From assembly GCA_947462875.1 (NCBI GenBank), contig CANHQJ010000023.1, positions 1 through 64,000 on the forward strand: a stretch of DNA of 64,000 nucleotides. The letters run 5' to 3'. Under the pieces are notes generated by a model, which did no database searches, was not told the DNA's origin, and saw nothing but the letters and a program-made list of their open reading frames with translations. This document shows positions 1-64,000 of the stretch, piece after piece. The stretch comes from Verrucomicrobiia bacterium (GTDB taxonomy: Bacteria; Verrucomicrobiota; Verrucomicrobiia; Verrucomicrobiales; Akkermansiaceae). How positions within the stretch are numbered: the first letter of the stretch is position 1; each line of letters begins with the position of its first letter. The position numbers and the translations under genes were made by a program.

Positions 1-96
1 AACTTGCTCGACGGGGTGACTGCTGTTGATGGTGGTGTGATTTGTTGTGAGGATGGCTTTCATGATGACGCATGGTTGGAATTGTCAACGCACCGA

Positions 97-116
97 TTGT
101 CATGTCGACATGACAA
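97..116. repeat. Perfect 20-bp palindrome over the integrase stop codon
   Basis: The 20 bases read the same on both strands, centred on TCGA at 105-108. The palindrome contains the last codons and the stop of the leftmost integrase. It has no T-run, so it is a poor candidate for an intrinsic terminator. It could be a protein-binding site or chance. Confidence 0.4.
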
Positions 117-1389
117 GTGCCTTGATGCGCTCCTTGACCGTCCGCGGTACTTCGCTCGGTTTCCAGTCTGTGGGAGGGGTGATCGAGAACCAGGCTTTTG
201 CCGACTCCGCATCGACGATCTCCCGGTAGTGGCGAAAGATCATTTTCGGGGAGTTGCCAGCCTCCAGAGAGGTTCGCGCTACGTCTCCAGTCTCGGCTAC
301 CCGATAGCTGATGAATGAGTGCCTGAGGGCATTCTGACGCCATCCACCGGGGATCTGTGCTTTGACGGCGGTATCGCTCAAGGCACCCGAGTAGTCTGTG
401 ATGGTGAGGATCGGCCCTGTATCCTCACGCCATGGGGCGAGCCATGCCTTTAGATTTTCGGAAAGCGGCACCAGTCGCCGTGCTGCGGTCTTTGCCTTGC
501 TTCCTGCTATCTCGATGTGCCCTCGATCCCACTTGATGTCTTTCCAGTCCAGTCTCGCGATTTCTGCTGACCGGATGCCGGCGAATCCGCCGATGGCAAT
601 CAGGGGCAGGATGCGTGGATGGGCTGCGAGTAGCAGGCGTTTCATTTCTTCTGGCGTGAAAATCGAGATTTCCTTATCCTGCACTTTGAACGAATCGCTT
701 TGTTCCGCAGCAGTCTTGCGGTCCGGGTGGAGGTATCCTTGTCTTTTGGCGAATCCAAACATGGTGACGAGGTTGCGACGGATGCCATTCTTGCTCACTG
801 GACCCAATTTTTTGAGTCCGTCGAGAAAACGGTTGATGTCGGCTGTCGTCACATCCGCGATGTTGCCGGGGAGCGCATCGCTGTACCGTTTTAGATTCAG
901 CGTTGCGTGACGGACATAGAGGTCGCTCACGCCTTTTCGTTTGAGCGACTCGATGAACTCAGCGGCGACTTTGGCATTGCTGCGGGTGGCAAACAGATCG
1001 TTGCGGTTTGCGGCGTAGAAACGAACGGCATCGGAGAGGGGGATTTCTCCCGCCGTGCGCCTGGCACTGGCCCATTCCTCAATCGCGGCAGCGAGGGTCA
1101 CGCCAAATTCACTGGCTGTGCGCTCGCAGTATTGGAGAAGCTCGATGTCGCGGCGGGTAGCTTCGCAGGTGGCCGAGCTGCCATTCGTGAGGCGGACGGT
1201 AATTTGTTGAGCAATCATTTTGGCCTCGTCCATGGATGAGATACAGCGCGTGCGCCGTCGGCCTCCTTCTCTCCATGCGAGGGTGAACTGCTCGTAACCG
1301 TCCTTGCGGTTGATGGTGTAAATCCGGACTACGGCAACCCCTGTGCCGATTTCCACGATTGAACTGCGACGTTTGCGTTTGCGGGTCAT
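100..1389 (-). CDS. Tyrosine recombinase / site-specific integrase
   Basis: Phage-type integrase of the tyrosine recombinase family, which cuts and rejoins DNA at attachment sites. The C-terminal catalytic domain shows the first Arg in GIRSAEIARLDW, a Lys in the GSKAKTAARR hairpin, and the box II Arg in NALRHSF, where Asn stands at the usual first His. A Tyr in FRHYREIVD is the likely nucleophile. The middle third looks like a SAM-like core-binding domain. I chose ATG at 1389 (429 aa, basic start MTRKRKRR). An upstream in-frame ATG at 1470 would add 27 residues of non-basic sequence. The gene begins about 120 bp from a 61-bp tRNA-Ser repeat at 1506 and reads away from it, so it probably belongs to an element extending off the left edge. 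Family assignment is firm; the start is uncertain. Confidence 0.85.
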   Translation of the reverse strand: MTRKRKRRSSIVEIGTGVAVVRIYTINRKDGYEQFTLAWREGGRRRTRCISSMDEAKMIAQQITVRLTNGSSATCEATRRDIELLQYCERTASEFGVTLAAAIEEWASARRTAGEIPLSDAVRFYAANRNDLFATRSNAKVAAEFIESLKRKGVSDLYVRHATLNLKRYSDALPGNIADVTTADINRFLDGLKKLGPVSKNGIRRNLVTMFGFAKRQGYLHPDRKTAAEQSDSFKVQDKEISIFTPEEMKRLLLAAHPRILPLIAIGGFAGIRSAEIARLDWKDIKWDRGHIEIAGSKAKTAARRLVPLSENLKAWLAPWREDTGPILTITDYSGALSDTAVKAQIPGGWRQNALRHSFISYRVAETGDVARTSLEAGNSPKMIFRHYREIVDAESAKAWFSITPPTDWKPSEVPRTVKERIKALVMST

Positions 1390-1505
1390 AGACCCCGGCG
1401 TTCGCGTCAACTTGTGTGGATTTGTGTGTGGAAAATCTGTCGCGGTTTCCGTCAGATTGCCGCTATCCATTGCGCAGCATGGACTGGCTGGATTTCTCCT
1501 AGAAG

Positions 1506-1566
1506 ATGGCGGAGAAGGTGGGATTTGAACCCACGGTGAGTATTACCCCACGTCCGATTTCGAATC
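1506..1566. repeat. 61-bp direct repeat of tRNA-Ser 3' part (attachment site, left)
   Basis: Bases 1506-1566 are identical to 7074-7134, the 3' portion of the intact tRNA-Ser gene including its CCA. Identity stops after GAATC; here TGACGC follows in place of the rest of the tRNA. A partial tRNA copy beside integrase genes is the classic mark of attL/attR made by tRNA-targeting integrases. The repeat lies between two integrase genes pointing away from it. Confidence 0.85.
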
Positions 1567-1751
1567 TGACGCAAGAGCCAAAAACCATTGGTATATATAG
1601 AACAAAAAATAAGAGAAAGAGATAAAATACGCATTTGATTGACTTTTTAGGTGAATAAGGCAAGTTTTCACCAAGTTTCCTGACGAAATAAAAAATGGTG
1701 CGGGACAGCGATTGATCCAGCTCCCTTAACTTATTAACTCATTGAAAATCC
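1567..1751 (+). promoter_or_regulatory. Leader of island integrase with a 12-bp motif
   Basis: This AT-rich 185-bp gap lies between the att repeat and the integrase start. It contains TTATTAACTCAT at 1731-1742, ending 9 bp before the ATG. The same 12 bases recur at 3596-3607, just upstream of the island HTH gene. This could be a shared operator or excisionase site. I see no convincing -35/-10 pair. Confidence 0.3.
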
Positions 1752-2960
1752 ATGGCTAAACCTATCCGATTCACTCCGAAAAACAGCGATTCAGGCTGGC
1801 GCATCAATATCCCTGCTAAGATCAGCGAGACAGGAAAGCGCCAGCAGCTATTCTACCGCACCCAAAAGCTCGCCCTAGCCGCCGCTGACGACCTGAAAAA
1901 GAAGGTGGAAATCTTCGGTGTTCAAACCCGTGCCATCGCACCTACTCTTGCCGAGCAGGCAACCGCTGCCGCCGCGCTCCTGAAGCCCTACGGCATCGGC
2001 TTGCTGGAAGCCGCCCGAATCGTCGCCGCCATGCGCGAGCGGGAAACTGCATCACGCACTCTATCAGAAGCCGCCGCCGTCTGGCTGGCTTCATGTGAAG
2101 GTCTAAGACCACGAACTATCAACAACTACAAGATCACAGCCACAAAGTTGGAAAGAGCACTGGGTGACCGCCTACTTGCCTCTATCACGGCGGAAGAGTT
2201 GCAAGCCGTCATTGCTCCCATAGGCAGAGCAGGCGCAGCCGTAATGGCGGAGTTTCGAAATGCTAAGGCATTCTGGCGCTACTCAGCAAGGAAGGGCTGG
2301 TGCCAGGTCGAGACTTTCGGCGGGGTGGAGGCTCCTAAATCCAACCGGGATGAGCAGGAAATCGCGATTCTCACCCCCACAGAGTGTGAAATCTTGCTAC
2401 GCACCGCAGAAACCCATTTCCCGCAAGCCGTATCCTTGTTCGCAATGCAACTCTACGCCGGAATTCGTGTGGAGGAAATCACCCGCATAGAAGCGATACA
2501 TGTCACCGACGATGGGATCGACCTCCCTGCTACTGTTACCAAGAAAGGCCGCCGCCGTCACATTACGCCAAATAAGACCCTTGCCGCATGGCTGGCTAAG
2601 TATCCTTTCGCGCCTTGTCCTAACTGGCGTGAAACATCCGCCGCCGTTCGCCGTCTCGCCGGGTGGGACGTGGTTTCCGTAATCCTAAATGAACGGATAC
2701 GCGTGAAATCCATGAAACCTCTGCCAAAGCCATCACGAGGACGCTGGCCACAGAATGCATTGCGGCACTCTCATGCATCCTACGCCGTCGCGTCTGGTGT
2801 CCCGCTGGAAAGCCTGCTTTTCGAGTTTGGACACGCTGGCAACCATACCCTGTTGCGGCAGCACTACGTTGGCAGGGCGAGCAAGAAGCAGGCGCTTGAA
2901 TTCTTTTCTATCGCTCCCCAAGGCGTGAAAATCCCACGAAAACTGGAGGTAGTAGCATGA
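1752..2960 (+). CDS. Tyrosine recombinase / island integrase
   Basis: Integrase of the 5.6-kb tRNA-Ser island (402 aa). The catalytic domain is recognisable from the Arg of YAGIRVEEITRIE, the basic TKKGRRRH hairpin, the NALRHSHASY box II (again Asn in place of the first His), then GHAGNHTLLRQHY, where His and Tyr supply the last two active-site residues. The N-terminal part has an AP2-like or arm-binding look (MAKPIRFTPKNS), followed by a SAM-like core-binding region around residues 90-180. It is related to, but clearly divergent from, the integrase at 100-1389. Its stop overlaps the next start by four bases (ATGA), so the two genes are probably translationally coupled. Confidence 0.88.
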   Translation: MAKPIRFTPKNSDSGWRINIPAKISETGKRQQLFYRTQKLALAAADDLKKKVEIFGVQTRAIAPTLAEQATAAAALLKPYGIGLLEAARIVAAMRERETASRTLSEAAAVWLASCEGLRPRTINNYKITATKLERALGDRLLASITAEELQAVIAPIGRAGAAVMAEFRNAKAFWRYSARKGWCQVETFGGVEAPKSNRDEQEIAILTPTECEILLRTAETHFPQAVSLFAMQLYAGIRVEEITRIEAIHVTDDGIDLPATVTKKGRRRHITPNKTLAAWLAKYPFAPCPNWRETSAAVRRLAGWDVVSVILNERIRVKSMKPLPKPSRGRWPQNALRHSHASYAVASGVPLESLLFEFGHAGNHTLLRQHYVGRASKKQALEFFSIAPQGVKIPRKLEVVA

Positions 2961-3553
2961 ATGACGATTATAAACAAAACACAAAAAAGCCTAAAAAAAG
3001 TGCTCGAAAGTCCCGAATTAAATTCACTACTTACGAGGAGATTGATGGTTCTATAACATACACAGGAGAAGGCGGTGGAAGTGTTCATGTGCCCAAAGAT
3101 TTCTCTAATGAAAAAAATTTAATTACGTACACAAGAGGACCGAGAAGGTCTTCTAAAAAGTGTTTTCTTAATCTTCTATGGGCAGTTAAAGGACAGCTCC
3201 CACAGAAACCTCTTACGCATGCTGATGTGGCGGATTACAAAGATGAGTGTAGGTGTATTCTCGAAGCATTAAGACAAGGGAAACAGCAATTCTTCAGAGA
3301 TATTGCCGACATGATAAAAAATGAAGGCAAGCTCAGTGAAATTGAGGCACAGAAAAAAGATTCCCAGCGTTTGGTAGAAGACAAGACCCTAGGTGCGATA
3401 TCTGTAGCTTTTTCGTATTTGGGGAAGCCCCCAAGGTTTAAAATTCTACTCGAAGAGGCTCAAAAAACCACCGGATTGGGCACCAAACTTACAGCGCAAA
3501 AGCTTAAAAAAAAGTTAGAATGTCTTGGTTTTGGTTGGCTTGGAGATGATTAA
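2957..3553 (+). CDS. Hypothetical basic protein of the island
   Basis: I do not recognise this 198-aa protein. It starts with a lysine-rich, disordered-looking segment (KKPKKSARKSR), has a Gly-rich turn near residue 38, and then appears helical and Lys-rich (EIEAQKKDSQ, QKLKKKLECLG). No membrane segment or catalytic motif is visible. It overlaps the integrase gene by four bases. Its base composition is far more AT-rich than the host genes, which fits recent transfer. By position it could be a recombination directionality factor or accessory protein, but nothing in the sequence proves this. Confidence 0.6.
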   Translation: MNDDYKQNTKKPKKSARKSRIKFTTYEEIDGSITYTGEGGGSVHVPKDFSNEKNLITYTRGPRRSSKKCFLNLLWAVKGQLPQKPLTHADVADYKDECRCILEALRQGKQQFFRDIADMIKNEGKLSEIEAQKKDSQRLVEDKTLGAISVAFSYLGKPPRFKILLEEAQKTTGLGTKLTAQKLKKKLECLGFGWLGDD

Positions 3554-3568
3554 AAAAGCCTCTTTTTT
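3552..3568 (+). terminator. Weak A/T-stem hairpin after 198-aa gene
   Basis: A run AAAAAAG (3552-3558) pairs with CTTTTTT (3562-3568) across a three-base loop, starting in the stop codon. The stem is nearly all A-T, so termination would be inefficient. Confidence 0.3.
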
Positions 3569-3582
3569 CTAGAACTGAGAAG

Positions 3583-3637
3583 TCATTAGACACAGTTATT
3601 AACTCATATGAATCTTAAGTCTAATGAGTTCAATAAC
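3583..3637 (+). promoter_or_regulatory. Nested inverted repeats over the start of the HTH gene
   Basis: TCATTAGAC (3583-3591) is the exact reverse complement of GTCTAATGA (3619-3627), which includes the ATG of the next gene. Between them GTTATTAACTCAT (3595-3607) pairs with ATGAGTTCAATAAC (3624-3637) apart from one extra base. The dyads cover the start codon, so they could be an autoregulatory operator or an mRNA hairpin hiding the start. Confidence 0.4.
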
Positions 3638-3938
3638 TTGCTCGCCAAAGACAGAACGCAGCTTAGTAAAAGCCAGTGTTATCGCCCAACATTTCAACAT
3701 CACTCCCGCCACAGTTTATCGCTGGGCTAGTGAAAAACGCATAGATTCATGGAAATTCCAGAACACCGTGCGCTTCGACTTAGATGCTGTCAGGGCTGCT
3801 TTCAATGCACAATCGTCGCCGCCACCCTGCACTCCGCCCGCTCAAAACTTGCCTCCCGATCTTGAGGAACAAATTGAGGCTCTGCGCAGCCGCTACTTCG
3901 AGGAGCAAGCCGCCATGCTGGAGGAGGTGGAAGCATGA
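3624..3938 (+). CDS. Small HTH DNA-binding protein (excisionase/MerR-like)
   Basis: A 104-aa protein whose N-terminal 65 residues fit a winged-helix excisionase/MerR-type fold: VKASVIAQHFNITPATVYRW is the helix-turn-helix, followed by a short wing (WKFQNTVRFDLDAV). A Pro-rich linker (SSPPPCTPPAQ) leads to an acidic helix at the C-terminus. Such proteins commonly serve as excisionases or element regulators. It overlaps the next gene by four bases. The inverted repeats over its own start codon suggest autoregulation (inference). Confidence 0.7.
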   Translation: MSSITCSPKTERSLVKASVIAQHFNITPATVYRWASEKRIDSWKFQNTVRFDLDAVRAAFNAQSSPPPCTPPAQNLPPDLEEQIEALRSRYFEEQAAMLEEVEA

Positions 3939-4861
3939 AACCGGTGAAAGAATCAATGGCGGAGGTAATGAGGAAATTTGATCGCATGATTGATGCAGCT
4001 CCAGATGAAAGCTCTTTGGATTCTGAACCTTCTCAACAATCTGAAATTCTGAGATCTGTATCATGTATTTCTGAGCCTTCTGAGTTTTTTGTAGATTCTG
4101 AGACTTCTCAATATTCTGTTCCTTCTATTTCTTCTGGTTCTCTGGAATTCTGTAATTCTGTAACTTCTGTATCTTCTATGTACAAAGGAGGGCCTTCTGT
4201 GCCTTCTGTGCCTTCTATGTACACATGGGAGGATTTAGCCTTAGCTGAGAAGGCCACAGGGGAAGCCAAGCAGCGCCTACCCACTCAAATCAAAAGCTGG
4301 TATAACAAATGGATCGATCCAGTTTTTGAGGCGAACGCAGAAACATGGCAAACCCAGATCTCAGACATGATCGGCAAGCATCTCATGCACGCGACGGGGG
4401 AAGAAAACACCCTTGCCCTCGTAACGGCCTTTTATGATCTCAACGCATCAAAATTCGCCAGCATTTCAAGGGAAGGATTCATCGCCTGCGCTGGGGAAAT
4501 CATGGTGCGGGAGCTTGCTTCATGGCTTGAGGCATTGCCATCCGGTGAAGCCGCCTATTACCGGCAGTTGCCCGCACCGCAACAGGAAGCCTTCCGCATC
4601 TGCCGTTCCCTCGCGCTCCGCGAATTGGAGATGACAGGGACACCCATCTTCTTCCTAGGTAGCCACGAACTTGCAAAGCGCATCACCATCAGCGACCGCG
4701 AAGCCTTCCGCATACTGAATAAATCCCCCTTCCTCAAACGCGTGGAAAAGGGCAAGCCTTGGCAGCGAGGAACCAAGCCCCAAGCATCCAGCTGGCAATG
4801 GATCTACCCACTGGAAGCAGCCGCCAAAAATAGCACGGGAAAACCTGCTTGCCCTTTCTAG
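3935..4861 (+). CDS. Putative island replication/regulatory protein with Ser-rich repeat
   Basis: A 308-aa protein in three parts. Residues 1-25 are amphipathic. Residues 28-95 are a low-complexity Ser/Pro/Glu stretch encoded by repeated TTCTG units. Residues 100-300 look globular and helical, ending in a possible winged-helix region (LGSHELAKRITISDREAFRILN). No polymerase, helicase or nuclease motif is visible. Its position after an HTH gene in a small integrated element is where replication-initiation or phage-regulatory proteins often sit, and the internal repeat array resembles iterons. That is inference; I do not recognise a named family. Confidence 0.55.
   Translation: MKPVKESMAEVMRKFDRMIDAAPDESSLDSEPSQQSEILRSVSCISEPSEFFVDSETSQYSVPSISSGSLEFCNSVTSVSSMYKGGPSVPSVPSMYTWEDLALAEKATGEAKQRLPTQIKSWYNKWIDPVFEANAETWQTQISDMIGKHLMHATGEENTLALVTAFYDLNASKFASISREGFIACAGEIMVRELASWLEALPSGEAAYYRQLPAPQQEAFRICRSLALRELEMTGTPIFFLGSHELAKRITISDREAFRILNKSPFLKRVEKGKPWQRGTKPQASSWQWIYPLEAAAKNSTGKPACPF
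4021..4208 (+). repeat. TTCTG pentamer array with 9-bp periodicity
   Basis: TTCTG occurs at 4021, 4047, 4069, 4078, 4096, 4114, 4132, 4148, 4156, 4165, 4195 and 4204. Several spacings are 9 or 18 bp. Ten of the twelve are in the same codon phase (encoding Ser repeats); those at 4047 and 4148 are out of phase. The array lies wholly inside the coding region. Confidence 0.7.
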
Positions 4862-5045
4862 GCGGAAGAATAAGGGCGGTAACAAAAGGTGAAGCCGTAA
4901 AGCACCTCATCGGATAGAAAACCAAGTCCGAAGGAGTCTGCAAGAAAACGACCGCCTATGATTTTCTCGCCAAGCCACACCCTGATATCGTGATCGACGA
5001 AGAAGGGAAATTTTCTTGGCGGGAAGACTGCAGTCCTGCTTTTTT
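4861..5045 (+). pseudogene. Possible gene remnant with in-frame stop
   Basis: One forward frame reads VTKGEAVKHLIG, a TAG at 4915-4917, then KTKSEGVCKKTTAYDFLAKP and DIVIDEEGKFSW before running into low-complexity sequence. The residue pattern looks like real protein, so this may be a decayed DNA-binding protein truncated by the stop. No intact alternative frame covers it. Evidence is weak. Confidence 0.3.
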
Positions 5046-5132
5046 ACTTCCCAATTTGGTTCTTTTATGTTTTTTCTTGGCCGCTCATACGAAAGGACTT
5101 TCAAAAATATCGCCAAATTTGAATCATCAAAT

Positions 5133-5546
5133 ATGAAATTAATTTCAAACTATCTAGCAATCGGGTTTTTGTGCTTTTCTAGTCATAGTTGTACTCCTCC
5201 AAAACCCGATCCAAATAGGATTGCTCAAAAGCAAAAAATAGAAGAGGACGAGCGCCTAAGAGAAGAGCGAGTCAAAAAAAGTGTGGAAATTTTAAGCGAG
5301 CCACCCGGAGCTAGGATTGAGGTAAATGACGAATACGTTGGGGATGCCCCATGTACCGTTGAAGTGGTTTGTGACGGCCATGGCAAACTAATCACCAAAT
5401 TTGAGTTCACGGCTTTACCAAGATACCCGGGTCATTTCGTGCAATCAAAAACTTTTTATGGATGGGCACAAGCACCTGCTCGTCTTTTTTTCGATATGAG
5501 ACTTGGAAGAGCTAGGTCTTCTATTGACGTAAATATTATTGATTGA
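5133..5546 (+). CDS. PEGA-domain putative lipoprotein
   Basis: A 137-aa protein beginning MKLISNYLAIGFLCFSSHSC, a signal peptide with a possible, non-canonical lipobox (SHSC at about residue 20). A charged linker (EEDERLREERVKK) follows, then a PEGA-like unit (VEILSEPPGARIEVNDEYVG) of the kind found in S-layer and surface proteins. I chose ATG 5133 because the longer frame from 5016 puts the signal peptide inside the protein. The gene is AT-rich, in line with island cargo. Likely envelope location, function unknown. Confidence 0.6.
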   Translation: MKLISNYLAIGFLCFSSHSCTPPKPDPNRIAQKQKIEEDERLREERVKKSVEILSEPPGARIEVNDEYVGDAPCTVEVVCDGHGKLITKFEFTALPRYPGHFVQSKTFYGWAQAPARLFFDMRLGRARSSIDVNIID

Positions 5547-5644
5547 TTCAGGGATGATTCAACAGTTTAAACGATGAACAACCCCAGCCCTATGCCCTCA
5601 AATTTCATCTTCCACCTACTCCCGCAAGCTGGTAAAAGCACCCC

Positions 5645-6463
5645 GTGAAGACCGCACAGCACCTCCTAGCCACCCTAGCAACCGTGATCGTCTTGGCTTT
5701 TTTTAGCGTCGCGCTCACAAATTGCGAAACACGCGCCAAAGCCGAGCTTAGTGAGACAGAGACTTTCGACGAGACACGCGCCAAAGCCGAGCAGGGGGAT
5801 GCAGAGGTTCAATTCAATCTTGGTTGGCAATACTTTAGTGGTAAAGGTATCGAAGAGGACGATGCCGAAGCATTTAAGTGGTTTCGCAAGGCTGCGGAAC
5901 AGGGCCACGTAAAGGCTCAATCACTTGTTGCTGCATTCTTCTTAGAAGGCGTAGTTGTGGTGAAGAACGAAGCCGAAGCCGTTAATTGGTATCGTTTGTC
6001 TGCTAATCAGGGGTGGGCAGAGGCACAAGCCGCACTTGGCTACTGCTATGCCAATGGCAAGGGCGTGGAAAAGGATAATGCCGAAGCCGTGAAATGGTTC
6101 CGCAAGGCTGCGGAGCAAGGAATTGTAGATGCACAACGCGAACTTGGCGTGTGCTACGAATACGGAGAAGGCGTGGTGAGAAATAATGTCGAAGCCGTGA
6201 AATGGTATCGCAAAGCTGCCGAGCATGGCGATAAACATGCTCAAAACCTACTAGGCGTGTGCTACGAACATGGCAAAGGCGTGGTGAAGAACGATTTACT
6301 CGCTTACCAATGGTTTCTTTTGGCATCCGCAAACGGTGAAGAGTTCGCTAGAAATAACATGGCTACAATAGAAAAAAAGCTCACCGCCGAGCAACGCATA
6401 GAAGGACAGCGAGTAGCAACCGAATGGCAGGCCGCATTTGAAGAGAGACAGGCACAGAAATAA
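5645..6463 (+). CDS. Sel1-repeat putative lipoprotein
   Basis: A 272-aa protein with a signal peptide and a possible lipobox ending in Cys (VALTNC at about residues 22-27). It contains about five tandem Sel1-like (SLR) repeats recognisable by EAVKWFRKAAEQG and LGVCYEYGEGV. Sel1 repeats form helical solenoids used for protein-protein contacts. The apparent start is GTG at 5645, directly before the hydrophobic signal. It is the last intact gene of the island before the tRNA-Ser. The repeat core is unmistakable; the partner and role are unknown. Confidence 0.75.
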   Translation: MKTAQHLLATLATVIVLAFFSVALTNCETRAKAELSETETFDETRAKAEQGDAEVQFNLGWQYFSGKGIEEDDAEAFKWFRKAAEQGHVKAQSLVAAFFLEGVVVVKNEAEAVNWYRLSANQGWAEAQAALGYCYANGKGVEKDNAEAVKWFRKAAEQGIVDAQRELGVCYEYGEGVVRNNVEAVKWYRKAAEHGDKHAQNLLGVCYEHGKGVVKNDLLAYQWFLLASANGEEFARNNMATIEKKLTAEQRIEGQRVATEWQAAFEERQAQK

Positions 6464-7073
6464 ATACGCTTAGGATCAAAGAGCGCCGTATTCTGATCTT
6501 TCTTTAATAGTAAGCAATAGGTTTCCGGTGCATTCGAAATACATAACTCGTTCATTATAAGCGATTTATGAATAAACAAAGCTAATTTATCAAAATTTGA
6601 TAAGCTATGCAGGGATCTGGTCCAAGGGCGCAGCAGACACACCGCAATAGGCATCACGCTCACTGATTTAAATATAGACAAATGGAATCGAGCCTTTCTG
6701 CAAATTTTACGGGGGGAGGATAATGGATCATAGATAGAAAGTTGCTTCCAAGCTCGACCGCCCCCCCAGTCTGTTTTAGCATCGGCACAATTCTTGCGAC
6801 AAATTACCCTTATGCGTGCCAGTCCCTCCGTCTGCCCCACACGCTAAGGCTGGGCAACCGCTCGGTAATCGCCTCCCTCGGTTCCATGCGGACTCGGTGA
6901 AAAACCATTCATTCCAAGCAGGTCAAGAAGCGTTACAATGAGCACAAATTACTTGCGAGGCGTAACAGTCCAGCAGGATTCAGGTATTGAGATAGAGTGA
7001 GAGAAAGGTGAGCGGCCTTTTTTTAGGCAAGCTTTTTACCTCTAACTAAAAACGGCTGCAGCCCTTATGGAAT
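6464..7073. other. Gene-poor right end of the island
   Basis: About 610 bp without a convincing gene. A minus-strand frame (6304-6840) overlaps the Sel1 gene and reads like random sequence. A tiny frame MSTNYLRGVTVQQDSG near 6940 is probably chance. No clear terminator or promoter is seen, apart from a T-run at about 7017-7024. Confidence 0.5.
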
Positions 7074-7134
7074 ATGGCGGAGAAGGTGGGATTTGAACCC
7101 ACGGTGAGTATTACCCCACGTCCGATTTCGAATC
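7074..7134. repeat. 61-bp direct repeat (attachment site, right)
   Basis: Identical to 1506-1566. It forms the 3' part of the intact tRNA-Ser gene, so integration restored a working tRNA. The island is bounded by these two copies. Confidence 0.85.
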
Positions 7135-7164
7135 GGGTGCCTTAGACCACTCAGCCACCTCTCC
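7075..7164 (-). tRNA. tRNA-Ser (anticodon CGA)
   Basis: Read on the minus strand, the 90 nt run from GGAGAGGTGGC through the anticodon loop TTCGAAA, a long variable arm typical of Ser, the T-loop TTCAAAT, and an acceptor end closing in CTCC with encoded CCA. The anticodon CGA reads UCG. The first anticodon-stem pair looks like a C-A mismatch. The 3' part is duplicated at 1506-1566 as an integration scar. Confidence 0.93.
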
Positions 7165-7295
7165 TTTGATTCCTTGCGGGCGGGGATTATGCCCGATGCG
7201 GCGGGGTTTGTAAAGAATTCTTCGCAGAAATTGAAAATTTCCTCTCGCTCGAATGCGCGCTTGCGTGGAGCGCGGCGGCATTTCACACTGCGCCC

Positions 7296-8489
7296 ATGTT
7301 CCTCATTTCCCTGCCCGCTCTCCAGCGCAATACGGGCATCCTGCGCGATGTGAAAGAAGCCGCCGGATGCCATCTGGTGCTGGCGCTGAAGGGGTTCTCC
7401 TGCTGGAAAACCTTCCCCGCGCTGCGCGAGGATCTCGATGGCTGCTGCGCCTCGGGATTGTGGGAGGCCCGGTTGGCCCACGAGACCTTTGGCAAGCACG
7501 TCATCACCTACTCACCCGCCTATGGCGAGGCGGAAATCGCGGAGCTGTTAGAGTTCACCGACCACCTGGATTTCAATTCGCTCTCGCAGTGGTATCGCTT
7601 CCGCGAGATGATTTTCGCCCACCCTCGTTTCCAAGCGGGAAAGGTGCTCTGCGGTCTGCGCATCAACCCGCAATGCTCCACCGGCGACACACCGCTGTAC
7701 GATCCCTGCGTGGTAGGCTCGCGGCTGGGCATCACGGCGGATCAACTGGAGGGCGCCGATCTCACGGGACTGAGCGGCTTGCACTTTCACACACTGTGCG
7801 AGCAGAACTCCGATGATCTCGAAACCACCTTGCAAGCGGTCGATGAAAAATTCGGCCACCTGCTGCGCTCCCCGCAATTCACCTACCTGAACATGGGCGG
7901 CGGGCACTGGATTACCAAGCCGTTTTACGACCGCGAGCGACTGATCCGGCTAGTGAAGGAAACGCGCGCACGATACGATGTGGAGGTATGGCTGGAGCCG
8001 GGAGAAGCGATCGCCATTCATACCGGTGTGCTGCGCGCGACGGTGATGGATGTTTTTGTCTCCGCCGGGCATCGCTTGGCCATTCTCGACATTTCCGCCA
8101 CCGCGCACATGCCGGATGTGTTGGAGATGCCGTACCGGCCCGACGTCTATCTCATCGATCCCGCCGCGCCTGCCACCGATGCCAAGCCGGCGGTCGTTTT
8201 GCCCGGTGAATCCTATCATCTGGCGGGCGAAGCCGATCAGCAGGCCTACACCTACCGGCTCGGCGGTCCTACCTGCCTAGCGGGCGATGTGACGGGTGAC
8301 TTCTCGTTTCCGCGTGAACTGCGGGTGGGCGATCTTCTGGTATTCGACGACATGGCGCACTACACCATGGTCAAGACGACGATGTTCAACGGCGTCCCCC
8401 ACCCTGCCATCCGCCTGTTGCATGCCGATGGTCAGATCGAGACCTTGCGCGAGTTCCGCTACGAGGATTTCCGCGACCGGCTTTGTTGA
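7296..8489 (+). CDS. nspC: Carboxynorspermidine decarboxylase
   Basis: PLP-dependent alanine-racemase-fold decarboxylase that converts carboxynorspermidine or carboxyspermidine to norspermidine or spermidine, the last step of the alternative polyamine pathway. LALKGFS near residue 32 carries the likely PLP lysine, GLHFHTLCEQ and NMGGGHWIT bind substrate and phosphate, and WLEPGEA is typical. CVVGSRLGI and TCLAGD also match the family. At 397 aa it has family length. The ATG at 7296 gives a slightly short N-terminus, and an upstream start in the same frame is possible. The partner carboxynorspermidine dehydrogenase gene is not in the window. Confidence 0.88.
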   Translation: MFLISLPALQRNTGILRDVKEAAGCHLVLALKGFSCWKTFPALREDLDGCCASGLWEARLAHETFGKHVITYSPAYGEAEIAELLEFTDHLDFNSLSQWYRFREMIFAHPRFQAGKVLCGLRINPQCSTGDTPLYDPCVVGSRLGITADQLEGADLTGLSGLHFHTLCEQNSDDLETTLQAVDEKFGHLLRSPQFTYLNMGGGHWITKPFYDRERLIRLVKETRARYDVEVWLEPGEAIAIHTGVLRATVMDVFVSAGHRLAILDISATAHMPDVLEMPYRPDVYLIDPAAPATDAKPAVVLPGESYHLAGEADQQAYTYRLGGPTCLAGDVTGDFSFPRELRVGDLLVFDDMAHYTMVKTTMFNGVPHPAIRLLHADGQIETLREFRYEDFRDRLC

Positions 8490-8571
8490 GCTCGAGGCGG
8501 TTCGCGCCTATCCGCAAAATTCAACTTGATTCCTTCGGTGATGTTGATTATTAACCTCCCTGCGGAACATC

Positions 8572-9474
8572 ATGGCTCGCTCACGGAACAAACTGGACAT
8601 CCCTCGCAGGAAGGCGCGCAATGTGTCGCGGCCGCAGTCCACGTTCATTGATCAGATCCGGGCAGCGGGAGTGCGGGCGCAGATCGCCGCCAATCAGCCC
8701 AGCAACAACCGGTCCCTGCGGCACATCCGCGCGACGCTGGCGCAACAGGAGATGTTCCTGGAAATGGAACTGGGGCTGGGCATGCGTTTTCTCCGCTGGT
8801 TGGTGGCGCTGCTCTTGCTCGTGCCGGTTTGTTTCATCACCACCTACACCTTGATCGGCCAGTTTTCCCATGAGGCCCTGCACCAGCGCTTCTGGGTGAC
8901 CAAGGAGTTTTGGTTTTTTGCCATAGGCTCGATCATCATGTGCGTGCTGTTCAAAGCGGGCGGTTGGTTTCGCAAGGCGTTTTTGTATTTGTATGTGTTA
9001 GGCCATGAAATGACCCATGCGTTTTTCGTGCTCTTTCATCTGGGCAAGGTGAGCGACATGCGGGTCTCGGTGAACGGCGGTTACATCGCGACCAACAAAT
9101 CGAACATCCTCATCTCCCTGTCGCCGTATTTTTTCCCGTTCTGGTCGGTGTCCTTGATCGCGTTTTACGGGATTCTGGAGTTTTGCGTGACGCTGCCTCA
9201 CTATGCCGACACCCTGTTCTATGCGATGCTCGGTGTGACGTGGACCTTCCACCTGTGGTGGACCTTGTGGATGATTCCGCGCGATCAGCCCGACCTGAAG
9301 GAAAACGACACCTTCTTCTCCCTGGTGTTCATTTATCTGGGCAATATCATCGTGCTGTCGGTCATGCTTTGCGCGGCCTCAAGGTCGCTGACCTTTGGCG
9401 GATTTTTCGCTTCGTGGTGGGTGAACGCGGAGCACTTCCTGCGCATCACGGCGGAATGGATCGCACGATTCTGA
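8572..9474 (+). CDS. Integral membrane protein with HExxH (M50-like)
   Basis: A 300-aa protein with a basic, probably cytoplasmic N-terminus of about 70 residues, then around six hydrophobic segments (from about residues 72, 112, 138, 180, 212 and 250). The motif LGHEMTHAFF sits at the end of a membrane segment, and a later NILISLSPYFFPFW segment resembles the second conserved region of M50/site-2-protease-like proteins. HEMTH would bind zinc. A clear LDG motif for the third ligand is missing, so protease activity is unproven. No operon partner: the next element is a terminator, then tRNA-Glu. Confidence 0.65.
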   Translation: MARSRNKLDIPRRKARNVSRPQSTFIDQIRAAGVRAQIAANQPSNNRSLRHIRATLAQQEMFLEMELGLGMRFLRWLVALLLLVPVCFITTYTLIGQFSHEALHQRFWVTKEFWFFAIGSIIMCVLFKAGGWFRKAFLYLYVLGHEMTHAFFVLFHLGKVSDMRVSVNGGYIATNKSNILISLSPYFFPFWSVSLIAFYGILEFCVTLPHYADTLFYAMLGVTWTFHLWWTLWMIPRDQPDLKENDTFFSLVFIYLGNIIVLSVMLCAASRSLTFGGFFASWWVNAEHFLRITAEWIARF

Positions 9475-9494
9475 GGACCGATCCGCCGCTCAAA

Positions 9495-9521
9495 AAAAAA
9501 TCATTTTTTTGATGATTTTTT
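9495..9521 (+). terminator. A/T-rich terminator after the HExxH gene
   Basis: AAAAAATCAT (9495-9504) pairs with ATGATTTTTT (9512-9521), a perfect 10-bp stem with a T-rich loop and T-run. It may work in both directions. Confidence 0.6.
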
Positions 9522-9572
9522 CTTGCCATCCGAAAATTTTCTGCGAATCTCTGCGCCCCCAACCAACACAAT

Positions 9573-9647
9573 GACCCGTTCGTCTATCGGTTAGGACTCC
9601 AGATTTTCATTCTGGCAAGAAGGGTTCAACTCCCTTACGGGTCGCCA
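9573..9647 (+). tRNA. tRNA-Glu (anticodon TTC)
   Basis: A 75-nt cloverleaf with acceptor GACCCGT/ACGGGTC, anticodon stem CCAGA/TCTGG around loop TTTTCAT (anticodon TTC), T-loop TTCAACT, and encoded CCA at 9645-9647. Confidence 0.93.
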
Positions 9648-9684
9648 TTTTTCATCGTTTCCGCTCAAGCGCGGTAACACCGCC

Positions 9685-9710
9685 AAAACCACCTCTCGGT
9701 GGTTTTTTTT
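9685..9710 (+). terminator. Rho-independent terminator after tRNA-Glu
   Basis: AAAACCACC (9685-9693) pairs perfectly with GGTGGTTTT (9698-9706) across a TCTC loop, followed by a T-run to 9710. Confidence 0.85.
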
Positions 9711-9964
9711 GTGCCAGCATGCGGTGCCGTCGATCCGGGCAACCCATCGTTGCAAACCAGGACGGAATCCAGATGAAAAACAGCAGATGCGCGTGATCTC
9801 GCAGAATTTGCGTATCATCCGATGGAAAATCGGCCATGCTCCCGGGGCGAATGAGCGCCGATTCTCCTCCCGCCTCATCATAGCGATGTCTGTACTTGAC
9901 CAAATCACAGCCATTCGATAGTTGGTTTCCTGTCGTTTCATTCCTGCGCACTGACCCTTTTCAC
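9711..9964 (+). other. Upstream region of the RND operon
   Basis: No gene seen. The region presumably holds the operon promoter. I found no strong -35/-10 pair or clear operator dyad, and no TetR- or MarR-like regulator gene lies beside it. Confidence 0.4.
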
Positions 9965-11185
9965 ATGAACCATCATTCCACCATCACCCGTCGTGACAAA
10001 AACACGCCAAGCACGTCCTGTCAGACGAAGAGGGCAAAAACGCTTGTATCGCTTTTCGGCATTTCCCTGATGATGATCGGCTGCAAGAAGCCTGTGGTCG
10101 TCACACCGCCGCCGCCCATCGTCGAAGTGATGGAACTCAAGCTCTCCGATGTGCCGCTGAATACGACGCTGATCGGACAGCTCGATTCCCCGCAGAACGT
10201 GGAAATCCGCGCGCGGGTGGAGGGCTTTGTGGATCAAATGCCATTCACCGAAGGCGTGGAGATCAAACAAGGCGACCTGTTGTTTTCGCTGGATAAAAAA
10301 CCATTTCTCGAACGACTCGCCGCCGCCAATGGCATGCTGGCAGAGGCGGAGGCATCGCTGAGAAAATACGAAGCCGACGTCGCGCGCCTGGAACCGCTCT
10401 ATGAAAAGAGCGCGATTCCCAAACAGGACCTCGACAACGCCAAGGCGGGCGTGGAAGTGGGGCAGGCCGGGCTGGAGTCCGCCAAAGCACGGGTCGAAAC
10501 CGCGCAACTCGATCTGAGCTACTGCGAAATCAAGGCTCCGATCAGCGGGCTGATTGGTGCGAAAATGGTCGCGCTGGGAGAACTTGTCGGAAAGGGAGAA
10601 CCCACCCTGTTGGCCACCATCTCCACGCTGGATCCGATCTGGTTTTACTGCAACGTCAGCGAGGTTGAATATCTCAAAGCCGTGGAGCGCGGCAAGACCG
10701 TGGGCCGCGAGGTCGCGGATCTGCCATTGACCTTGCTGGTAGGCGATGGCACGGAGCATCCGGACAAAGGCCGCTTCGTATTCATCGACCGCGCCGTCAA
10801 TGCCAAGACCGGCACCTTGCGCGTGCGCGCGGAGTTTCCCAATCGTGAAAAAAAACTGCGCCCGGGGATGTTCGCCCGTGTGCGCGTGGACATTGGTACC
10901 CGCAAGGATTGCCTGGAAGTGCCGGAGCGCGCGCTGGTGGAAATCCAGGGCAAGGCCTTTCTCTGGTCCGTGGATGCGGAAAACAAATGCCACATGCATC
11001 CGGTGAAGCTGGGCGAAAAAAACGGCACCAACCAAATCATTCTCGAGGGCGTCAAGGCCGGTGAACGCATCATCGTGGAAGGCATTCAAAAGGCGCGCGA
11101 TGGCGCCCCCGTCACCGCCATGACCGCCGCGCAACTCGCAGCCGCCAAGGCCGCCTCCAAGCCTGAAGCCAAACCAGCTCACTAA
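9965..11185 (+). CDS. RND efflux periplasmic adaptor (membrane fusion protein)
   Basis: Periplasmic adaptor linking an inner-membrane RND pump to an outer-membrane channel (AcrA/MexA family). The signal sequence ends in a lipobox-like MMIGC, so it is probably lipid-anchored. A lipoyl/barrel-sandwich half follows (VEIRARVEGFV, EIKQGDLLFSLD), then a coiled-coil hairpin with LYEKSAIPKQDLDNAKA, the second lipoyl half (YCEIKAPISGLIGAKMVALGE, split around the hairpin), and beta-barrel and membrane-proximal domains (RPGMFARVRVDI). I chose ATG 9965 rather than 9896, which would put 23 extra residues before the signal. It is the first gene of a three-gene operon, 10 bp before the pump gene. Confidence 0.9.
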   Translation: MNHHSTITRRDKNTPSTSCQTKRAKTLVSLFGISLMMIGCKKPVVVTPPPPIVEVMELKLSDVPLNTTLIGQLDSPQNVEIRARVEGFVDQMPFTEGVEIKQGDLLFSLDKKPFLERLAAANGMLAEAEASLRKYEADVARLEPLYEKSAIPKQDLDNAKAGVEVGQAGLESAKARVETAQLDLSYCEIKAPISGLIGAKMVALGELVGKGEPTLLATISTLDPIWFYCNVSEVEYLKAVERGKTVGREVADLPLTLLVGDGTEHPDKGRFVFIDRAVNAKTGTLRVRAEFPNREKKLRPGMFARVRVDIGTRKDCLEVPERALVEIQGKAFLWSVDAENKCHMHPVKLGEKNGTNQIILEGVKAGERIIVEGIQKARDGAPVTAMTAAQLAAAKAASKPEAKPAH

Positions 11186-11195
11186 CACCACGATC

Positions 11196-14100
11196 ATGGC
11201 CGAATTTTTCATCCGCAGGCCCATCGTCGCGATGGTCATATCCATTCTCACGGTCATCGTGGGTCTCATCTCGCTGTCGCGTCTGCCGATCGCTGAGTAT
11301 CCGACCGTCAGCCCCACCCTCATTCAGGTGACGACCACGTACCGCGGTGCCGCCGCCGAGGCCGTCATGGAATCCGTGGCCACTCCCATCGAGTCCAAGG
11401 TCAATGGCGTGGACAAGCTGCTCTACATGCAGTCCTACAACGCCAATGACGGCAAGATGACTCTCAACGTCACTTTCGATGTCGGCACCGACGTGGACAT
11501 CATGCAGGTCAACGCGCAGAACCGCGTCGGCCAGGCGGAGGCGCAATTGCCGGATGCCGTGAAACGCGAGGGCGTGGTGGTGAACCGCTCGTCTCCCGAC
11601 ATTCTGCTGGCGATCGGTCTCTCATCGCCGAACGGCACGCACGATGGCATTTTCCTCGGCAACTATGCGGACATCAATCTGATCGATCAGATCAAACGCG
11701 TGCGCGGTGTGGGCGATGTGAAAAACCTGACGGCCCAGGATTATTCGATGCGGATCTGGCTCGACCCGGAAAAGCTCGCATCGCTCGGCATCACACCACA
11801 GGATGTCTCGAATGCGATCAAAGAACAGAACGCCCAGTCCCCCGCCGGCACCATCGGTGCGGAACCGGCACCCGTTGGGCAGGAAAGCCAGTTCAACGTG
11901 CGAGCGCAGGGCTTGCTCAAAGAGCCTGCCGAATTCAACGACATCATCGTGCGCTCCGGCACGGATGGGTCGCAGGTGAAAATCAAGGACGTGGGCCGCG
12001 TGGAACTGGGCGCACAAACCTACGCCCTGCGCGCCCGTATGGATGGGGCACCGGCGGGAGCACTCGCCGTCTATCTGGCACCCGGCGCGAATGCGATCGC
12101 GACGGCCGATAACGTCAAAAAAATCCTCGACGAAGCCGCCGAGAAATTTCCACCCGACATGCAGTACAGCATCACGTTGGACTCCACGCTACCGATCAAG
12201 GCCTCCATGGAAGAGATCGTGCACACCCTGTTCGAAGCCATCGTGCTGGTGCTGATCGTGGTGTATGTTTTCTTGCAAAGTTTCCGCGCGACGATCATCC
12301 CGATGCTGACGGTGCCGGTGTCGTTGTTAGGGGTGTTCATCGCGTTCCCGATGTTGGGTTTCAGCGTGAACACGCTGACGATGTTCGGTCTGGTGCTGGC
12401 CATCGGCATCGTGGTGGACGACGCCATCGTGGTGGTGGAAGCCGTGCAGCATCACATCGAGCACGGCATGAGTCCGGTGGATGCCACGCGCCAGGCGATG
12501 AAAGAAGTGTCCGGCCCGGTGGTGGCGATCGCGCTGATCTTGTGCGCGGTGTTCGTGCCGGTGGCTTTCATGGGCGGCGTGACGGGGGCTCTCTATCAGC
12601 AGTTCGCCATCACCATCGCCGTATCGGTGGTATTCTCCGCCATCAACGCGCTGACACTGAGCCCCGCGCTATCCGCTTTATTGCTGCGTCCGCCCAAGCC
12701 CGGCAAGGGCCCCATCGCGTGGTTCTTCAAAAAGTTCAACCAGTTTTTCGATTGGATCACCGCAGGCTACGGCGTGATCGTCGGCGGCCTCACCCGCAAG
12801 GCCGCGCGCTCGATGTTGCTGCTGGTGTTGGTGATGGGTGGCATTTACGCCATCGGAAAATTCGTGCCCGGCGGTTTCATTCCGGATGAGGACAAAGGCT
12901 ATCTTTTCGTCGCCATCGAGCTGCCCGAGGGCGCCTCGCTCCAGCGCTCGGATGAGGTTCTCAAGCAGGTGGAAGGCATCGTCAACAATACCGAGGGCGT
13001 GCGCTCGGCGCTGGCGATTTCCGGCATGAACATCCTCAACTCGCTCAACGTGCCGAACGCCGCGCTGATGTTCATCGGCCTGGATGACTGGGAGGAGCGT
13101 AAGAATCCCGAGCTGCATGCGAAGGCGATCGTCGCGCAGTGGAACAAAAAATTCTACGGCATCCCCGGCGCGCGCGTTTTCGCCTTCGGACCGCCGCCCC
13201 TGCCCGGCTACGGCAACGTTTCCGGATTCACGATGCAGCTGCAGGACCGCTCGGGGGGCTCGGTGGATCAACTGGCCGGCTACGTCGATCAGGTCATCGC
13301 CGCCGCCGCGAAACGTCCGGAAATCGGTCGCATCAGCACGACGTTCCAACCATCGACACCACAGGTGAAAGTCGAGCTGGATCGGGAAAAAGCACGCACG
13401 CTGGGTGTGCCGGTGGACAGTATTTTCCAAACCCTGCAGGCCTATCTCAGCGGCATGTATGTGAATGACTTCGTCAAATTCGGCCGCGTCTACAAGGTGT
13501 TTTTGCAGGCGGAACCGCAATACACCAGCCAGCCGAATGATATCGGCAAGTTCTATGTGCGCAACAATAACGGAGAGATGGTGCCGCTCAGCACCCTGGT
13601 CACGGTGAGCAAGATGTCGGGGCCCAATTTCGCCACGCGTTTCAATCTGTTCCTCGCCGCCGAAATGATGGGCTCGCCCGCGCCGGGCTACAGCTCCGCG
13701 CAGGCGATCAAGGCGATCGAGGAAGTGATGGCGACGATGCCAGCGAACGTCGGCTACGAATGGTCCGGCCTGACCTTGCAGGAGAAAAAATCCGAAGGCC
13801 AGGCGCCGGTGATTTTCGGCATGGCCGTGTTGTTTGTGTTTCTTCTTCTCGCGGCCCAGTACGAAAGCTGGTCGCTGCCCTTCGCGGTGCTGCTCTCGGT
13901 GCCCACGGTGATTCTCGGCACGATGGTCGGGCTGCTGTTGAAAAACTTTGAGATGAATGTCTATGCGCAGGTCGGGTTGGTCATGCTCATCGGGCTGGCG
14001 GCGAAGAATGCGATTCTGATTGTCGAGTTTGCGAAGATGAAACGCGATGAGGGAGTGCCTACCCTCGAGGCCGCGCTGGAGGGTGCGAAGTTGCGCCTGC

Positions 14101-14351
14101 GCCCGATTTTGATGACGTCCTTCGCCTTCATTCTCGGTTGCGTGCCGCTGATGCTGGCGTCCGGTTCCGGTGCCGCTTCGCGCAGCACCATGGGCACCGG
14201 CGTGGTATTTGGCATGAGCATTTCGACATTGATCGGACTTTTCCTCATTCCTGTCTGCTACGTCTTCGTGCAGCGCTTCGCCGATCGCAAATCGCCCGCC
14301 AAGCCCCCGAGCCAATCGCCCGCCGATGAAGCCACCCATGCCAGCCACTGA
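11196..14351 (+). CDS. RND multidrug efflux pump, inner-membrane permease
   Basis: A 1051-aa HAE1-family proton-driven pump of the AcrB/MexB type. It begins MAEFFIRRPIVAMVISI, the typical first membrane helix. Relay residues are present: the paired Asp in GIVVDDAIVVVEAVQ (TM4) and the Lys in AAKNAILIVEFAK (TM10). Two large periplasmic loops follow TM1 and TM7, including GFIPDEDKGYLFV. Length and motif order match the family. It works with the adaptor upstream and the TolC-type channel downstream; likely substrates are drugs, dyes or bile-like compounds, which sequence alone cannot specify. Confidence 0.93.
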   Translation: MAEFFIRRPIVAMVISILTVIVGLISLSRLPIAEYPTVSPTLIQVTTTYRGAAAEAVMESVATPIESKVNGVDKLLYMQSYNANDGKMTLNVTFDVGTDVDIMQVNAQNRVGQAEAQLPDAVKREGVVVNRSSPDILLAIGLSSPNGTHDGIFLGNYADINLIDQIKRVRGVGDVKNLTAQDYSMRIWLDPEKLASLGITPQDVSNAIKEQNAQSPAGTIGAEPAPVGQESQFNVRAQGLLKEPAEFNDIIVRSGTDGSQVKIKDVGRVELGAQTYALRARMDGAPAGALAVYLAPGANAIATADNVKKILDEAAEKFPPDMQYSITLDSTLPIKASMEEIVHTLFEAIVLVLIVVYVFLQSFRATIIPMLTVPVSLLGVFIAFPMLGFSVNTLTMFGLVLAIGIVVDDAIVVVEAVQHHIEHGMSPVDATRQAMKEVSGPVVAIALILCAVFVPVAFMGGVTGALYQQFAITIAVSVVFSAINALTLSPALSALLLRPPKPGKGPIAWFFKKFNQFFDWITAGYGVIVGGLTRKAARSMLLLVLVMGGIYAIGKFVPGGFIPDEDKGYLFVAIELPEGASLQRSDEVLKQVEGIVNNTEGVRSALAISGMNILNSLNVPNAALMFIGLDDWEERKNPELHAKAIVAQWNKKFYGIPGARVFAFGPPPLPGYGNVSGFTMQLQDRSGGSVDQLAGYVDQVIAAAAKRPEIGRISTTFQPSTPQVKVELDREKARTLGVPVDSIFQTLQAYLSGMYVNDFVKFGRVYKVFLQAEPQYTSQPNDIGKFYVRNNNGEMVPLSTLVTVSKMSGPNFATRFNLFLAAEMMGSPAPGYSSAQAIKAIEEVMATMPANVGYEWSGLTLQEKKSEGQAPVIFGMAVLFVFLLLAAQYESWSLPFAVLLSVPTVILGTMVGLLLKNFEMNVYAQVGLVMLIGLAAKNAILIVEFAKMKRDEGVPTLEAALEGAKLRLRPILMTSFAFILGCVPLMLASGSGAASRSTMGTGVVFGMSISTLIGLFLIPVCYVFVQRFADRKSPAKPPSQSPADEATHASH

Positions 14352-14379
14352 ATTTTTCCCATCCATCCACCATCCTCAC

Positions 14380-15765
14380 ATGCGCGCAATTTTGGTATTC
14401 CCGTTTCTGCTACTGGCCAGCTCCTGCATGCTCGGTCCCGATCCCCATTCCGCTGACATGAATTTGCCCGGCTCGGTGCGCGGCGACTCCGCTCCGCATG
14501 GCACCTCCTTCGGCGACAAATCGTGGCGCAAGGTCTTCACGGATTCCACCTTGCGCACGCTCATCGACCGCTCTCTGAAAAACAACCCGGATCTGGTGGC
14601 GGCGACCTATCGCATCGAACAGGCACGCGCCCAGGCGAACGTGGCTCGCTCCCAATTTTTCCCCCAGATCAGCGGTGGTGCTGATGCCACCAGCAACTAC
14701 GCTTCGCCCAACGCGAATCAGGTCCCACCGGGCGGCGACCGCAGCTCGGAATCCTACAACCTCACCGGTTTCCTCAGTTGGGAGATCGACTTGTGGGGCG
14801 GCATCGCCCGCAACAACCAAGCGGCGCGCGCACGGCTTCTCCAGGCGCAATACCAACGCGATGGTGTGCAGACCCTTCTCATCGCCGCCGTGGCCAACGC
14901 GTATGTCGATCTGAAAAATCTCGATGAACGCCTTGCCATCGCACGTCGCACGGTGGAGAGCCGCAAGATTTCTCTCGAGCTCGTGAAGTCGCGCAAGGAA
15001 GGCGGCGTGAGTTCGGAAATCGAAGTCCGTCAGGCGGAGTCGCTGCTCGCGCAGGCGCAGGTGATCATTCCCACGACCGAGCTCGGCATCGCGACGAAGG
15101 AAAATGAGATCCGCGCCCTGCTCGGCGAATATCCCGGCGGCATCACGCGCGGCGGCAGTTTCGATAGCCTCGACAAGGTCACGCACATCTCCGCCGGTCT
15201 GCCCTCCTCGCTGATCGCGCGCCGTCCCGACGTTGCCGCAGCGGATCAAAATTTCCGTGCCGCCACGGCGGAGATCGGTGTGGCCCAGGCGCTGCGTTTC
15301 CCCACCCTATCGCTGACCGGGCGCGGTGGCGTGATCAGCTCCGATCTCAATGACCTGCTCGAAGGTCGGTCGGGAGCCTACTCCTTCGGCCCCAACCTGG
15401 CAGGTCCCATCTTCGACGCCGGAAACCGCAAGGCCCGTGTGGAAGGCGCGAAGGCCGCGGCAAAAACATCCATGGCGGAGTACGACAAGGCCGTCAAAAC
15501 CGCTTTTCGCGAAGCGGCGGACTCGATCATCACCCATCAGAAGACGGGCCAAATCATCAACGAGCAAACGCAATTGGTCAAAGCCCAGCGCGCCGCCGCC
15601 CAGCTCTCGATGGAGCGGTTCAAGGGCGGCGTCACCAGCTACCTGGAAGTGCTGGATTCCGAGCGCAATCTTTTCAACTCCGAGCTCAATCTCGCGGATG
15701 CGCGCAGCAACCGGATGCGCGCCGTGGTGCAGGCCTACCGCGCCCTGGGTGGTGGCTGGAAATAA
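14380..15765 (+). CDS. Outer-membrane efflux channel (TolC/NodT/OprM family)
   Basis: Outer-membrane factor completing the tripartite pump. The start MRAILVFPFLLLASSC is a lipoprotein signal with the acylated Cys at residue 16. Two repeated outer-membrane efflux domains follow: DRSLKNNPDLVAATYRIEQA with FFPQISGGAD, and later LIARRPDVAAADQNFRAATA with LRFPTLSLTGRGG. I chose ATG 14380, 28 bp after the pump stop, because the longer frame from 14326 overlaps the pump gene and delays the signal peptide. Confidence 0.9.
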   Translation: MRAILVFPFLLLASSCMLGPDPHSADMNLPGSVRGDSAPHGTSFGDKSWRKVFTDSTLRTLIDRSLKNNPDLVAATYRIEQARAQANVARSQFFPQISGGADATSNYASPNANQVPPGGDRSSESYNLTGFLSWEIDLWGGIARNNQAARARLLQAQYQRDGVQTLLIAAVANAYVDLKNLDERLAIARRTVESRKISLELVKSRKEGGVSSEIEVRQAESLLAQAQVIIPTTELGIATKENEIRALLGEYPGGITRGGSFDSLDKVTHISAGLPSSLIARRPDVAAADQNFRAATAEIGVAQALRFPTLSLTGRGGVISSDLNDLLEGRSGAYSFGPNLAGPIFDAGNRKARVEGAKAAAKTSMAEYDKAVKTAFREAADSIITHQKTGQIINEQTQLVKAQRAAAQLSMERFKGGVTSYLEVLDSERNLFNSELNLADARSNRMRAVVQAYRALGGGWK

Positions 15766-15777
15766 TGTTAGCCTGAC

Positions 15778-16236
15778 ATGCTCAAATTTTTGTCCATCCT
15801 TTTTCTGTTAGTGACCGGCTGCGTTCTCATCCACGGTCTCGGCATGTTGTTCGGGATGAAACGCGTGGTGCGCAGCTGGCCCAAAGCACACAGCCCCGGC
15901 TACACCGTCCACATGTTCTGGCTCCTCATCCGGGTGATCTTCGGCCTGCTTCTCCTGCATCTGTTGCAGATCAGCGTATGGGCCGTTTTTTTCCGTTACA
16001 GCGAGTTTTTTCCTGATTTTGAAACCGCCTTTTATTACTCCGCCACCAGCTACTCCACCGTGGGTTACGGCGATGTGATTCCGCCGATCCACTGGCGCGT
16101 GTATGGCGCGATCGAAGCCGTGACCGGCATTCTGATGTTCGGGTGGAGCACGGGAGTCTTGTTTTCGATTGTACACCGGTTGCAAAACCATCTCGTCCAT
16201 TTCCCCGAACACAAACCCGAAGCCATGCACGACTGA
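15778..16236 (+). CDS. Two-TM potassium channel (Ion_trans_2-like)
   Basis: A 152-aa membrane protein with an N-terminal hydrophobic helix (LKFLSILFLLVTGCVLIHG), a second helix around residues 45-70, a pore loop bearing the K+ selectivity filter STVGYGD, and a final helix before a short His-rich tail. This is the minimal pore module of bacterial potassium channels, without an RCK domain. It starts 12 bp after the efflux channel gene, so it may be co-transcribed. Ion selectivity is inferred from the filter. Confidence 0.85.
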   Translation: MLKFLSILFLLVTGCVLIHGLGMLFGMKRVVRSWPKAHSPGYTVHMFWLLIRVIFGLLLLHLLQISVWAVFFRYSEFFPDFETAFYYSATSYSTVGYGDVIPPIHWRVYGAIEAVTGILMFGWSTGVLFSIVHRLQNHLVHFPEHKPEAMHD

Positions 16237-16293
16237 CACAATAACCCCACAAGATTTCCTTGACTCCATTCACCCCATTCACTAACCACAATC

Positions 16294-17286
16294 ATGAAAC
16301 ACAACCTATACTACATCGCCCTGCTCTCACTTTCGTTCCACAGCGCATGGTCACAAACCGCTCCCGCCCCCATCGACTATGAGGCACGAGTCCAGTCAGT
16401 CGCCACCCTCAAGGAGCACATCGCCGCACGCGAGGAGCGATTTCAAACGCTGAGAAAAGAGCTGTTGGCGAAGGACGAGCGTCTGGAAAAACAAGTCGAC
16501 TCCATCATCAAGCGCTTGGCCGAGCTCACCGACTCCAAGGACTCCCGCACGAAAGTCGCCAACATGAAGGACCATGTCATCGAAGGGCTGATCCGCAACA
16601 TCTGGATCTTCCGGCAGAAGCGCATGGCGGTCTTCGAGCGCATGCGCCACGAAAACATCGTGCCCAAGGAAGAACTGGAAAAGACACTCGCCGCCTTCGA
16701 TGCCCATATCAACAAACGTGTCAGTCAGGTGATGGAACTGGCGAAGTCCTACCCGGGCCACCAGGACCTGAACAAATACGAAACCTACGGTACCTCCTAC
16801 TACAACGGCTACTACAACGAAGACGTGCGCATCAGCGAGGACTGGAAACAAAACCGCCGCGACAACACCTCCGGTCGCCAGGCGCGCAAGGAAGTGCTCA
16901 CGGCATTGGAAAAGGCGATAGAGACCAATCAAAGCCGCCGAGCCACTATCCTCAACAATCTCGGCAGCAAGAAGATCACGGAGAAAGAGAAAACCCTCCA
17001 GCAGGAGGAACTCGGCCGCATCGATGCCGCCATCGACAATCTTCGCAACCAGCGCCGCGAGCTGGTCATGCCGGAGGGCGGTGCCAGCAAGGAAATCGGC
17101 AGCGATGAAGCGCACGATGTCGAACAAATGCTCGAAGACGCCCGCGGTGATCTTTCCCGCGATTTCTCCGACATCATGCGTCTCTACAACGACCTCGAAA
17201 CCGAACGCACGCGCCTGTATGGCTTGAAAAACAATCTGCAGGCCCGCGAAGAGTGGCTGAAAAACAATCCGCCACCGGCGAAGTAA
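16294..17286 (+). CDS. Secreted coiled-coil protein, unknown function
   Basis: A 330-aa protein with a cleavable signal (LYYIALLSLSFHSAWSQ) and long charged heptad-like helices (ERFQTLRKELLAKDERLEKQ, EEELGRIDAAIDNLRNQRRE). A Tyr-rich break (YGTSYYNGYYN) occurs near residue 165, and the tail is Asn/Pro-rich. I do not recognise a family. The ATG follows the A-rich context CTAACCACAATC and no GGAGG. It is probably periplasmic and may be structural. Confidence 0.6.
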   Translation: MKHNLYYIALLSLSFHSAWSQTAPAPIDYEARVQSVATLKEHIAAREERFQTLRKELLAKDERLEKQVDSIIKRLAELTDSKDSRTKVANMKDHVIEGLIRNIWIFRQKRMAVFERMRHENIVPKEELEKTLAAFDAHINKRVSQVMELAKSYPGHQDLNKYETYGTSYYNGYYNEDVRISEDWKQNRRDNTSGRQARKEVLTALEKAIETNQSRRATILNNLGSKKITEKEKTLQQEELGRIDAAIDNLRNQRRELVMPEGGASKEIGSDEAHDVEQMLEDARGDLSRDFSDIMRLYNDLETERTRLYGLKNNLQAREEWLKNNPPPAK

Positions 17287-17383
17287 ACGATCGTAACACA
17301 CAACAACGTTCATGAATGCGGGACGGGCTTTATGCCAGCGCTACAAGCCTGTTCCCCGCCCCTGCGACGGATACTGACACGCC

Positions 17384-18100
17384 ATGGGATTTTATGGAAC
17401 GGTTCTCGGAGCCATGATTGTCACCGCCCAGGTTAGCCTGGCGGAAATCAAGGCGGTTACCATCGGGTTGATCGGAGATTCCACGGTAGCGGAACAATCC
17501 GGGTGGGGGCCGGCCTTTGCCGGTCGTTTCAGCGAAAGGTGCAAGGTGATCAACCATGCGGTGAACGGCGCCACCCTCCTGTCACTGACCAAGCGGCTCG
17601 ATGAACTTCTTGCCTTCAAGCCGAACTACGTCCTGATTCAATTCGGGCATAACGATCAGAAGCGTTACGGAACCGACGTTTATCGTGATCACTTGAAATC
17701 CTATGTCGGGCGCATCCAGAAAGCAGGAGCGAAGCCGGTCATCGTCAGCCCGGTCACGCGCCGGACCTTTGATGCCAAAGGAAAGATCGAGAACAAAACG
17801 GTTCCGGTAGAAAAGTCGGATGCGCAAGCCACACTGACCGACTACGCGCGGGCCGCGCAAGCTGTCGCCGCTGAGAGCAAGGTAGCGTTCCTCGATTTGC
17901 ACAAACTGAGCATCGAGCACCACAATCGGATCGGCCGCGAGGCGAGCATGAGCTACAACTGGAAGGACGGCGATGTCACTCACTTCAACAGGAAAGGTGC
18001 CGAGGCGATCACGGATCTGATCCTGACTGAGCTCAAAACGATCATTCCGGAAATCGATGCCTGCCTGAAGAAAAACCATGCGCAGGAACCCCGAAAATGA
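17384..18100 (+). CDS. SGNH/GDSL hydrolase, acetylesterase-like
   Basis: A secreted SGNH-family esterase (238 aa) close to rhamnogalacturonan acetylesterases. After the signal peptide, block I is GLIGDSTVAEQ (Ser nucleophile), block II Gly lies around HAVNGATL, block III is QFGHNDQKRYG (Asn), and block V is DGDVTHFNRKG (Asp-His). It would remove acetyl groups from plant or algal polysaccharides. That role would fit the fucose/rhamnose microcompartment at the other end of the window, though the genes are not linked. The exact substrate is inferred. Confidence 0.83.
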   Translation: MGFYGTVLGAMIVTAQVSLAEIKAVTIGLIGDSTVAEQSGWGPAFAGRFSERCKVINHAVNGATLLSLTKRLDELLAFKPNYVLIQFGHNDQKRYGTDVYRDHLKSYVGRIQKAGAKPVIVSPVTRRTFDAKGKIENKTVPVEKSDAQATLTDYARAAQAVAAESKVAFLDLHKLSIEHHNRIGREASMSYNWKDGDVTHFNRKGAEAITDLILTELKTIIPEIDACLKKNHAQEPRK

Positions 18101-18136
18101 CGCATATCTTCAGGATGTGGCATACGGAGGCATAAC

Positions 18137-18163
18137 AAAAGCCCCGCGCTGGTGCGACGGGGC
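18137..18163 (-). terminator. Terminator of the prepilin gene cluster
   Basis: On the minus strand GCCCCG pairs with CGGGGC (18158-18163 with 18141-18146) and is followed by TTTT. It lies 67 bp beyond the last prepilin gene. Confidence 0.7.
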
Positions 18164-18229
18164 CTTGGGGCGGGGTGAGAAATGGCTGTCGATGCCGTCT
18201 ATCACCGGATGGAGCCGGTCAACTCCGGC

Positions 18230-19201
18230 TCACATGCCTGGAAGGTCGACGGACTTGGAAAACTCATACGAATGCTCCGCAAGGAACTTCGCTTTGGCTT
18301 CCGGAGTCGCGAAGGTGCGGGTCTTGAGCTGATTCAGGCCGAAGTCGGACAACACGGTGATGCTGATTTCCACGCCCGTGAGCTTGCCGGTTCTGATTTC
18401 GGCGTTCGTGGCCGTCATGCCACCTCCGCCCACAGCGGCATCGGTATCGAGGCGATCACCATAAACGCGGAAGTTATTGGCGGAACCATTTTGCCCCATG
18501 GTCACACGCACGGGACGCACGGTTGTGGTGGCACCAGCCACTGTGGTGATGTCCACGCGGAAGGTGATGGAATACTGATACACGTTTTCACAAACGAAGT
18601 CATACTTTGCATCGGTGTTCGCGCCGCCTGCCGTGATCCTGGTCTCGAAACGATTGTTACCCGCGGTGGCCGTGAATGCCGTTTTCAGATCGGGGCGACC
18701 CAGGAGGGTATCGAACGTGGGCTTGGGATCAACCAATTGGCGGTAGAACACAAAGGTCGAATTGGCATTGTCGAGGCCTTCCAACGGGTCCTGATAGGCC
18801 AATTTGTAGGAAACCGTGCAAACATCGCCCCCACGGTCCGCCGCAGTGCCCGCACCACCGCGGTAGCGATCCGTCGCTGCCGAAAAGAAGATCAATTCCG
18901 CGGCATTGGTGCTGCGATCCCGCGTGGTTCCCGGCAGGGTCTGCTCGGTGCGCGCATAAAGCCACTCGTTGATATTGCCGGAGCGGATCACGAGGCACTC
19001 GAAGTCCTTGGCCATCGCATCGAGCATGGCCTTGGCCTGGCGCGAGGCACGCACCTCCGCACGGCTGCGTTGCCATGCGCCCATCGCGACGTTGGTAATG
19101 CCCACCAACATCGCCATGATGATGATGGCGATTCCCATGGCCACCATCAGCTCAATGAGCGTGAAGCCTTTGTTTTTGCTGTGTTTGGAAAAAGATTTCA
19201 T
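18230..19201 (-). CDS. Prepilin-type protein, Verru_Chthon cassette C-like
   Basis: A 323-aa protein with a type IV pilin/pseudopilin N-terminus: basic leader KHSKNKG followed by FTLIELMVAMGIAIIIMAML, cleaved after Gly and methylated on Phe by a prepilin peptidase. The long C-terminal domain includes YQYSITFRVDITT and is otherwise unrecognised. It is the third of three consecutive prepilin genes on this strand. Size and order resemble protein C of the Verru_Chthon cassette, a family set known in Verrucomicrobia; that identity is from memory and not checked. Confidence 0.75.
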   Translation of the reverse strand: MKSFSKHSKNKGFTLIELMVAMGIAIIIMAMLVGITNVAMGAWQRSRAEVRASRQAKAMLDAMAKDFECLVIRSGNINEWLYARTEQTLPGTTRDRSTNAAELIFFSAATDRYRGGAGTAADRGGDVCTVSYKLAYQDPLEGLDNANSTFVFYRQLVDPKPTFDTLLGRPDLKTAFTATAGNNRFETRITAGGANTDAKYDFVCENVYQYSITFRVDITTVAGATTTVRPVRVTMGQNGSANNFRVYGDRLDTDAAVGGGGMTATNAEIRTGKLTGVEISITVLSDFGLNQLKTRTFATPEAKAKFLAEHSYEFSKSVDLPGM

Positions 19202-19221
19202 AGATTTTTATGAGAAGGAGG

Positions 19222-19956
19222 TTAGCGGCGCACGGCAACATTGCGGGTGAACATCGGCTTGGTGTAACGGGTCAGATCGAAGCGACCGCCTGTTCGGAGG
19301 AAATTCGGATCCGTGGTCTGAATCTCATAAAATTCCGCCGTGAACGGGATGACCGCTTCCGGAAACCCATCGGCTCCCGCGCCGGTCAAGGCAGGAGTGC
19401 CGGGAGGCTGAGGCGGCGCGATGATTTGACCAACCGTGCCCAAGCGCAAACCATTCGTTCCATCGAACACGAGCTGCGTCATTTTCACAAAAAACACACG
19501 CCCTTCGAGAGCTTTGAGATCCTGCTCAAACAGCGTGTCATTGCGCCGGCGAAACATCGGCTGCACTACGAAGTCCTTTCCGGCCTGTCCGGTTCTCTGC
19601 AGATAAGGCTCCATGGTGCCATCGCGGCGCAGCGAATTGGGATTGCCGCGGTACTGATAGGCGAAGACCACCGTGTTGGCTTGGTGGGAATTGAGTATCC
19701 AGTCGTAGGCTTTGTGAAACGCGGTCACAGCCTCAGATCCCGTGCCAGATGCGGCGGGACGGTTTGTCGCCAATTCTTTTTCCAGAGCGCTGGTCAGACG
19801 ATCTGCCTCTTGCACATTGATCGAACGACGGATGCCGCGGGTCGCCGGTCCGAACACCGCCATGAATGCGGTCAGCATCACGGCAAGCACACCGATGGCG
19901 ATTACTGTCTCCATCAAGGTGAAACCAGCGAATTTTTTGGGTAGGTATTTTTTCAT
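19222..19956 (-). CDS. Prepilin-type protein, Verru_Chthon cassette B-like
   Basis: A 244-aa pseudopilin-like protein: leader MKKYLPKKFAG, then FTLMETVIAIGVLAVMLTAF with the conserved Glu at +5, then an unknown periplasmic domain (RRSINVQEADRLTSALEKEL). It lies 18 bp downstream of the first prepilin gene and 20 bp upstream of the third, clearly one operon. The B-like label rests on operon position and size. Confidence 0.72.
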   Translation of the reverse strand: MKKYLPKKFAGFTLMETVIAIGVLAVMLTAFMAVFGPATRGIRRSINVQEADRLTSALEKELATNRPAASGTGSEAVTAFHKAYDWILNSHQANTVVFAYQYRGNPNSLRRDGTMEPYLQRTGQAGKDFVVQPMFRRRNDTLFEQDLKALEGRVFFVKMTQLVFDGTNGLRLGTVGQIIAPPQPPGTPALTGAGADGFPEAVIPFTAEFYEIQTTDPNFLRTGGRFDLTRYTKPMFTRNVAVRR

Positions 19957-19974
19957 ACAGACAGGGAAAACAGG

Positions 19975-20661
19975 TTAGAAGTTTTTGAGAGCGGACAGAT
20001 CTCCAATTTGTGCGGGATTGCGGAAAGCGGACGTTTCTCCATTTCCCCAAATCGCAAAGCCGGCAAAATCGCGTTTGGCGGCTCCATTGATGATCGGTTG
20101 CGAGCCCTTGGGACGCGCACCCGAGCCGATGACAAATGTGGTCCCGGGAGTGGTGCAGAGGCCCTGGCTGTTGAACTCATAGACCAAGTATTGACCGCTG
20201 TCGGAAGCTTTGCTGAAAGTCTGGATCTGTGGCTGCATCGCGACTCCGCTGTTGCCATCGCGCTTGCTGAGGGTCTGACTGTAAAACGTGCCTTCGGGCA
20301 GGGTGTATCCGCGGCTCACCAGACTCCAGGTGGTTCTGGGCAGTCCGGTGACAGGATCGATGTCTTGAGCGGCGATGACAATACGGCGCAGGTAGTTGCT
20401 CTGATCATTCGTGTCACGCGCATCGATCAAGACCCGCGCCGCGGCACCACGACCAATCGCAGTGGCGCGCGCTTCCGCGAAGACAGCTTCCGTGTTGGCA
20501 AGCGCAGTCGCGGTTCCCTTGCCTCCGGTCAGGTTGCGGATGCCCATGGCTCCCATGGTCATCAAAATGGTCATGATCACGATCACCACCAATAATTCGA
20601 CCAAACTGAAGCCGCGTGGATGATGACAGCGACCGGTTGAAATGTGAGTAGGTTTTTTCAT
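19975..20661 (-). CDS. Prepilin-type protein, Verru_Chthon cassette D-like
   Basis: A 228-aa protein starting MKKPTHISTG with a basic leader HHPRG and the helix FSLVELLVVIVIMTILMTMG, a type IV prepilin/GspH-like start. The rest includes ANTEAVFAEARATAIGRGAA, as in GspH-type minor pseudopilins. I chose ATG 20661; the frame from 20736 adds 25 residues before the leader. It is first in the operon. The secretion or assembly ATPase that would use these pilins is not in the window. Confidence 0.75.
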   Translation of the reverse strand: MKKPTHISTGRCHHPRGFSLVELLVVIVIMTILMTMGAMGIRNLTGGKGTATALANTEAVFAEARATAIGRGAAARVLIDARDTNDQSNYLRRIVIAAQDIDPVTGLPRTTWSLVSRGYTLPEGTFYSQTLSKRDGNSGVAMQPQIQTFSKASDSGQYLVYEFNSQGLCTTPGTTFVIGSGARPKGSQPIINGAAKRDFAGFAIWGNGETSAFRNPAQIGDLSALKNF

Positions 20662-20755
20662 AAATGAGTGGGCTGACAAGGACAAAGTAGCAAATTCTGG
20701 AGTGAGCGCAACAAAAAAAATGTGATTACATCGCAATTACTTAAAGTAGAAAGAT

Positions 20756-21763
20756 TCAACGTCTGTAGCGGCCTTTTCGGGAGCCGGTCATCCAGCTCCA
20801 GGCAGAACGGACCGTCTCCAAAATATCGGTTCGTACGGCTCTCCACTGGAGCGTTTCCCAGGCGAGTGAGGGATCCGCCACCAGTTGTGCGGGATCACCT
20901 GCACGGCGCGGTCCGTAAACCACGGGAACTGTCAAGCCTGTGACTTTCTCCACCGCAGCGATGATTTCTTTGACAGAAACCCCCACACCAGTGCCGAGAT
21001 TGACGCGCAATGAGGCACCGCCTGCTTCGAGGTGGTCCAGCGCCTTGGCATGTGCCTCCGCCAGGTCCTCCACGTGGATGTAATCGCGGATGCAGGTGCC
21101 ATCCGGCGTGGGATAATCCGTTCCGAAAACCTCCAGCGCCCCCGCCTCGCCCGTCAGCGCCATCAAAACGCGCGGAATCAGGTGTGTTTCGGGATTGTGG
21201 TCTTCGCCGATCACTCCATCCGCGGAGCAACCGCTGGCATTGAAATAGCGCAGGCAGGTGGAGCGCAGCCCCCACGCCGTATCGCAATCCGCCAGGATCC
21301 ACTCGAGCATGAGTTTGCTGCGGCCGTAGGGATTGATCGGCTGTTGCATGGTCTGCTCCGTGATGGGTATCACCGCTGGCACCCCGTACGTGGCGCAGGT
21401 GGAGGAAAACACGAATTGCTTGCAGCCGAATTCCTGCATGACCTCTAACAACGCCAGCGGCGCGGCGGTATTGTTGCGATAGTATTTCAGCGGATTGGTG
21501 ACAGACTCCCCCACATACGCAAACGCGGCAAAATGCACCACCGCGGAAAATCCATGTTCGCGAAACAAGGAACGAAGCAGCGCATGATCGCCAATGTCTC
21601 CCGGCACCAGGGTCACAGAGGGATCCACGATCGCCTCTTCATGACCGTACACCATGTTGTCGAGCACCACGATTTTCCGCCCCATCGATGCCAACAAACG
21701 CACCGTATGCGAGCCGATATAACCGGCTCCGCCTGTGACCAAAATCGTGTTTGCTGTTGTCAT
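20756..21763 (-). CDS. galE: UDP-glucose 4-epimerase
   Basis: Extended short-chain dehydrogenase that interconverts UDP-glucose and UDP-galactose (335 aa). The NAD-binding motif is GGAGYIGSHTV at the start, catalytic Ser lies in FSSTCATYG, and Tyr-Lys in YGRSKLMLE. NPLKYYRNN, CLRYFNASG and LGTGVGVSV are typical of GalE. I chose ATG 21763 next to the beta strand TTANTILVTGG; the longer frame from 21907 adds unrelated residues. Role in the Leloir pathway and surface polysaccharide synthesis. Confidence 0.93.
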   Translation of the reverse strand: MTTANTILVTGGAGYIGSHTVRLLASMGRKIVVLDNMVYGHEEAIVDPSVTLVPGDIGDHALLRSLFREHGFSAVVHFAAFAYVGESVTNPLKYYRNNTAAPLALLEVMQEFGCKQFVFSSTCATYGVPAVIPITEQTMQQPINPYGRSKLMLEWILADCDTAWGLRSTCLRYFNASGCSADGVIGEDHNPETHLIPRVLMALTGEAGALEVFGTDYPTPDGTCIRDYIHVEDLAEAHAKALDHLEAGGASLRVNLGTGVGVSVKEIIAAVEKVTGLTVPVVYGPRRAGDPAQLVADPSLAWETLQWRAVRTDILETVRSAWSWMTGSRKGRYRR

Positions 21764-21855
21764 GTGCGCGTGCTGGCCATGCAAGCGAAAGCAGAGGATT
21801 CTGTCAATGATGCAAGCGCAGATCTTTGCAGGAAAATCAGCATCGTCCGGAAATG

Positions 21856-21886
21856 AAAAACGCGGCAGGAATGACTCCCTGCCGCG
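21856..21886 (-). terminator. Rho-independent terminator of trxA
   Basis: CGCGGCAGG and CCTGCCGCG (21861-21869, 21878-21886) form a perfect 9-bp stem with an 8-nt loop, followed on the minus strand by TTTTT. Confidence 0.85.
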
Positions 21887-21911
21887 TTCCGAAATTTCAC
21901 TGGTCAACGAC

Positions 21912-22232
21912 TCACGCCAAGGCGAGCAATTTCGCTTTCAACTGGTCCTTGGTAACGTTGGCACCGACGATCTGGTCCTTCACTTCGCCATTTTGGAAAA
22001 ATAGCAAAAACGGGATCGAGCGCACACCATATTTCACGGCCAATTCACGGGCGTTATCCACATTGACCTTGCCCACTTTCGCCTGGCCCGCGACATCGTC
22101 GGCGAGTTGATCGATGATGGGACCGATCGCCTTGCAGGGACCGCACCATTCGGCCCAGAAATCAACGAGAACAGGAACGGAGGAGTCGATGACTTCCGCT
22201 TGGAAATTGGATTCAGTAAGTAAGAGTGCCAT
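21912..22232 (-). CDS. trxA: Thioredoxin
   Basis: A 106-aa thioredoxin, the disulfide reductant of the cytoplasm. Active site FWAEWCGPCKAIGP, buried charged residues in VGKVNVDNA, and the cis-Pro in VRSIPFLLFF are all present. I chose ATG 22232 (MALLLTESNF), which gives normal length; an ATG at 22247 would add five residues. The gene has its own strong terminator. Confidence 0.93.
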   Translation of the reverse strand: MALLLTESNFQAEVIDSSVPVLVDFWAEWCGPCKAIGPIIDQLADDVAGQAKVGKVNVDNARELAVKYGVRSIPFLLFFQNGEVKDQIVGANVTKDQLKAKLLALA

Positions 22233-22311
22233 GCGCGGAACATGCACGCGGAACCGGCATCCGTCAAGAGTCCCGATAGAAAAAATGAACTCCGTGGGCG
22301 GAAACCATCGC

Positions 22312-23097
22312 TTAGAAAAACCAAGTCAGGCCGGTCTTCCACTTGCAGTCGAACGATTCGGAGGAGAGCGGAGCTTCGCCACCAAGGGACCAGGCATACT
22401 GACGATCTTTGCCGAAAATGCGGGTAGCGCTGTATTCCAAGCGCTGCCTGTCGCTCTCCTGCAGGAGATTCCAGCGATGGTTGAAACTGACAAATGCGGA
22501 CCAATCGTGATTGATGCGAAAGATCAGCGGAAGCTTGACTTCCCAGGCACTGACATCGTGCGATCCTTCTTCCCGCGGCGTGAAATTGTATTCCATATTG
22601 ATGCCAAGCGTGAGCGATTCATGAGCATCCCACCGTAATCCCGCGATCGGCCGCAAGACAAGGGCGCTATCACCCAAAAGAGGAGCAGAGGCGGTATCGA
22701 GGACCGCATTCAAGGCAAGCCCGTACCGGATCTGGGGGGAAAAGCGTCCCATCAGCCCAGCCCGCAACTCGAGGTCACCGAAGCCCTCCGCATCTTCCTC
22801 AGCCGCATCCGCCCATTTAAGAGGCAGCAAGGCCTGAAAACCGAAGGCCAGATCCTCGCGCACGGGAATGCCCCAGCGCAGGGAGTTTTCGATGACGAAA
22901 AAATCCGAACCGTTGTCAAAACGCTCCCCACTGAACTCGGATAAAAACCGGCTGGACAACAAGGTGGAGTCATAGCGCTCCAGCCAGGCGCGATCGGGCT
23001 GGAACAACCGACCATCGGGAACCGCTGCTTGCAAGAGACAGCCTGTGCCGCAAACTGCGGCGATCAGAGAGGCGATGCGCGAAGTGGACGATTTCAT
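22312..23097 (-). CDS. Putative outer-membrane beta-barrel protein
   Basis: A 261-aa protein with a signal peptide (SRIASLIAAVCGTGCLLQAA) and alternating beta-strand character (LTLGINMEYNFTPREE, WSAFVSFNHRWNLL), ending in an aromatic residue (GLTWFF) as outer-membrane barrel proteins often do. It resembles the transporter-type barrels annotated in Verrucomicrobia as hypothetical. I chose ATG 23097, since the longer frame to 23250 would cross a terminator. No partner gene gives a function. Confidence 0.6.
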   Translation of the reverse strand: MKSSTSRIASLIAAVCGTGCLLQAAVPDGRLFQPDRAWLERYDSTLLSSRFLSEFSGERFDNGSDFFVIENSLRWGIPVREDLAFGFQALLPLKWADAAEEDAEGFGDLELRAGLMGRFSPQIRYGLALNAVLDTASAPLLGDSALVLRPIAGLRWDAHESLTLGINMEYNFTPREEGSHDVSAWEVKLPLIFRINHDWSAFVSFNHRWNLLQESDRQRLEYSATRIFGKDRQYAWSLGGEAPLSSESFDCKWKTGLTWFF

Positions 23098-23143
23098 AAC
23101 AATTGACAGGCTTCTGGTTGGCCGTGACACCCTGTGATAACAG

Positions 23144-23175
23144 AAAAAAAGCGATGTTGGCACACCGCTTTTTTT
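23144..23175. terminator. Bidirectional-looking terminator
   Basis: AAAAAAAGCG (23144-23153) pairs with CGCTTTTTTT (23166-23175), a perfect 10-bp stem. On the minus strand it ends the transcript carrying the 27-residue ORF, and it separates that transcript from the barrel gene. Confidence 0.75.
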
Positions 23176-23250
23176 GATTAAAATCGAAGTTGGCCCACTG
23201 TCGCCATGCCTTGGAAAATCAAGGCGACAACGAGGTCCGATGAGGGTCAC

Positions 23251-23334
23251 TCAGACGATCGGAGCCATCCAAGTGAGGATGGCAATCGCGAGTGCGCCTG
23301 CGCCGAGAAGGATATTGATGATGGGAAGTGCCAT
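23251..23334 (-). CDS. 27-residue single-pass membrane peptide
   Basis: A short frame reading MALPIINILLGAGALAIAIL and then TWMAPIV, ATG at 23334 and TGA at 23253-23251. It is almost wholly hydrophobic with a Gly/Ala-rich centre, fit for one membrane helix. It follows the Pro/Ala-rich membrane protein gene by 43 bp and is followed by a strong terminator, and its start context TTACCATT-ATG matches that of two BMC shell genes. This supports a real small gene. No family is recognised. Confidence 0.55.
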   Translation of the reverse strand: MALPIINILLGAGALAIAILTWMAPIV

Positions 23335-23377
23335 AATGGTAAGAAGTAAGGAGTGGTTTGGTTCGTTGGGCAAGTGA

Positions 23378-24076
23378 TCAGAACAACTGGTTCCAGCCTT
23401 CCCAGAGCGAGATGGTCATGCACTGGAAGGCCAGCACGGCGCAAGCGGCGAGGAAACCGAAGATCGAAAGCACGGTTGTCATGGTGTCCGATCCGGCATC
23501 CTCTTCGTCTTCGGCTTGGAAGGTGGCCATTTGTGTGGCGGAGACAGAACCCGTGATCATCGGTTGCGTCGGCGGAGCCAACTGCACGGTGGCCTTCGGC
23601 AGAGCCACGGTGTTACCGGGAAGCGGAGGCGTCATCGGCTTGGTGGCAGGGCCAGCCAGACCGGGCATGGGACCAGCGGTCTTCAGTGGCACGGTAGGAG
23701 CACCTGTGGAGGAGCCGGTGTTGAGTTTGATCGTAGGAGCCGGCGCAGGACGAGCCATGGGGCCGGCGGTTTTGAGAGGAATGGTAGGTGCCGGAGCGGG
23801 TGCGCTGCTGGTAGCACTGGGAACGCTAGGCGCGGGCACAGTTGCCATAGGAGCAGTCGCCACTGGGGGACGCACCATCGGCGCGGTGGGTGACGGTGGC
23901 TTGGGAGCGACGGGAGGAGCTGGCGGCGCGGTGGGCGCGGTGGGCGGAGCCACGGGTGTCACGGCAGCGGAAGGTGCCGCAGGTGCGTCACTGGCTTTCA
24001 ATGTCACGCGCACGGTTTCCTTTTTCAAAGGAATGCTGGAAGTCTGCTTGGATGGTGTGTTTTGGTCGTCACTCAT
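23378..24076 (-). CDS. Pro/Ala-rich protein with C-terminal membrane anchor
   Basis: A 232-aa protein whose residues 25-165 are a low-complexity Pro/Ala/Thr stretch with repeated units such as TIPLKTAGPM, TIKLNTGSS and TVPLKTAGPM. An acidic patch (EDEEDAG) comes before a C-terminal hydrophobic helix (MTTVLSIFGFLAACAVLAF) and a short aromatic tail. This is the layout of a tail-anchored, disordered cytoplasmic protein. I know no function. It shares a transcript with the 27-residue membrane peptide. Confidence 0.65.
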   Translation of the reverse strand: MSDDQNTPSKQTSSIPLKKETVRVTLKASDAPAAPSAAVTPVAPPTAPTAPPAPPVAPKPPSPTAPMVRPPVATAPMATVPAPSVPSATSSAPAPAPTIPLKTAGPMARPAPAPTIKLNTGSSTGAPTVPLKTAGPMPGLAGPATKPMTPPLPGNTVALPKATVQLAPPTQPMITGSVSATQMATFQAEDEEDAGSDTMTTVLSIFGFLAACAVLAFQCMTISLWEGWNQLF

Positions 24077-24161
24077 GGGTCTTATGGTGTGTGAGATTGA
24101 AGAAACGCAAAAACGCCCCTGATGTCAAACCAGGAAATTCATCTTTGCGAAATTTTTCGCA

Positions 24162-26543
24162 TCAGCGGAAAACCACGGCCAATTCCTTGACCAGTGTCTC
24201 CAGCACCTGCTTGTGCGCGGCATCCACTTCTTCGTTTTTGAGCGTGCGGTCGCTGGCGCGGTAATGGAAGCGGTAGGCGATGGATTTTTTCGCCACATCG
24301 AGCTTCTGCCCGGTGGGATCGGTGAACACATCGAAGCATTCGAAGTGCTGCAAGAGCGACTGACCCGCCTTGGCGATGGCTTTGTCGATCTCCGCTGCCG
24401 GGAGTGATGCCGCCACTTCCATCGCCGCATCGCGCGAGCTGCCGGGGAACTGCGGAAGTTCTTCCACCACCCGACGCCGACCCAGCCACTTGCGCACTTT
24501 GGTCAGGTCCAACTCGACGAGCCAGACGGGATGGGCGAAATCGAGTTCGCGCTCGCGTGCAGGGCGGAGACGAGCGGCCACGCCGAGGTTGCTATCGCCA
24601 CCTGTCACATCGCAGGCCAGCACGAATCCCTCGCGCTCGCGCGGCGTGAACTGGAGCGGGCAGCCCGGCAGGATGGCTTGCAAGGCGGCTTTCAGATCGT
24701 GAACGGTCGCCACCGCAGGCGCGGCGGACCAGCTTTCGGGAGCGACAGGACCGGAGAGCAGAAGGGCGATCGACTCGCTTTCCAGATCACGGGCTTTGCC
24801 ACCGCCGTTATGACGGAAAACACGACCCATTTCAAAAAAACGAAGGGATTTCAGACCTTGGCGCACGTTGCGCTCGGCCGTGGCGATGAGCCCGGGCACC
24901 AGACTGGGGCGCAGCACGGCGTGGTCTTCGCTGAGCGGCAGACTGACGGCCACGAGATCGCCGTTTTGCAAGGGACGCAGCGGCAAGGCATCGACGAGTT
25001 GTTTTTCAGCAATGAGTTTGATCGTTTGCGCTTCGAAGAATCCCAGGGCCGCGAGCGAACGACGGAGATTCATGTCGAGGTCGGCGGCGGCATCGATGTC
25101 GCTGGCGGGCACAAAGGTCGCTCTCATGCGCGAAGGCACTTTGTCGAGACCATGGACCCGCGCGATTTCTTCCACCAGATCGATGTGGCGTTGCAGGTCG
25201 GCGCGGCGGCTGGGGACGCGCCAGAGATTTTCGCCCACGGCGCTCAGACCGAGACGTAGCAAGATGTTTTCCGCCGCGGCCAGCTCGATGCTGCCGCCCA
25301 TGAGTTGATCGAGCCGCGCGGTATCGAGCTCCACCACACCCGTCAGCACAGGCAGCGAGCCGACCACCGCCGTCTCGCCCTCGATCTGGCCACCGGCGAT
25401 TTCGAGAATGAGCTGGATGGCACGCGCCGCCGCAGGCAGAACGCCTTCGGGATCGACGCCGCGCTCGAAGCGATAGGAAGAGTCGCTGCTCAACAGATGT
25501 GCGCGCGAGGTGGAACGCACCAAGGTCGGTGTGAAATACGCCGATTCTAACAAAATATCGGTGGTCGTGGCAGTGACACCGCTGGTGGCCCCGCCCATGA
25601 TGCCGGCGAGCGCCAGCACTTCGCCACGGTCATCGGAAATGACCAGATCGCCCTCGCGCAGTGCATAGCTGGATCCGTTCAACGCGGCAAAAGATTCGTC
25701 CGCTTTCGCGCCGCGCAGGTGCATGCGCACACCGACTTGTGCGGCATCGAAGGCGTGCAGCGGCTGCCCCATTTCGTGCAGCACGAAATTGGTGATATCG
25801 ACAATGTTATTGATCGGACGCAGGCCGATCGATACGAGCCGCTCCTTCAACCAGTCCGGGCTGTCCTGAACCGTCACGCCGGAAATTTTCGTCAGTGAAT
25901 AAAACGGACACGCTTCCTCCGCATCGTTTTCGATCCACTCGCTGCCGCAGCGCGTCGGCAGGGCGGGCAATTCCAGCGTCTGATGCTCTTGCTCCAACAA
26001 GGCCGCCAATTCATACGCAAGACCTCGGTGGCTGAGCAGATCCGGGCGATTCGGCGTGACCTCCACTTCTAACAAAACGTCCGATGCAAAAAGCTGCTTC
26101 ACCGGTGTGCCCACGGCGGGATCGCCTTGCAAAAGGAGCAAGCCGTTTACCTGATCCGGGACGCCGATCTCCGAACCAGAGCAAAGCATGCCCTTCGATT
26201 CCACGCCGCGCATTTTCGTCTCGCCGATCGTGAAGCCGCTGGGCAGCGCCGCACCGGGCAGGGCGCAGGGCACCTTGTCGCCGACCTTGTAATTTTGCGC
26301 GCCGCAAACGATTTGCCGCAGAGTCCCCTCCCCCGCATCCACTTGCGTGACCTTGAGACGATCGGCATTCGGGTGCTGCACAGCCTCCATGATCTGCGCC
26401 ACGACCACCTTGTCCGAGCTCACGCCCTTGGTGTGGATGCCTTCGATTTCGATGCCCGCAAAGGTCAACAAATCATCCAACTCCTGCACCGACTTCCCGG
26501 CAAGATCCACATACTCACTCAACCAATTCAACGAGACATTCAT
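24162..26543 (-). CDS. pheT: Phenylalanine-tRNA ligase beta subunit
   Basis: Beta chain of the alpha2-beta2 PheRS (793 aa). The order of domains is complete: an EMAP-type tRNA-binding domain at about 39-150 (KVTQVDAGEGTLRQIVCGA), the B3/B4 editing domain around 205-370, B5 around 395-465, a catalytic-like core, and the C-terminal FDX-ACB anticodon-binding domain (FDVFTDPTGQ, SIAYRFHYRASDRTL). It lies 20 bp after pheS on the same strand. Confidence 0.96.
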   Translation of the reverse strand: MNVSLNWLSEYVDLAGKSVQELDDLLTFAGIEIEGIHTKGVSSDKVVVAQIMEAVQHPNADRLKVTQVDAGEGTLRQIVCGAQNYKVGDKVPCALPGAALPSGFTIGETKMRGVESKGMLCSGSEIGVPDQVNGLLLLQGDPAVGTPVKQLFASDVLLEVEVTPNRPDLLSHRGLAYELAALLEQEHQTLELPALPTRCGSEWIENDAEEACPFYSLTKISGVTVQDSPDWLKERLVSIGLRPINNIVDITNFVLHEMGQPLHAFDAAQVGVRMHLRGAKADESFAALNGSSYALREGDLVISDDRGEVLALAGIMGGATSGVTATTTDILLESAYFTPTLVRSTSRAHLLSSDSSYRFERGVDPEGVLPAAARAIQLILEIAGGQIEGETAVVGSLPVLTGVVELDTARLDQLMGGSIELAAAENILLRLGLSAVGENLWRVPSRRADLQRHIDLVEEIARVHGLDKVPSRMRATFVPASDIDAAADLDMNLRRSLAALGFFEAQTIKLIAEKQLVDALPLRPLQNGDLVAVSLPLSEDHAVLRPSLVPGLIATAERNVRQGLKSLRFFEMGRVFRHNGGGKARDLESESIALLLSGPVAPESWSAAPAVATVHDLKAALQAILPGCPLQFTPREREGFVLACDVTGGDSNLGVAARLRPARERELDFAHPVWLVELDLTKVRKWLGRRRVVEELPQFPGSSRDAAMEVAASLPAAEIDKAIAKAGQSLLQHFECFDVFTDPTGQKLDVAKKSIAYRFHYRASDRTLKNEEVDAAHKQVLETLVKELAVVFR

Positions 26544-26563
26544 ACTTGATCCAAAAAAAGTTG

Positions 26564-27580
26564 TTAGGCGAACTGACGCAGGAAGCGCACATCATTTTCA
26601 ATCAGCAGGCGGATGTCGCGTATCCCCCACTGGATCATGGCCAGGCGCTCCAGACCCATGCCGAAGGCGAAACCGGTGACTTTTTCCGGATCATACGCAC
26701 GATCCTTGCGCGATTGGCACACGGCCTCGAAAACAGCAGGGTCCACCATGCCGCAGCCCGCCACCTCGATCCAGCGCGGTGCCTGACCTTTCACCTCCAG
26801 CTTCACATCGATCTCAAAGCTCGGCTCGGTGAACGGGAAAAAGTGCGGACGAAAACGCACCGCCGTATCCGCGCCGAACATCTCGCGCAAAAACGCCTCC
26901 AGCGTGCCTTTCAGATCGGGCAGGGAGACATCGGTATCGACATACAAGCCCTCCAACTGGTGAAACGCGGAAAGGTGCGTGCTGTCGATTTCATCGCGCC
27001 GATACGCCGTGCCGGGTGCCGTGATGCGCAGCGGTGGCGCGCATTTTTCCATCATGCGGATCTGCACCGAGGAAGTGTGCGTGCGCAGCAGCTTGCCGGA
27101 GTCAAAGTAGAAGGTATCCTTCGCATTGCGCGCCGGGTGATCGGCGGGGGTGTTGAGGGCATCGAAGCAATGGAATTCATCCTCGATCTCCGGACCATCG
27201 GCCAGCGCAAAACCCATGCGGCGCAAAATCCCCACCGCACGCTCGCGCAGCAAGGTCAGCGGATGCACCGCGCCGGCGGGCAGGGCACGCGCGGGCAGCG
27301 TGGGATCGATCCCGACAAGCGCGGCACGATCGGCGATCTCTTGCAGGTCCGCTTGCTTCGCGTCGAGCGCGGCTGTGATCGCGGTGCGCGCGCTGTTGAG
27401 CAGTTGACCGATTTCGCCCTTTTCCGCAGGAGGCACGTCTTTCATGCCTGCCGAGAGTACAGTGAGCGACCCTTTTTTTCCCAGAACCGATACCCGCGCC
27501 TCTTCCAAGCTACGCGCATCCGGAGCCGCGGCGATGGCGGCGAGGGCGTCATTTTGTACTAGCAAAATTTGATCTTTCAT
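26564..27580 (-). CDS. pheS: Phenylalanine-tRNA ligase alpha subunit
   Basis: Catalytic class II chain of PheRS (338 aa). An N-terminal coiled coil leads to the aminoacylation core with HTSSVQIRMM, motif 2 around SAFHQLEGLYVD, and motif 3 GFAFGMGLERLAMI. It charges tRNA-Phe with Phe in complex with PheT, which follows. It is divergent from the cytochrome gene at 27662 across an 81-bp gap; no attenuator-like leader was seen. Confidence 0.96.
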   Translation of the reverse strand: MKDQILLVQNDALAAIAAAPDARSLEEARVSVLGKKGSLTVLSAGMKDVPPAEKGEIGQLLNSARTAITAALDAKQADLQEIADRAALVGIDPTLPARALPAGAVHPLTLLRERAVGILRRMGFALADGPEIEDEFHCFDALNTPADHPARNAKDTFYFDSGKLLRTHTSSVQIRMMEKCAPPLRITAPGTAYRRDEIDSTHLSAFHQLEGLYVDTDVSLPDLKGTLEAFLREMFGADTAVRFRPHFFPFTEPSFEIDVKLEVKGQAPRWIEVAGCGMVDPAVFEAVCQSRKDRAYDPEKVTGFAFGMGLERLAMIQWGIRDIRLLIENDVRFLRQFA

Positions 27581-27661
27581 ACTGTAATGTCCGCGCCCCT
27601 TTAGCCGTAGGAAGCTGAAAGGTCAAAGCAGACCTGCGTTTTATACGATATTTTTTCTCCT

Positions 27662-29677
27662 ATGCCGCGCCCATTCCTGAAATTCGCCGTTCTTCTGTTC
27701 AGCAGCAGCCTCGCCAGCCACGCGCAACTCATCGCCACCTTTCAGTCGAATGGAAAAAACGACACCCGACAGGACCGGCTGCCCGCCCTGTGGCTGAAAA
27801 CCGGCGAAGCCCCCAGCGCTTTTCTGGCTCCCGGGCCCTTCGAAACCACCTGGACCGGAAAGCTCAAAATAGCCAAACGCCAGCGACTGATCTTTTCCTT
27901 CGAGGGCGAAGGCGAAGCGAAACTGACTCTCGATGGCGAGGAACTGCTCGTCGAAAAGGGCAAGCTCGGCACCGCACGCTCCGAACAAAAACGCATCAAT
28001 CCGGGCGAACACGACATCGTCATCACCTACAAGAGCCGCCCCGATGGTGCCGCGCACTTCCGCCTCTTCTGGGAGGAAAAGGATTTCCCCCGCCAATCCG
28101 TGCCGCCCACCGCCTTCGTCAGCGTACCCACGCCCGAGGCCACCCTTTCCGCCCAACAACGCCGGGGCCGCGAGCTTTTCGCCACACAACACTGCGCCAA
28201 GTGCCACCAGAGCGAGTCGGCACTGGGCGCTGATCCCATGCAGGAAATGCAGGAAATCGCCCCGCTCTTGGTCAATCCCGGCGACCGCCTCACCGAACCC
28301 TGGCTCCGCGCCTGGCTCAGCGAACCGCACACCCTGCGCCCGGGCACCACGATGCCACAATTGTTCGATGCCAAAAAACCGGAAAGCGCCCAACAAGTCG
28401 CCGATCTCGCCGCGTTTCTCACTTCGATGAAATCCGGCAGCGGGACCACCGCCGCCGCTGCGGACGAGGCCACCATTCTCGCCGGCGGTGCCCATTTCCA
28501 CAAACTCGGCTGCGCCGCCTGCCACACAGGGCCGGACCAGGAAAAACCCGACCTCGATAACAAACGCATCCCCCTGCGCCACGTCGCAGCGAAGTTTCAG
28601 CCCGGTGCCCTCGCCACCTTCCTCAAGAGCCCCAATGCCTATGCCCCGCACCGAGGCATGCCGGATTTCCAGCTTAGCGATGAGGAAATCAAAGGCCTCA
28701 GCGCCTTCCTCACCGCCAAGGCAAAGACACCCCTGCCACCGCAGCCCGCGCTCACAGGCGATGCTACTCGCGGCAAGGAAGTCGCCGCCGCGCACCATTG
28801 TTTCTACTGCCACGCGGGTCTGCCCACTCCGGAAAAACTCACGGTTCCCAGCATGCAAAAAATGTTCGCCGCCGATTGGTCGGCAAAAGGCTGCGTCGCC
28901 CCTGCGGAAAAACGCGGTACCGCGCCCGCCCTGCATCTCGCGGAAAACGACAGGCTTGCCCTGATCGCCTTCGCCAAAACCGGCACCCAGTCGCTGGGAC
29001 ACAATGACAAATCAGAAGCCGCCGAGCGGAAATTCCACTCACTGCGCTGCGATGCCTGCCACTCGCGCGATGGCCTCCCCGCCTTGCTCGATAGCACCCA
29101 TGCCGAAACCCAGTCGCTCACCGCACACATTGCCGGGGCGAACGAAAAGCTCGATCAGTCGCGCCCGCACCTGAGCTTCATCGGTGAGATGCTGCAAACC
29201 ACTTTCATGCAGAGCATCATCAGCGGCAGCCTCACCACCAAGCCCCGCCCCTGGCTCGACATGCGCATGCCCGCCTACAGCGCCCACGCCGCCTCGCTCA
29301 GCGATGGCTTCGCACGACTCCACGGCATCGATCCCGAGGAAAAAACCACCCACGCCAGCGATCCCGCCCTGGTCGCCATCGGCAAGGACCTGATCTCCGC
29401 CGACAAAGGCTTCGGCTGCACCACCTGCCACGGCCTCGAAAAAACGCCGCCCACCGCCGCCTTCGAAGTGCAGGGTCTTTATTTGGAGCACATCGGCGGA
29501 CGCCTGCGTCGCGAGTGGTATGACCGCTGGATGGACAACCCCGGCAGCGTCACCCCCGGCACCAAAATGCCCCAGTACGCCCCCGGCGGAGAATCCCCCA
29601 ACCCCGCCCTCAACGGCAACGCCGCCGATCAGTTCAACGCCATCTGGCACTACCTGCAATCCGTGCAGAAAAAATAA
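27662..29677 (+). CDS. Multihaem cytochrome c protein with PA14-like domain
   Basis: A secreted 671-aa protein. After the signal peptide (LFSSSLASHAQ) comes a PA14-like beta domain at about 25-145 (LTLDGEELLVEKG, FRLFWEE). Five CxxCH haem-binding motifs follow: CAKCH (about 179), CAACH (284), CFYCH (380), CDACH (463) and CTTCH (587). Axial Met candidates occur in GTTMPQ, HRGMPDF, DMRMPAY and GTKMPQ. The layout resembles the planctomycete/verrucomicrobial cytochrome families attached to membrane-bound dehydrogenases, but no dehydrogenase domain is fused here. Probably periplasmic electron transfer. Confidence 0.82.
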   Translation: MPRPFLKFAVLLFSSSLASHAQLIATFQSNGKNDTRQDRLPALWLKTGEAPSAFLAPGPFETTWTGKLKIAKRQRLIFSFEGEGEAKLTLDGEELLVEKGKLGTARSEQKRINPGEHDIVITYKSRPDGAAHFRLFWEEKDFPRQSVPPTAFVSVPTPEATLSAQQRRGRELFATQHCAKCHQSESALGADPMQEMQEIAPLLVNPGDRLTEPWLRAWLSEPHTLRPGTTMPQLFDAKKPESAQQVADLAAFLTSMKSGSGTTAAAADEATILAGGAHFHKLGCAACHTGPDQEKPDLDNKRIPLRHVAAKFQPGALATFLKSPNAYAPHRGMPDFQLSDEEIKGLSAFLTAKAKTPLPPQPALTGDATRGKEVAAAHHCFYCHAGLPTPEKLTVPSMQKMFAADWSAKGCVAPAEKRGTAPALHLAENDRLALIAFAKTGTQSLGHNDKSEAAERKFHSLRCDACHSRDGLPALLDSTHAETQSLTAHIAGANEKLDQSRPHLSFIGEMLQTTFMQSIISGSLTTKPRPWLDMRMPAYSAHAASLSDGFARLHGIDPEEKTTHASDPALVAIGKDLISADKGFGCTTCHGLEKTPPTAAFEVQGLYLEHIGGRLRREWYDRWMDNPGSVTPGTKMPQYAPGGESPNPALNGNAADQFNAIWHYLQSVQKK

Positions 29678-29688
29678 TTTCGATTTTC

Positions 29689-30564
29689 ATGTCGCTCACG
29701 CCCTCTCTTCCGCAGACCGCGCACCTTCTCATTTGCGGCAACGGCTACCTCGGCCAGGCCATCGCCAGCGCGGCCTCGGAGCGTGGGTTTGACGTGACCA
29801 CCTGCTCGCTTTCCGGTGGAAATGGCAGCCATGTCTGTGACCTCGGTTCCGCGGAATCCGTCGCCATGCTGGCATCGATGATCGAACCACCCGATGCCAT
29901 CATCCACTGCGCCAGCAGCGGCAAGGGCGGGCCTCCCGCCTACGAGTCCGTCTATCGCAATGGCATCCTGCATCTGCAATCCGCTTTTCCAGAGACACTG
30001 ATCCTCTTCACCTCCAGCTCCTCCGTCTATGGCCAGACCGATGGCAGCATCGTCACCGAAGACTCCCCCGCCGTGCCCGACCGCGAAACCGGCCGCATTT
30101 TGTTAGAAGCCGAGGCCCTCACCACCGCCGCAAACGGCATCGTCTGCCGCCTTTCCGGCATCTATGGTCCGGAGCGCTCGGTGCTGCTGAAAAAATTCCT
30201 CCACGGCGAAGCGGTCATCGAAGAAGACGGTCGCCGTTTCCTCAACCAGATCCACCGCGACGACGCCGCCACCGCCATCCTGCACCTGCTGGCACTGGCC
30301 CTGGAAAACAACGCAGCAACGCGCACCTGCGGAGAAATCTTCAACGTCACTGACTCCCGCCCGCTCACCCAGCGCGAAGTGTATGAATCCATGGCCGCGC
30401 ATTTCCAGCGCCCGCTTCCCCCCACCGGTCCCCGCGATGAAAACCGCAAACGCGGCTGGACCCATAAGCAGGTGAGCAATGAAAAACTTCGCGCGCTAGG
30501 CTGGCAACCTCAATTCCCCTCTTTCCTCGAAGCCTACCCCGGCATCGCACCGACCTTGGACTGA
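29689..30564 (+). CDS. NAD-dependent epimerase/dehydratase family protein
   Basis: A 291-aa extended SDR-fold protein similar to the YeeZ/YwnB-like nucleotide-sugar epimerase group. The Rossmann motif LLICGNGYLGQAIA is at the N-terminus, FTSSSSVYGQ holds a Ser/Tyr pair, CRLSGIYGPER is typical, and IHRDDAATAI and NVTDSRPLTQREVY complete the fold. The canonical YxxxK is not clear, so activity as an epimerase is uncertain. The gene lies 11 bp after the cytochrome gene. Confidence 0.75.
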   Translation: MSLTPSLPQTAHLLICGNGYLGQAIASAASERGFDVTTCSLSGGNGSHVCDLGSAESVAMLASMIEPPDAIIHCASSGKGGPPAYESVYRNGILHLQSAFPETLILFTSSSSVYGQTDGSIVTEDSPAVPDRETGRILLEAEALTTAANGIVCRLSGIYGPERSVLLKKFLHGEAVIEEDGRRFLNQIHRDDAATAILHLLALALENNAATRTCGEIFNVTDSRPLTQREVYESMAAHFQRPLPPTGPRDENRKRGWTHKQVSNEKLRALGWQPQFPSFLEAYPGIAPTLD

Positions 30565-30568
30565 GTCG

Positions 30569-30737
30569 GGCAGGGACGGTTCTCCGAACCGTCCGGTGGA
30601 GTAAGAGTGGTTCGCTCACCGACAACCATCCGAACCCTTCCGCTTTGTTTGCGAAGGGCGTCTGGGATGAAGGTTGCTTGTCTTGGGGCGAGAAGCGATT
30701 TTGCCCCACCGGACCGCTCGGAGAGACGGTCCCTGCC
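30569..30737. repeat. 170-bp foldback (MITE-like) element
   Basis: The ends are imperfect inverted repeats of about 36 bp (30569-30604 and 30702-30737) sharing GGCAGGGAC, CTCCGA and GTCCGGTGG. The left arm alone also folds, with GGACGGTTC against GAACCGTCC. The inner part is also partly self-complementary (GACAACCATCC against GAAGGTTGCTTGTC). It fills nearly all of the convergent gap between two genes, 5 bp from one stop and 7 bp from the other. Confidence 0.65.
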
Positions 30738-30744
30738 AGTGAAT

Positions 30745-31731
30745 CTAACACACCCGGCATTGCCACACGCGAAAGGCTTCGCCTGCGCCTAGTTCATCGA
30801 CCGCATGACGATCGCCAGGATGGTCATCCTTCACCCAGGGCAAAAGAAAATCGCGCTGGGATTGCAGCACTGCCGATTCGGCAAAATGCGATGTCCACTC
30901 GATCATGTCGGTGAAATTGATGTCCGCCGTGAGGTCTTGCCGGCCGATGTTCTGATAGATCCCCGGCCCGGTGATGCGCTGCTGCAGGAAGTAGGCGCGC
31001 ACGGTGCCAGCAGGCTGACGAAGATAGAGGAATTCGATCGCCGCACCGTAGTCGATCGTCAGCATAGACCCTTTTCGCCAACAACTCTTCAATGCGTCCA
31101 GCCATCGCCGCACCGATGCATGGACTTCGATCCGTTGTCCGTCCTGCCAGGTGCGCTGCCATGCGCTGGTCGGCGGAAGGTCCGGGGCATCTAACAAGAC
31201 TTCCTGCAGGACACCGTTCGATTGCCTCACGTGCAGCTCTTTCCAGCACTCGCCCGCCCGCTGGAACACCCGCACGGGAAACGCATCAAAAAATTCGTTC
31301 GAATACAAACACGCCGCACCCGCACAGGCCGCCATCGCCGATTCCACGGAATCGTGCCAGCGGGCTTTTCGCAATGACGGTCGCTTTTGTTGCAGCTCGC
31401 GCAGGGATGCGGAGGTCTCGACCAAATGCCACCGCACGCGCCACCGCCACCATAGGGGAAAATGCGAGCGCACGGCAGCCGATAAAGCGCCGCTGCCGGG
31501 TCCGAGCTCGATCACATCGCGGCATCCTGTCGACCGCAGCTCGCGCAGCAGCCACGCGGCGATCGCCCGCGCCAGGGCCGGGGCGATTTCCGCCGTTGTG
31601 GTGAAATCACCGCCACGGCCGACGGTGGAAATACTACGCGCATAGTATCCGTGCTCCGGATCATGCAGCGCATGGGCCATGAACGTCTCGAACGGGACGA
31701 CATCCCCCTCCTTGGAAAAGAGTCGCGCCAT
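30745..31731 (-). CDS. Class I SAM-dependent methyltransferase (MidA/NDUFAF7-like, COG1565)
   Basis: A 328-aa methyltransferase of the family including mitochondrial NDUFAF7, which methylates an Arg of complex I. FMAHALHDPEHGYYA near the start is the family signature, GGDFTTTAEIAPALA follows, and the SAM-binding loop is VIELGPGSGALSAAV. YSNEFFDAFPVRVF and MLTIDYGA also match. It starts 3 bp after the oligopeptidase stop, in one operon. The bacterial substrate is unknown. Confidence 0.87.
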   Translation of the reverse strand: MARLFSKEGDVVPFETFMAHALHDPEHGYYARSISTVGRGGDFTTTAEIAPALARAIAAWLLRELRSTGCRDVIELGPGSGALSAAVRSHFPLWWRWRVRWHLVETSASLRELQQKRPSLRKARWHDSVESAMAACAGAACLYSNEFFDAFPVRVFQRAGECWKELHVRQSNGVLQEVLLDAPDLPPTSAWQRTWQDGQRIEVHASVRRWLDALKSCWRKGSMLTIDYGAAIEFLYLRQPAGTVRAYFLQQRITGPGIYQNIGRQDLTADINFTDMIEWTSHFAESAVLQSQRDFLLPWVKDDHPGDRHAVDELGAGEAFRVWQCRVC

Positions 31732-31734
31732 GGT

Positions 31735-33855
31735 TCACGCCAGCACCGGATCGTGAAGCAATCCCGCACGGCGCAGCAGAGGCTCCAGATGAGGATCGCG
31801 CCCCATGAAGCGGCGGTAGAGCTCATCCGCCGGGGCCGAGTTCCCCTTGCTGAGAATGTGCTCGCGGAAATCATGACCCGTCAGCGGATTGAGAATCCCT
31901 TCTTCCTCGAAGCGCGTGAAAGCATCGGCATCCAGCACCTCGGCCCATTTATAAGAGTAGTAGCCGGCGGCATAACCCGTGGGCGAACTGAAGAGGTGGT
32001 TGAACCGGCGCGCCATGCCGGGCGCCTCGGTTTTCATCGGCACGCGATACTCCGCCAGGATCTCGCGCTCGACGAGATCGAGATCGCGACCGCTGTATTT
32101 CTCCAGGTGCATGTGCAGCTCCAGATCGAGTTTGCCAAATGCCAACTGGCGCATGAACACCGTGGCGCTCATGTAGTTTTTCGCATCGATCATTTTCCGG
32201 AACAGATCCTCGGGAATCGCCGCGCCGGTCTCGTGATGGCGGGCGAACAAGTCCAGCGACTCACGCGACCAGCAGTAGTTTTCCAAAATCTGCGAGGGCA
32301 ACTCGACAAAATCCCACGGCACGTTCGTCCCCGCCAGCGATTCCACGGCGACATCGCTCAAGAGCCCGTGCAACAAGTGGCCGAACTCATGGAAAATCGT
32401 CTCCACCTCACCATGCGTCAGCAAGGCTTCCTTGCCATCCACGGGCGGCGTCATATTGCCGATGATCAGACCGAGATGCGGCTGGCGCGCCTTGCCTTCC
32501 TGCGGCGGGCTACCGGCTTCGAGCTGGTTCATCCACGCACCGCCGCGCTTCGATTCGCGCGGATGCCAGTCGGCATAGAACGATCCCAGATGCTCACCGC
32601 TTTGACGATCGCGCAGTTCGTAAAACGTCACTTCAGGATGCCAAACCTCGATCGTTTCCTCGGCGACATCAGCGGGACGTTTGCCCTTTTCAAAATACGT
32701 GCCGTCCACCTTGCGGATATCGATGCCGAAAACCGTGGCCGCCAGATCAAACATGCCCGCCATCACCTTGCCCACCGGGAAATACGGACGCAGCGCCTCG
32801 TCATCGAGATCGAAGTGCTCCTTGCGACGTTTTTCCGCCCAATACGAAACCTCCCACGGCTCTAACAACTCACAGACATCGCCGGTTTTCTCCGATTTGT
32901 AGGCACACAGTTCGCGGTATTCCTTGCGGTATTCCCCGGCGATGCGGTCGTGCAGATCTTCCACGAAGGACAGGGCAGTCCGCCCGTTTTTCGCCATGCG
33001 CCGTTGCAGCACCAGATCCGCGAAATTTTCTTTGCCGAGCAATTGCGCCTTTTCCTGACGCAACTGAAGAATGCTCCACACCAGTGACGTGTTATCGTGC
33101 TCACCCAGTGATCCGACTTTCACCGATGCCTCCCAAATTTCACGACGCAGCGAATCGTCATCCGCATACTGCATGATGGGAAACATCGAGGGCTGGTGCA
33201 AGGTGAAGCGCCAGGCCGGCTCTGTCTCGGAGCCATGGCCTTTGGCCTTCGCATTCGATGCCGCCGCCGCCACGGCCGATTCCGGCAAGCCCGCGAGGCG
33301 TTGCGCATCCGTCACAACGATTTCCCAGGCATTCGTCGCATCGAGCACATGCTCGGCATACTGTTTCGTCAGCTTGGAAAGCTCGGCATCGATCTCGGCG
33401 ATGCGCGCCTTCGGTTCCGCCGGCAGGTCCGCACCATCCTGGATGAAATCCAGCATCGTCTCCTCCACATGGCGGCGCTGGATCGCGGGCAGCGACTCCA
33501 CCGCAGGCGATTCGCCAAAACTCTTGAGCACTTTCCACAGATCCTCGCGCAGAGGAATGGATGAATAGAACTCGGAAACTTCCGGCAACATTTGATTCAA
33601 GGCCGCACGCTGCGCCGGTTCATCCGATACGGAATCGAGATGCGACAATCGACCCCACGCGCGATTCAGGGACTTCGATGCCTTTTCAAGCGCGTGAAAG
33701 GTGTTTTCATACGTGAGTTCCGAACCATCGAGCGCGGCAATCGCATCGATCTTCGCCCGCGCCTCATCCAAGCCCTTGCGAATATCGGCTTCTACAGCTT
33801 CAGGGATCAAGGTGGACCAGCGAACGGCAAAGGATGGGTCAATGAAGGGATGCAT
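31735..33855 (-). CDS. M3 family oligopeptidase (oligopeptidase A-like)
   Basis: Zinc metallopeptidase that degrades short peptides in the cytoplasm (706 aa from ATG 33855). The zinc motif FHEFGHLLHGLLS is followed by a downstream Glu in the usual helix (PSQILENYCWS), both typical of M3 enzymes such as PrlC/Dcp. The N-terminal half is helical, as expected. An ATG two codons upstream is equally possible. No signal peptide. Forms an operon with the methyltransferase. Confidence 0.92.
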   Translation of the reverse strand: MHPFIDPSFAVRWSTLIPEAVEADIRKGLDEARAKIDAIAALDGSELTYENTFHALEKASKSLNRAWGRLSHLDSVSDEPAQRAALNQMLPEVSEFYSSIPLREDLWKVLKSFGESPAVESLPAIQRRHVEETMLDFIQDGADLPAEPKARIAEIDAELSKLTKQYAEHVLDATNAWEIVVTDAQRLAGLPESAVAAAASNAKAKGHGSETEPAWRFTLHQPSMFPIMQYADDDSLRREIWEASVKVGSLGEHDNTSLVWSILQLRQEKAQLLGKENFADLVLQRRMAKNGRTALSFVEDLHDRIAGEYRKEYRELCAYKSEKTGDVCELLEPWEVSYWAEKRRKEHFDLDDEALRPYFPVGKVMAGMFDLAATVFGIDIRKVDGTYFEKGKRPADVAEETIEVWHPEVTFYELRDRQSGEHLGSFYADWHPRESKRGGAWMNQLEAGSPPQEGKARQPHLGLIIGNMTPPVDGKEALLTHGEVETIFHEFGHLLHGLLSDVAVESLAGTNVPWDFVELPSQILENYCWSRESLDLFARHHETGAAIPEDLFRKMIDAKNYMSATVFMRQLAFGKLDLELHMHLEKYSGRDLDLVEREILAEYRVPMKTEAPGMARRFNHLFSSPTGYAAGYYSYKWAEVLDADAFTRFEEEGILNPLTGHDFREHILSKGNSAPADELYRRFMGRDPHLEPLLRRAGLLHDPVLA

Positions 33856-34034
33856 GCGCAAAAGCTAGACAGTCAACGCACAAACGCAATCGGGAATACA
33901 AAAATTTTCCGTTTGCGGGTTTGACGTCTTCCGCTCCACCTTCTACCGTGCCCGCCGCTCGCACGATCACGAATTTTTCATCGGAAGCTCATGATCATTT
34001 CATGATGCCGTGATTTCCTAGCGAGAGTTTTCCC

Positions 34035-34745
34035 ATGCAGCCTGCACCATCCATTCCGCAACACATCGCCATCATCATGGATGGCAACGGTCGCTGGGCG
34101 AAATCCCGCGGCCTGCCGCGCGTGCAGGGCCACCGCGCTGGCGCGGAGTCCGTGCGCGAAGCCATCGATGCCTGTAAGGAACTGGGTGTAAAGTATCTCA
34201 CACTCTACGCCTTCTCCTCCGAAAACTGGAACCGCCCTGAGGCGGAGGTTTCGGCACTGATGATATTGTTGGAAAAATTTCTCTCCTCCAAAGCCGCCGA
34301 TCTGATGCGCCAGAATGTGCGGCTCCAAGTCATCGGCCAGATTGATCGTCTACCCCAATCCACCCGCGATACGTTACAAAACGTCATTGCGCAGACGGCA
34401 GGTAACGACAGTCTCACGCTCGTGCTGGCTCTCTCCTATGGCTCGCGCGAGGAAATCACCACCGCCGCACGCAAGCTCGCGCAGGGGGTTCTCGACGGAT
34501 GCTGGAAAATGGAAGACATCACGCCAGAGTTGCTCGCGTCCCAGCTCGACACCGCGGCCATACCTGACCCGGACTTGCTGATCCGCACCTCCGGAGAAAT
34601 GCGTGTCTCGAACTTCCTGCTCTGGCAAATCAGCTATGCGGAAATGGTCATCGTGGACAAATTCTGGCCGGACTTCCGCCAAGGCGATCTCTTCGCCGCT
34701 GTGGCGGAATACCAAAAACGCCATCGCCGCTTCGGCAGCGTGTGA
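34035..34745 (+). CDS. uppS: Isoprenyl (undecaprenyl diphosphate) transferase
   Basis: Cis-prenyltransferase making the C55 lipid carrier for cell-wall synthesis (236 aa). HIAIIMDGNGRWAKSRGLPR holds the catalytic Asp, GHRAGAESV binds diphosphate, and YLTLYAFSSENWNRP and PDLLIRTSGEMRVSNFLLWQ are family signatures. No cdsA or dxr lies beside it. Confidence 0.96.
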   Translation: MQPAPSIPQHIAIIMDGNGRWAKSRGLPRVQGHRAGAESVREAIDACKELGVKYLTLYAFSSENWNRPEAEVSALMILLEKFLSSKAADLMRQNVRLQVIGQIDRLPQSTRDTLQNVIAQTAGNDSLTLVLALSYGSREEITTAARKLAQGVLDGCWKMEDITPELLASQLDTAAIPDPDLLIRTSGEMRVSNFLLWQISYAEMVIVDKFWPDFRQGDLFAAVAEYQKRHRRFGSV

Positions 34746-34764
34746 GCCTCAACGACCGCGTGAC

Positions 34765-34971
34765 TCAATAGCCACTGGTTCGGCTCTGCTTTTTCGCGAG
34801 CATCGCGGGCTCTGGCTGATTCGGAACCTCGGCATCGGGGCTCTTCTGCGCACTGAGCGGCAGCGATCCACGGCCCAAGCGGGGTTCCGGCTGCAGGCTG
34901 GTCACATAGGACACGGCCAACCAAGCCAGCAAAAAGAGAGAACTGAGAGTGACAAAAAGCGAAGACTTCAT
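34765..34971 (-). CDS. Small membrane-anchored hypothetical protein
   Basis: A 68-aa protein: MKSSLFVTLSSLFLLAWLAV is a signal anchor, followed by a Pro/Ser-rich tail without recognised motif. I chose ATG 34971 rather than 35025. It lies 96 bp downstream of the exbD-like gene and may be co-transcribed. Confidence 0.45.
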   Translation of the reverse strand: MKSSLFVTLSSLFLLAWLAVSYVTSLQPEPRLGRGSLPLSAQKSPDAEVPNQPEPAMLAKKQSRTSGY

Positions 34972-35067
34972 CAGCAGAGGAATGGAGTGGAAATGCGCTG
35001 CGAACGCCCGATGCAATCCACTCAAAGCTGAAATGTCAAGAAAAACTGTATAATTTTGCGGCTGCCG

Positions 35068-35541
35068 TTACTCCACAATCTCCCCATCGGATGCCAGTGT
35101 CACCATGCCGATCTTTTCGCCCGCCAGGGCATTCAGCACATCCATCGCCCGCTGCTGGCGCACGTCGCGATCCAGCGAGAGGATCACCGCAGGCTCCTTG
35201 CCATGCGCGCGGGTCGCATCCGCAAATGTGCGCAACCACCCGCTCAGCAGCGGTAGCTCGCGCGTAGTTTCATCCATGTCCAGCAACTGGGCATGCATCT
35301 CCGGCCCCACCAAAATCGCACCGCGCGCATCCACCTTGATCAACAGCGGCTCGAAGTCCGGCCTGTTGACTTCCACTGCCCGATCATCTGGTAATTTCAA
35401 CGGCATGTCCTGCTCAGCCTTTTGAATCGTCGTCGCCACCAAAAAATAGATCAGTAATAAAAAACAGACATCGATCAACGATGAAATGTCCAACCCAGGA
35501 CTGCCGTCCTCCGCCTGTCGAAATGATTTGTGTCGTGCCAT
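35068..35541 (-). CDS. ExbD/TolR-type biopolymer transport protein
   Basis: A 157-aa single-pass protein. After MARHKSFRQ the segment DISSLIDVCFLLLIYFLVAT contains the membrane helix with the conserved proton-path Asp (IDVCFLLL), followed by a periplasmic domain (MPLKLPDDRAV, VILSLDRDVRQQ). ExbD works with ExbB to power outer-membrane transport. No exbB or tonB gene is visible in the window, so this is an orphan copy. I chose ATG 35541 over 35631. Confidence 0.82.
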   Translation of the reverse strand: MARHKSFRQAEDGSPGLDISSLIDVCFLLLIYFLVATTIQKAEQDMPLKLPDDRAVEVNRPDFEPLLIKVDARGAILVGPEMHAQLLDMDETTRELPLLSGWLRTFADATRAHGKEPAVILSLDRDVRQQRAMDVLNALAGEKIGMVTLASDGEIVE

Positions 35542-35646
35542 AACCGAGTGAGCCTGTGACTCACACGGGGAAACGAAATGGCAGAACGTGTCCTTAGAAA
35601 AAAATGCGAGCAGAGGAATCAACCGTCGCAAGCTCGGCTCTCCCTG

Positions 35647-37017
35647 TTAGACCGGCGTCCCATACAAGGTGAACCCGGTAGAGCTATCGATCGTCACGTC
35701 GAGCATCTGCCCCATCCATCGTTCGACATCGCCTTCGAACACGACGATGCGGTTCTGGCTGGTGCGACCCGAGAGCCGTTGCTCGTTGTAGCGGGAGAGG
35801 CCTTCGCACAGGATTTGCGCTTTTGTTCCGACCAGCGCGGCATGCTGGCGGATGCAGATTTCATTCACCGCTTGCAGCAAGATCTGGTTGCGCTCTTCCT
35901 TCACCGTCTCCTCGATCTGCCCGTCCATTTCGGCAGCGGGTGTGTTGCGGCGTTTGGAATAACGGAAGATGAACGCATTCGCAAATTCCACTTCCTTGAC
36001 GGTATCGAGCGTCGCTTGAAAATCTTCTTCAGTCTCGGTGGGAAAGCCGACGATGATATCCGTCGTGATCGCCAGATCCGAACGCACCGCTTTCATCTTG
36101 GTGCAGATCTCGACGAATTTTTCATGCCGATACGGGCGTTTCATCAATCGCAAGATCCGGTCCGAGCCGCTTTGCATCGGGAAATGGATGTGCGAGCACA
36201 GCTTCGGCAAGTCCGCAAAGGCCTGGATCAAATCATCGCGAAACCCAATCGGATGCGGAGACACAAAACGGATCCGCTCCAGCCCCTCGACCTGATGGAC
36301 TTTTTCCAGCAACTGCACGAACGGCGACTTGCCGCCGACGATGGGAAACTCCGTGCGACCATACAGATTGACGATCTGCCCTAACAGATTCACCTCTTTC
36401 ACCCCTTGATCGACGAGGCGTTTCACCTCATCGACGATGTCCTCCATCGGCCTGCCACGCTCGCGCCCACGGGTATCCGGCACGATGCAAAACGAACAAC
36501 GCATGTTGCAGCCCTGCATGATCGAGACAAAGGCACTGACCTGCCGCGCCTTGGTGATGTGATCGCGGATGGTGTTTTGCGAACCGGCCTCCTCTTCCAC
36601 ATCGCAGACACTTTCGCCGCGCAGCGAATGCTCCGGCTGGTCCATGCGCAGCTCGAGCCGGCGTTTCAGAATGTCATCCACATAGGAAAACACCTTGTGA
36701 TACTTCTGTGTGCCCACCACCACATCGAGGTGCGGGATGCTGGCAAACAACTCACTGCCGCGCGACTGCGCCATGCAGCCCATGAAGCCATAGACCACAT
36801 GCGGCTTGGTGCGGCGGATCTTGCCCATCTTGTTCATTTTCCCCAGCGCCTTCTGCTCCGCCTGATCGCGCACCGAGCAGGTATTCACCAAAATGGCATC
36901 CGCGTCCGTCTCATCAGACGTGAGCGTGTAGCCGCCCTCGGTGAACATCCGCGCCACCTGTTCGGTATCGCGTTCGTTCATCTGGCAACCGTAGGTTTTG
37001 ATGTAAACTTTGGGCAT
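35647..37017 (-). CDS. miaB: tRNA-2-methylthio-N6-dimethylallyladenosine synthase
   Basis: Radical-SAM methylthiotransferase modifying A37 of tRNAs that read UNN codons (456 aa). The N-terminal UPF0004 domain has YGCQMNERD, VNTCSVRDQAEQK and GFMGCMAQ, three Cys binding one Fe-S cluster. The radical SAM motif is GCNMRCSFCIVP. VNLLGQIVNLYG is present (usually NLLGQNV). A TRAM domain ends the protein. Confidence 0.94.
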   Translation of the reverse strand: MPKVYIKTYGCQMNERDTEQVARMFTEGGYTLTSDETDADAILVNTCSVRDQAEQKALGKMNKMGKIRRTKPHVVYGFMGCMAQSRGSELFASIPHLDVVVGTQKYHKVFSYVDDILKRRLELRMDQPEHSLRGESVCDVEEEAGSQNTIRDHITKARQVSAFVSIMQGCNMRCSFCIVPDTRGRERGRPMEDIVDEVKRLVDQGVKEVNLLGQIVNLYGRTEFPIVGGKSPFVQLLEKVHQVEGLERIRFVSPHPIGFRDDLIQAFADLPKLCSHIHFPMQSGSDRILRLMKRPYRHEKFVEICTKMKAVRSDLAITTDIIVGFPTETEEDFQATLDTVKEVEFANAFIFRYSKRRNTPAAEMDGQIEETVKEERNQILLQAVNEICIRQHAALVGTKAQILCEGLSRYNEQRLSGRTSQNRIVVFEGDVERWMGQMLDVTIDSSTGFTLYGTPV

Positions 37018-37161
37018 GAAACAATGGAATCGGCAATTGCGCGATCAACGAAGCGCAGCGGCACCGATTTGACAAGACGATTCTCCCTCTCCCCGCACCT
37101 CACTCTCCTCATATTTTGCATAGCATCCCGCCAATTTTCTGCTACCTTTCCTCCCCACCTG

Positions 37162-38475
37162 ATGTTTGAAGTTCGAGAACGCCCTGAAATGGTCGAGCGC
37201 GCGATGCTCGTCGGCATTTATTTTGACCCCCGCGAGGAAGACGAAGCCGCCTCGCTGCTGGAGGAACTGCACGAACTCGTCGAAACGCTCGGCATCAACA
37301 TCGTGCACAGCGTTTTTTACCGCAGTCGCGAGATGCACAAGCAGTATCTCTGCGGCACGGGCAAGGCGCAGGAAATCGTCGATCTCGCCCGCGCCTATGA
37401 GTGCGATGTGATCATTTTCGATAACGGGCTCGCGCCCTCGCAGCAGCGCTCGTGGGAGAAACTCGGCGACATTGCCGTGATCGATCGCGAGGAAGTCATC
37501 CTGGATATTTTCAACAAACGCGCCCATACCCGCGAGGCCCGCATCCAGGTCGATCTCGCCCGCATGCAGTATGCCCTGCCCCGCATGGCGCGCATGTGGG
37601 GCCACCTCGACCGCGAAGGCGGCGGTGGCAGCAGTGGTGGCGGTGCCGCCAACCGCGGCATGGGCGAAAAACAAATCGAAGTGGACCGCCGCCTCGCCTA
37701 CACCCGCATCGATCGCCTCAAGCGCGAGCTGGAAGATGTGCGCAGCCAGCGCAAGACCCAGCGCAAGGAGCGGGAAAAACTCGGCACCGCGCACGCCGCC
37801 ATCGTCGGCTACACCAACTCCGGCAAGTCCACCCTGCTCAACAAACTCTCCGGCGCGGACGTGCTGGCGAAGGACATGCTCTTTGCCACGCTCGACACCA
37901 CCACGCGCCGCATCGAGCTGCCCGATGGCCAGCCTCTGCTGCTCACCGACACCGTCGGCTTCGTGCGCAATCTCCCCCACCGCCTCGTCGAGGCCTTCAA
38001 GGCCACGCTGGAAGAGGCCGTGCTCGCGGATTTCCTCATCCACGTGCTCGATTGCTCCTCGCCGGAAATTGACCGGCTCTACGACACCACCCTGGAAGTA
38101 CTGGAGGAACTCGGGGCCGGTGACAAAAAAATCATCACCATCCTCAACAAGTCGGACTTGTTAGAAGATCCGGTCCAGCGGCTTCTGTTGGAAAACCGCT
38201 ACCCCGGAGCCATCTTCACCTCGGCCGCCCACGGCGAAAACCTCGACGCCTTGCTTCGCCTCTGCTGCGAGGCCCTCGCCGACCGCATCCGCAAGCAATC
38301 CTACCGCATTCCGCAGACCCGCGGCGATGTGCTCAATCTTCTGCATCGCGATGCGAAAGTGCTCTCGACTTCCTACGAAGACAATGATATCCTCGTGGAG
38401 GCCATCGTGCCCGAATCCATCGCAGGAAAGCTGAGTGGATTCTCGACATCCCCGCAAGCGCCTTCCTCCCTATGA
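37162..38475 (+). CDS. hflX: Ribosome-associated GTPase HflX
   Basis: GTPase that splits stalled ribosomes (437 aa). The N-terminal HflX domain includes FDNGLAPSQQRSWE and LDIFNKRAHTREARIQVDLA. G1 is GYTNSGKSTLLNKLSG, the switch is ATLDTTTRR, G3 is DTVGFVRNLPH, and G4 is LNKSD. The usual GGxGxRGPGE loop is expanded to a Gly/Ser-rich GGGGSSGGGAANRGMGE. I chose ATG 37162 because the frame extending back to 36406 is antisense to miaB. It overlaps the next gene by four bases. Confidence 0.94.
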   Translation: MFEVRERPEMVERAMLVGIYFDPREEDEAASLLEELHELVETLGINIVHSVFYRSREMHKQYLCGTGKAQEIVDLARAYECDVIIFDNGLAPSQQRSWEKLGDIAVIDREEVILDIFNKRAHTREARIQVDLARMQYALPRMARMWGHLDREGGGGSSGGGAANRGMGEKQIEVDRRLAYTRIDRLKRELEDVRSQRKTQRKEREKLGTAHAAIVGYTNSGKSTLLNKLSGADVLAKDMLFATLDTTTRRIELPDGQPLLLTDTVGFVRNLPHRLVEAFKATLEEAVLADFLIHVLDCSSPEIDRLYDTTLEVLEELGAGDKKIITILNKSDLLEDPVQRLLLENRYPGAIFTSAAHGENLDALLRLCCEALADRIRKQSYRIPQTRGDVLNLLHRDAKVLSTSYEDNDILVEAIVPESIAGKLSGFSTSPQAPSSL

Positions 38476-39614
38476 AGTCCCTTACTCTATCGTTGACCGC
38501 CCTTTTTTTTCTGCTGGCACCTTCTTTGGCACAAACCCCGGAGCCGCCCCCGCAGAAAGCCATTTTGGTCAAGCCAAACATCATCCGCGCCGTCCCGCTG
38601 CTCGATCCGGAATCGGTCCCGCTCGCCAAGCCGCTGGAAAGCGACGCCGCCCTCACCGGCAAACCGCAAGGGGCGGACGCCGTGCGTTTGCAAATTTTCC
38701 TCGATCAGCAAAACTTCGGACCGGGGGTGATTGATGGCAAGCCGGGGCTTTTCACCGAACATGCCGTGATGTCGTGGAATGAAGTCCACGGCCATCCGCT
38801 CACCGACTGGACCACGGTCCTGGCGGCAGCGCAAAAAGCGGTGGGCCCGCATCTGATCACCGTCAAAGTACCAGATCTCACCGCGAAGTGGGTCAACCCC
38901 AAGCTGCCGAACGACCGCATCGCCCAGTCCAAAACAAAGCGCCTCAGCTACCGCAGCGTGGGCGAGTTGATGGCGGAGCGCTATCACACCGATGTCGATT
39001 TCCTCATCGAAATCAACGGCGCCAAAAAAGTCTATGGCCTGCAAGCCGGCAGTGAGTTGTTAGTGCCGAATGTGCAGCCATTCGAAATCGAAAAAATCGC
39101 CGGCATCCAGCATCCGCGCGATGAAACCAAAGCGCAGCGCCACGTCGTGGTCGATACCAAACGCAACCAGGTGCGCATCTTCGAAGCCGCTCCGCTCGCG
39201 CTGGTCGTGTCCGAGGATGAAGTCAGTGACAGCGCTCCCGCCAAGCCCGTGGCGAACCGCTCGCTCATCGCCTCCTTTCCCATCACCCCGGGCAAGCCGC
39301 AATTCATTCACTACGGCATGTGGGAAATGCGCACCTGCGTCGAGTTCCCGAGTTGGCGCTACGACAAGTCCTTGTTAGAAACAGGCAAGCGCAGCAAAGA
39401 CCCCTCGAAAGTCTACGATCTGCCCTCGGGTCCGAACAGCCCGGTCGGCGTCATCTGGTGCGGCCTCAGCAAGTCGGGCATCGGCCTCCACGGCACGGCC
39501 GATCCCGAAACGATTGGCCGCGCCCAGTCCGCGGGCTGCATCCGCCTCGCCAATTGGGACGCCATCCGCCTGCCCACACTGATCAGCCCCGGCAGCTCGG
39601 TGGAGATTCGTTAG
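38472..39614 (+). CDS. L,D-transpeptidase (YkuD family)
   Basis: Exported peptidoglycan cross-linking enzyme (380 aa). A signal peptide (LSLTALFFLLAPSLAQ) leads to a peptidoglycan-binding-like region (LQIFLDQQNFGPGVIDGKPG), a LysM-like segment (SVGELMAERYHTDVDFLIEIN), then the catalytic domain with GLHGTADPETIG and SAGCIRLANWDA, where His and Cys are catalytic. It overlaps hflX by four bases. Confidence 0.92.
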   Translation: MKSLTLSLTALFFLLAPSLAQTPEPPPQKAILVKPNIIRAVPLLDPESVPLAKPLESDAALTGKPQGADAVRLQIFLDQQNFGPGVIDGKPGLFTEHAVMSWNEVHGHPLTDWTTVLAAAQKAVGPHLITVKVPDLTAKWVNPKLPNDRIAQSKTKRLSYRSVGELMAERYHTDVDFLIEINGAKKVYGLQAGSELLVPNVQPFEIEKIAGIQHPRDETKAQRHVVVDTKRNQVRIFEAAPLALVVSEDEVSDSAPAKPVANRSLIASFPITPGKPQFIHYGMWEMRTCVEFPSWRYDKSLLETGKRSKDPSKVYDLPSGPNSPVGVIWCGLSKSGIGLHGTADPETIGRAQSAGCIRLANWDAIRLPTLISPGSSVEIR

Positions 39615-39620
39615 ATCGCG

Positions 39621-40727
39621 TCACTCCGATTCCTTCCTCTCCCCCACGAGCACCTGCAAGGTGATTGCGAAATAGTCTTCGTAATTCCGCGGCCACTGGT
39701 GGCCTTTTCCGGGAAACTCATACTCGTGCAAGATGGCATCCCGTTTCTCCAGTGCCGTGCGCCATGCTTGCGCCTTGCTCTTCGGCCCGCCCCCCTCGCC
39801 GCTGATCCACGTGAAAAAATAACGCTGTCCCGATAGCGATGCTTTCGCCGCTTCCAGACGCTCCACCAGAGCGCTGGGATAACGCGAACCCGGACTCATC
39901 GAGAGGCAGCCCCGGTAATTGTTCGGCTGCGCCGCGGCAATCTCCGCCGCCAATTGCCCGCCCTGGGAAAAACCGATCGCCACGGTGCGACCGGGGGCGA
40001 CCTTCAGCGATGGACCGCACCGCAGCATGGCCTGTTCGATGTGCTGCAGGTCCTTTTCAAAACTCTCCGTCCACATGAACGCATGACGCCCCAGCGGACG
40101 GCGGCCGCTCACGCCCAGAAAGGCGATCCCCTGCGCATCACAAATCCGCTGGAAGTCCGCGCCGGAAAAATCCTCGGGCAAGGAACCAAAACCATGCAGC
40201 CCGATGACCAGGGGAATCGGCGACTGGCCATCATAGGATGCGGGCAAGGTCAGCACCTGCCGATAAAAGGAGGATTCCTGCCATTTCACTTCACAGGCGC
40301 GCAAGTACTCTTTCACCTTCGCCCAACGAGCCTCCTTGATCAGCACGGCAAAGTCCTCATCGCTCTCGATCTCCGCGACATCACACACATCCTCGCGCGC
40401 CGCGCGCTGCAACCAATAAAACGCCCTGTCGATCTGCCCCGCCTTCGCACAACGCGCCGCCAAATCCATCAGGAAATCCGGACGCTCCGCCACACCCGCC
40501 CACCAGATCAGCACCTCGATCTTTTTCTCCGCCGGATGATCGGCAGCGAGAAAGTCGCGCACTTTTTTCGCCGCATCCTCTTTGCCCCACGGCTGCTTCA
40601 CCACCTCTGGCGCCGCCAGTTCCACAGCCACATCCGGCCAGGAACCGGGCAGCGGCGACTCGATGACCAGGGTTTTCGCCATCACCACCCCACTCCACAG
40701 ACATGCCAGCGTCATCCACTTTTTCAT
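39621..40727 (-). CDS. Secreted alpha/beta hydrolase (esterase-like)
   Basis: A 368-aa protein with a signal peptide (MTLACLWSGVVMA). A helical N-terminal half carries repeats resembling the TPR-end found in such proteins (CAKAGQIDRAFYWLQRAARE). The hydrolase domain has VIGLHGFGS (oxyanion region), nucleophile AIGFSQGGQLA, and a His in GKGHQWPRNY. Similar to dienelactone-hydrolase/poly-hydroxybutyrate-depolymerase-like esterases. Substrate unknown. Converges with the L,D-transpeptidase gene. Confidence 0.75.
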   Translation of the reverse strand: MKKWMTLACLWSGVVMAKTLVIESPLPGSWPDVAVELAAPEVVKQPWGKEDAAKKVRDFLAADHPAEKKIEVLIWWAGVAERPDFLMDLAARCAKAGQIDRAFYWLQRAAREDVCDVAEIESDEDFAVLIKEARWAKVKEYLRACEVKWQESSFYRQVLTLPASYDGQSPIPLVIGLHGFGSLPEDFSGADFQRICDAQGIAFLGVSGRRPLGRHAFMWTESFEKDLQHIEQAMLRCGPSLKVAPGRTVAIGFSQGGQLAAEIAAAQPNNYRGCLSMSPGSRYPSALVERLEAAKASLSGQRYFFTWISGEGGGPKSKAQAWRTALEKRDAILHEYEFPGKGHQWPRNYEDYFAITLQVLVGERKESE

Positions 40728-40848
40728 GCCATCTACTCTGCCGTCTGGACGGCAAATGGCAAGCGCAACGGGGAAAAGCCGACGAATTTCATTTTTTTTG
40801 ATTTTCCAGTTGCCAAGTTCGGGGTGACCAGACTACGCTCCTCCCAGC

Positions 40849-41280
40849 ATGAAAAAACTCTCGCTTCTTGCCACGACAATGATCGCCCTCACCGGCATGG
40901 TCTCCGCAGACATCCAAGCTCCTCCGGGTGCCGATTACACCGCTACCCGCAAGCTCGGTCGCGCCCTTTCGAACATCCTTTACGGCATCGTTGAGATTCC
41001 GGAGCAGGTCGTCCGCAAGACCGACACCTACGGTCGCAAGGCTGGTTGGTCCTACGGCGCTGTGGATGGCACCCATCGTGCCTTCCGTCGCCTCGGCTAC
41101 GGTTTCTACGAGCTGTTCACCTTTACCTGCCCCACCTATCGCGGCACCTTCAAGCCACCGTATGAAAACTGCGGTCAGGATGGACGCATCGAAATGACTC
41201 CTTCGCAGGGTCTTTCGGAGTTCCCACCGGAACTTGGTTTCGAGAGCTACTTCTCGCACTCCCGCTCACAGACCTGGTAA
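40849..41280 (+). CDS. TIGR04073-family (exosortase system-associated) protein
   Basis: A 143-aa exported protein with a signal peptide (LLATTMIALTGMVSA). TRKLGRALSNILYGIVEIPE, then a Gly-rich middle and FRRLGYGFYELFTF are the hallmarks of the family named TIGR04073, seen in exosortase/PEP-CTERM-bearing bacteria and common in Verrucomicrobia. Function is unknown. No exosortase or PEP-CTERM protein lies nearby. A strong terminator follows, which suggests a single-gene, well-expressed unit. Confidence 0.75.
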   Translation: MKKLSLLATTMIALTGMVSADIQAPPGADYTATRKLGRALSNILYGIVEIPEQVVRKTDTYGRKAGWSYGAVDGTHRAFRRLGYGFYELFTFTCPTYRGTFKPPYENCGQDGRIEMTPSQGLSEFPPELGFESYFSHSRSQTW

Positions 41281-41300
41281 TTGACCAGGTCTCTGCCAAC

Positions 41301-41336
41301 AAAGCCCGATTCGCTCACGCGTCTCGGGCTTTTTTC
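41301..41336 (+). terminator. Strong rho-independent terminator
   Basis: AAAGCCCGA (41301-41309) pairs with TCGGGCTTT (41324-41332), a 9-bp stem followed by TTTT, 20 bp after the TIGR04073 gene. Confidence 0.85.
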
Positions 41337-41403
41337 TTTGTTACGAAATCATGCATGGCGAACACTCTTCCTGCTTGCCGCGAACGCGAGTCCCGATATC
41401 GTG

Positions 41404-42306
41404 ATGCCTATGCAACGACGCCAGTTCCTCGCCACCACGACCGCCGCCCTCACTTCTCTGGCCGCCCATCGCGCAGCCGCAGCCACGCCTGCTACGGGCT
41501 CCTGCCCCATTTTCGGTTTCACCAAATCATTCGCCGATCTTTCTCTCGCCGATAGCGCGGCGCTGGTGGAGGAAGTCGGCTGGGACGGCGTCGATGTTCC
41601 CATTCGTGAAAAAAGCACCCACATCGCTCTGGAGCGGGTAGCCGATGATTTGCCGAAGTTCATCGAACTGATGAAACAACGCGGCAAGACGGTGGGCATC
41701 GTCACCAGTGATGTGCTGAAGATTTCGCCGAAGGAAGAAAAATTCCTGCGAACCCTGGCCTCGTGCGGCGTGAAACAGTACCGATTGGGATTCCGCAACT
41801 ACCAGAAAAACGAGGATCCGATGAAGGTCGTGCGCGAGATGATTCCGGTGTTTCGCGACATCGCCGCGCTCAATCAGGAGCTGGGCTTGTGGGGCGGCTA
41901 TCAGAATCACTCGGGGCCGAACTTTTTTGGCGGACCGATCTGGGATGTGATCACCGCGATGGAGGGCACCGATCCCCGGCACCTCGGCCTGTGTTTTGAT
42001 ATCGCCCACGCCACGGTGGAAGGCGGCCAAAACTGGCCGATCCAGTATCGCCTCGCCCGCTCGCGCATCGGCGCGGCCTATATCAAGGACTACCGCTGGC
42101 GTGAGGAGAACGGAACCTGGCATCGCGACGCCTGCGCTTTCGGCACCGGCCTCGTGCGCAAGGCCTACTTCGACTCGCTGCGCCAAAGCAACTTTTCCGG
42201 CCCCTTCTGCCAGCACCACGAATACACGCTCGGTACTGGCAAGGATCGCATCGCTCACTACCGCCGCGACCTGGAGGCCTTGCGGAAATTTCTGGCACCG
42301 GCCTGA
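41404..42306 (+). CDS. Sugar phosphate isomerase/epimerase-like TIM-barrel protein
   Basis: A 300-aa protein of the xylose-isomerase-like (AP endonuclease 2) fold. The start MPMQRRQFLATTTAALTSLA is a Tat-type signal with RRQFL, so the enzyme is exported folded. Metal-site-like residues occur in GYQNHSG, LCFDIAHATVEGG, YIKDYRW and QHHEYTLG. Many planctomycete and verrucomicrobial paralogues exist with unknown substrates. ATG 41404 or 41410 both fit; the frame before that runs through the terminator hairpin. Confidence 0.78.
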   Translation: MPMQRRQFLATTTAALTSLAAHRAAAATPATGSCPIFGFTKSFADLSLADSAALVEEVGWDGVDVPIREKSTHIALERVADDLPKFIELMKQRGKTVGIVTSDVLKISPKEEKFLRTLASCGVKQYRLGFRNYQKNEDPMKVVREMIPVFRDIAALNQELGLWGGYQNHSGPNFFGGPIWDVITAMEGTDPRHLGLCFDIAHATVEGGQNWPIQYRLARSRIGAAYIKDYRWREENGTWHRDACAFGTGLVRKAYFDSLRQSNFSGPFCQHHEYTLGTGKDRIAHYRRDLEALRKFLAPA

Positions 42307-42398
42307 TCCCCTCGTGATCGGACAAGCGCACATCGCCGACCTTTGTTTTTTCTGACTTGCTCGCTGCGGGGAATCGTGTTTCAATCCCCTTTTCCCAC

Positions 42399-42896
42399 AT
42401 GAATGCATCACCTGTCATCGGAATCATCATGGGCAGCACCTCGGACTGGCCCACACTGGAACACGCCGCCCGCACGCTCGAAGATTTCGGCATCGCTTGG
42501 GAGGCGCAGGTGGTGAGCGCGCACCGCACTCCGCAGAAACTCTACGACTACGCCCACAGCGCCGCGTCCCGTGGCTTGCGGGCGATCATCGCCGGTGCGG
42601 GCGGGGCCGCCCATTTGCCGGGCATGTGCGCCGCGATGACGCCACTCCCCGTGCTCGGCGTACCCGTGGAATCGAAGACGCTGAAGGGCATCGACTCGCT
42701 GCTTTCCATCGTGCAAATGCCCGCCGGCATTCCCACCGCCACTTTCGCCATCGGCAAGGCCGGGGCCATCAACGCGGCATTGTTCGCCGTGGCTCAACTC
42801 GCCACCACCGACGCCGCTCTCGCGGCCAAACTGGCGGATTTCCGCGCCAAGCAAACGCAAACGGTGCTCGATGCCGATCTTCCTCCTCTGTCCTGA
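42399..42896 (+). CDS. purE: N5-carboxyaminoimidazole ribonucleotide mutase
   Basis: Class I PurE (165 aa), converting N5-CAIR to CAIR in purine synthesis. [28 protein letters not shown] and [14 protein letters not shown] are the active-site motifs. The neighbouring purK makes its substrate, one base downstream. I chose ATG 42399 immediately before the first beta strand. Confidence 0.96.
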
Positions 42897-42897
42897 C

Positions 42898-44052
42898 ATG
42901 TCCACCACGATTTTTTCTCCCGGCTCCACCATTGGCATTCTCGGCGGCGGTCAGCTCGCACGCATGCTCTGCATGGAAGCCAAGCGCATGGGCTATCGCA
43001 CTCTCGTCTGGACCGGCGGACTGGAAGCCCCCGCCATGGCACTCTGCGATGCCGTCATCGAACTGCCCTTCGATGACCCGAACGCCATCGCGCAGTTCAT
43101 TGCCGCCGCCGATGTGGCCACGGCAGAATTTGAAAACATCCCGCGCGCGACCCTGGATGCGGTGGCGGCAGGAGTCACACTGCGCCCCGGAGCCTCCGCC
43201 ATCGCCACCTGCGCGAATCGCGAACAGGAAAAAACCTTTCTGCGCGAGCAAAACATCCCCTGCGCGCCGTTCTGGATCGTCACCAGTGCGGACGAACTGG
43301 CACAAGCGATGCACGACTTGCAAGGTCCCGGCGTGTTGAAAACATCCGCGTTCGGCTACGATGGCAAGGGTCAAAAAAAACTCACGGGCAGCGAAGATCC
43401 GGCAGTGGTGTGGCAGGAGTTCCAAGCGCCCCGGGCGATTTTGGAAGGCTTCATTTCCTTTCAATCGGAGCTCTCCGTGATGATCGCCCGCAATGCCAGC
43501 GGCGAGGTCCGCTGTTTCGATCCGGTGGAAAACCACCACCGCCATCACATTCTCGATGTCACCATCGCCCCCGCCGCTCTCCCCCCGGAGGTCCGCCTGG
43601 AAGCCGTCGCCATCGCCACACGCATCGTCAATGCTTTCGACTACGTGGGGCTCATGGGCGTGGAATTTTTCCTGCAACCGGACGGCGACCTCCTCGTCAA
43701 TGAAATGGCACCGCGCCCGCACAACTCCGGCCACCATACCATCGACGCCTGCGAAACCTCGCAGTTCGAACAGCAACTGCGCGCCGTCTGCGGCCTGGCG
43801 CTGGGCTCCACCCGTCTGCTTTGCCCGGCGGTGATGCTCAATCTTTTGGGAGACATGTGGCCCGCCGTGGAGCAAGCGCCGGACTGGTCCATCGTACTCG
43901 ATGACCGCTCCGCCGCGCTTCATCTCTACGGCAAAAAACGCGCCATCGAGCGCCGCAAAATGGGCCACGCCACCTTCCTCGGCGAGCACGCCCGCGAACG
44001 CGCGGAGAAAGTCAAGGCACAGCTCCTGGAGGCCGGGCGTCCCACTCTGTAA
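42898..44052 (+). CDS. purK: N5-carboxyaminoimidazole ribonucleotide synthase
   Basis: ATP-grasp enzyme (384 aa) carboxylating AIR with bicarbonate. N-terminal GILGGGQLARMLCMEAKRMG, ATP-grasp motifs LKTSAFGYDGKGQ and VEFFLQPDGDLLVNEMAPRPHNSGH are textbook PurK. It lies one base after purE, in one transcript. Confidence 0.96.
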   Translation: MSTTIFSPGSTIGILGGGQLARMLCMEAKRMGYRTLVWTGGLEAPAMALCDAVIELPFDDPNAIAQFIAAADVATAEFENIPRATLDAVAAGVTLRPGASAIATCANREQEKTFLREQNIPCAPFWIVTSADELAQAMHDLQGPGVLKTSAFGYDGKGQKKLTGSEDPAVVWQEFQAPRAILEGFISFQSELSVMIARNASGEVRCFDPVENHHRHHILDVTIAPAALPPEVRLEAVAIATRIVNAFDYVGLMGVEFFLQPDGDLLVNEMAPRPHNSGHHTIDACETSQFEQQLRAVCGLALGSTRLLCPAVMLNLLGDMWPAVEQAPDWSIVLDDRSAALHLYGKKRAIERRKMGHATFLGEHARERAEKVKAQLLEAGRPTL

Positions 44053-44144
44053 AGCCGGCCACCGCTTTCTCCGTTCACCGGGAAAGCCTGAAATTTCATC
44101 AGCGAAGACTTGCCAAATCCCCTGAAACTTTTCACTCTTAGCTC

Positions 44145-44507
44145 GTGTTAGAAATCGTCTTCAATGAAATCAGTGCCGCGGAAATGTCCCAGATGGGCAC
44201 GATGGAGCAATTGGATTTGCTCGATCAGTTCCATGTGCAAAAGAGCGACCTGGAGAATCTTGACGGCGACAAATACGGCCTGATCGAGCGCGACAACAAA
44301 AAACTCTATCGCTTCCGCACGCGCGATTGGCGCATTTATTTCGAAGTGAAAGATGGTGCCGTGATCGTGCATCGCGTGTTTCACAAGGGCACTTTGTCCG
44401 ATTTCCTTTTCCGCTCGAAAATGCCCGTCGCCGAGGACGAGGCGCTGGCGCAATCAAAACACTTTTGGAAACTCATCGATGAGGGTCGCAATGCCAAACG
44501 ACTCTGA
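44145..44507 (+). CDS. RelE/ParE-like protein without antitoxin
   Basis: A 120-aa protein from a GTG start. The core KLYRFRTRDWRIYFEVKDGAVIVHRVFHKG matches the basic beta-hairpin and last strand of RelE/ParE ribonuclease toxins (R-x-R-x-x-D-W-R). The N-terminal half, rich in acidic and Met residues, is unusual. No antitoxin gene is adjacent on either strand, so it may be domesticated or non-toxic. Family call is by motif only. Confidence 0.55.
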   Translation: MLEIVFNEISAAEMSQMGTMEQLDLLDQFHVQKSDLENLDGDKYGLIERDNKKLYRFRTRDWRIYFEVKDGAVIVHRVFHKGTLSDFLFRSKMPVAEDEALAQSKHFWKLIDEGRNAKRL

Positions 44508-44554
44508 CCTTTCACCCACCCAACCATTTCACCTCCCTCCACTCCCACATTGTC

Positions 44555-45340
44555 ATGAAAATCGCATTTCACATCGTCGCCATCGTCCTCCTCGCACTGG
44601 GGTGGATGAATCATCTTCTCACCAAGGAATCCGTAGCGGACACCAAAAATCTCGTCGCCGTCATCAGCGAGAATGAACTGCGCAGCGATCTGTTGACGGA
44701 TTATCTCAAGGAAAGCAAAGACCCCGCCGAACAAGCCGCGCTGAAGGAACTGATCGAAACACTCAAGGGCAAGGAAACCGACGTCGATGAAACCGTCAAC
44801 GCCGCCCGTGAATTGGCAGAGGACAAGGACAACACTTCCACCTTTTCCGGCATCCTGCTGACGTTCCTGTCGGCAGGTTACGCGGGCATTTTGTTCGTCG
44901 CCTATGTATTGCCCAAGCTCGCCCACCGCGCGACTCACACCATTTACGACAGTGGCGAAATCGTGGAAAAGGACAACATGTCGGAGGCGCGTTCGAAGCT
45001 GGCCCAGGGCGATTACGAGGCTGCCATGCTGGCCTTCCGTGAAGCCGCCGCGGCGGATCCCACCAACCGACTCCCCTGGGTGGAGATTGTCAAAATCCAA
45101 CGCGAATTTCTCCACGACCCCACGGCCGCCATCAACACGATCCGCGAAGTGCTGGAGCAGCAAGCGTGGGCCGAGAACGATGCAGCCTATTTCCTCTTCC
45201 GTCTTGCCGAGTTGTATGATGGCGACATGGGCGATCGCGATTCGGCAGTGGCCATCATGCAACAGGTGATGCAGCAATTCCCCGAAACCCGCCACTCTGC
45301 CAATGCCCGCCACAAACTCCACGAGTGGGGCTTGGTCTAA
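44555..45340 (+). CDS. Membrane-anchored TPR protein
   Basis: A 261-aa protein with an N-terminal hydrophobic segment (IAFHIVAIVLLALGWMNHLL), a charged periplasmic helix (ELIETLKGKETDVDETVNAA), a second membrane segment around residues 98-120 (GILLTFLSAGYAGILFVAYV), and then two or three TPR-like helix pairs (ARSKLAQGDYEAAMLAFREA, YFLFRLAELYDGD). Function unknown. Its end overlaps the comEC start by 38 bp, implying coupling. Confidence 0.65.
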   Translation: MKIAFHIVAIVLLALGWMNHLLTKESVADTKNLVAVISENELRSDLLTDYLKESKDPAEQAALKELIETLKGKETDVDETVNAARELAEDKDNTSTFSGILLTFLSAGYAGILFVAYVLPKLAHRATHTIYDSGEIVEKDNMSEARSKLAQGDYEAAMLAFREAAAADPTNRLPWVEIVKIQREFLHDPTAAINTIREVLEQQAWAENDAAYFLFRLAELYDGDMGDRDSAVAIMQQVMQQFPETRHSANARHKLHEWGLV

Positions 45341-47600
45341 CAGTAGCGCCGTTTTTCTTCGATGGATTGAACGGCACCGCTTGCCCTGTCTCGCCTTCAG
45401 TTGCTGCTGCGCGGTATTCACGGTGGATGCCGCATCGCTGGCCTGGGGCGTCTTGTGGGCGCTGCTCATCGGCGCGTTGTTTTTCGCCTCGCGCCGGTTT
45501 GCCATCGCGGGCGCAATGCTGACGCTGTTGTGCGCAGGTCTGCACCACTACCGATGCAAGGAACTAGAAAGTCAGCGAGCCGGCATCGGCGGAGGCGTGT
45601 GGATGGATTTTCGGGCGAAAATCATCGAGGCACCAAAGGCGGGGCAACAATCGTGGCAGTGCAAGGCCGCGGTCGTGCAGTGCCAGCCACGGAGCGGAAC
45701 GGGAAAAACCATCATCGTGGCAGGCACGGGAAACGTTCCCGCTTTGGGCCAAGTGATTCAGGCGAAGGGATACTGGGAACCGATCGCCGGACCAAGGAAC
45801 GAGGGGGAATTCAACCGATCCGCACACATGAAACGGCACGGCATCGTCGCGGAATGCCTGCTGCGCGACTGGCAGCTTCACGCACCGGCCAGCGGCTTCT
45901 GGCGTGCTACCGCGGCAGCGCGCGATGGATTTCAGCGATCGATCACGCAAGGCCTAGATCCCCGGAGTGACGAGGTGAAAGTCATCCTCGCCATGGTCAT
46001 TGGGCAGCAGCCTCTGTCACAAGACCCGGTGCTGGATCCCTTCCGCCAGACGGGCACCTTGCATTTGTTCTCGGTCAGCGGGCAGCACGTCAATCTCGTG
46101 GCGATGATCCTGTGGCTGATGCTGCAACGCTGCCGGGTGTCGCGCCGCAACGCGATTCTGCTGCTGATTCCCGCGATCTTCGGCTACGCGTGGCTCACCG
46201 GCGCGTCTCCGCCCGCCCTGCGCGCCGCATGGATGGCGGCGGTGTTTTTGTCAGCCTTTCTGCTGCAGCGCCGCGCCGATCTGATGCAGGCACTGGCGGT
46301 GGTGGCCATCGTCGGTCTCTTGCTCGATAGCAATCTGCTGTTTCTCGCGGGAGTGCAGCTGTCGTATGGGATTGTGGCCGTGATTTCCATCGGTCTATCG
46401 CTATGCCAAAAACCCGTCGAAAAACTCGCTTGGAACGACTCCTACCTACCACGCGAATTATACTCCCCATGGCAAATCCGCTGCGGCGAGTCATGGCAAA
46501 AATTGCTGCAATCGCTTGTCATTTCCACCTCGGCCTGCATCGGCTCCGCGCCGCTGACGATCCGTTATTTCAGCATGGTCACGCCGGTATCCATCATCAC
46601 GAATATCGCGCTCACACCACTCGTCGCCTGCCTGCTCGGGCTCGCGCTTTTTTCGGCCGGCATCTCGACGGTCTCGACCCCACTCTCCATCGCCAGCAAC
46701 CGCATCAATCACTGGGTGGCCCGTTCCTGCATCCATTGCTCGGCCTTTTTCTCAAAGGTCCCGGGAGGCCACGCGATGGTGTCACAACACACGCCGAAAC
46801 ATGACGCCATCCGCATTTACGATCTGCCACGCGGCGGCGCGGCCGTGCTGGTGCAGTGCCGCGAGGCCGATGTCTTGCTCGATTGTGGCAATGAGCGCGC
46901 CTTTCGCTCCATCGTGTTCCCTTCCCTGCCATACTTCGGCAGCCAGCCCGATAGTTTGCTCCTGAGTCACCCGGAAGCCGCTCACATCGGCGGCGGAATC
47001 CTGGCCACGCAGCATCTTCCGCTGCGACAGATCATTTCGCCCGTCCCGACGGCAAAAACGCCTTCGTTCCGCTCATTGCAAAAAACGGCATCGGCGAAAA
47101 ACATTCCGCTCTATTGCGCACGCAGCACAGCACGCCTGCCGCAATCCCGCGATGTCTTCTGGGAAATCCTGCAAACTCCCGAACCACACGATCCGCGGGA
47201 AATCGCCGACAACCGCTGTGCGATCTACCTGCTGCACTTTCACGGATACCGGATTCTTTTCCTGAACGATGCCGGTGCGGTTGCCGTATCGCAATTGCTT
47301 GCGCACGCCCCCGACCTGCGCTGCGATGTGATCGTGATCGGAAGGCACAGCCTGCACCCGCCAGGCATTCATGATCTGTTAGAGCAGACACAGACCAAAG
47401 CGGTGATTGCCACCCATGCCGATTTTCCCGAGTCCGAACGCATCCCGTCCCGTTGGGATCGTGAGTTCGAGTTCAGCGGCATTCCCTTGTTTCACCAGGG
47501 TCGCACAGGAATGGTAAGCCTCCTCTTGCAGGAAGACCAATCGCTGAGCATCCGCGGGTTTCTCGATGGCAGCTATCGCCTCCCACCCGCACGAAAATGA
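45303..47600 (+). CDS. comEC: ComEC/Rec2-family DNA uptake membrane protein
   Basis: Inner-membrane channel for transforming DNA (765 aa). A DUF4131-like N-terminal region is followed by the competence domain with LHLFSVSGQHVNLVAMIL, many membrane helices, and a C-terminal metallo-beta-lactamase-like domain (VLVQCREADVLLDCGNERA). There the metal motif reads LSHPEAAHIGGG, where HxHxDH is usual, so a second His and the Asp are missing. The gene overlaps the TPR gene; other starts a few codons on are possible. Confidence 0.88.
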   Translation: MPATNSTSGAWSNSSAVFLRWIERHRLPCLAFSCCCAVFTVDAASLAWGVLWALLIGALFFASRRFAIAGAMLTLLCAGLHHYRCKELESQRAGIGGGVWMDFRAKIIEAPKAGQQSWQCKAAVVQCQPRSGTGKTIIVAGTGNVPALGQVIQAKGYWEPIAGPRNEGEFNRSAHMKRHGIVAECLLRDWQLHAPASGFWRATAAARDGFQRSITQGLDPRSDEVKVILAMVIGQQPLSQDPVLDPFRQTGTLHLFSVSGQHVNLVAMILWLMLQRCRVSRRNAILLLIPAIFGYAWLTGASPPALRAAWMAAVFLSAFLLQRRADLMQALAVVAIVGLLLDSNLLFLAGVQLSYGIVAVISIGLSLCQKPVEKLAWNDSYLPRELYSPWQIRCGESWQKLLQSLVISTSACIGSAPLTIRYFSMVTPVSIITNIALTPLVACLLGLALFSAGISTVSTPLSIASNRINHWVARSCIHCSAFFSKVPGGHAMVSQHTPKHDAIRIYDLPRGGAAVLVQCREADVLLDCGNERAFRSIVFPSLPYFGSQPDSLLLSHPEAAHIGGGILATQHLPLRQIISPVPTAKTPSFRSLQKTASAKNIPLYCARSTARLPQSRDVFWEILQTPEPHDPREIADNRCAIYLLHFHGYRILFLNDAGAVAVSQLLAHAPDLRCDVIVIGRHSLHPPGIHDLLEQTQTKAVIATHADFPESERIPSRWDREFEFSGIPLFHQGRTGMVSLLLQEDQSLSIRGFLDGSYRLPPARK

Positions 47601-47673
47601 TCTCTCATCGCGCACTTGCATTTGCCGCGCATGGCTTTAGGATATCGGCTCTCGCAACTCCACTGAAACCATT

Positions 47674-47964
47674 ATGCCGAATTACGATTACGAATGTGAA
47701 ACTTGCGGAAAACGCTTCGAGATCTTCCAAAGCATGAAAGATGCGAAATTGGAAACATGCCCGCCTGAAGTCTGTGACAAGGGCGGCAAGGTCAGACGCT
47801 TGCTCGGCACGGGCGGCGGCATCATTTTCAAAGGCGGCGGATTTTATCAGACCGACTACCGCTCCGCCTCCTACCAGAGCGGTGCCAAAAAAGACTCGGA
47901 AGCGAAATCCCCCGCACCCGCGGCGGAGAGCAAGCCGAGCTCATCATCATCCGATGCCTCCTGA
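47674..47964 (+). CDS. FmdB-family zinc ribbon protein
   Basis: A 96-aa small protein. MPNYDYECETCGKRFEIFQS is the FmdB/CxxC_CXXC_SSSS zinc ribbon start; the first Cys pair is CETC and the second is in ETCPPEVCD. The tail is Gly- then Ser/Ala/Pro-rich, as usual. A regulatory role is suggested for some members but unproven. Confidence 0.87.
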   Translation: MPNYDYECETCGKRFEIFQSMKDAKLETCPPEVCDKGGKVRRLLGTGGGIIFKGGGFYQTDYRSASYQSGAKKDSEAKSPAPAAESKPSSSSSDAS

Positions 47965-48062
47965 TCACTCAAAAAACTTCAGCTACCTGAACTAATTTTA
48001 CTGCATCTACTTCTTGCAAAACCACCCCATTTGAATAGAAAACTTGTCGACAACTCACCACT

Positions 48063-49808
48063 ATGAAACGCAAGACCCTTTATCCTCTCGCACTCCTGCT
48101 TTTGCTCAGCACCTCGCACGCCGCCATCAGTCTCGATACCAAACAAAATGATACGACTGTGCCCGCGACGATCGAAGGCCCCATGAAAGAGGCTCTCGCC
48201 GCCTTCAATGAAGGCCGCCACGTCAAGGCCATCGACATCGCACGCCCGCTTGCCGAGAAGGGCAACAGCGATGCCATGTTCCTCATGGGCTTTGCTCACG
48301 AGACAGGACGAGGCGTGGAAAGTTCGCGCGAAAAGGCAATCGAATTCTATCAGAAGGCCAGCACCGCCGGGCAGAAGGACGCCACCTATCGCCTCGCTCT
48401 GATTCTCCTCAGCTCGAAGGAAAAATCCGAACGCGAACAAGGCAAGAAGAACCTCGTGGAGGCCGCCAAAAAAGATCCCGCCAACGCAGGTCGTATTCTC
48501 GGTGAGGCCTACATCAAGGGCATGATCGATGAGAAGCCGAACTTTGACGAGGCTGTCAACTGGTGGAACCAAGCCAGTGAAGCCGGCGACATTCCCTCCA
48601 TCCTCGGGCTCGCCCGCCTCTACGAAGCGGCAAAAGAATTCCCCGACAAAGTCGATGCGAAAAAAGCACTCTCCCTCTATCAGAAAGCCATCACCCTCGG
48701 CGACAAGAGCGCGCTGGTAGCCGCCGGATCGCGCATGCTCAATGGCGATAAATCCGTGCGCGATGAAGTGCAAGGCCGGGCCCTGCTGACCAAGGCCATC
48801 GAGGAAAAACAATATGATGCCTATCTCGCCCTCGGTGACTTCGAGGAAAGCGTGAAAAAAGACTTCAAGGCAGCCCTCGCACAGTATGAGCTGGGTGGTG
48901 CCAACAAACAGGTGGACTGCGCCCTGCGCGCCGCCGATTTTTACTTCGAAGGAAAGGAAGGCACGGAAAAGAGCGAAGTGAAGGGCACCGAGTGGCTGCG
49001 CAAAGCGGCGGAAACCGGCAACCCGATCGGCAACTACCGCTACGCCGCCAAGCTGCTTCAAGTCCCCGATCCCGATGAGCGCAAGCCCGAGGAAAAAGTG
49101 GATGCGGCCCGCCGTGCCTACGATCACTTGCTGAACGCCGCAGTCGGTGGCATTCCGCAGGCGCAGAACGAAATGGGCCTGTTCTACCTTTCCGGCTCCA
49201 TGGGTGTGGCAGACCCCTCGGCAGCCGCCGGCTGGTTCCAGCGCGCGGCGCAATCCGGCAACGTGATCGCCATGAACAATCTCGCCACTCTCTACGAAAA
49301 AGGCTACGGAGTCGCGCAGAACTACTCGCAGGCCGGACAACTCTACGAAGCATCCGCCCGCCGCGGCAATGCCCAAGGAGCTGCGGCCGTGGCTCGCTTC
49401 ATGGCTTCCGGTGCCGGCACCAAACAAAATATCCCCCAAGCCTGGGCATGGGCGAACATCGCCATTCAAAACGGTGATACCGAAGCCAAATCGATTCTCG
49501 GCGAAATTTCCACCATTGCTTCCACCAAGGACATTGAGGAAGGGAAAAAAGCGTTGGATAAACTCAAGGAGGAGCTTGCGAAAACGGCAACGGCCCCGGA
49601 GGAAGGCGCGCCTGCACCCGCTCCTGATCAGAAACCCGACGAATCGAAGCCCAAGGAGGAGAAACCGAAGGTAGAGAAACCCAAGGAAGAAAAACCAAAA
49701 GAGGAGAAGCCTAAGGAGGCCAAACCTGCCACGGCCACCACACCACCTGTGTCCGCCACCACACCACCCGTGGAGGTAACACCACCAGCGGAGGACAAGA
49801 AGAATTAG
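48063..49808 (+). CDS. Secreted Sel1-repeat protein with Lys/Pro/Glu-rich tail
   Basis: A 581-aa exported protein: signal peptide (LYPLALLLLLSTSHAA), then about ten Sel1/TPR-like repeats from residue 40 to 490 (AMFLMGFAHETGRGV, AMNNLATLYEKGYGV, AAVARFMASGAG). From about 505 the tail has PKEEKPKVEKPKEEKPK-type repeats and ends in Thr/Pro-rich sequence, which may reach through or bind the cell wall. It is separate from, and much larger than, the island Sel1 lipoprotein. Role unknown; scaffold or envelope stress suggested by the family. Confidence 0.8.
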   Translation: MKRKTLYPLALLLLLSTSHAAISLDTKQNDTTVPATIEGPMKEALAAFNEGRHVKAIDIARPLAEKGNSDAMFLMGFAHETGRGVESSREKAIEFYQKASTAGQKDATYRLALILLSSKEKSEREQGKKNLVEAAKKDPANAGRILGEAYIKGMIDEKPNFDEAVNWWNQASEAGDIPSILGLARLYEAAKEFPDKVDAKKALSLYQKAITLGDKSALVAAGSRMLNGDKSVRDEVQGRALLTKAIEEKQYDAYLALGDFEESVKKDFKAALAQYELGGANKQVDCALRAADFYFEGKEGTEKSEVKGTEWLRKAAETGNPIGNYRYAAKLLQVPDPDERKPEEKVDAARRAYDHLLNAAVGGIPQAQNEMGLFYLSGSMGVADPSAAAGWFQRAAQSGNVIAMNNLATLYEKGYGVAQNYSQAGQLYEASARRGNAQGAAAVARFMASGAGTKQNIPQAWAWANIAIQNGDTEAKSILGEISTIASTKDIEEGKKALDKLKEELAKTATAPEEGAPAPAPDQKPDESKPKEEKPKVEKPKEEKPKEEKPKEAKPATATTPPVSATTPPVEVTPPAEDKKN

Positions 49809-49847
49809 TAATCTTGCTCTGCGGGCAGCGCCCCTTTTTCCGAACGT

Positions 49848-50498
49848 GTGAAAATTCTCATCACTGCCGGGCCCACTCGTGAGCCCATCGACCCTGTGCG
49901 ATTTCTCAGCAATCGCTCCTCGGGTCGCATGGGCTACGCGCTGGCCCGTGCTTTTGTGAAACAGGAACACCAGGTGCTGCTGATCTCTGGTCCCACTTCT
50001 CTGGACGTGCCGGATCATGTGGACTATCTCCCCGTCGAGTCCGCGCAAGACATGCATGATGCCGTGGCACATGCGTTGCCCCGCGTCGATATCGCGATTT
50101 TCTGCGCCGCCGTAGCCGACTACACACCTGTGGAAGTCGCACCGCAGAAGATCAAGAAGTCCGATGACACCATCACCCTAACGCTCAAAAAAACGACAGA
50201 CATCCTGGGCTCGGCACGATCGGTTCATGGATTCACGGGGTTCTTGGTCGGCTTCGCCGCGGAAACGGAACACCTGGAAGCTCATGCGCGCGCGAAACTG
50301 ATCGCGAAGCACTGTGATATGATCATCGCCAATGACGTGTCCCAATCCGGCATCGGCTTCGACTCACACGACAATGAAGTGCTGATCGTCGAAGCGGAGG
50401 AAAACACCAAGCTCCCGCGCGATAGCAAAGAGCACCTCGCCCACCACCTCGCCACCATCATCCTGCAACGCCACGCCAGCAAACGCGGCACCGAGTGA
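49848..50498 (+). CDS. coaB: Phosphopantothenate-cysteine ligase (stand-alone CoaB/DFP)
   Basis: DFP-domain enzyme joining phosphopantothenate to cysteine in coenzyme A synthesis (216 aa from GTG). ITAGPTREPIDPVRFLSNRSSGRMG is split here as nucleotide-binding ITAGPTREPIDP and FLSNRSSGRMGYALA, AAVADYTP is the catalytic Asn/Ala region, and KIKKSDDTITLTLKKTTDIL holds the active-site Lys. Most bacteria fuse it to CoaC; here no CoaC domain is present or adjacent. Confidence 0.87.
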   Translation: MKILITAGPTREPIDPVRFLSNRSSGRMGYALARAFVKQEHQVLLISGPTSLDVPDHVDYLPVESAQDMHDAVAHALPRVDIAIFCAAVADYTPVEVAPQKIKKSDDTITLTLKKTTDILGSARSVHGFTGFLVGFAAETEHLEAHARAKLIAKHCDMIIANDVSQSGIGFDSHDNEVLIVEAEENTKLPRDSKEHLAHHLATIILQRHASKRGTE

Positions 50499-50500
50499 TA

Positions 50501-50537
50501 AAAAAAGCCGCTGCGTTTCGGCAGCGGCTTTTTTTGA
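50501..50537. terminator. Bidirectional terminator between coaB and mdh
   Basis: AAAAAAGCCGCTGC (50501-50514) pairs with GCAGCGGCTTTTTT (50521-50534), a perfect 14-bp stem with T-runs on both strands. It serves two convergent genes. Confidence 0.92.
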
Positions 50538-50549
50538 TTGGAGCGAAAC

Positions 50550-51539
50550 TTACTTCGGCAGCAGATCTTTCACCGCATCGCGCTCTTCCTTGAGCTCGTT
50601 GATGGTGAGGTCGATTTTCTCCTGGCTGAAGGCATCGATCGGCACACCTTGCACGACTTCCCATTTGCCGTTTTCGATGGTGCGGATCGGCATCGAGGCC
50701 ATCAGACCTTTTTCGATGCCATAGGAGCCATCGGAGCATACGGCCACGCTGTGCCAGTCACCCGCAGGTGTCGGGGTGATCAGGCTCTTCACGGTATCGA
50801 GCGCCGCATTGGCTGCCGATGCCGCGGAGGAGGCGCCACGCGCCTTGATGATCGCCGCACCGCGCTGTTGCACGGTGGAAATGAATTCGCCCTTGAGCCA
50901 CTCGACGTGCGAGATCACTTCGGTCACGGGGCGGCCGTTGATTTTGGCATTGGTGAAATCGGGATACTGCGTCGCCGAGTGATTGCCCCAGATGCACATG
51001 TTGGTGACTTTCGATTGATGCACGGCCGCCTTTTTCGCGAGCTGGCTTTTCGCACGGTTTTCATCGAGACGGGTCATCGCGAAGAAACGGTCTTTCGGCA
51101 CGCCATCGGCATTGTTCATGGCGATGAGAGCATTGGTGTTGCAGGGATTGCCCACGACCAATACGCGCACGTCCTTGGCCGCATTGCGAGCGATCGCTTT
51201 GCCCTGGCCGGTGAAAATTTTGCCGTTGATGCCCAGCAGATCGCCGCGCTCCATGCCCGCTTTACGCGGCACCGAACCCACGAGCAGAGCCCAGTTCGTG
51301 TCGCGGAAGCCTTCGTTCAGGTCGGCAGTCGGGGTGACTTGATTGAGCAAAGGAAACGCGCAGTCATCCAGCTCCATCACCACGCCTTCCAATGCGGGAA
51401 GGGCCGGCTCGATCTCGATCAAACGCAGATTGACAGGCTGATCCGGTCCGAAAACCCAGCCAGAAGCAATGCGAAACAACAAGGCATAGCCAATCTGGCC
51501 AGCGGCTCCAGTAACAGATACAGTGATGGGTGCTTTCAT
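50550..51539 (-). CDS. mdh: Malate dehydrogenase
   Basis: NAD-dependent malate dehydrogenase of the cytosolic/Thermus type (329 aa). [21 protein letters not shown] is the NAD fold start (quoted in part: [12 protein letters not shown]), [16 protein letters not shown] gives the substrate Arg loop, [13 protein letters not shown] follows, and [13 protein letters not shown] has the catalytic His. Central TCA enzyme. It shares the bidirectional terminator with coaB. Confidence 0.95.
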
Positions 51540-51629
51540 ATGACGCGCCCTCCATAGTGCTGTTTACCGGTGAGGTCAAGATTCGTGTCGGATTATTTCA
51601 ACAAATTCCCCCATGCCACGGTGACCACA

Positions 51630-51995
51630 TCACGGCACCATCAACCGGAATTCCGGGATCCGCGTGAAGACCTGCTCGCCGCTGTCGGTCTCGCCAAAAT
51701 ACGCACCTACCACCGTCGCGGAATCCGCCACCACATGATAGCTGTTGTAGCTGAAACGGCTGCCTTTTTCCAGCACCGGCATTTCCCCGACCACGCCTTC
51801 GCCCTCGACGACGACGGTATCGCCCGAGTCCTCGCGCACCACCCACTTGCGCCCGCGCAAGGTGACCGTCTCGTCGGATTCATTGGAAATCGTGATCGCA
51901 TAGAGAAACGGATACGGCTTTTCCGCCGGAGCCTCCAGTTCGGGCAGGAAGCGCACTTCATCCACATTGACCTTCCATCCTTTCAGCTCTCTCAC
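51630..51995 (-). CDS. apaG: ApaG-domain protein
   Basis: A 121-aa ApaG/DUF525 beta-sandwich protein: YAITISNESDETVTLRGRKWVV, partly YPFLYAITISNESDETV, then VVGEMPVLEKGSRFSYNSY and VVGAYFG, all typical of ApaG. ApaG is linked to Co2+ resistance and diadenosine tetraphosphate effects in enterobacteria; its role here is inferred only. Single gene, 90 bp from mdh. Confidence 0.85.
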   Translation of the reverse strand: MRELKGWKVNVDEVRFLPELEAPAEKPYPFLYAITISNESDETVTLRGRKWVVREDSGDTVVVEGEGVVGEMPVLEKGSRFSYNSYHVVADSATVVGAYFGETDSGEQVFTRIPEFRLMVP

Positions 51996-52155
51996 GAAGC
52001 GAGTTTAGCGAAATGCCAACACATGGCAAGCTTCGTCCCCACAAGCCATGCGGGCTCTGGAATTGATGAAATTCACTCATTTCCCCACAATCTGTGTCTT
52101 GTTTGTCGGTTTTTGCGTGCCTAGTTGCCACAATCTGCTACGCTTGCGCCTGCCC

Positions 52156-53532
52156 ATGCCCGAAACCACAACTGAGCAAACGATTCTCATTGTCGATCAG
52201 GAAATAGAATTTCTCGATTGGGCAACCAAACACCTTGCCGCCAAGGGGCTGAAAATTCTCCGCACGGATAACGCCGACAATGCCACGAAGATCGTCGCCA
52301 AGACCCATCTGGACGTGGTGCTGGCTTCCATCGACTTGCAGCCGTTCGATGGCATGGAGTTGTTGGGAAAAATCAAGTCACAGTCCCCCTCCACGCTGGT
52401 GATTCTCATTGCCGGCTTTCCCACCACGGGACAGGTCATCGAGGCCACGCAGCGCGGCGCCCACGATGTGCTGCGCAAGGAGTCCCTCCCTTTCGAACTC
52501 CGCTCCGTTCTCGAGTCCGCCCTGCAACTCGCGGAAGACCGCCGCAGTGCCGATACCAGCTCCGCCGCGCAACCGATCTCCGATGGTCGCGTGAAGATCA
52601 TCGGTGTCTCGCGCGCCCTGCAGGATGTCTTCAAGATCGTCGGCCGCGTCGCACGCTCGGACGCACCCGTTCTCGTCTCGGGCGAGAGCGGCTCGGGCAA
52701 GGAACTGATCGCCAAAGCGATCCACGAATATTCCCCGCGCCGGCTCAAGGAGATGATCCCCATCAACTGCGGTGCCATACCGGAAAATCTGTTGGAATCG
52801 GAATTGTTCGGCCATGAAAAAGGCTCGTTCACCGGTGCCATCGCCCGCCGCGCGGGCCGCTTCGAACAAGCCGATGGCGGCACGCTGTTCCTCGACGAAA
52901 TCGGCGACATGCCGCTCTCCATCCAGGTGAAACTCCTGCGCGTTCTTCAGGACGGCACCTTCTCGCGGGTCGGCTCTAACGAAACCATCACCAGCGATGT
53001 GCGCATCATCACCGCCACCCACAAGGATCTCGCGGCGGAAGTGGAGGCGGGCCGCTTCCGTGAAGACCTCTACTACCGCCTCAACGTGGTGGAGGTGCGC
53101 ATTCCACCCCTGCGCGAGCGCAAGGATGACATTCCCCTGCTTGCGGAATATTTCCTGCAACGCATCACCCGCAAGAACGGCATGGCGCGCATCCGCCTGT
53201 CGCAAGAGGCCATCAGCGCCATGCAGTCCCACCACTGGCCCGGCAATGTGCGCGAGCTGGAAAACACCATCGCCCGCGCCTGCGCCCTCGCTTCGTCATC
53301 GGTGCTGCTCCCTGCCGATATCCCGCTCGCCTCGGCGCCGATTGTGTCGCGCATCAAGCTCGATGACGCCATCGACCGCATCATCAACTCCGCGCCCTCC
53401 GGCAATATCATCAACTGGGTCGTTTCCCAACTCGCACAGCGCTCGGTCGAACTCGCGGATAACAACCTCAAACAAGCCGCCATCAATCTGGGCATCACCC
53501 AGGAGGAGTTGAAAAAACGCATGGCCCCTTGA
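52156..53532 (+). CDS. Sigma-54-dependent activator with degenerate receiver
   Basis: NtrC-family regulator (458 aa). Receiver at about 10-125: the segment aligned to the phospho-acceptor strand reads [17 protein letters not shown], placing Ser where the phosphorylated Asp should be, and the acidic pocket keeps one Asp (LIVDQE). The AAA+ domain at about 150-380 is intact: [33 protein letters not shown] (GAFTGA loop as GSFTGA), [16 protein letters not shown] Fis-type HTH ends the protein ([19 protein letters not shown]). ATG 52156 was chosen; the frame from 52048 adds an unlikely leader. No sensor kinase is adjacent. It probably works without phosphorylation. Confidence 0.9.
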
Positions 53533-53536
53533 TCCG

Positions 53537-54154
53537 ATGTTTCACGAACTCAAGCATCCCCTGATCCAACACGAGCTCTCGCACCTGCGGCAAAAGGATT
53601 GCCCACCCCCTATCTTCCGCGCCTGCGTGCGGCGCATCGCGGCATTGATGACTCCTTACCTGTGCGCGGATCTCGCGACCACCGCCGTTGCCGTGACCAC
53701 TCCTCTGGAAACCATCGAGGGCCAATGCCTCGCCCGCCCCATCGTGCTGGTTCCCATCCTGCGTGCCGGCCTGGGATTTCTCGATGGCTTTCTCGATATG
53801 ATCCCGCAAGCCAGCGTGGCACACATCGGCCTGAAGCGCGATGAAACGACGCTTCAGCCGAAAACCTACTACTCCAACCTCCCGCCCGGCATCGTGGACA
53901 GCGATGTGATTCTGTTAGATCCCATGCTCGCCACAGGCGGTTCCGCCGTGGAGGCCGTGCGCCAATTGCGTGCCGCCGGCGTGCACAGCATCCGCTTTGC
54001 CTGTCTCGTCGCCGCACCGGAGGGAGTCGCCGTTTTTGCCAAAGCCTGCCCGGATGTGCCCATCTACACCGCCGCCCTCGATCGTTGCCTCAACGATCAC
54101 GGCTACATCCTCCCGGGACTCGGCGATGCGGGAGACCGGCTCTTCGGAACGTGA
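53537..54154 (+). CDS. upp: Uracil phosphoribosyltransferase
   Basis: Salvage enzyme making UMP from uracil and PRPP (205 aa). VPILRAGLGFLDGF, the PRPP loop LLDPMLATGGSAVEAV, and the C-terminal LNDHGYILPGLGDAGDRLFGT (in part GYILPGLGDAGDRLFGT) are signatures. It follows the sigma-54 regulator by four bases and precedes selO by seven. Confidence 0.96.
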   Translation: MFHELKHPLIQHELSHLRQKDCPPPIFRACVRRIAALMTPYLCADLATTAVAVTTPLETIEGQCLARPIVLVPILRAGLGFLDGFLDMIPQASVAHIGLKRDETTLQPKTYYSNLPPGIVDSDVILLDPMLATGGSAVEAVRQLRAAGVHSIRFACLVAAPEGVAVFAKACPDVPIYTAALDRCLNDHGYILPGLGDAGDRLFGT

Positions 54155-54161
54155 CGCCTCC

Positions 54162-55634
54162 ATGACGATAGCTCCTTCAGAATCTCCCACCAACGCTGGC
54201 TGGAATCTCGACGACTCCTACTCTCGCTTGCCCGCGCTATTCTTCCGCGAGGCGAGACCCACTCCGGTGAAACAGCCCGGTCTCGCCGTTTTCAACGAGC
54301 CCCTGTCCCGCTCGCTCGGGCTCGATCCGGAAATCCTGCAACAGCCCGACCAAGCCGGGCTATTCACCGGAAACCTTCTTCCACCGGGAGCCAAGCCCAT
54401 CGCCCAGGCATACGCCGGCCACCAGTTCGGCCACTTCACGACCCTCGGCGATGGCCGCGCGATTCTGTTAGGGGAACAACTCACGCCAGACAATCAACGC
54501 TTCGATATCCAGCTCAAAGGCTGCGGCCGCACCCCCTTCTCGCGCGGCGGCGACGGGCTCGCCGCGCTTGGCCCCATGCTCCGCGAATACCTCATCAGCG
54601 AAGCAATGCACGCGCTGGGCATTCCTACCACGCGCAGCCTCGCGGTCGCCACCACCGGCGAGACCGTCTTCCGCAACGACGAACTCCCCGGCGCTGTCCT
54701 CACCCGCGTGGCCTCCAGCCACATCCGCGTAGGCACCTTCCAATGGGTTGCCGCCCATCAGGACCACCCCGCGCTCCGCGCCCTTGCCGATTACACCCGC
54801 CGCCGCCATTTCCCCGATCTCGCCGAGGCCTCCGATCTGGAATTTTTCCATGCCGTCATGAAACGGCAAGCCTCGCTCGTCGCACAGTGGCTTCAGGTCG
54901 GCTTCATTCACGGCGTGATGAATACCGATAACATGGCACTCTGCGGCGAGACCATCGACTACGGCCCCTGCGCCTTCGTCGATCGCTATGATCCCGATAC
55001 CGTCTTCAGCTCCATCGACCGCGACGGCCGCTACGCCTACGCCAATCAACCCACGATCGCCCGCTGGAACCTCGCCCGCCTCGCCGAAGCGATGATCCCC
55101 TTGCTCCATACTGACGGAAAACAAGCCGTAGAACTCGCGAACGAAGCACTCCACCAGTTCCAGGGAATCTTCCAGAATTTCTGGTTGGAGGGCATGCGCG
55201 CCAAACTGGGAATTTTCAACACAGAAGCCGATGACCTCGCCCTCGTCCAGCGTTTGTTGGATTGGATGCAGGCGAGCCAGGTTGATTTCACCGGCACCTT
55301 CGCCACCCTCTCCAGCACAGCGTCACTCGATCATCCCGCGTTCTCGGATCCCACCTTCACCGGTTGGCATGCGGATTGGAAAAATCGCCTGACCCGCCAA
55401 TCACAAGATTCGTTAGAAAGCTTACGGAAAATGAAGAGCGTCAATCCCCGAGTCATCCCGCGCAATCACAAGGTGGAAGAAGCCCTCGAAGCCGCCACCC
55501 TTCACGCCGACCTCGCCCCCTTCCACAAGCTCCTCGCCGCCATTACCCACCCCTTCGACGAGACATCGGACGAAACCTTCACCACACCTCCCCCTCCCGG
55601 TTCTCCGTGCTATCAAACATTTTGCGGGACTTGA
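54162..55634 (+). CDS. selO: Protein adenylyltransferase SelO (YdiU family)
   Basis: Pseudokinase-fold enzyme that transfers AMP to proteins (490 aa). AYAGHQFGHFTTLGDGRAI, QLKGCGRTPFSRGGDG, LREYLISEAMHALGIPTTRS and HGVMNTDNMALCG match the family, with the metal-binding Asn/Asp in the last. The protein ends CYQTFCGT, the usual terminal motif (Sec-containing in eukaryotes, Cys here). ATG 54162 begins just before NAGWNLDDSYSRLP, the typical N-terminus. Confidence 0.95.
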   Translation: MTIAPSESPTNAGWNLDDSYSRLPALFFREARPTPVKQPGLAVFNEPLSRSLGLDPEILQQPDQAGLFTGNLLPPGAKPIAQAYAGHQFGHFTTLGDGRAILLGEQLTPDNQRFDIQLKGCGRTPFSRGGDGLAALGPMLREYLISEAMHALGIPTTRSLAVATTGETVFRNDELPGAVLTRVASSHIRVGTFQWVAAHQDHPALRALADYTRRRHFPDLAEASDLEFFHAVMKRQASLVAQWLQVGFIHGVMNTDNMALCGETIDYGPCAFVDRYDPDTVFSSIDRDGRYAYANQPTIARWNLARLAEAMIPLLHTDGKQAVELANEALHQFQGIFQNFWLEGMRAKLGIFNTEADDLALVQRLLDWMQASQVDFTGTFATLSSTASLDHPAFSDPTFTGWHADWKNRLTRQSQDSLESLRKMKSVNPRVIPRNHKVEEALEAATLHADLAPFHKLLAAITHPFDETSDETFTTPPPPGSPCYQTFCGT

Positions 55635-55684
55635 GCGCGGAAGAGGCAATCTCTGGCAAAAATGGATTCCCTACGTTTCGGCAA

Positions 55685-55878
55685 TTAACTCCAAATCACA
55701 GAAATACCCGGATATTGCTTGATAAGACGATCTGAGGTAAGAATGGGCGTTTGATAGTGAAGGGCAAGGGCGACGAGCACGCGGTCGAAAGGATCGCGAT
55801 GAATCAACGGCAGATCGGCGGCAGCGCAGAGAATATCGATGTCCGGAGAATGGAGTATGTATCGAGCAACAAATTCAT
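55685..55878 (-). pseudogene. PIN-domain toxin remnant (deleted and frameshifted)
   Basis: The start ATG overlaps the antitoxin stop (ATGA) and reads MNLLLDTYSIL, the normal PIN toxin N-terminus, but then leaves the frame. A different frame gives DILCAAADLPLIHRDPFDRV and VLVALALHYQTPILTSDRLI up to VIWS and a TAA at 55687-55685, the normal C-terminal half. The whole is only 194 bp where about 390 is usual, so the middle is missing and the halves are out of frame. VapC-type RNase activity is very unlikely to remain. Confidence 0.8.
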
Positions 55879-56123
55879 CGACAATCCTTAGGCCATTCTT
55901 CCTCTGTCAGTGGTTCAGCCGGGTCGTAACCTGCGGCGAGTATCGGACGCAAGGCCGCAACAGGGCTGAGATCGCGGCGGATTTTTTTCTTTGCCTGATA
56001 GGGACGGATTTCCGCGACAGGTTTGCCATTGCGCTGGAGAACCACAGTTTCACCCGTCTCTTCCACCGCCTTGACCAGTTGGGACAAGCGTGACTTGGCT
56101 TCGTGCATGTTTGCCGTGATCAT
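55875..56123 (-). CDS. Phd/YefM-type antitoxin
   Basis: An 82-aa antitoxin: MITANMHEAKSRLSQLVKAV is the DNA-binding N-terminal region, TVVLQRNGKPVAEIRP follows, and the acidic Pro-rich tail (AEPLTEEEWPKD) would wrap a toxin. It overlaps the PIN toxin remnant by four bases, the usual arrangement. With its toxin broken, it may persist as a solitary antitoxin. Confidence 0.88.
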   Translation of the reverse strand: MITANMHEAKSRLSQLVKAVEETGETVVLQRNGKPVAEIRPYQAKKKIRRDLSPVAALRPILAAGYDPAEPLTEEEWPKDCR

Positions 56124-56485
56124 GATTAGCTAGCTTAGCTAGGAATACGGGGATTTCAATGGCGAAGAGGATGAAATCCGCCGCCACGGCTTGATTCGTG
56201 CCTTGTATGTTTTTGACATTACACCCTCAACTACGGCAACGCCGTTACGCAGTATAGTCCCGCTGAGCGGGATTGCGGCGCTTCGACACTACCCTGGGTA
56301 TCAGATCCCCCCCAAAATAATCATCCACCGCCCCGCAGAGCGGGGCATGGTGCTCCGGAGCTCTTAGAGTAGCAAACCATCCAAAGCACTCCAGTATCAC
56401 AAGCATTTCACATCACAACATGACACTCAAAAACCGCTTGCGCATTTTACGCAAGCTGTCAGTTTTGGTTAGAAATTTACGACCT
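56124..56485. repeat. Intergenic region with two tandem hairpins
   Basis: About 360 bp without a gene. TCCCGCT-G-AGCGGGA (56258-56272) and GCCCCGC-AGA-GCGGGGC (56330-56346) are perfect inverted repeats about 60 bp apart, separated by a C-run and an A-rich stretch. They lack T-runs. This looks like a REP-type dispersed repeat pair rather than terminators. A start at 56420 for the next gene is possible but I prefer 56486. Confidence 0.5.
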
Positions 56486-57397
56486 ATGCCCATACCAGAC
56501 TTCCAAACGTTGATGCGTCCCCTTCTGCTTGCGCATGCTGATGGCAACGAACATTTGAATCGCGATCTCGTGGCTCAACTCGCGGATCAATTCGAACTTA
56601 CAGAAGAAGAGCGCCGTGAGATGCTGCCGAGTGGTGGCGCGCGTTTGTTCGACAATCGGATCGGTTGGGCAAAGTCTCATATCATGCAAGCTGGCTTGCT
56701 CACGGCACCACGGCGAGCTATTTCCATCATCACTCCGCTCGGGCAAAAGGCGCTGTTGGACAATACTGAAAGCATTGATCTGCGGGTTCTGCAGGGTTAC
56801 GAAAGCTATCTTGAATTCCGCAACCGCAGGAAGACTGACGAAGAGTCCACGCCAGCAATCGAGCAAGTAGAAGATTCCCAAACACCAGAAGAAATTCTAG
56901 AAAATGCCTATCTGCAAGTGCGGCGGCAAATCGAGAGCGATCTATTGGCGCAGATCATGTCCAGCCCTCCGGATTTTCTGGAACGTGTCGTTGTCGATCT
57001 CGTGGTGCGCATGGGGTATGGCGGCAGTCGCAAGGATGCGGGCAAAGCGCTGGGGCGCAGTGGTGATGAGGGAATCGATGGCATCATCAATGAAGATCCG
57101 CTCGGGCTCGACGTCATTTATTTGCAAGCAAAACGTTGGGAAGGTTCGGTCGGTAGACCCGAGATCCAAAAATTCGCCGGAGCCCTGCAAGGCCAGCGAG
57201 CCAAAAAAGGGATATTCATCACCACCTCTTCCTTCACCGCAGAGGCCAGAGAGTTCGCGTCCCGCATCGAAACGAAAATCATTTTGATCGATGGCCAACT
57301 TCTAGCGAAGCTGATGTTTGATCATAATGTGGGAGTAGCTTCGGCCTCAAACTACGAGGTGAAGAAAATCGACTCCGACTATTTTAACGATGCTTGA
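56486..57397 (+). CDS. Mrr-type restriction endonuclease (type IV)
   Basis: A 303-aa protein with an N-terminal Mrr_N winged-helix domain (LNRDLVAQLADQFELTEEER, LFDNRIGWAKSHIMQAGL) and a C-terminal Mrr catalytic domain. The PD-(D/E)xK core is visible: DEGIDGIINEDPLG then VIYLQAKRW (Asp then QxK), with GRPEIQKFAGALQGQRAKKG and ITTSSFT downstream. Such enzymes cut methylated foreign DNA. No methyltransferase accompanies it, as expected for type IV. Starts MPIPDFQTLMRPLL, the family start. Confidence 0.9.
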   Translation: MPIPDFQTLMRPLLLAHADGNEHLNRDLVAQLADQFELTEEERREMLPSGGARLFDNRIGWAKSHIMQAGLLTAPRRAISIITPLGQKALLDNTESIDLRVLQGYESYLEFRNRRKTDEESTPAIEQVEDSQTPEEILENAYLQVRRQIESDLLAQIMSSPPDFLERVVVDLVVRMGYGGSRKDAGKALGRSGDEGIDGIINEDPLGLDVIYLQAKRWEGSVGRPEIQKFAGALQGQRAKKGIFITTSSFTAEAREFASRIETKIILIDGQLLAKLMFDHNVGVASASNYEVKKIDSDYFNDA

Positions 57398-57434
57398 ATA
57401 ATTTGGCAGGGAGGCGGAGACGCCGCCGCCACGA

Positions 57435-58493
57435 TCACTTCAAGCCCGCCATGATCTGGTCGGTGATGGCTTTGACCAGGGCCTCGGCATCGGCGTTGGT
57501 GGAGTCATCGTTTTTCGGCGCGGGGCCGCCGATGCTGCAAACCGTCCCGGGACGGAAGTCGGCGTTGTCGCAGAGCTCGCACTCTTTCCAGTTGGCGCGC
57601 TTGTCGTCCATGCCCAGCACTTTGCGCAGGGCGATGAGTTCTTTGGCTTGGCCGCCGGTGATCGTAAGAAGGTTGCCACCGTTGAGTTGCGAGGCGACCC
57701 AGACGGTTTTGCAATACGACTCGACGTTCTCCATTTTCCAATAGGCATCCTCGATGTCTTTGCCCCAGGTGATGACGCCGTGATTGACCATCAGCACGGC
57801 CATGTGATCGACGGCGGCATTGCCCACGACTTCGGCGTTCGCGGGAGTGCCGGGGGTGCGGTATTCCGCCATGCCGATTTGGCCGAGGAAGACTTCCGCT
57901 TCGGGAATCATGCAAGTCGGCGGTTGCACACCGGCGACGGCGAAAGCGGTGCCGTGCGGTGGGTGGGCGTGGCAGCAGGCTTTTGCCTTGGGCTGACGCT
58001 TCATGATCGCAAGGTGCGTCATGCACTCGGAAGTGCGCTTGAATTTTCCGGCGAGCTGATTGCCCTCCAGATCGACGAGACCCATTTGCTCTACCGTCAT
58101 GAAACCTTTCGAAACGAGAGTCGGTGTGCAGAGCACGAGGTTGTCGCCAACGCGGATGGTGAGGTTGCCGCCGTTGCCATCGGTGTATTCGCGCGCCCAC
58201 ATGCGTTGGCCGATCTCGACCATGCGCTCCTTGAGTTTGGTGATGGCGGGCGAATGGAAAAATGCCTCGATCTCCGCGGGAGTTTTCGGGTCTTTGCCGG
58301 GCGTCCAATGGTATTCGTAGTCAGGCAAGATCGGATCGACTTTTTTCGGAGTGGCGGCACTGACACCATACGATTTGTTGGCGCTACCGAACACATCTTT
58401 TGCGGCAGGCGTGACGACGGCTCCGGCGGGGATGGTGATGTTGCCACTGCGGATCATGGCTTCGGCGTCGGCGGCGGTGATGACTTTTTTCAT
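57435..58493 (-). CDS. Class II aldolase of the microcompartment (fuculose/rhamnulose-1-P)
   Basis: A zinc-dependent class II aldolase/adducin-family enzyme (352 aa), which would cleave fuculose- or rhamnulose-1-phosphate to DHAP and lactaldehyde. GGNLTIRVGD, the catalytic-Glu segment RTSECMTHLAI, zinc ligands in CHAHPPHGTAFA, and VNHGVITWGKD are visible. It is about 130 residues longer than FucA, mostly an N-terminal region (AADAEAMIRSGN) that could include a compartment-targeting helix, plus a Cys-containing C-terminal part (ECELCDNADF). Last gene of the BMC operon. Confidence 0.88.
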   Translation of the reverse strand: MKKVITAADAEAMIRSGNITIPAGAVVTPAAKDVFGSANKSYGVSAATPKKVDPILPDYEYHWTPGKDPKTPAEIEAFFHSPAITKLKERMVEIGQRMWAREYTDGNGGNLTIRVGDNLVLCTPTLVSKGFMTVEQMGLVDLEGNQLAGKFKRTSECMTHLAIMKRQPKAKACCHAHPPHGTAFAVAGVQPPTCMIPEAEVFLGQIGMAEYRTPGTPANAEVVGNAAVDHMAVLMVNHGVITWGKDIEDAYWKMENVESYCKTVWVASQLNGGNLLTITGGQAKELIALRKVLGMDDKRANWKECELCDNADFRPGTVCSIGGPAPKNDDSTNADAEALVKAITDQIMAGLK

Positions 58494-58518
58494 AATCGTT
58501 TGTTAGGGTAAAAATTCG

Positions 58519-58830
58519 TTAGTGGGAAGAAGGATAGGGAGTGTAATCAATCTGGTCGAAAATCGCGATGCACAGCGCATCGATGGGGATGGGAGAGGCA
58601 AAGGGCGCGGTGGCTTCGGCACCTTCGGAAAAACCGATGATGTCGCCCTCGCCGGCGCCGATGTTATCAAACACCACCAACGACGACTGCGCGGTGACGG
58701 TTTGTTTTTTGGTGCAAGCCTGCGACAACTGCGCGGCATCGAGCGGATTGACAATCAGCCAACGGCCGCCCACGAGCGCAGGATCCTGCACACTCATGAC
58801 GGTTTTGCCGATGACTTGTCCGATTCTCAT
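58519..58830 (-). CDS. BMC-P shell vertex protein (EutN/CcmL family), copy 3
   Basis: A 103-aa pentameric shell protein that caps microcompartment vertices. MRIGQVIGKTVMSVQ, GGRWLIVNPLD, VVFDNIGAGEGDIIGFSEG and ALCIAIFDQID are the usual EutN/CcmL strands. Start overlaps the preceding BMC-P stop by four bases (ATGA). Confidence 0.92.
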   Translation of the reverse strand: MRIGQVIGKTVMSVQDPALVGGRWLIVNPLDAAQLSQACTKKQTVTAQSSLVVFDNIGAGEGDIIGFSEGAEATAPFASPIPIDALCIAIFDQIDYTPYPSSH

Positions 58831-59102
58831 ATCGCGGCTGGTTGTTTTTCATCGATGATGCCCTGCACAAACATGCGGATGGGCGAGGTATCATCGTCCA
58901 CGAGATGACGCGCACCAAGACCATCCGTGCTCACGAGCACCCGCTCATGCAGTCCGGCACCGAACAGATCAATCGCCACGAACGGCGCGCCGATCATCGC
59001 ATCCTCATCGCCAAGCTGCTGGCAAAGCAACAGCTTCTTGCCGCTCAGCGAGCGGTGGCAGTGGGTGGCAACGGCATTGCCTACGATGCGACAGACGAGC
59101 AT
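58827..59102 (-). CDS. BMC-P shell vertex protein (EutN/CcmL family), copy 2
   Basis: A 91-aa shell pentamer protein, the shortest and most divergent of the three: MLVCRIVGNAVATHCH, SGKKLLLCQQL, FVAIDLFGAGLHERVLVSTDG, in part AIDLFGAGLHERV. The usual Gly-Ala-Gly-x-Gly-(D/E) turn is changed to GAGLHE. It starts 15 bp after the dehydrogenase gene and is coupled to copy 3. Confidence 0.88.
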   Translation of the reverse strand: MLVCRIVGNAVATHCHRSLSGKKLLLCQQLGDEDAMIGAPFVAIDLFGAGLHERVLVSTDGLGARHLVDDDTSPIRMFVQGIIDEKQPAAI

Positions 59103-59117
59103 GATCGGGTGCGCTTG

Positions 59118-60581
59118 TTAGATGATGTGAAGGTTGTCCACGAGCACGCAGCGGCGCACGCGGGTGAAGGTTTTCGGAGTGGTGATGCCTTCGCCCGTGG
59201 TGGTGGCGATGGAGTAGGAAAGGTAACCCTCGCCACCAAGTCCGAGACCGGCGGTGCTGGGACCGTTTTTCACAAAAATCGTGGTGTCCATTTCCTTCGC
59301 CATCGCCGTCATGTTATCGACGTTGCGGGTGTGGATCATCGCGGAGTGGCGGTAGTTGTGCTCGGCCTGTTTGGCGTGTTTCACGGCCGTGGAGAAGTCG
59401 GGGCAGGCGACGATGGGAATCATCGGCATCATTTGCTCTTCTTGCACGAAGGGATGATCGGCGCTGGTTTCGCCGAACAAAATCGGCGCGCTGCTGGAAA
59501 CATTCGCACCGGCATGGCGGGCGAGCACGGCGGGATCGGCACCGATCAAATCGCGATTCACCGCCGCATGCGAGCAGCCGCCATCGGTTTCCTTATAGGT
59601 GAAAGCGGCCTTGGTGAGGGAATCGATCTGCGCGGCGTTGAGGCGGGCGGCACCGGCTTTTTCCAATTCTTCCATGAAGCGATTGAACACCGAACCAACG
59701 ACAAAAACGGCTTTTTCGCCGATGCACAGGAGATTGTTATCGAAGCCACCGCCCTCGATGACGCTGCGCGCGGCTCTGGCGAGATCGGCGGAGTCATCGA
59801 CGACAACCGTCGGATTGCCTGGTCCCGCGCAAATGGAGCGCTTGCCGGATTTCATCGCGGCGCTCACGACGGCAGGTCCGCCGGTGATGGCAAGCAAGGG
59901 AATCTGTTCGTTTTTGCAGATGAGGTTGAACGAGTCCAAGGTCGGCTGCTCGATGCAGGTGATGAGATTCGAGATGCCCAGTTCGCGTTCGATCGCTTTG
60001 TTGTATTCGCGCACGGCCATCGCCGCACTGCGAGCGCCACCGGGGTGCGGATTGAAAACGATCGCATTGCCCGCAGCGACCATGCTGATGACATTGCCCG
60101 TGAGTGTCGGCACCGAGTGCGTGACGGGAAGGATGGCACCGATCACACCGAAGGGCGCGAATTCTTCCATCATGATGCCGCCATCGCCGCTCATCGCATC
60201 GGGGCGCAGGTATTCGACACCAGGAACATTTTTCGTGATCAGCAACTTGCCGATCTTGTGATCGACACGGCCGATCTTCGTCTCTTCCATCTCAAACTTG
60301 CCCCATGGCTCGGCATTCGCCACGGCAAGAGTTTTGACAATCTCAATGACCTTGGCCCGCGCGCCGATGCCGGCTTTTTTCAATTTCAGGTGGGCGTGAT
60401 GAGCGGCATCAGCGGCTTTGTCGACGCAAGTGAAAACGCCGTAATTGCCATCCGAACCGGCGCAGCCACAGCCGCAGCCATCTTTTTTCGGAGCAGGCGC
60501 GGCAGCAGTCACATTCGCCGCAGCCAGGCGCGAAAGCACGCTTTCCACCACGGACTGGATTTGTTTTTGATCGAGAGTCAT
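59118..60581 (-). CDS. CoA-acylating aldehyde dehydrogenase (PduP-like)
   Basis: Microcompartment aldehyde dehydrogenase (487 aa), expected to oxidise lactaldehyde to lactyl-CoA with NAD+. Residues 4-22 (QKQIQSVVESVLSRLAA) form an amphipathic helix like BMC encapsulation peptides, followed by an Ala/Pro linker and an unusual Cys/Gly cluster (KKDGCGCGCAGSDG). The catalytic domain has NPHPGGARSA, ITGGPAVV, and the nucleophile Cys in FDNNLLCIGEKAVFVV. It lies between BMC-P copies 1 and 2. Confidence 0.92.
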   Translation of the reverse strand: MTLDQKQIQSVVESVLSRLAAANVTAAAPAPKKDGCGCGCAGSDGNYGVFTCVDKAADAAHHAHLKLKKAGIGARAKVIEIVKTLAVANAEPWGKFEMEETKIGRVDHKIGKLLITKNVPGVEYLRPDAMSGDGGIMMEEFAPFGVIGAILPVTHSVPTLTGNVISMVAAGNAIVFNPHPGGARSAAMAVREYNKAIERELGISNLITCIEQPTLDSFNLICKNEQIPLLAITGGPAVVSAAMKSGKRSICAGPGNPTVVVDDSADLARAARSVIEGGGFDNNLLCIGEKAVFVVGSVFNRFMEELEKAGAARLNAAQIDSLTKAAFTYKETDGGCSHAAVNRDLIGADPAVLARHAGANVSSSAPILFGETSADHPFVQEEQMMPMIPIVACPDFSTAVKHAKQAEHNYRHSAMIHTRNVDNMTAMAKEMDTTIFVKNGPSTAGLGLGGEGYLSYSIATTTGEGITTPKTFTRVRRCVLVDNLHII

Positions 60582-60600
60582 GAGAAGTTTGTTTTGAGTG

Positions 60601-60640
60601 ATCTGTCAGATTTGACTGATCAGACGTATCGGTCTGATCA
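60601..60640 (-). promoter_or_regulatory. Intercistronic hairpin before the aldehyde dehydrogenase
   Basis: TGATCAGAC (60617-60625) pairs perfectly with GTCTGATCA (60632-60640) around a 6-nt loop; the outer arm contains the stop of BMC-P copy 1. Next to it ATCTG-T-CAGAT (60601-60611) is a second perfect palindrome. No T-run follows. Possible RNA processing, stability or binding site. Confidence 0.6.
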
Positions 60641-60946
60641 TTGGTTTTTATAAACCGTAGTCCCCAGCACCTCCACGCGGTCAACGATGGCGACTACGGC
60701 GGCATCGACGGGGACGGGTTTGAGGTCGCCGGCTTGACGGGCACTGCTGCCCTGGCAGAACAACACCAACTCCCCCACCCCGGCACCCACGGTGTCGATG
60801 GCGACGACCGTGTTCTGGCCGTTCTTGAATTGTTTGTTGTCCTTTTCGTCCACGAGTTTGGGACGGAGAATCAGGAGCTTGCGGCCCGTGAGATGCTCGT
60901 CTTTTTTCGTGGCCACGACCTGACCGATGACTTCCGCGAGAAACAT
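60638..60946 (-). CDS. BMC-P shell vertex protein (EutN/CcmL family), copy 1
   Basis: A 102-aa pentamer protein: MFLAEVIGQVVATKKDEHL, GRKLLILRPKLVDE, VAIDTVGAGVGELVLFCQGSS (in part IDTVGAGVGELVLF) and AAVVAIVDRVEV match the family closely. Hairpins stand on both sides of this gene, at 60971-60996 upstream and 60601-60640 downstream. Confidence 0.93.
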   Translation of the reverse strand: MFLAEVIGQVVATKKDEHLTGRKLLILRPKLVDEKDNKQFKNGQNTVVAIDTVGAGVGELVLFCQGSSARQAGDLKPVPVDAAVVAIVDRVEVLGTTVYKNQ

Positions 60947-60970
60947 ACGATTTTTTCGTTAGGGAAAGCA

Positions 60971-60996
60971 CGCTCGCCACGACATCGCGGCGAGCG
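60971..60996 (-). promoter_or_regulatory. GC-rich hairpin between BMC-H copy 3 and BMC-P copy 1
   Basis: CGCTCGCC (60971-60978) pairs perfectly with GGCGAGCG (60989-60996) around a 10-nt loop, 12 bp after the BMC-H stop. It has no T-run on the transcribed strand, so it is more likely a stability or processing element than a terminator. Confidence 0.55.
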
Positions 60997-61008
60997 CGGC
61001 TTCACCGG

Positions 61009-61311
61009 TTACTTGCGAGGAGCGCGGGCGGCGGCGTCTTTCGGCAGAACACCTTCGATCGCGTCGTCAGGACGGGCGATGACATGAGCGCTCACCACTT
61101 CACCACAGCTGCTGGCAGCGGCGGCTCCGGTGTCGATCGCGGCTTTGACAGCAGCGACGTCGCCGGTGATGACAGCGTTGCAGAGAGCGCTGCCGACTTG
61201 TTTCATCGGACCGGCGAGTTCGATGTTTGCGGATTTGAGCATCGCGTCAACGCCGACGACGAGGCAGGCGAGCCCGCGTGTTTCCAATAGTCCTACTGCT
61301 TGTTTAGCCAT
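61009..61311 (-). CDS. BMC-H hexameric shell protein, copy 3
   Basis: A 100-aa BMC-domain protein tiling the shell facets: AVGLLETRGLACLVVGVDAM, LKSANIELAG, ITGDVAAVKAAIDTGAAAA and VVSAHVIARPDDAIEGVLP follow the family pattern. It has a short basic C-terminal extension (KDAAARAPRK) not found in the two other copies. Start ATG 61311 lies after ACTAACGAAACACACAT. Confidence 0.95.
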   Translation of the reverse strand: MAKQAVGLLETRGLACLVVGVDAMLKSANIELAGPMKQVGSALCNAVITGDVAAVKAAIDTGAAAASSCGEVVSAHVIARPDDAIEGVLPKDAAARAPRK

Positions 61312-61357
61312 ATGTGTGTTTCGTTAGTTGTTGATGATTGTTTGAGAAAAAGTTTGT

Positions 61358-62542
61358 TTACGAGAGAGAAGAAATTTTGCGATATACTTCGCGGGCGAGC
61401 ACGAGCTCTTCGTTTGCGGGAATGACGAAAACTTTGACGCGTGAATGATCCGCCTGCAATTCCGCTTCGACAGCGCGACAGGCGGCATTGCGTTGTTCGT
61501 CGAGAACGAGGCCGAACTCTTCCAGCCCCGCGCAAACGGCGGCGCGGAGTTCCCTGCCATTTTCGCCGATGCCCGCGGTAAAGACCAGCGCATCGAGCCC
61601 GCCCATTTGCCAGGCAAAGGCACCGACCCAGTGACGGATCGAATCAATGAGGTGATCGATCGCGAGAGTCGCGTTGGCATTGCCCGCTTGGCTGGCTTCG
61701 TTGATATCGCGGATGTCATTGCTGACACCCGATAGACCGAGCAAGCCCGAGTCTTTCGTGAGTTGGCGCTCCGCTTCTTCGAGCGTGAGGCCCAGCGTTT
61801 TCATCGCGTAGGGAATCGCACCCGAGTCGAGATCGCCAACGCGGTTGTTTTGCGGCAGTCCGCTTTGCGGCGAAAATCCCATGCTGGTGCCGATGGCTAC
61901 ACCGTTGAGAATGCCCGTGACCGAGCTGCTGCCACCGAGGTGGCAAGAGACAACACGCAGAGGTTTCCCAGTGATCGCGGCAGGGCCCTGTTGATAGAGT
62001 GCGGCCGTGCCGGCAGCGACTTCGTCACGGCCTAACAACTCAGCGGATCGCTCAGCGACGAATTTGTGGCTCGCACCGTGAAAGCCATAGCGCCTGATGC
62101 CCGCATCGCGCCAGGATTGCGGCAACGCATACGTGCTGCGGGCTTCCGGCACCCATTGGTAAAACGCGGTCTCGAACAAAGCGACGAGTTTTGCATTCGG
62201 CAACGATTGCGCGAACTGGCGGATGCCATTCGCATACGGCGGATTGTGCGCGGGGGCCACCGCGGCGAAATCTTCCAGCGCTTTCACGCAGGCATCATCC
62301 GCCAGCACACAGCCGCTGAGGTCTTTGCCGAGCACGGTTTTGAAGCCGACCGCATCGATCTCATCCGCCGAGGCGATCACGCCATCCTTTGTCAAGGTGG
62401 CAAGAGCATCCTCGATTACCGCCGCATAATCCGTCACGCGCTCATAGCCGCCTTTCGCCAAGACTTCCTGTCCCGTGGACTCCATGCGATAGAGACGGTA
62501 CTTGAAAGAGGTGGAACCGAGATTGGCGATGAGGACTAACAT
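61358..62542 (-). CDS. ackA: Acetate kinase-family enzyme
   Basis: Acetate/propionate kinase fold (394 aa). LIANLGSTSFKYRLYRM, GFHGASHKFVAE, VSCHLGGSSSVTGILNG, DSGLLGLSGVSNDIRDI and TAGIGENGRELRA are family signatures. In this operon it would convert lactyl-phosphate (or another acyl-phosphate from PduL) to the acid with ATP formation. The second codon is TTA (ATGTTAG). No N-terminal targeting helix is visible, so it may lie outside the shell. Confidence 0.94.
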   Translation of the reverse strand: MLVLIANLGSTSFKYRLYRMESTGQEVLAKGGYERVTDYAAVIEDALATLTKDGVIASADEIDAVGFKTVLGKDLSGCVLADDACVKALEDFAAVAPAHNPPYANGIRQFAQSLPNAKLVALFETAFYQWVPEARSTYALPQSWRDAGIRRYGFHGASHKFVAERSAELLGRDEVAAGTAALYQQGPAAITGKPLRVVSCHLGGSSSVTGILNGVAIGTSMGFSPQSGLPQNNRVGDLDSGAIPYAMKTLGLTLEEAERQLTKDSGLLGLSGVSNDIRDINEASQAGNANATLAIDHLIDSIRHWVGAFAWQMGGLDALVFTAGIGENGRELRAAVCAGLEEFGLVLDEQRNAACRAVEAELQADHSRVKVFVIPANEELVLAREVYRKISSLS

Positions 62543-62587
62543 GAAAATGCTGAAATTCTGAAATGCTGAGAAGCTGAAGCGGGGTGA

Positions 62588-62866
62588 TTACCCGATCCAG
62601 GTGCCGAGTTTGCTGAGGTCGTCGTGCGGACGGGCGATCACTTGCACCGAAGTCACTGTGCCGACATTGGCAGCAGCGGCGGCGGCGGCATCGAGACCTG
62701 CTTTCACAGCAGCGACGTTGCCCGTGAAAAATCCGGTCACCAGACCCGAGCCGATCTTGTCCCATCCGGTCATTTGGATGTCGGCGGATTTCAAGGCGGC
62801 GTCAGCTCCTTCGATCAAAGCGATGAAGCCTTTGGTTTCAATAATTCCGATTGCTTGTTTGGCCAT
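62588..62866 (-). CDS. BMC-H hexameric shell protein, copy 2
   Basis: A 92-aa BMC domain: AIGIIETKGFIALIEGADAA, LKSADIQMTG, FFTGNVAAVKAGLDAAAAAA and VQVIARPHDDLSKL. The pore region near KIGSGLVTG differs from the other copies. It starts after CTCTAACAAACTACCATT with no SD, 28 bp after copy 1. Confidence 0.95.
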   Translation of the reverse strand: MAKQAIGIIETKGFIALIEGADAALKSADIQMTGWDKIGSGLVTGFFTGNVAAVKAGLDAAAAAAANVGTVTSVQVIARPHDDLSKLGTWIG

Positions 62867-62894
62867 AATGGTAGTTTGTTAGAGTGGTTGGAGA

Positions 62895-63167
62895 TTAAGC
62901 GATGCCGAGTTGCACGAGCAAGTCGTTGTGCGGGCGGGCGATCACGTGCGAGCCCACCAGTTCGCCTACGCGACCTGCGGCATCCGCACCTGCGGCTACG
63001 GCGGACTTCACGCTGCCGACATCGCCTTTGACGATGACGGTGAGAAAGCCACCACCGGTTTGAATTTGTTTAACGAGTTCGACATTGGCCGCTTTCGTCA
63101 TGGCATCGGTAGCCTCTACGCTGCCGACATATCCTTTGGTTTCGATGAATCCGAGTGCTGCACTCAT
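62895..63167 (-). CDS. BMC-H hexameric shell protein, copy 1
   Basis: A 90-aa BMC domain: ALGFIETKGYVGSVEATDAM, KAANVELVKQ, VIVKGDVGSVKSAVAAGADA and GSHVIARPHNDLLVQLG. Pore loop QIQTGGGFLT has three Gly. It is the first shell gene, 42 bp after pduL. Confidence 0.95.
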   Translation of the reverse strand: MSAALGFIETKGYVGSVEATDAMTKAANVELVKQIQTGGGFLTVIVKGDVGSVKSAVAAGADAAGRVGELVGSHVIARPHNDLLVQLGIA

Positions 63168-63209
63168 AATGGTATGTAGTTGATGGGAGTTGTTAGTTGG
63201 TTAGAAAAA

Positions 63210-63884
63210 TCATTTGATCAGTTCACAAAAAGTATCGGGCTTGAGACCGCAGGCATTGCCTTCATCGGTATCGATGTGCACCTCCAGCTTGAATGTGGGA
63301 TCGACACGCACGACGAGCTGATCGAAAGTCATCGCCAGCGGACCGTGGACTTTCAGCTTCATGGTATCGAGATGCTTCACGCCGTAAAAGGCCGCGTCAT
63401 CCGGATGCATGTGCACGTGCGGCTGGGCGCGGATGATGCCCTCTTTCATTTCAAAATAACCGTGCGGCCCCATCAGCATGCCGCCGGGAGTGCCCGCGAT
63501 GTCGCCGGACATTTTCACGGGGATATCGAAGCCCAGCGCGATGGAATCCGTGTAAGCGAGCTCGACCTGGTTCAAATTCCGACAAGGTCCGAGAATGCGG
63601 AGATTGGAAATCACACGGCTGCGAGGACCGATGAGAGTCACTGTTTCTTTCGCGGCGTATTGGCCGTGCTGATAGAGGTCCTTCATCGGCTTCAACTGGT
63701 AGCCGGGACCAAAGAGCGCCTCAACGGCTTCCTGCGTCAAATGGCAATGGCGAGCGCTGATATTCACCAGCAACTTGTTCGGTGCCTGACGCGGTGCAGG
63801 CTGCTTCATCGCGGCATACACCTGCTCGCGCACCAGCTGTTCGATCAAGTCTCGAGAAATCTTGGGTTGGGTTGAAGAGGACAT
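63210..63884 (-). CDS. pduL: Phosphotransacylase PduL
   Basis: Microcompartment phosphate acyltransferase (224 aa), moving the acyl group from CoA to phosphate and recycling CoA inside the shell. Residues 8-27 (ISRDLIEQLVREQVYAAM) look like an encapsulation helix. Two PTAC domains follow, with metal-binding His in NISARHCHLTQEAV and QPHVHMHPDDAA; GPRSRVISNLRILGP is also typical. I chose ATG 63884; the frame from 63986 adds an AT-rich stretch that overlaps the likely promoter. First gene of the operon. Confidence 0.93.
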   Translation of the reverse strand: MSSSTQPKISRDLIEQLVREQVYAAMKQPAPRQAPNKLLVNISARHCHLTQEAVEALFGPGYQLKPMKDLYQHGQYAAKETVTLIGPRSRVISNLRILGPCRNLNQVELAYTDSIALGFDIPVKMSGDIAGTPGGMLMGPHGYFEMKEGIIRAQPHVHMHPDDAAFYGVKHLDTMKLKVHGPLAMTFDQLVVRVDPTFKLEVHIDTDEGNACGLKPDTFCELIK

Positions 63885-63893
63885 CGACACGCC

Positions 63894-63922
63894 GAATTTC
63901 TTTGTTTTTTCGCTTTTGTCAA
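63894..63922 (-). promoter_or_regulatory. Candidate promoter of the BMC operon
   Basis: On the minus strand a perfect TTGACA (63922-63917) is followed after 17 bp by AAATTC (63899-63894), a weak -10. The resulting transcript would start only a few bases before the pduL ATG, nearly leaderless. TTTTGT-CA-ACAAAA (63914-63927) overlaps the -35 and could be an operator. The remaining bases to 64000 hold no gene I can support. Confidence 0.3.
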
Positions 63923-64000
63923 CAAAAAACCAGAAAAATCCAAATTTTTCCAAATCTCGGATCATTGCAGACCCGCGGATTGTCATGCGTGCGGAGCGGG

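Follow-up and report, generated by a model that had tools for sequence, protein, structure and literature searches.

A 27-residue hydrophobic peptide, encoded downstream of the gene for a Pro/Ala-rich, tail-anchored protein, is almost certainly a functional protein, and the two genes form, as far as the searches reach, an undescribed family that is kept across much of the order. At the family level, the peptide looks like an in-register, sequence-matched copy of the anchor helix of its larger neighbour; from the sequences, this likeness appears plain in family f2, clear at the level of profiles in f1, the family of the window, and marginal in f4. That the two helices are matched copies which assemble with each other is a reading we favor with modest confidence. 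The features of the locus within the window, i.e., the whole stretch of 64,000 nucleotides that was analysed, are listed in Table 1.

Table 1. Features of the locus, with positions in the window and the basis of each assignment.
Feature	Positions	Strand	Basis
Pro/Ala-rich tail-anchored protein, 232 aa from ATG	23378..24076	-	ORF list and homologues
N-terminal conserved motif TSSIPLKKETVRVTLK, residues 12-27	23996..24043	-	near-invariant columns in alignments A1 and A3
TIPLKTAGPM unit, residues 98-107	23756..23785	-	translation; member of the T-x-x-aliphatic set
TVPLKTAGPM unit, residues 128-137	23666..23695	-	translation; member of the T-x-x-aliphatic set
LPKATVQL motif, residues 159-166	23579..23602	-	near-invariant in A1/A3
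C-terminal anchor helix, residues 196-222	23411..23491	-	AlphaFold2 helix
27-residue hydrophobic peptide	23251..23334	-	27 codons plus stop, conservation, pN/pS
Terminator-like hairpin	23144..23175	-	fold -16.9 kcal/mol, z -5.6, transcribed strand
Outer-membrane-like ORF, between peptide and trxA	22312..23097	-	PF13557, E 0.00097, below its cut-off
trxA (thioredoxin gene), conserved neighbour	21912..22247	-	PF00085, 4e-30
pheT, upstream neighbour	24162..26543	-	Pfam domains, phenylalanyl-tRNA synthetase beta chain
pheS, upstream of pheT		-	name from position and translation alone

On the minus strand, pheS and pheT are followed by the ORF of 232 codons, the ORF of 27 codons, a terminator-like hairpin, an outer-membrane-like ORF and trxA. 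The small ORF begins 43 nt after the stop codon of the large one, and thus the tiny hydrophobic ORF 3' of the large gene is present as described in an earlier note, which was based on the sequence alone. An in-frame TTG start would extend it to 40 residues, and the aligned relatives begin at the ATG. The same note had reported a perfect 10-bp-stem terminator within 23251-24076. The hairpin is real, but its stem comprises 14 pairs and it is located outside that span, approximately 75 nt beyond the stop codon of the small ORF; since it is absent from the output of a consensus terminator scan, it is only likely to be a terminator. No Rfam family was matched at the gathering score between 22000 and 28000, and a reading of the locus as an RNA element was therefore rejected.

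The 27-residue peptide was evaluated in loci from three sources, i.e., 57 relatives (34 of which had a match), contigs of named genomes (best 80 of 154 loci) and a sample of the phylum. Removal of identical large proteins left 116 loci, and 114 after two loci that were cut by contig ends (L093 and L106) had been left out. In 97 of these 114 unique loci, a hydrophobic ORF of 19-33 residues, or of 55-95 in seven loci, begins 3-81 nt downstream of the large gene. This number includes 91 peptides recognized by a first filter and six with Gln at position 4 that were accepted by a looser rule; 90 of the 91 start with ATG, where the filter sought ATG and GTG alone. Conservation downstream of homologues of the large protein, which the earlier note had proposed as a check, is thus borne out in most loci. 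Broken frames, which the note had named as evidence against its proposal, are found in certain groups: the peptide is lost in all 12 loci of genus g3, probably Akkermansia proper, and in 18 of 31 loci of family f2, all of which retain the large protein. The 17 peptide-less loci among the 114 are the 12 of genus g3 plus L024, L063, L083, L100 and L103.

Codon evidence, also suggested in the note in the form of dN/dS, points to purifying selection on the small ORF. For 10 loci from the genus to which the window belongs, the pooled pN/pS of the peptide was 0.345, and in 37 independent close pairs it was 0.31, vs. 0.96 (sd 0.07, minimum 0.77 of 500) for random placement of the substitutions. The other two frames on the strand of the peptide gave values of 1.6 and 1.9. 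ORFs this short often arise by chance, and the loose filter did let through one spurious frame (L170). However, a pN/pS so far under the null value, together with the presence of the peptide in the large majority of loci, reduces a chance hydrophobic frame to a negligible probability, and this candidate was rejected on the codon evidence.

Several variations of the peptide were encountered. A Shine-Dalgarno-like sequence within 16 nt before its start was seen by eye in only two (L027 and L028) of the 29 loci inspected among L001-L030. Peptides are cut to 19 residues in L062, L066, L069 and L071, and the similar loci L063, L103 and L083 are without peptide, with L063 containing a decayed remnant that resembles it. 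In seven loci (L029, L047, L098, L102, L107, L109 and L117), the peptide carries an acidic tail of 30-70 residues composed of D, E, A and P, which brings its total length to 55-95 residues. In genus g3, where the peptide is absent, 10 of the 12 loci encode a large protein that has a similar acidic tail at its own C terminus. Because the two tails resemble each other, they hint that the C-termini of the peptide and the large protein may be located on the same side of the membrane.

All nine genomes of the same genus contain the large protein, and across the order it was detected in 235 of the 288 genomes that were sampled, and by genus in 45 of 50. In the phylum sample, it was matched in 38 of 387 genomes, 36 of these inside the order, and a DNA pattern for KKETVR was present in 35 of the 387. 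Among the loci read for this purpose (L213-L229 and L242), six Pro/Ala-rich relatives outside the order were recognized (L213 and L223-L227), none of which is accompanied by a convincing peptide; a 55-residue frame after L224 is unlike it. For families f2, f3, f4 and f6, 51 loci were chosen from the order-wide matches, and 47 of them had a large ORF, with near-identical ones kept (L203, L209, L180 and L210 had none and are outside the counts). The peptide was present next to the large gene in 28 of these 47 loci, i.e., in 13 of 31 in f2, 8 of 9 in f3, 5 of 5 in f4 and 2 of 2 in f6. No Pfam or NCBIfam family was found for either protein at E-values up to 1. No description of the pair was found in the literature on Verrucomicrobia and Akkermansia, as covered by titles and the beginnings of abstracts, and the pair is not named in the available part of the paper on the essential genome of V. 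spinosum (PMC12283558).

The sequence of the large protein agrees with the earlier description of a disordered protein with repeated (T)(I/V)PLKTAGPM units and a C-terminal helix. It contains two near-identical units, TIPLKTAGPM and TVPLKTAGPM, and looser versions of them, TIKLNT and TSSIPLKKET. AlphaFold2, run on an alignment of 35 rows, predicted a single helix without other notable secondary structure (mean pLDDT 55.7), and the protein is thus predicted to be disordered apart from its C-terminal helix. The best phmmer match among solved structures had an E-value of 0.051; it was attributed to Pro/Ala composition and rejected as a relative. The gene is single-copy, as its own genome gave no other match at E-values up to 10. 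No paralogues were detected there with the full protein, an N-terminal peptide, a DNA pattern or a profile, and the sole match of the DNA pattern for KET.R. in this genome is the N-terminal motif itself.

The likeness between the peptide and the anchor helix is most evident in family f2. In locus L197, the anchor VPFAIIVLIFALAVLAIEFLTYNVAK and the peptide MPFAIIVLLVSLAVLGLEIWTKMQAG are identical at 14 of 26 positions, and identities of 14/23 and 14/26 were found in L185 and L194, respectively. In all three, the peptide starts in register, one residue ahead of the anchor's Pro-Phe or Phe. When individual pairs were compared with shuffled peptides, with the spurious frame left out, p-values below 0.05 were obtained for 12 of 13 pairs in f2, 25 of 92 in f1, 3 of 10 in f3, 5 of 7 in f4 and 0 of 3 in f6. 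Profiles of peptides and of anchors, the latter aligned without the peptides, were further compared with column permutations, which preserve composition. The match had z-scores of 7.7 in f1 and 12.3 in f2, neither of which was reached in 5000 permutations, 3.6 in f4 and 10.4 when all families were aligned together, whilst no profile match was found in f3 and f6 (z 0.4 and -0.1, respectively). Compared with 262 unrelated TM segments, which were taken from mechanically called ORFs, some of them not real genes, the own anchor was among the best 1% for 11 of 13 peptides of f2; in the other families, it was among the best 5% for 28 of 92 peptides (f1), 7 of 10 (f3), 4 of 7 (f4) and 0 of 3 (f6). In the window itself, the match between peptide and anchor is not significant, with 26% of unrelated TM segments scoring at least as high, and the helix relation is therefore extended to this pair from its family.

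A further tail anchor, that of an unrelated protein with an FHA domain, scored z 2.6 against the peptide (reached by 38 of 3000 permutations), and z-scores near 3 should therefore not be over-read. The idea that this anchor could be a third helix copy was rejected, as its match with the peptide is weak and none was found with the large anchor (reached by 1227 of 3000 permutations). Recent gene conversion was rejected as well as a source of the helix likeness in f2, where peptide and anchor codons are identical at 38-87% of second positions and at only 27-54% of third positions. In genus g17 of f2, the peptide could conceivably have become fused into the anchor, but helices this short carry little information on that point.

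Within families, peptides fit the anchor of their own locus better than those of relatives. The average excess in score was 2.5 in f1, 5.4 in f2, 5.1 in f3 and 1.7 in f4, and it was reached by 0 of 150, 0 of 100, 0 of 100 and 2 of 100 position permutations, respectively. These permutations preserve composition and relatedness, and Ala was used to extend peptides of fewer than 24 residues. Between families, no preference for own-family anchors was found outside f2 among the peptides of f1, f3, f4 and f6 tested: their scores against f2 anchors vs. own-family anchors were 16.3/15.9 for f1, 19.7/18.6 for f3, 29.1/18.5 for f4 and 21.0/17.0 for f6. Matched evolution would be the expected outcome of helix packing, and slow concerted evolution is an alternative source of matching that is compatible with the data. 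Thus, the own-locus matching and the in-register likeness lend indirect support, short of proof, to the suggestion in the earlier note that the two membrane helices may assemble.

Other relations between the two helices were considered. The peptide could be an independent small membrane protein that merely shares an operon with the large protein and makes no helix contact, the likeness resulting from membrane constraints or an old duplication. The insignificant match of the pair in the window, the score of the unrelated FHA anchor, the lack of a profile match in f3 and f6 and the absence of own-family preference between families are all in line with this possibility, but the identities in f2, which run in register from the Met-Pro-Phe of the anchor onward, and an own-locus matching that beats the permutation controls in f1, f2, f3 and nearly f4 count against it, and it is considered unlikely. 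Equally improbable in our judgment is that the peptide is an inhibitory microprotein, which inserts in the scaffold bundle, caps or dilutes it and lowers the density of the tails. The evidence for a helix copy, i.e., the profile match and the own-locus fit, applies here as well, and the peptide can be lost while the large protein stays, which would suit an inhibitor; yet, dilution is not separable from stoichiometric co-assembly, and the conserved co-linearity of the genes suits both.

The Thr residues of the large protein are found in a distinctive context. In 119 non-redundant large proteins, 53% of the Thr residues have I, L, V or M at +3, compared with a background of 15% and with 14% for Ser. 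Aliphatic residues follow Thr at +1 in 36% of the cases and are depleted at +2 (5%) and +4 (6%). T-x-x-aliphatic sites were counted 1328 times vs. 374 expected by shuffling, with a median of 10 per protein. Outside two conserved core motifs, the +3 frequency is still 44%, and in 39 long ORFs of the window it is 23%. Counted over 161 proteins with redundancy kept, so that homology inflates the numbers, Thr occupies the motif position in KKE[T]xR in 146/146 cases, in PKA[T] in 152/153, in AP[T][IV]xL in 250/257 with no Ser, in [T][IV]PL after K in 58/58 and in [T]QPL in 80/87 with 5 Ser. The varied contexts of these motifs make a single inherited repeat less likely. FHA domains read phosphothreonine with a specificity that derives from the +3 position (PMC4157861). 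The Thr-only T-x-x-aliphatic set therefore looks as would be expected of phosphothreonine/FHA docking.

Hanks-type kinases were detected in all 57 relatives, 56 of them over the cut-off, and FHA domains in 56 of 57, with exactly one match in 25 of 35 genomes of the family and in 8 of 10 of the genus of the window. As both are common, their presence is weak evidence for docking. The only FHA match in the genome of the window is L257 (G000:C8:119199-119390). In all of ten chosen loci (L257-L266), the FHA domain was located, by eye, at the N terminus of the FHA protein and a hydrophobic segment at its C terminus; the one tested against Pfam matched FHA at 1e-13. To our knowledge, kinase signalling has been little studied in this phylum. 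Docking of FHA proteins by the large protein is regarded as possible, with a likelihood somewhat short of even. The repeats might instead be plain strand-forming or low-complexity linkers without phosphorylation, as the preference for aliphatic residues also at +1 gives them a strand-like alternation. However, at the five counted motif positions, Ser is limited to [T]QPL and Val is absent, and the motifs ETQRV and TQPL lack an aliphatic residue at +1, leaving the linker explanation rather doubtful.

Our best explanation as a whole, which we consider as evenly balanced between right and wrong, is a membrane scaffold with a short subunit that is built on the same helix. In this explanation, the approximately 195 disordered residues of the large protein would be located in the cytoplasm, a placement suggested because no signal peptide was seen, and one C-terminal helix would serve as the anchor. 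The peptide would be a free-standing copy of the anchor helix, most likely derived from an old partial duplication, and would probably be produced from one transcript together with the large protein. By packing with the anchor, it may set the size or the spacing of the assembly, acting as a structural filler or limiter. Anchor helices and free helix copies would thus form one bundle, from which the disordered tails display docking sites. The T-x-x-aliphatic sites may be phosphorylated by a Hanks-type kinase, and the phosphorylated tails may then serve as docking sites for proteins with an FHA domain, e.g., the tail-anchored one encoded in this genome. In its most specific form, i.e., an order-wide transmembrane microProtein that is matched to the anchor of its neighbour and tunes a phosphothreonine scaffold of about ten sites, for which a tail-anchored FHA protein is the reader, the proposal is tentative and on the doubtful side.

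Elements of this arrangement are known from other systems. In the twin-arginine translocase, TatA and TatB are proteins of different length that co-assemble and have one membrane helix each, the two helices being related; these are N-terminal and accompanied by an amphipathic helix. The present pair likewise comprises a small and a large protein with one helix each, and these helices appear related at the family level; in contrast, the larger of the two bears its helix at the C terminus here, and neither protein matched the Tat families of Pfam or NCBIfam at E-values up to 1. CydX, KdpF, AcrZ and MgtR are small membrane peptides, each of which is linked to a bigger membrane protein and in some cases encoded in its operon. 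The peptide resembles them in being encoded beside a larger membrane protein, whereas their partners are polytopic enzymes or pumps, and we know of none of this type that is a copy of the partner's own helix. The LITTLE ZIPPER proteins of plants are eukaryotic microProteins that consist of the partner's assembly domain alone, a soluble leucine zipper. The peptide would similarly be made up of only the putative assembly helix of its partner, but this is a bacterial transmembrane helix, encoded in tandem with the partner. By analogy, the pair would sit between the small membrane subunits and the microProteins. As to the tails, GarA/PknB is a phosphothreonine-FHA module, and in the case of TssL a Thr motif is read by an FHA domain in a membrane setting. 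Fha-TssL belongs to type VI secretion (PMC3953482). The large protein shares with both Thr motifs that appear suited to FHA reading; here, they are located on a disordered scaffold with a median of 10 such sites.

If correct, the proposed assembly would be a naturally occurring pair of single helices that has remained matched through evolution, with numerous variants in which membrane helix recognition could be tested. From the Thr-only motifs, a concrete peptide can be taken for tests against FHA proteins. Moreover, a pair that is kept over much of a bacterial order is yet without a Pfam or NCBIfam name.

The surroundings of the pair vary. The trxA gene is located on the same strand within 1.2 kb downstream in 61 of the 67 named loci with enough sequence; nevertheless, thioredoxin was rejected as a functional partner, as two protein alignments contained no conserved cysteines. 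The pheT gene is located upstream of the large gene, as in the window, in 7 of 69 named loci, and proS is divergent upstream of it in 24 of 69, which in these loci places the gene for a proline-rich protein divergent from that for prolyl-tRNA synthetase. Elsewhere in the window, positions 57435-63986 contain what we take, from the translations, to be aldolase-, aldehyde dehydrogenase-, acetate kinase- and PduL-like genes, which is suggestive of a bacterial microcompartment locus. Close to the start of the window (100-2960), two ORFs that are presumably integrase-like, named by their translations, possibly mark the edge of a mobile element.
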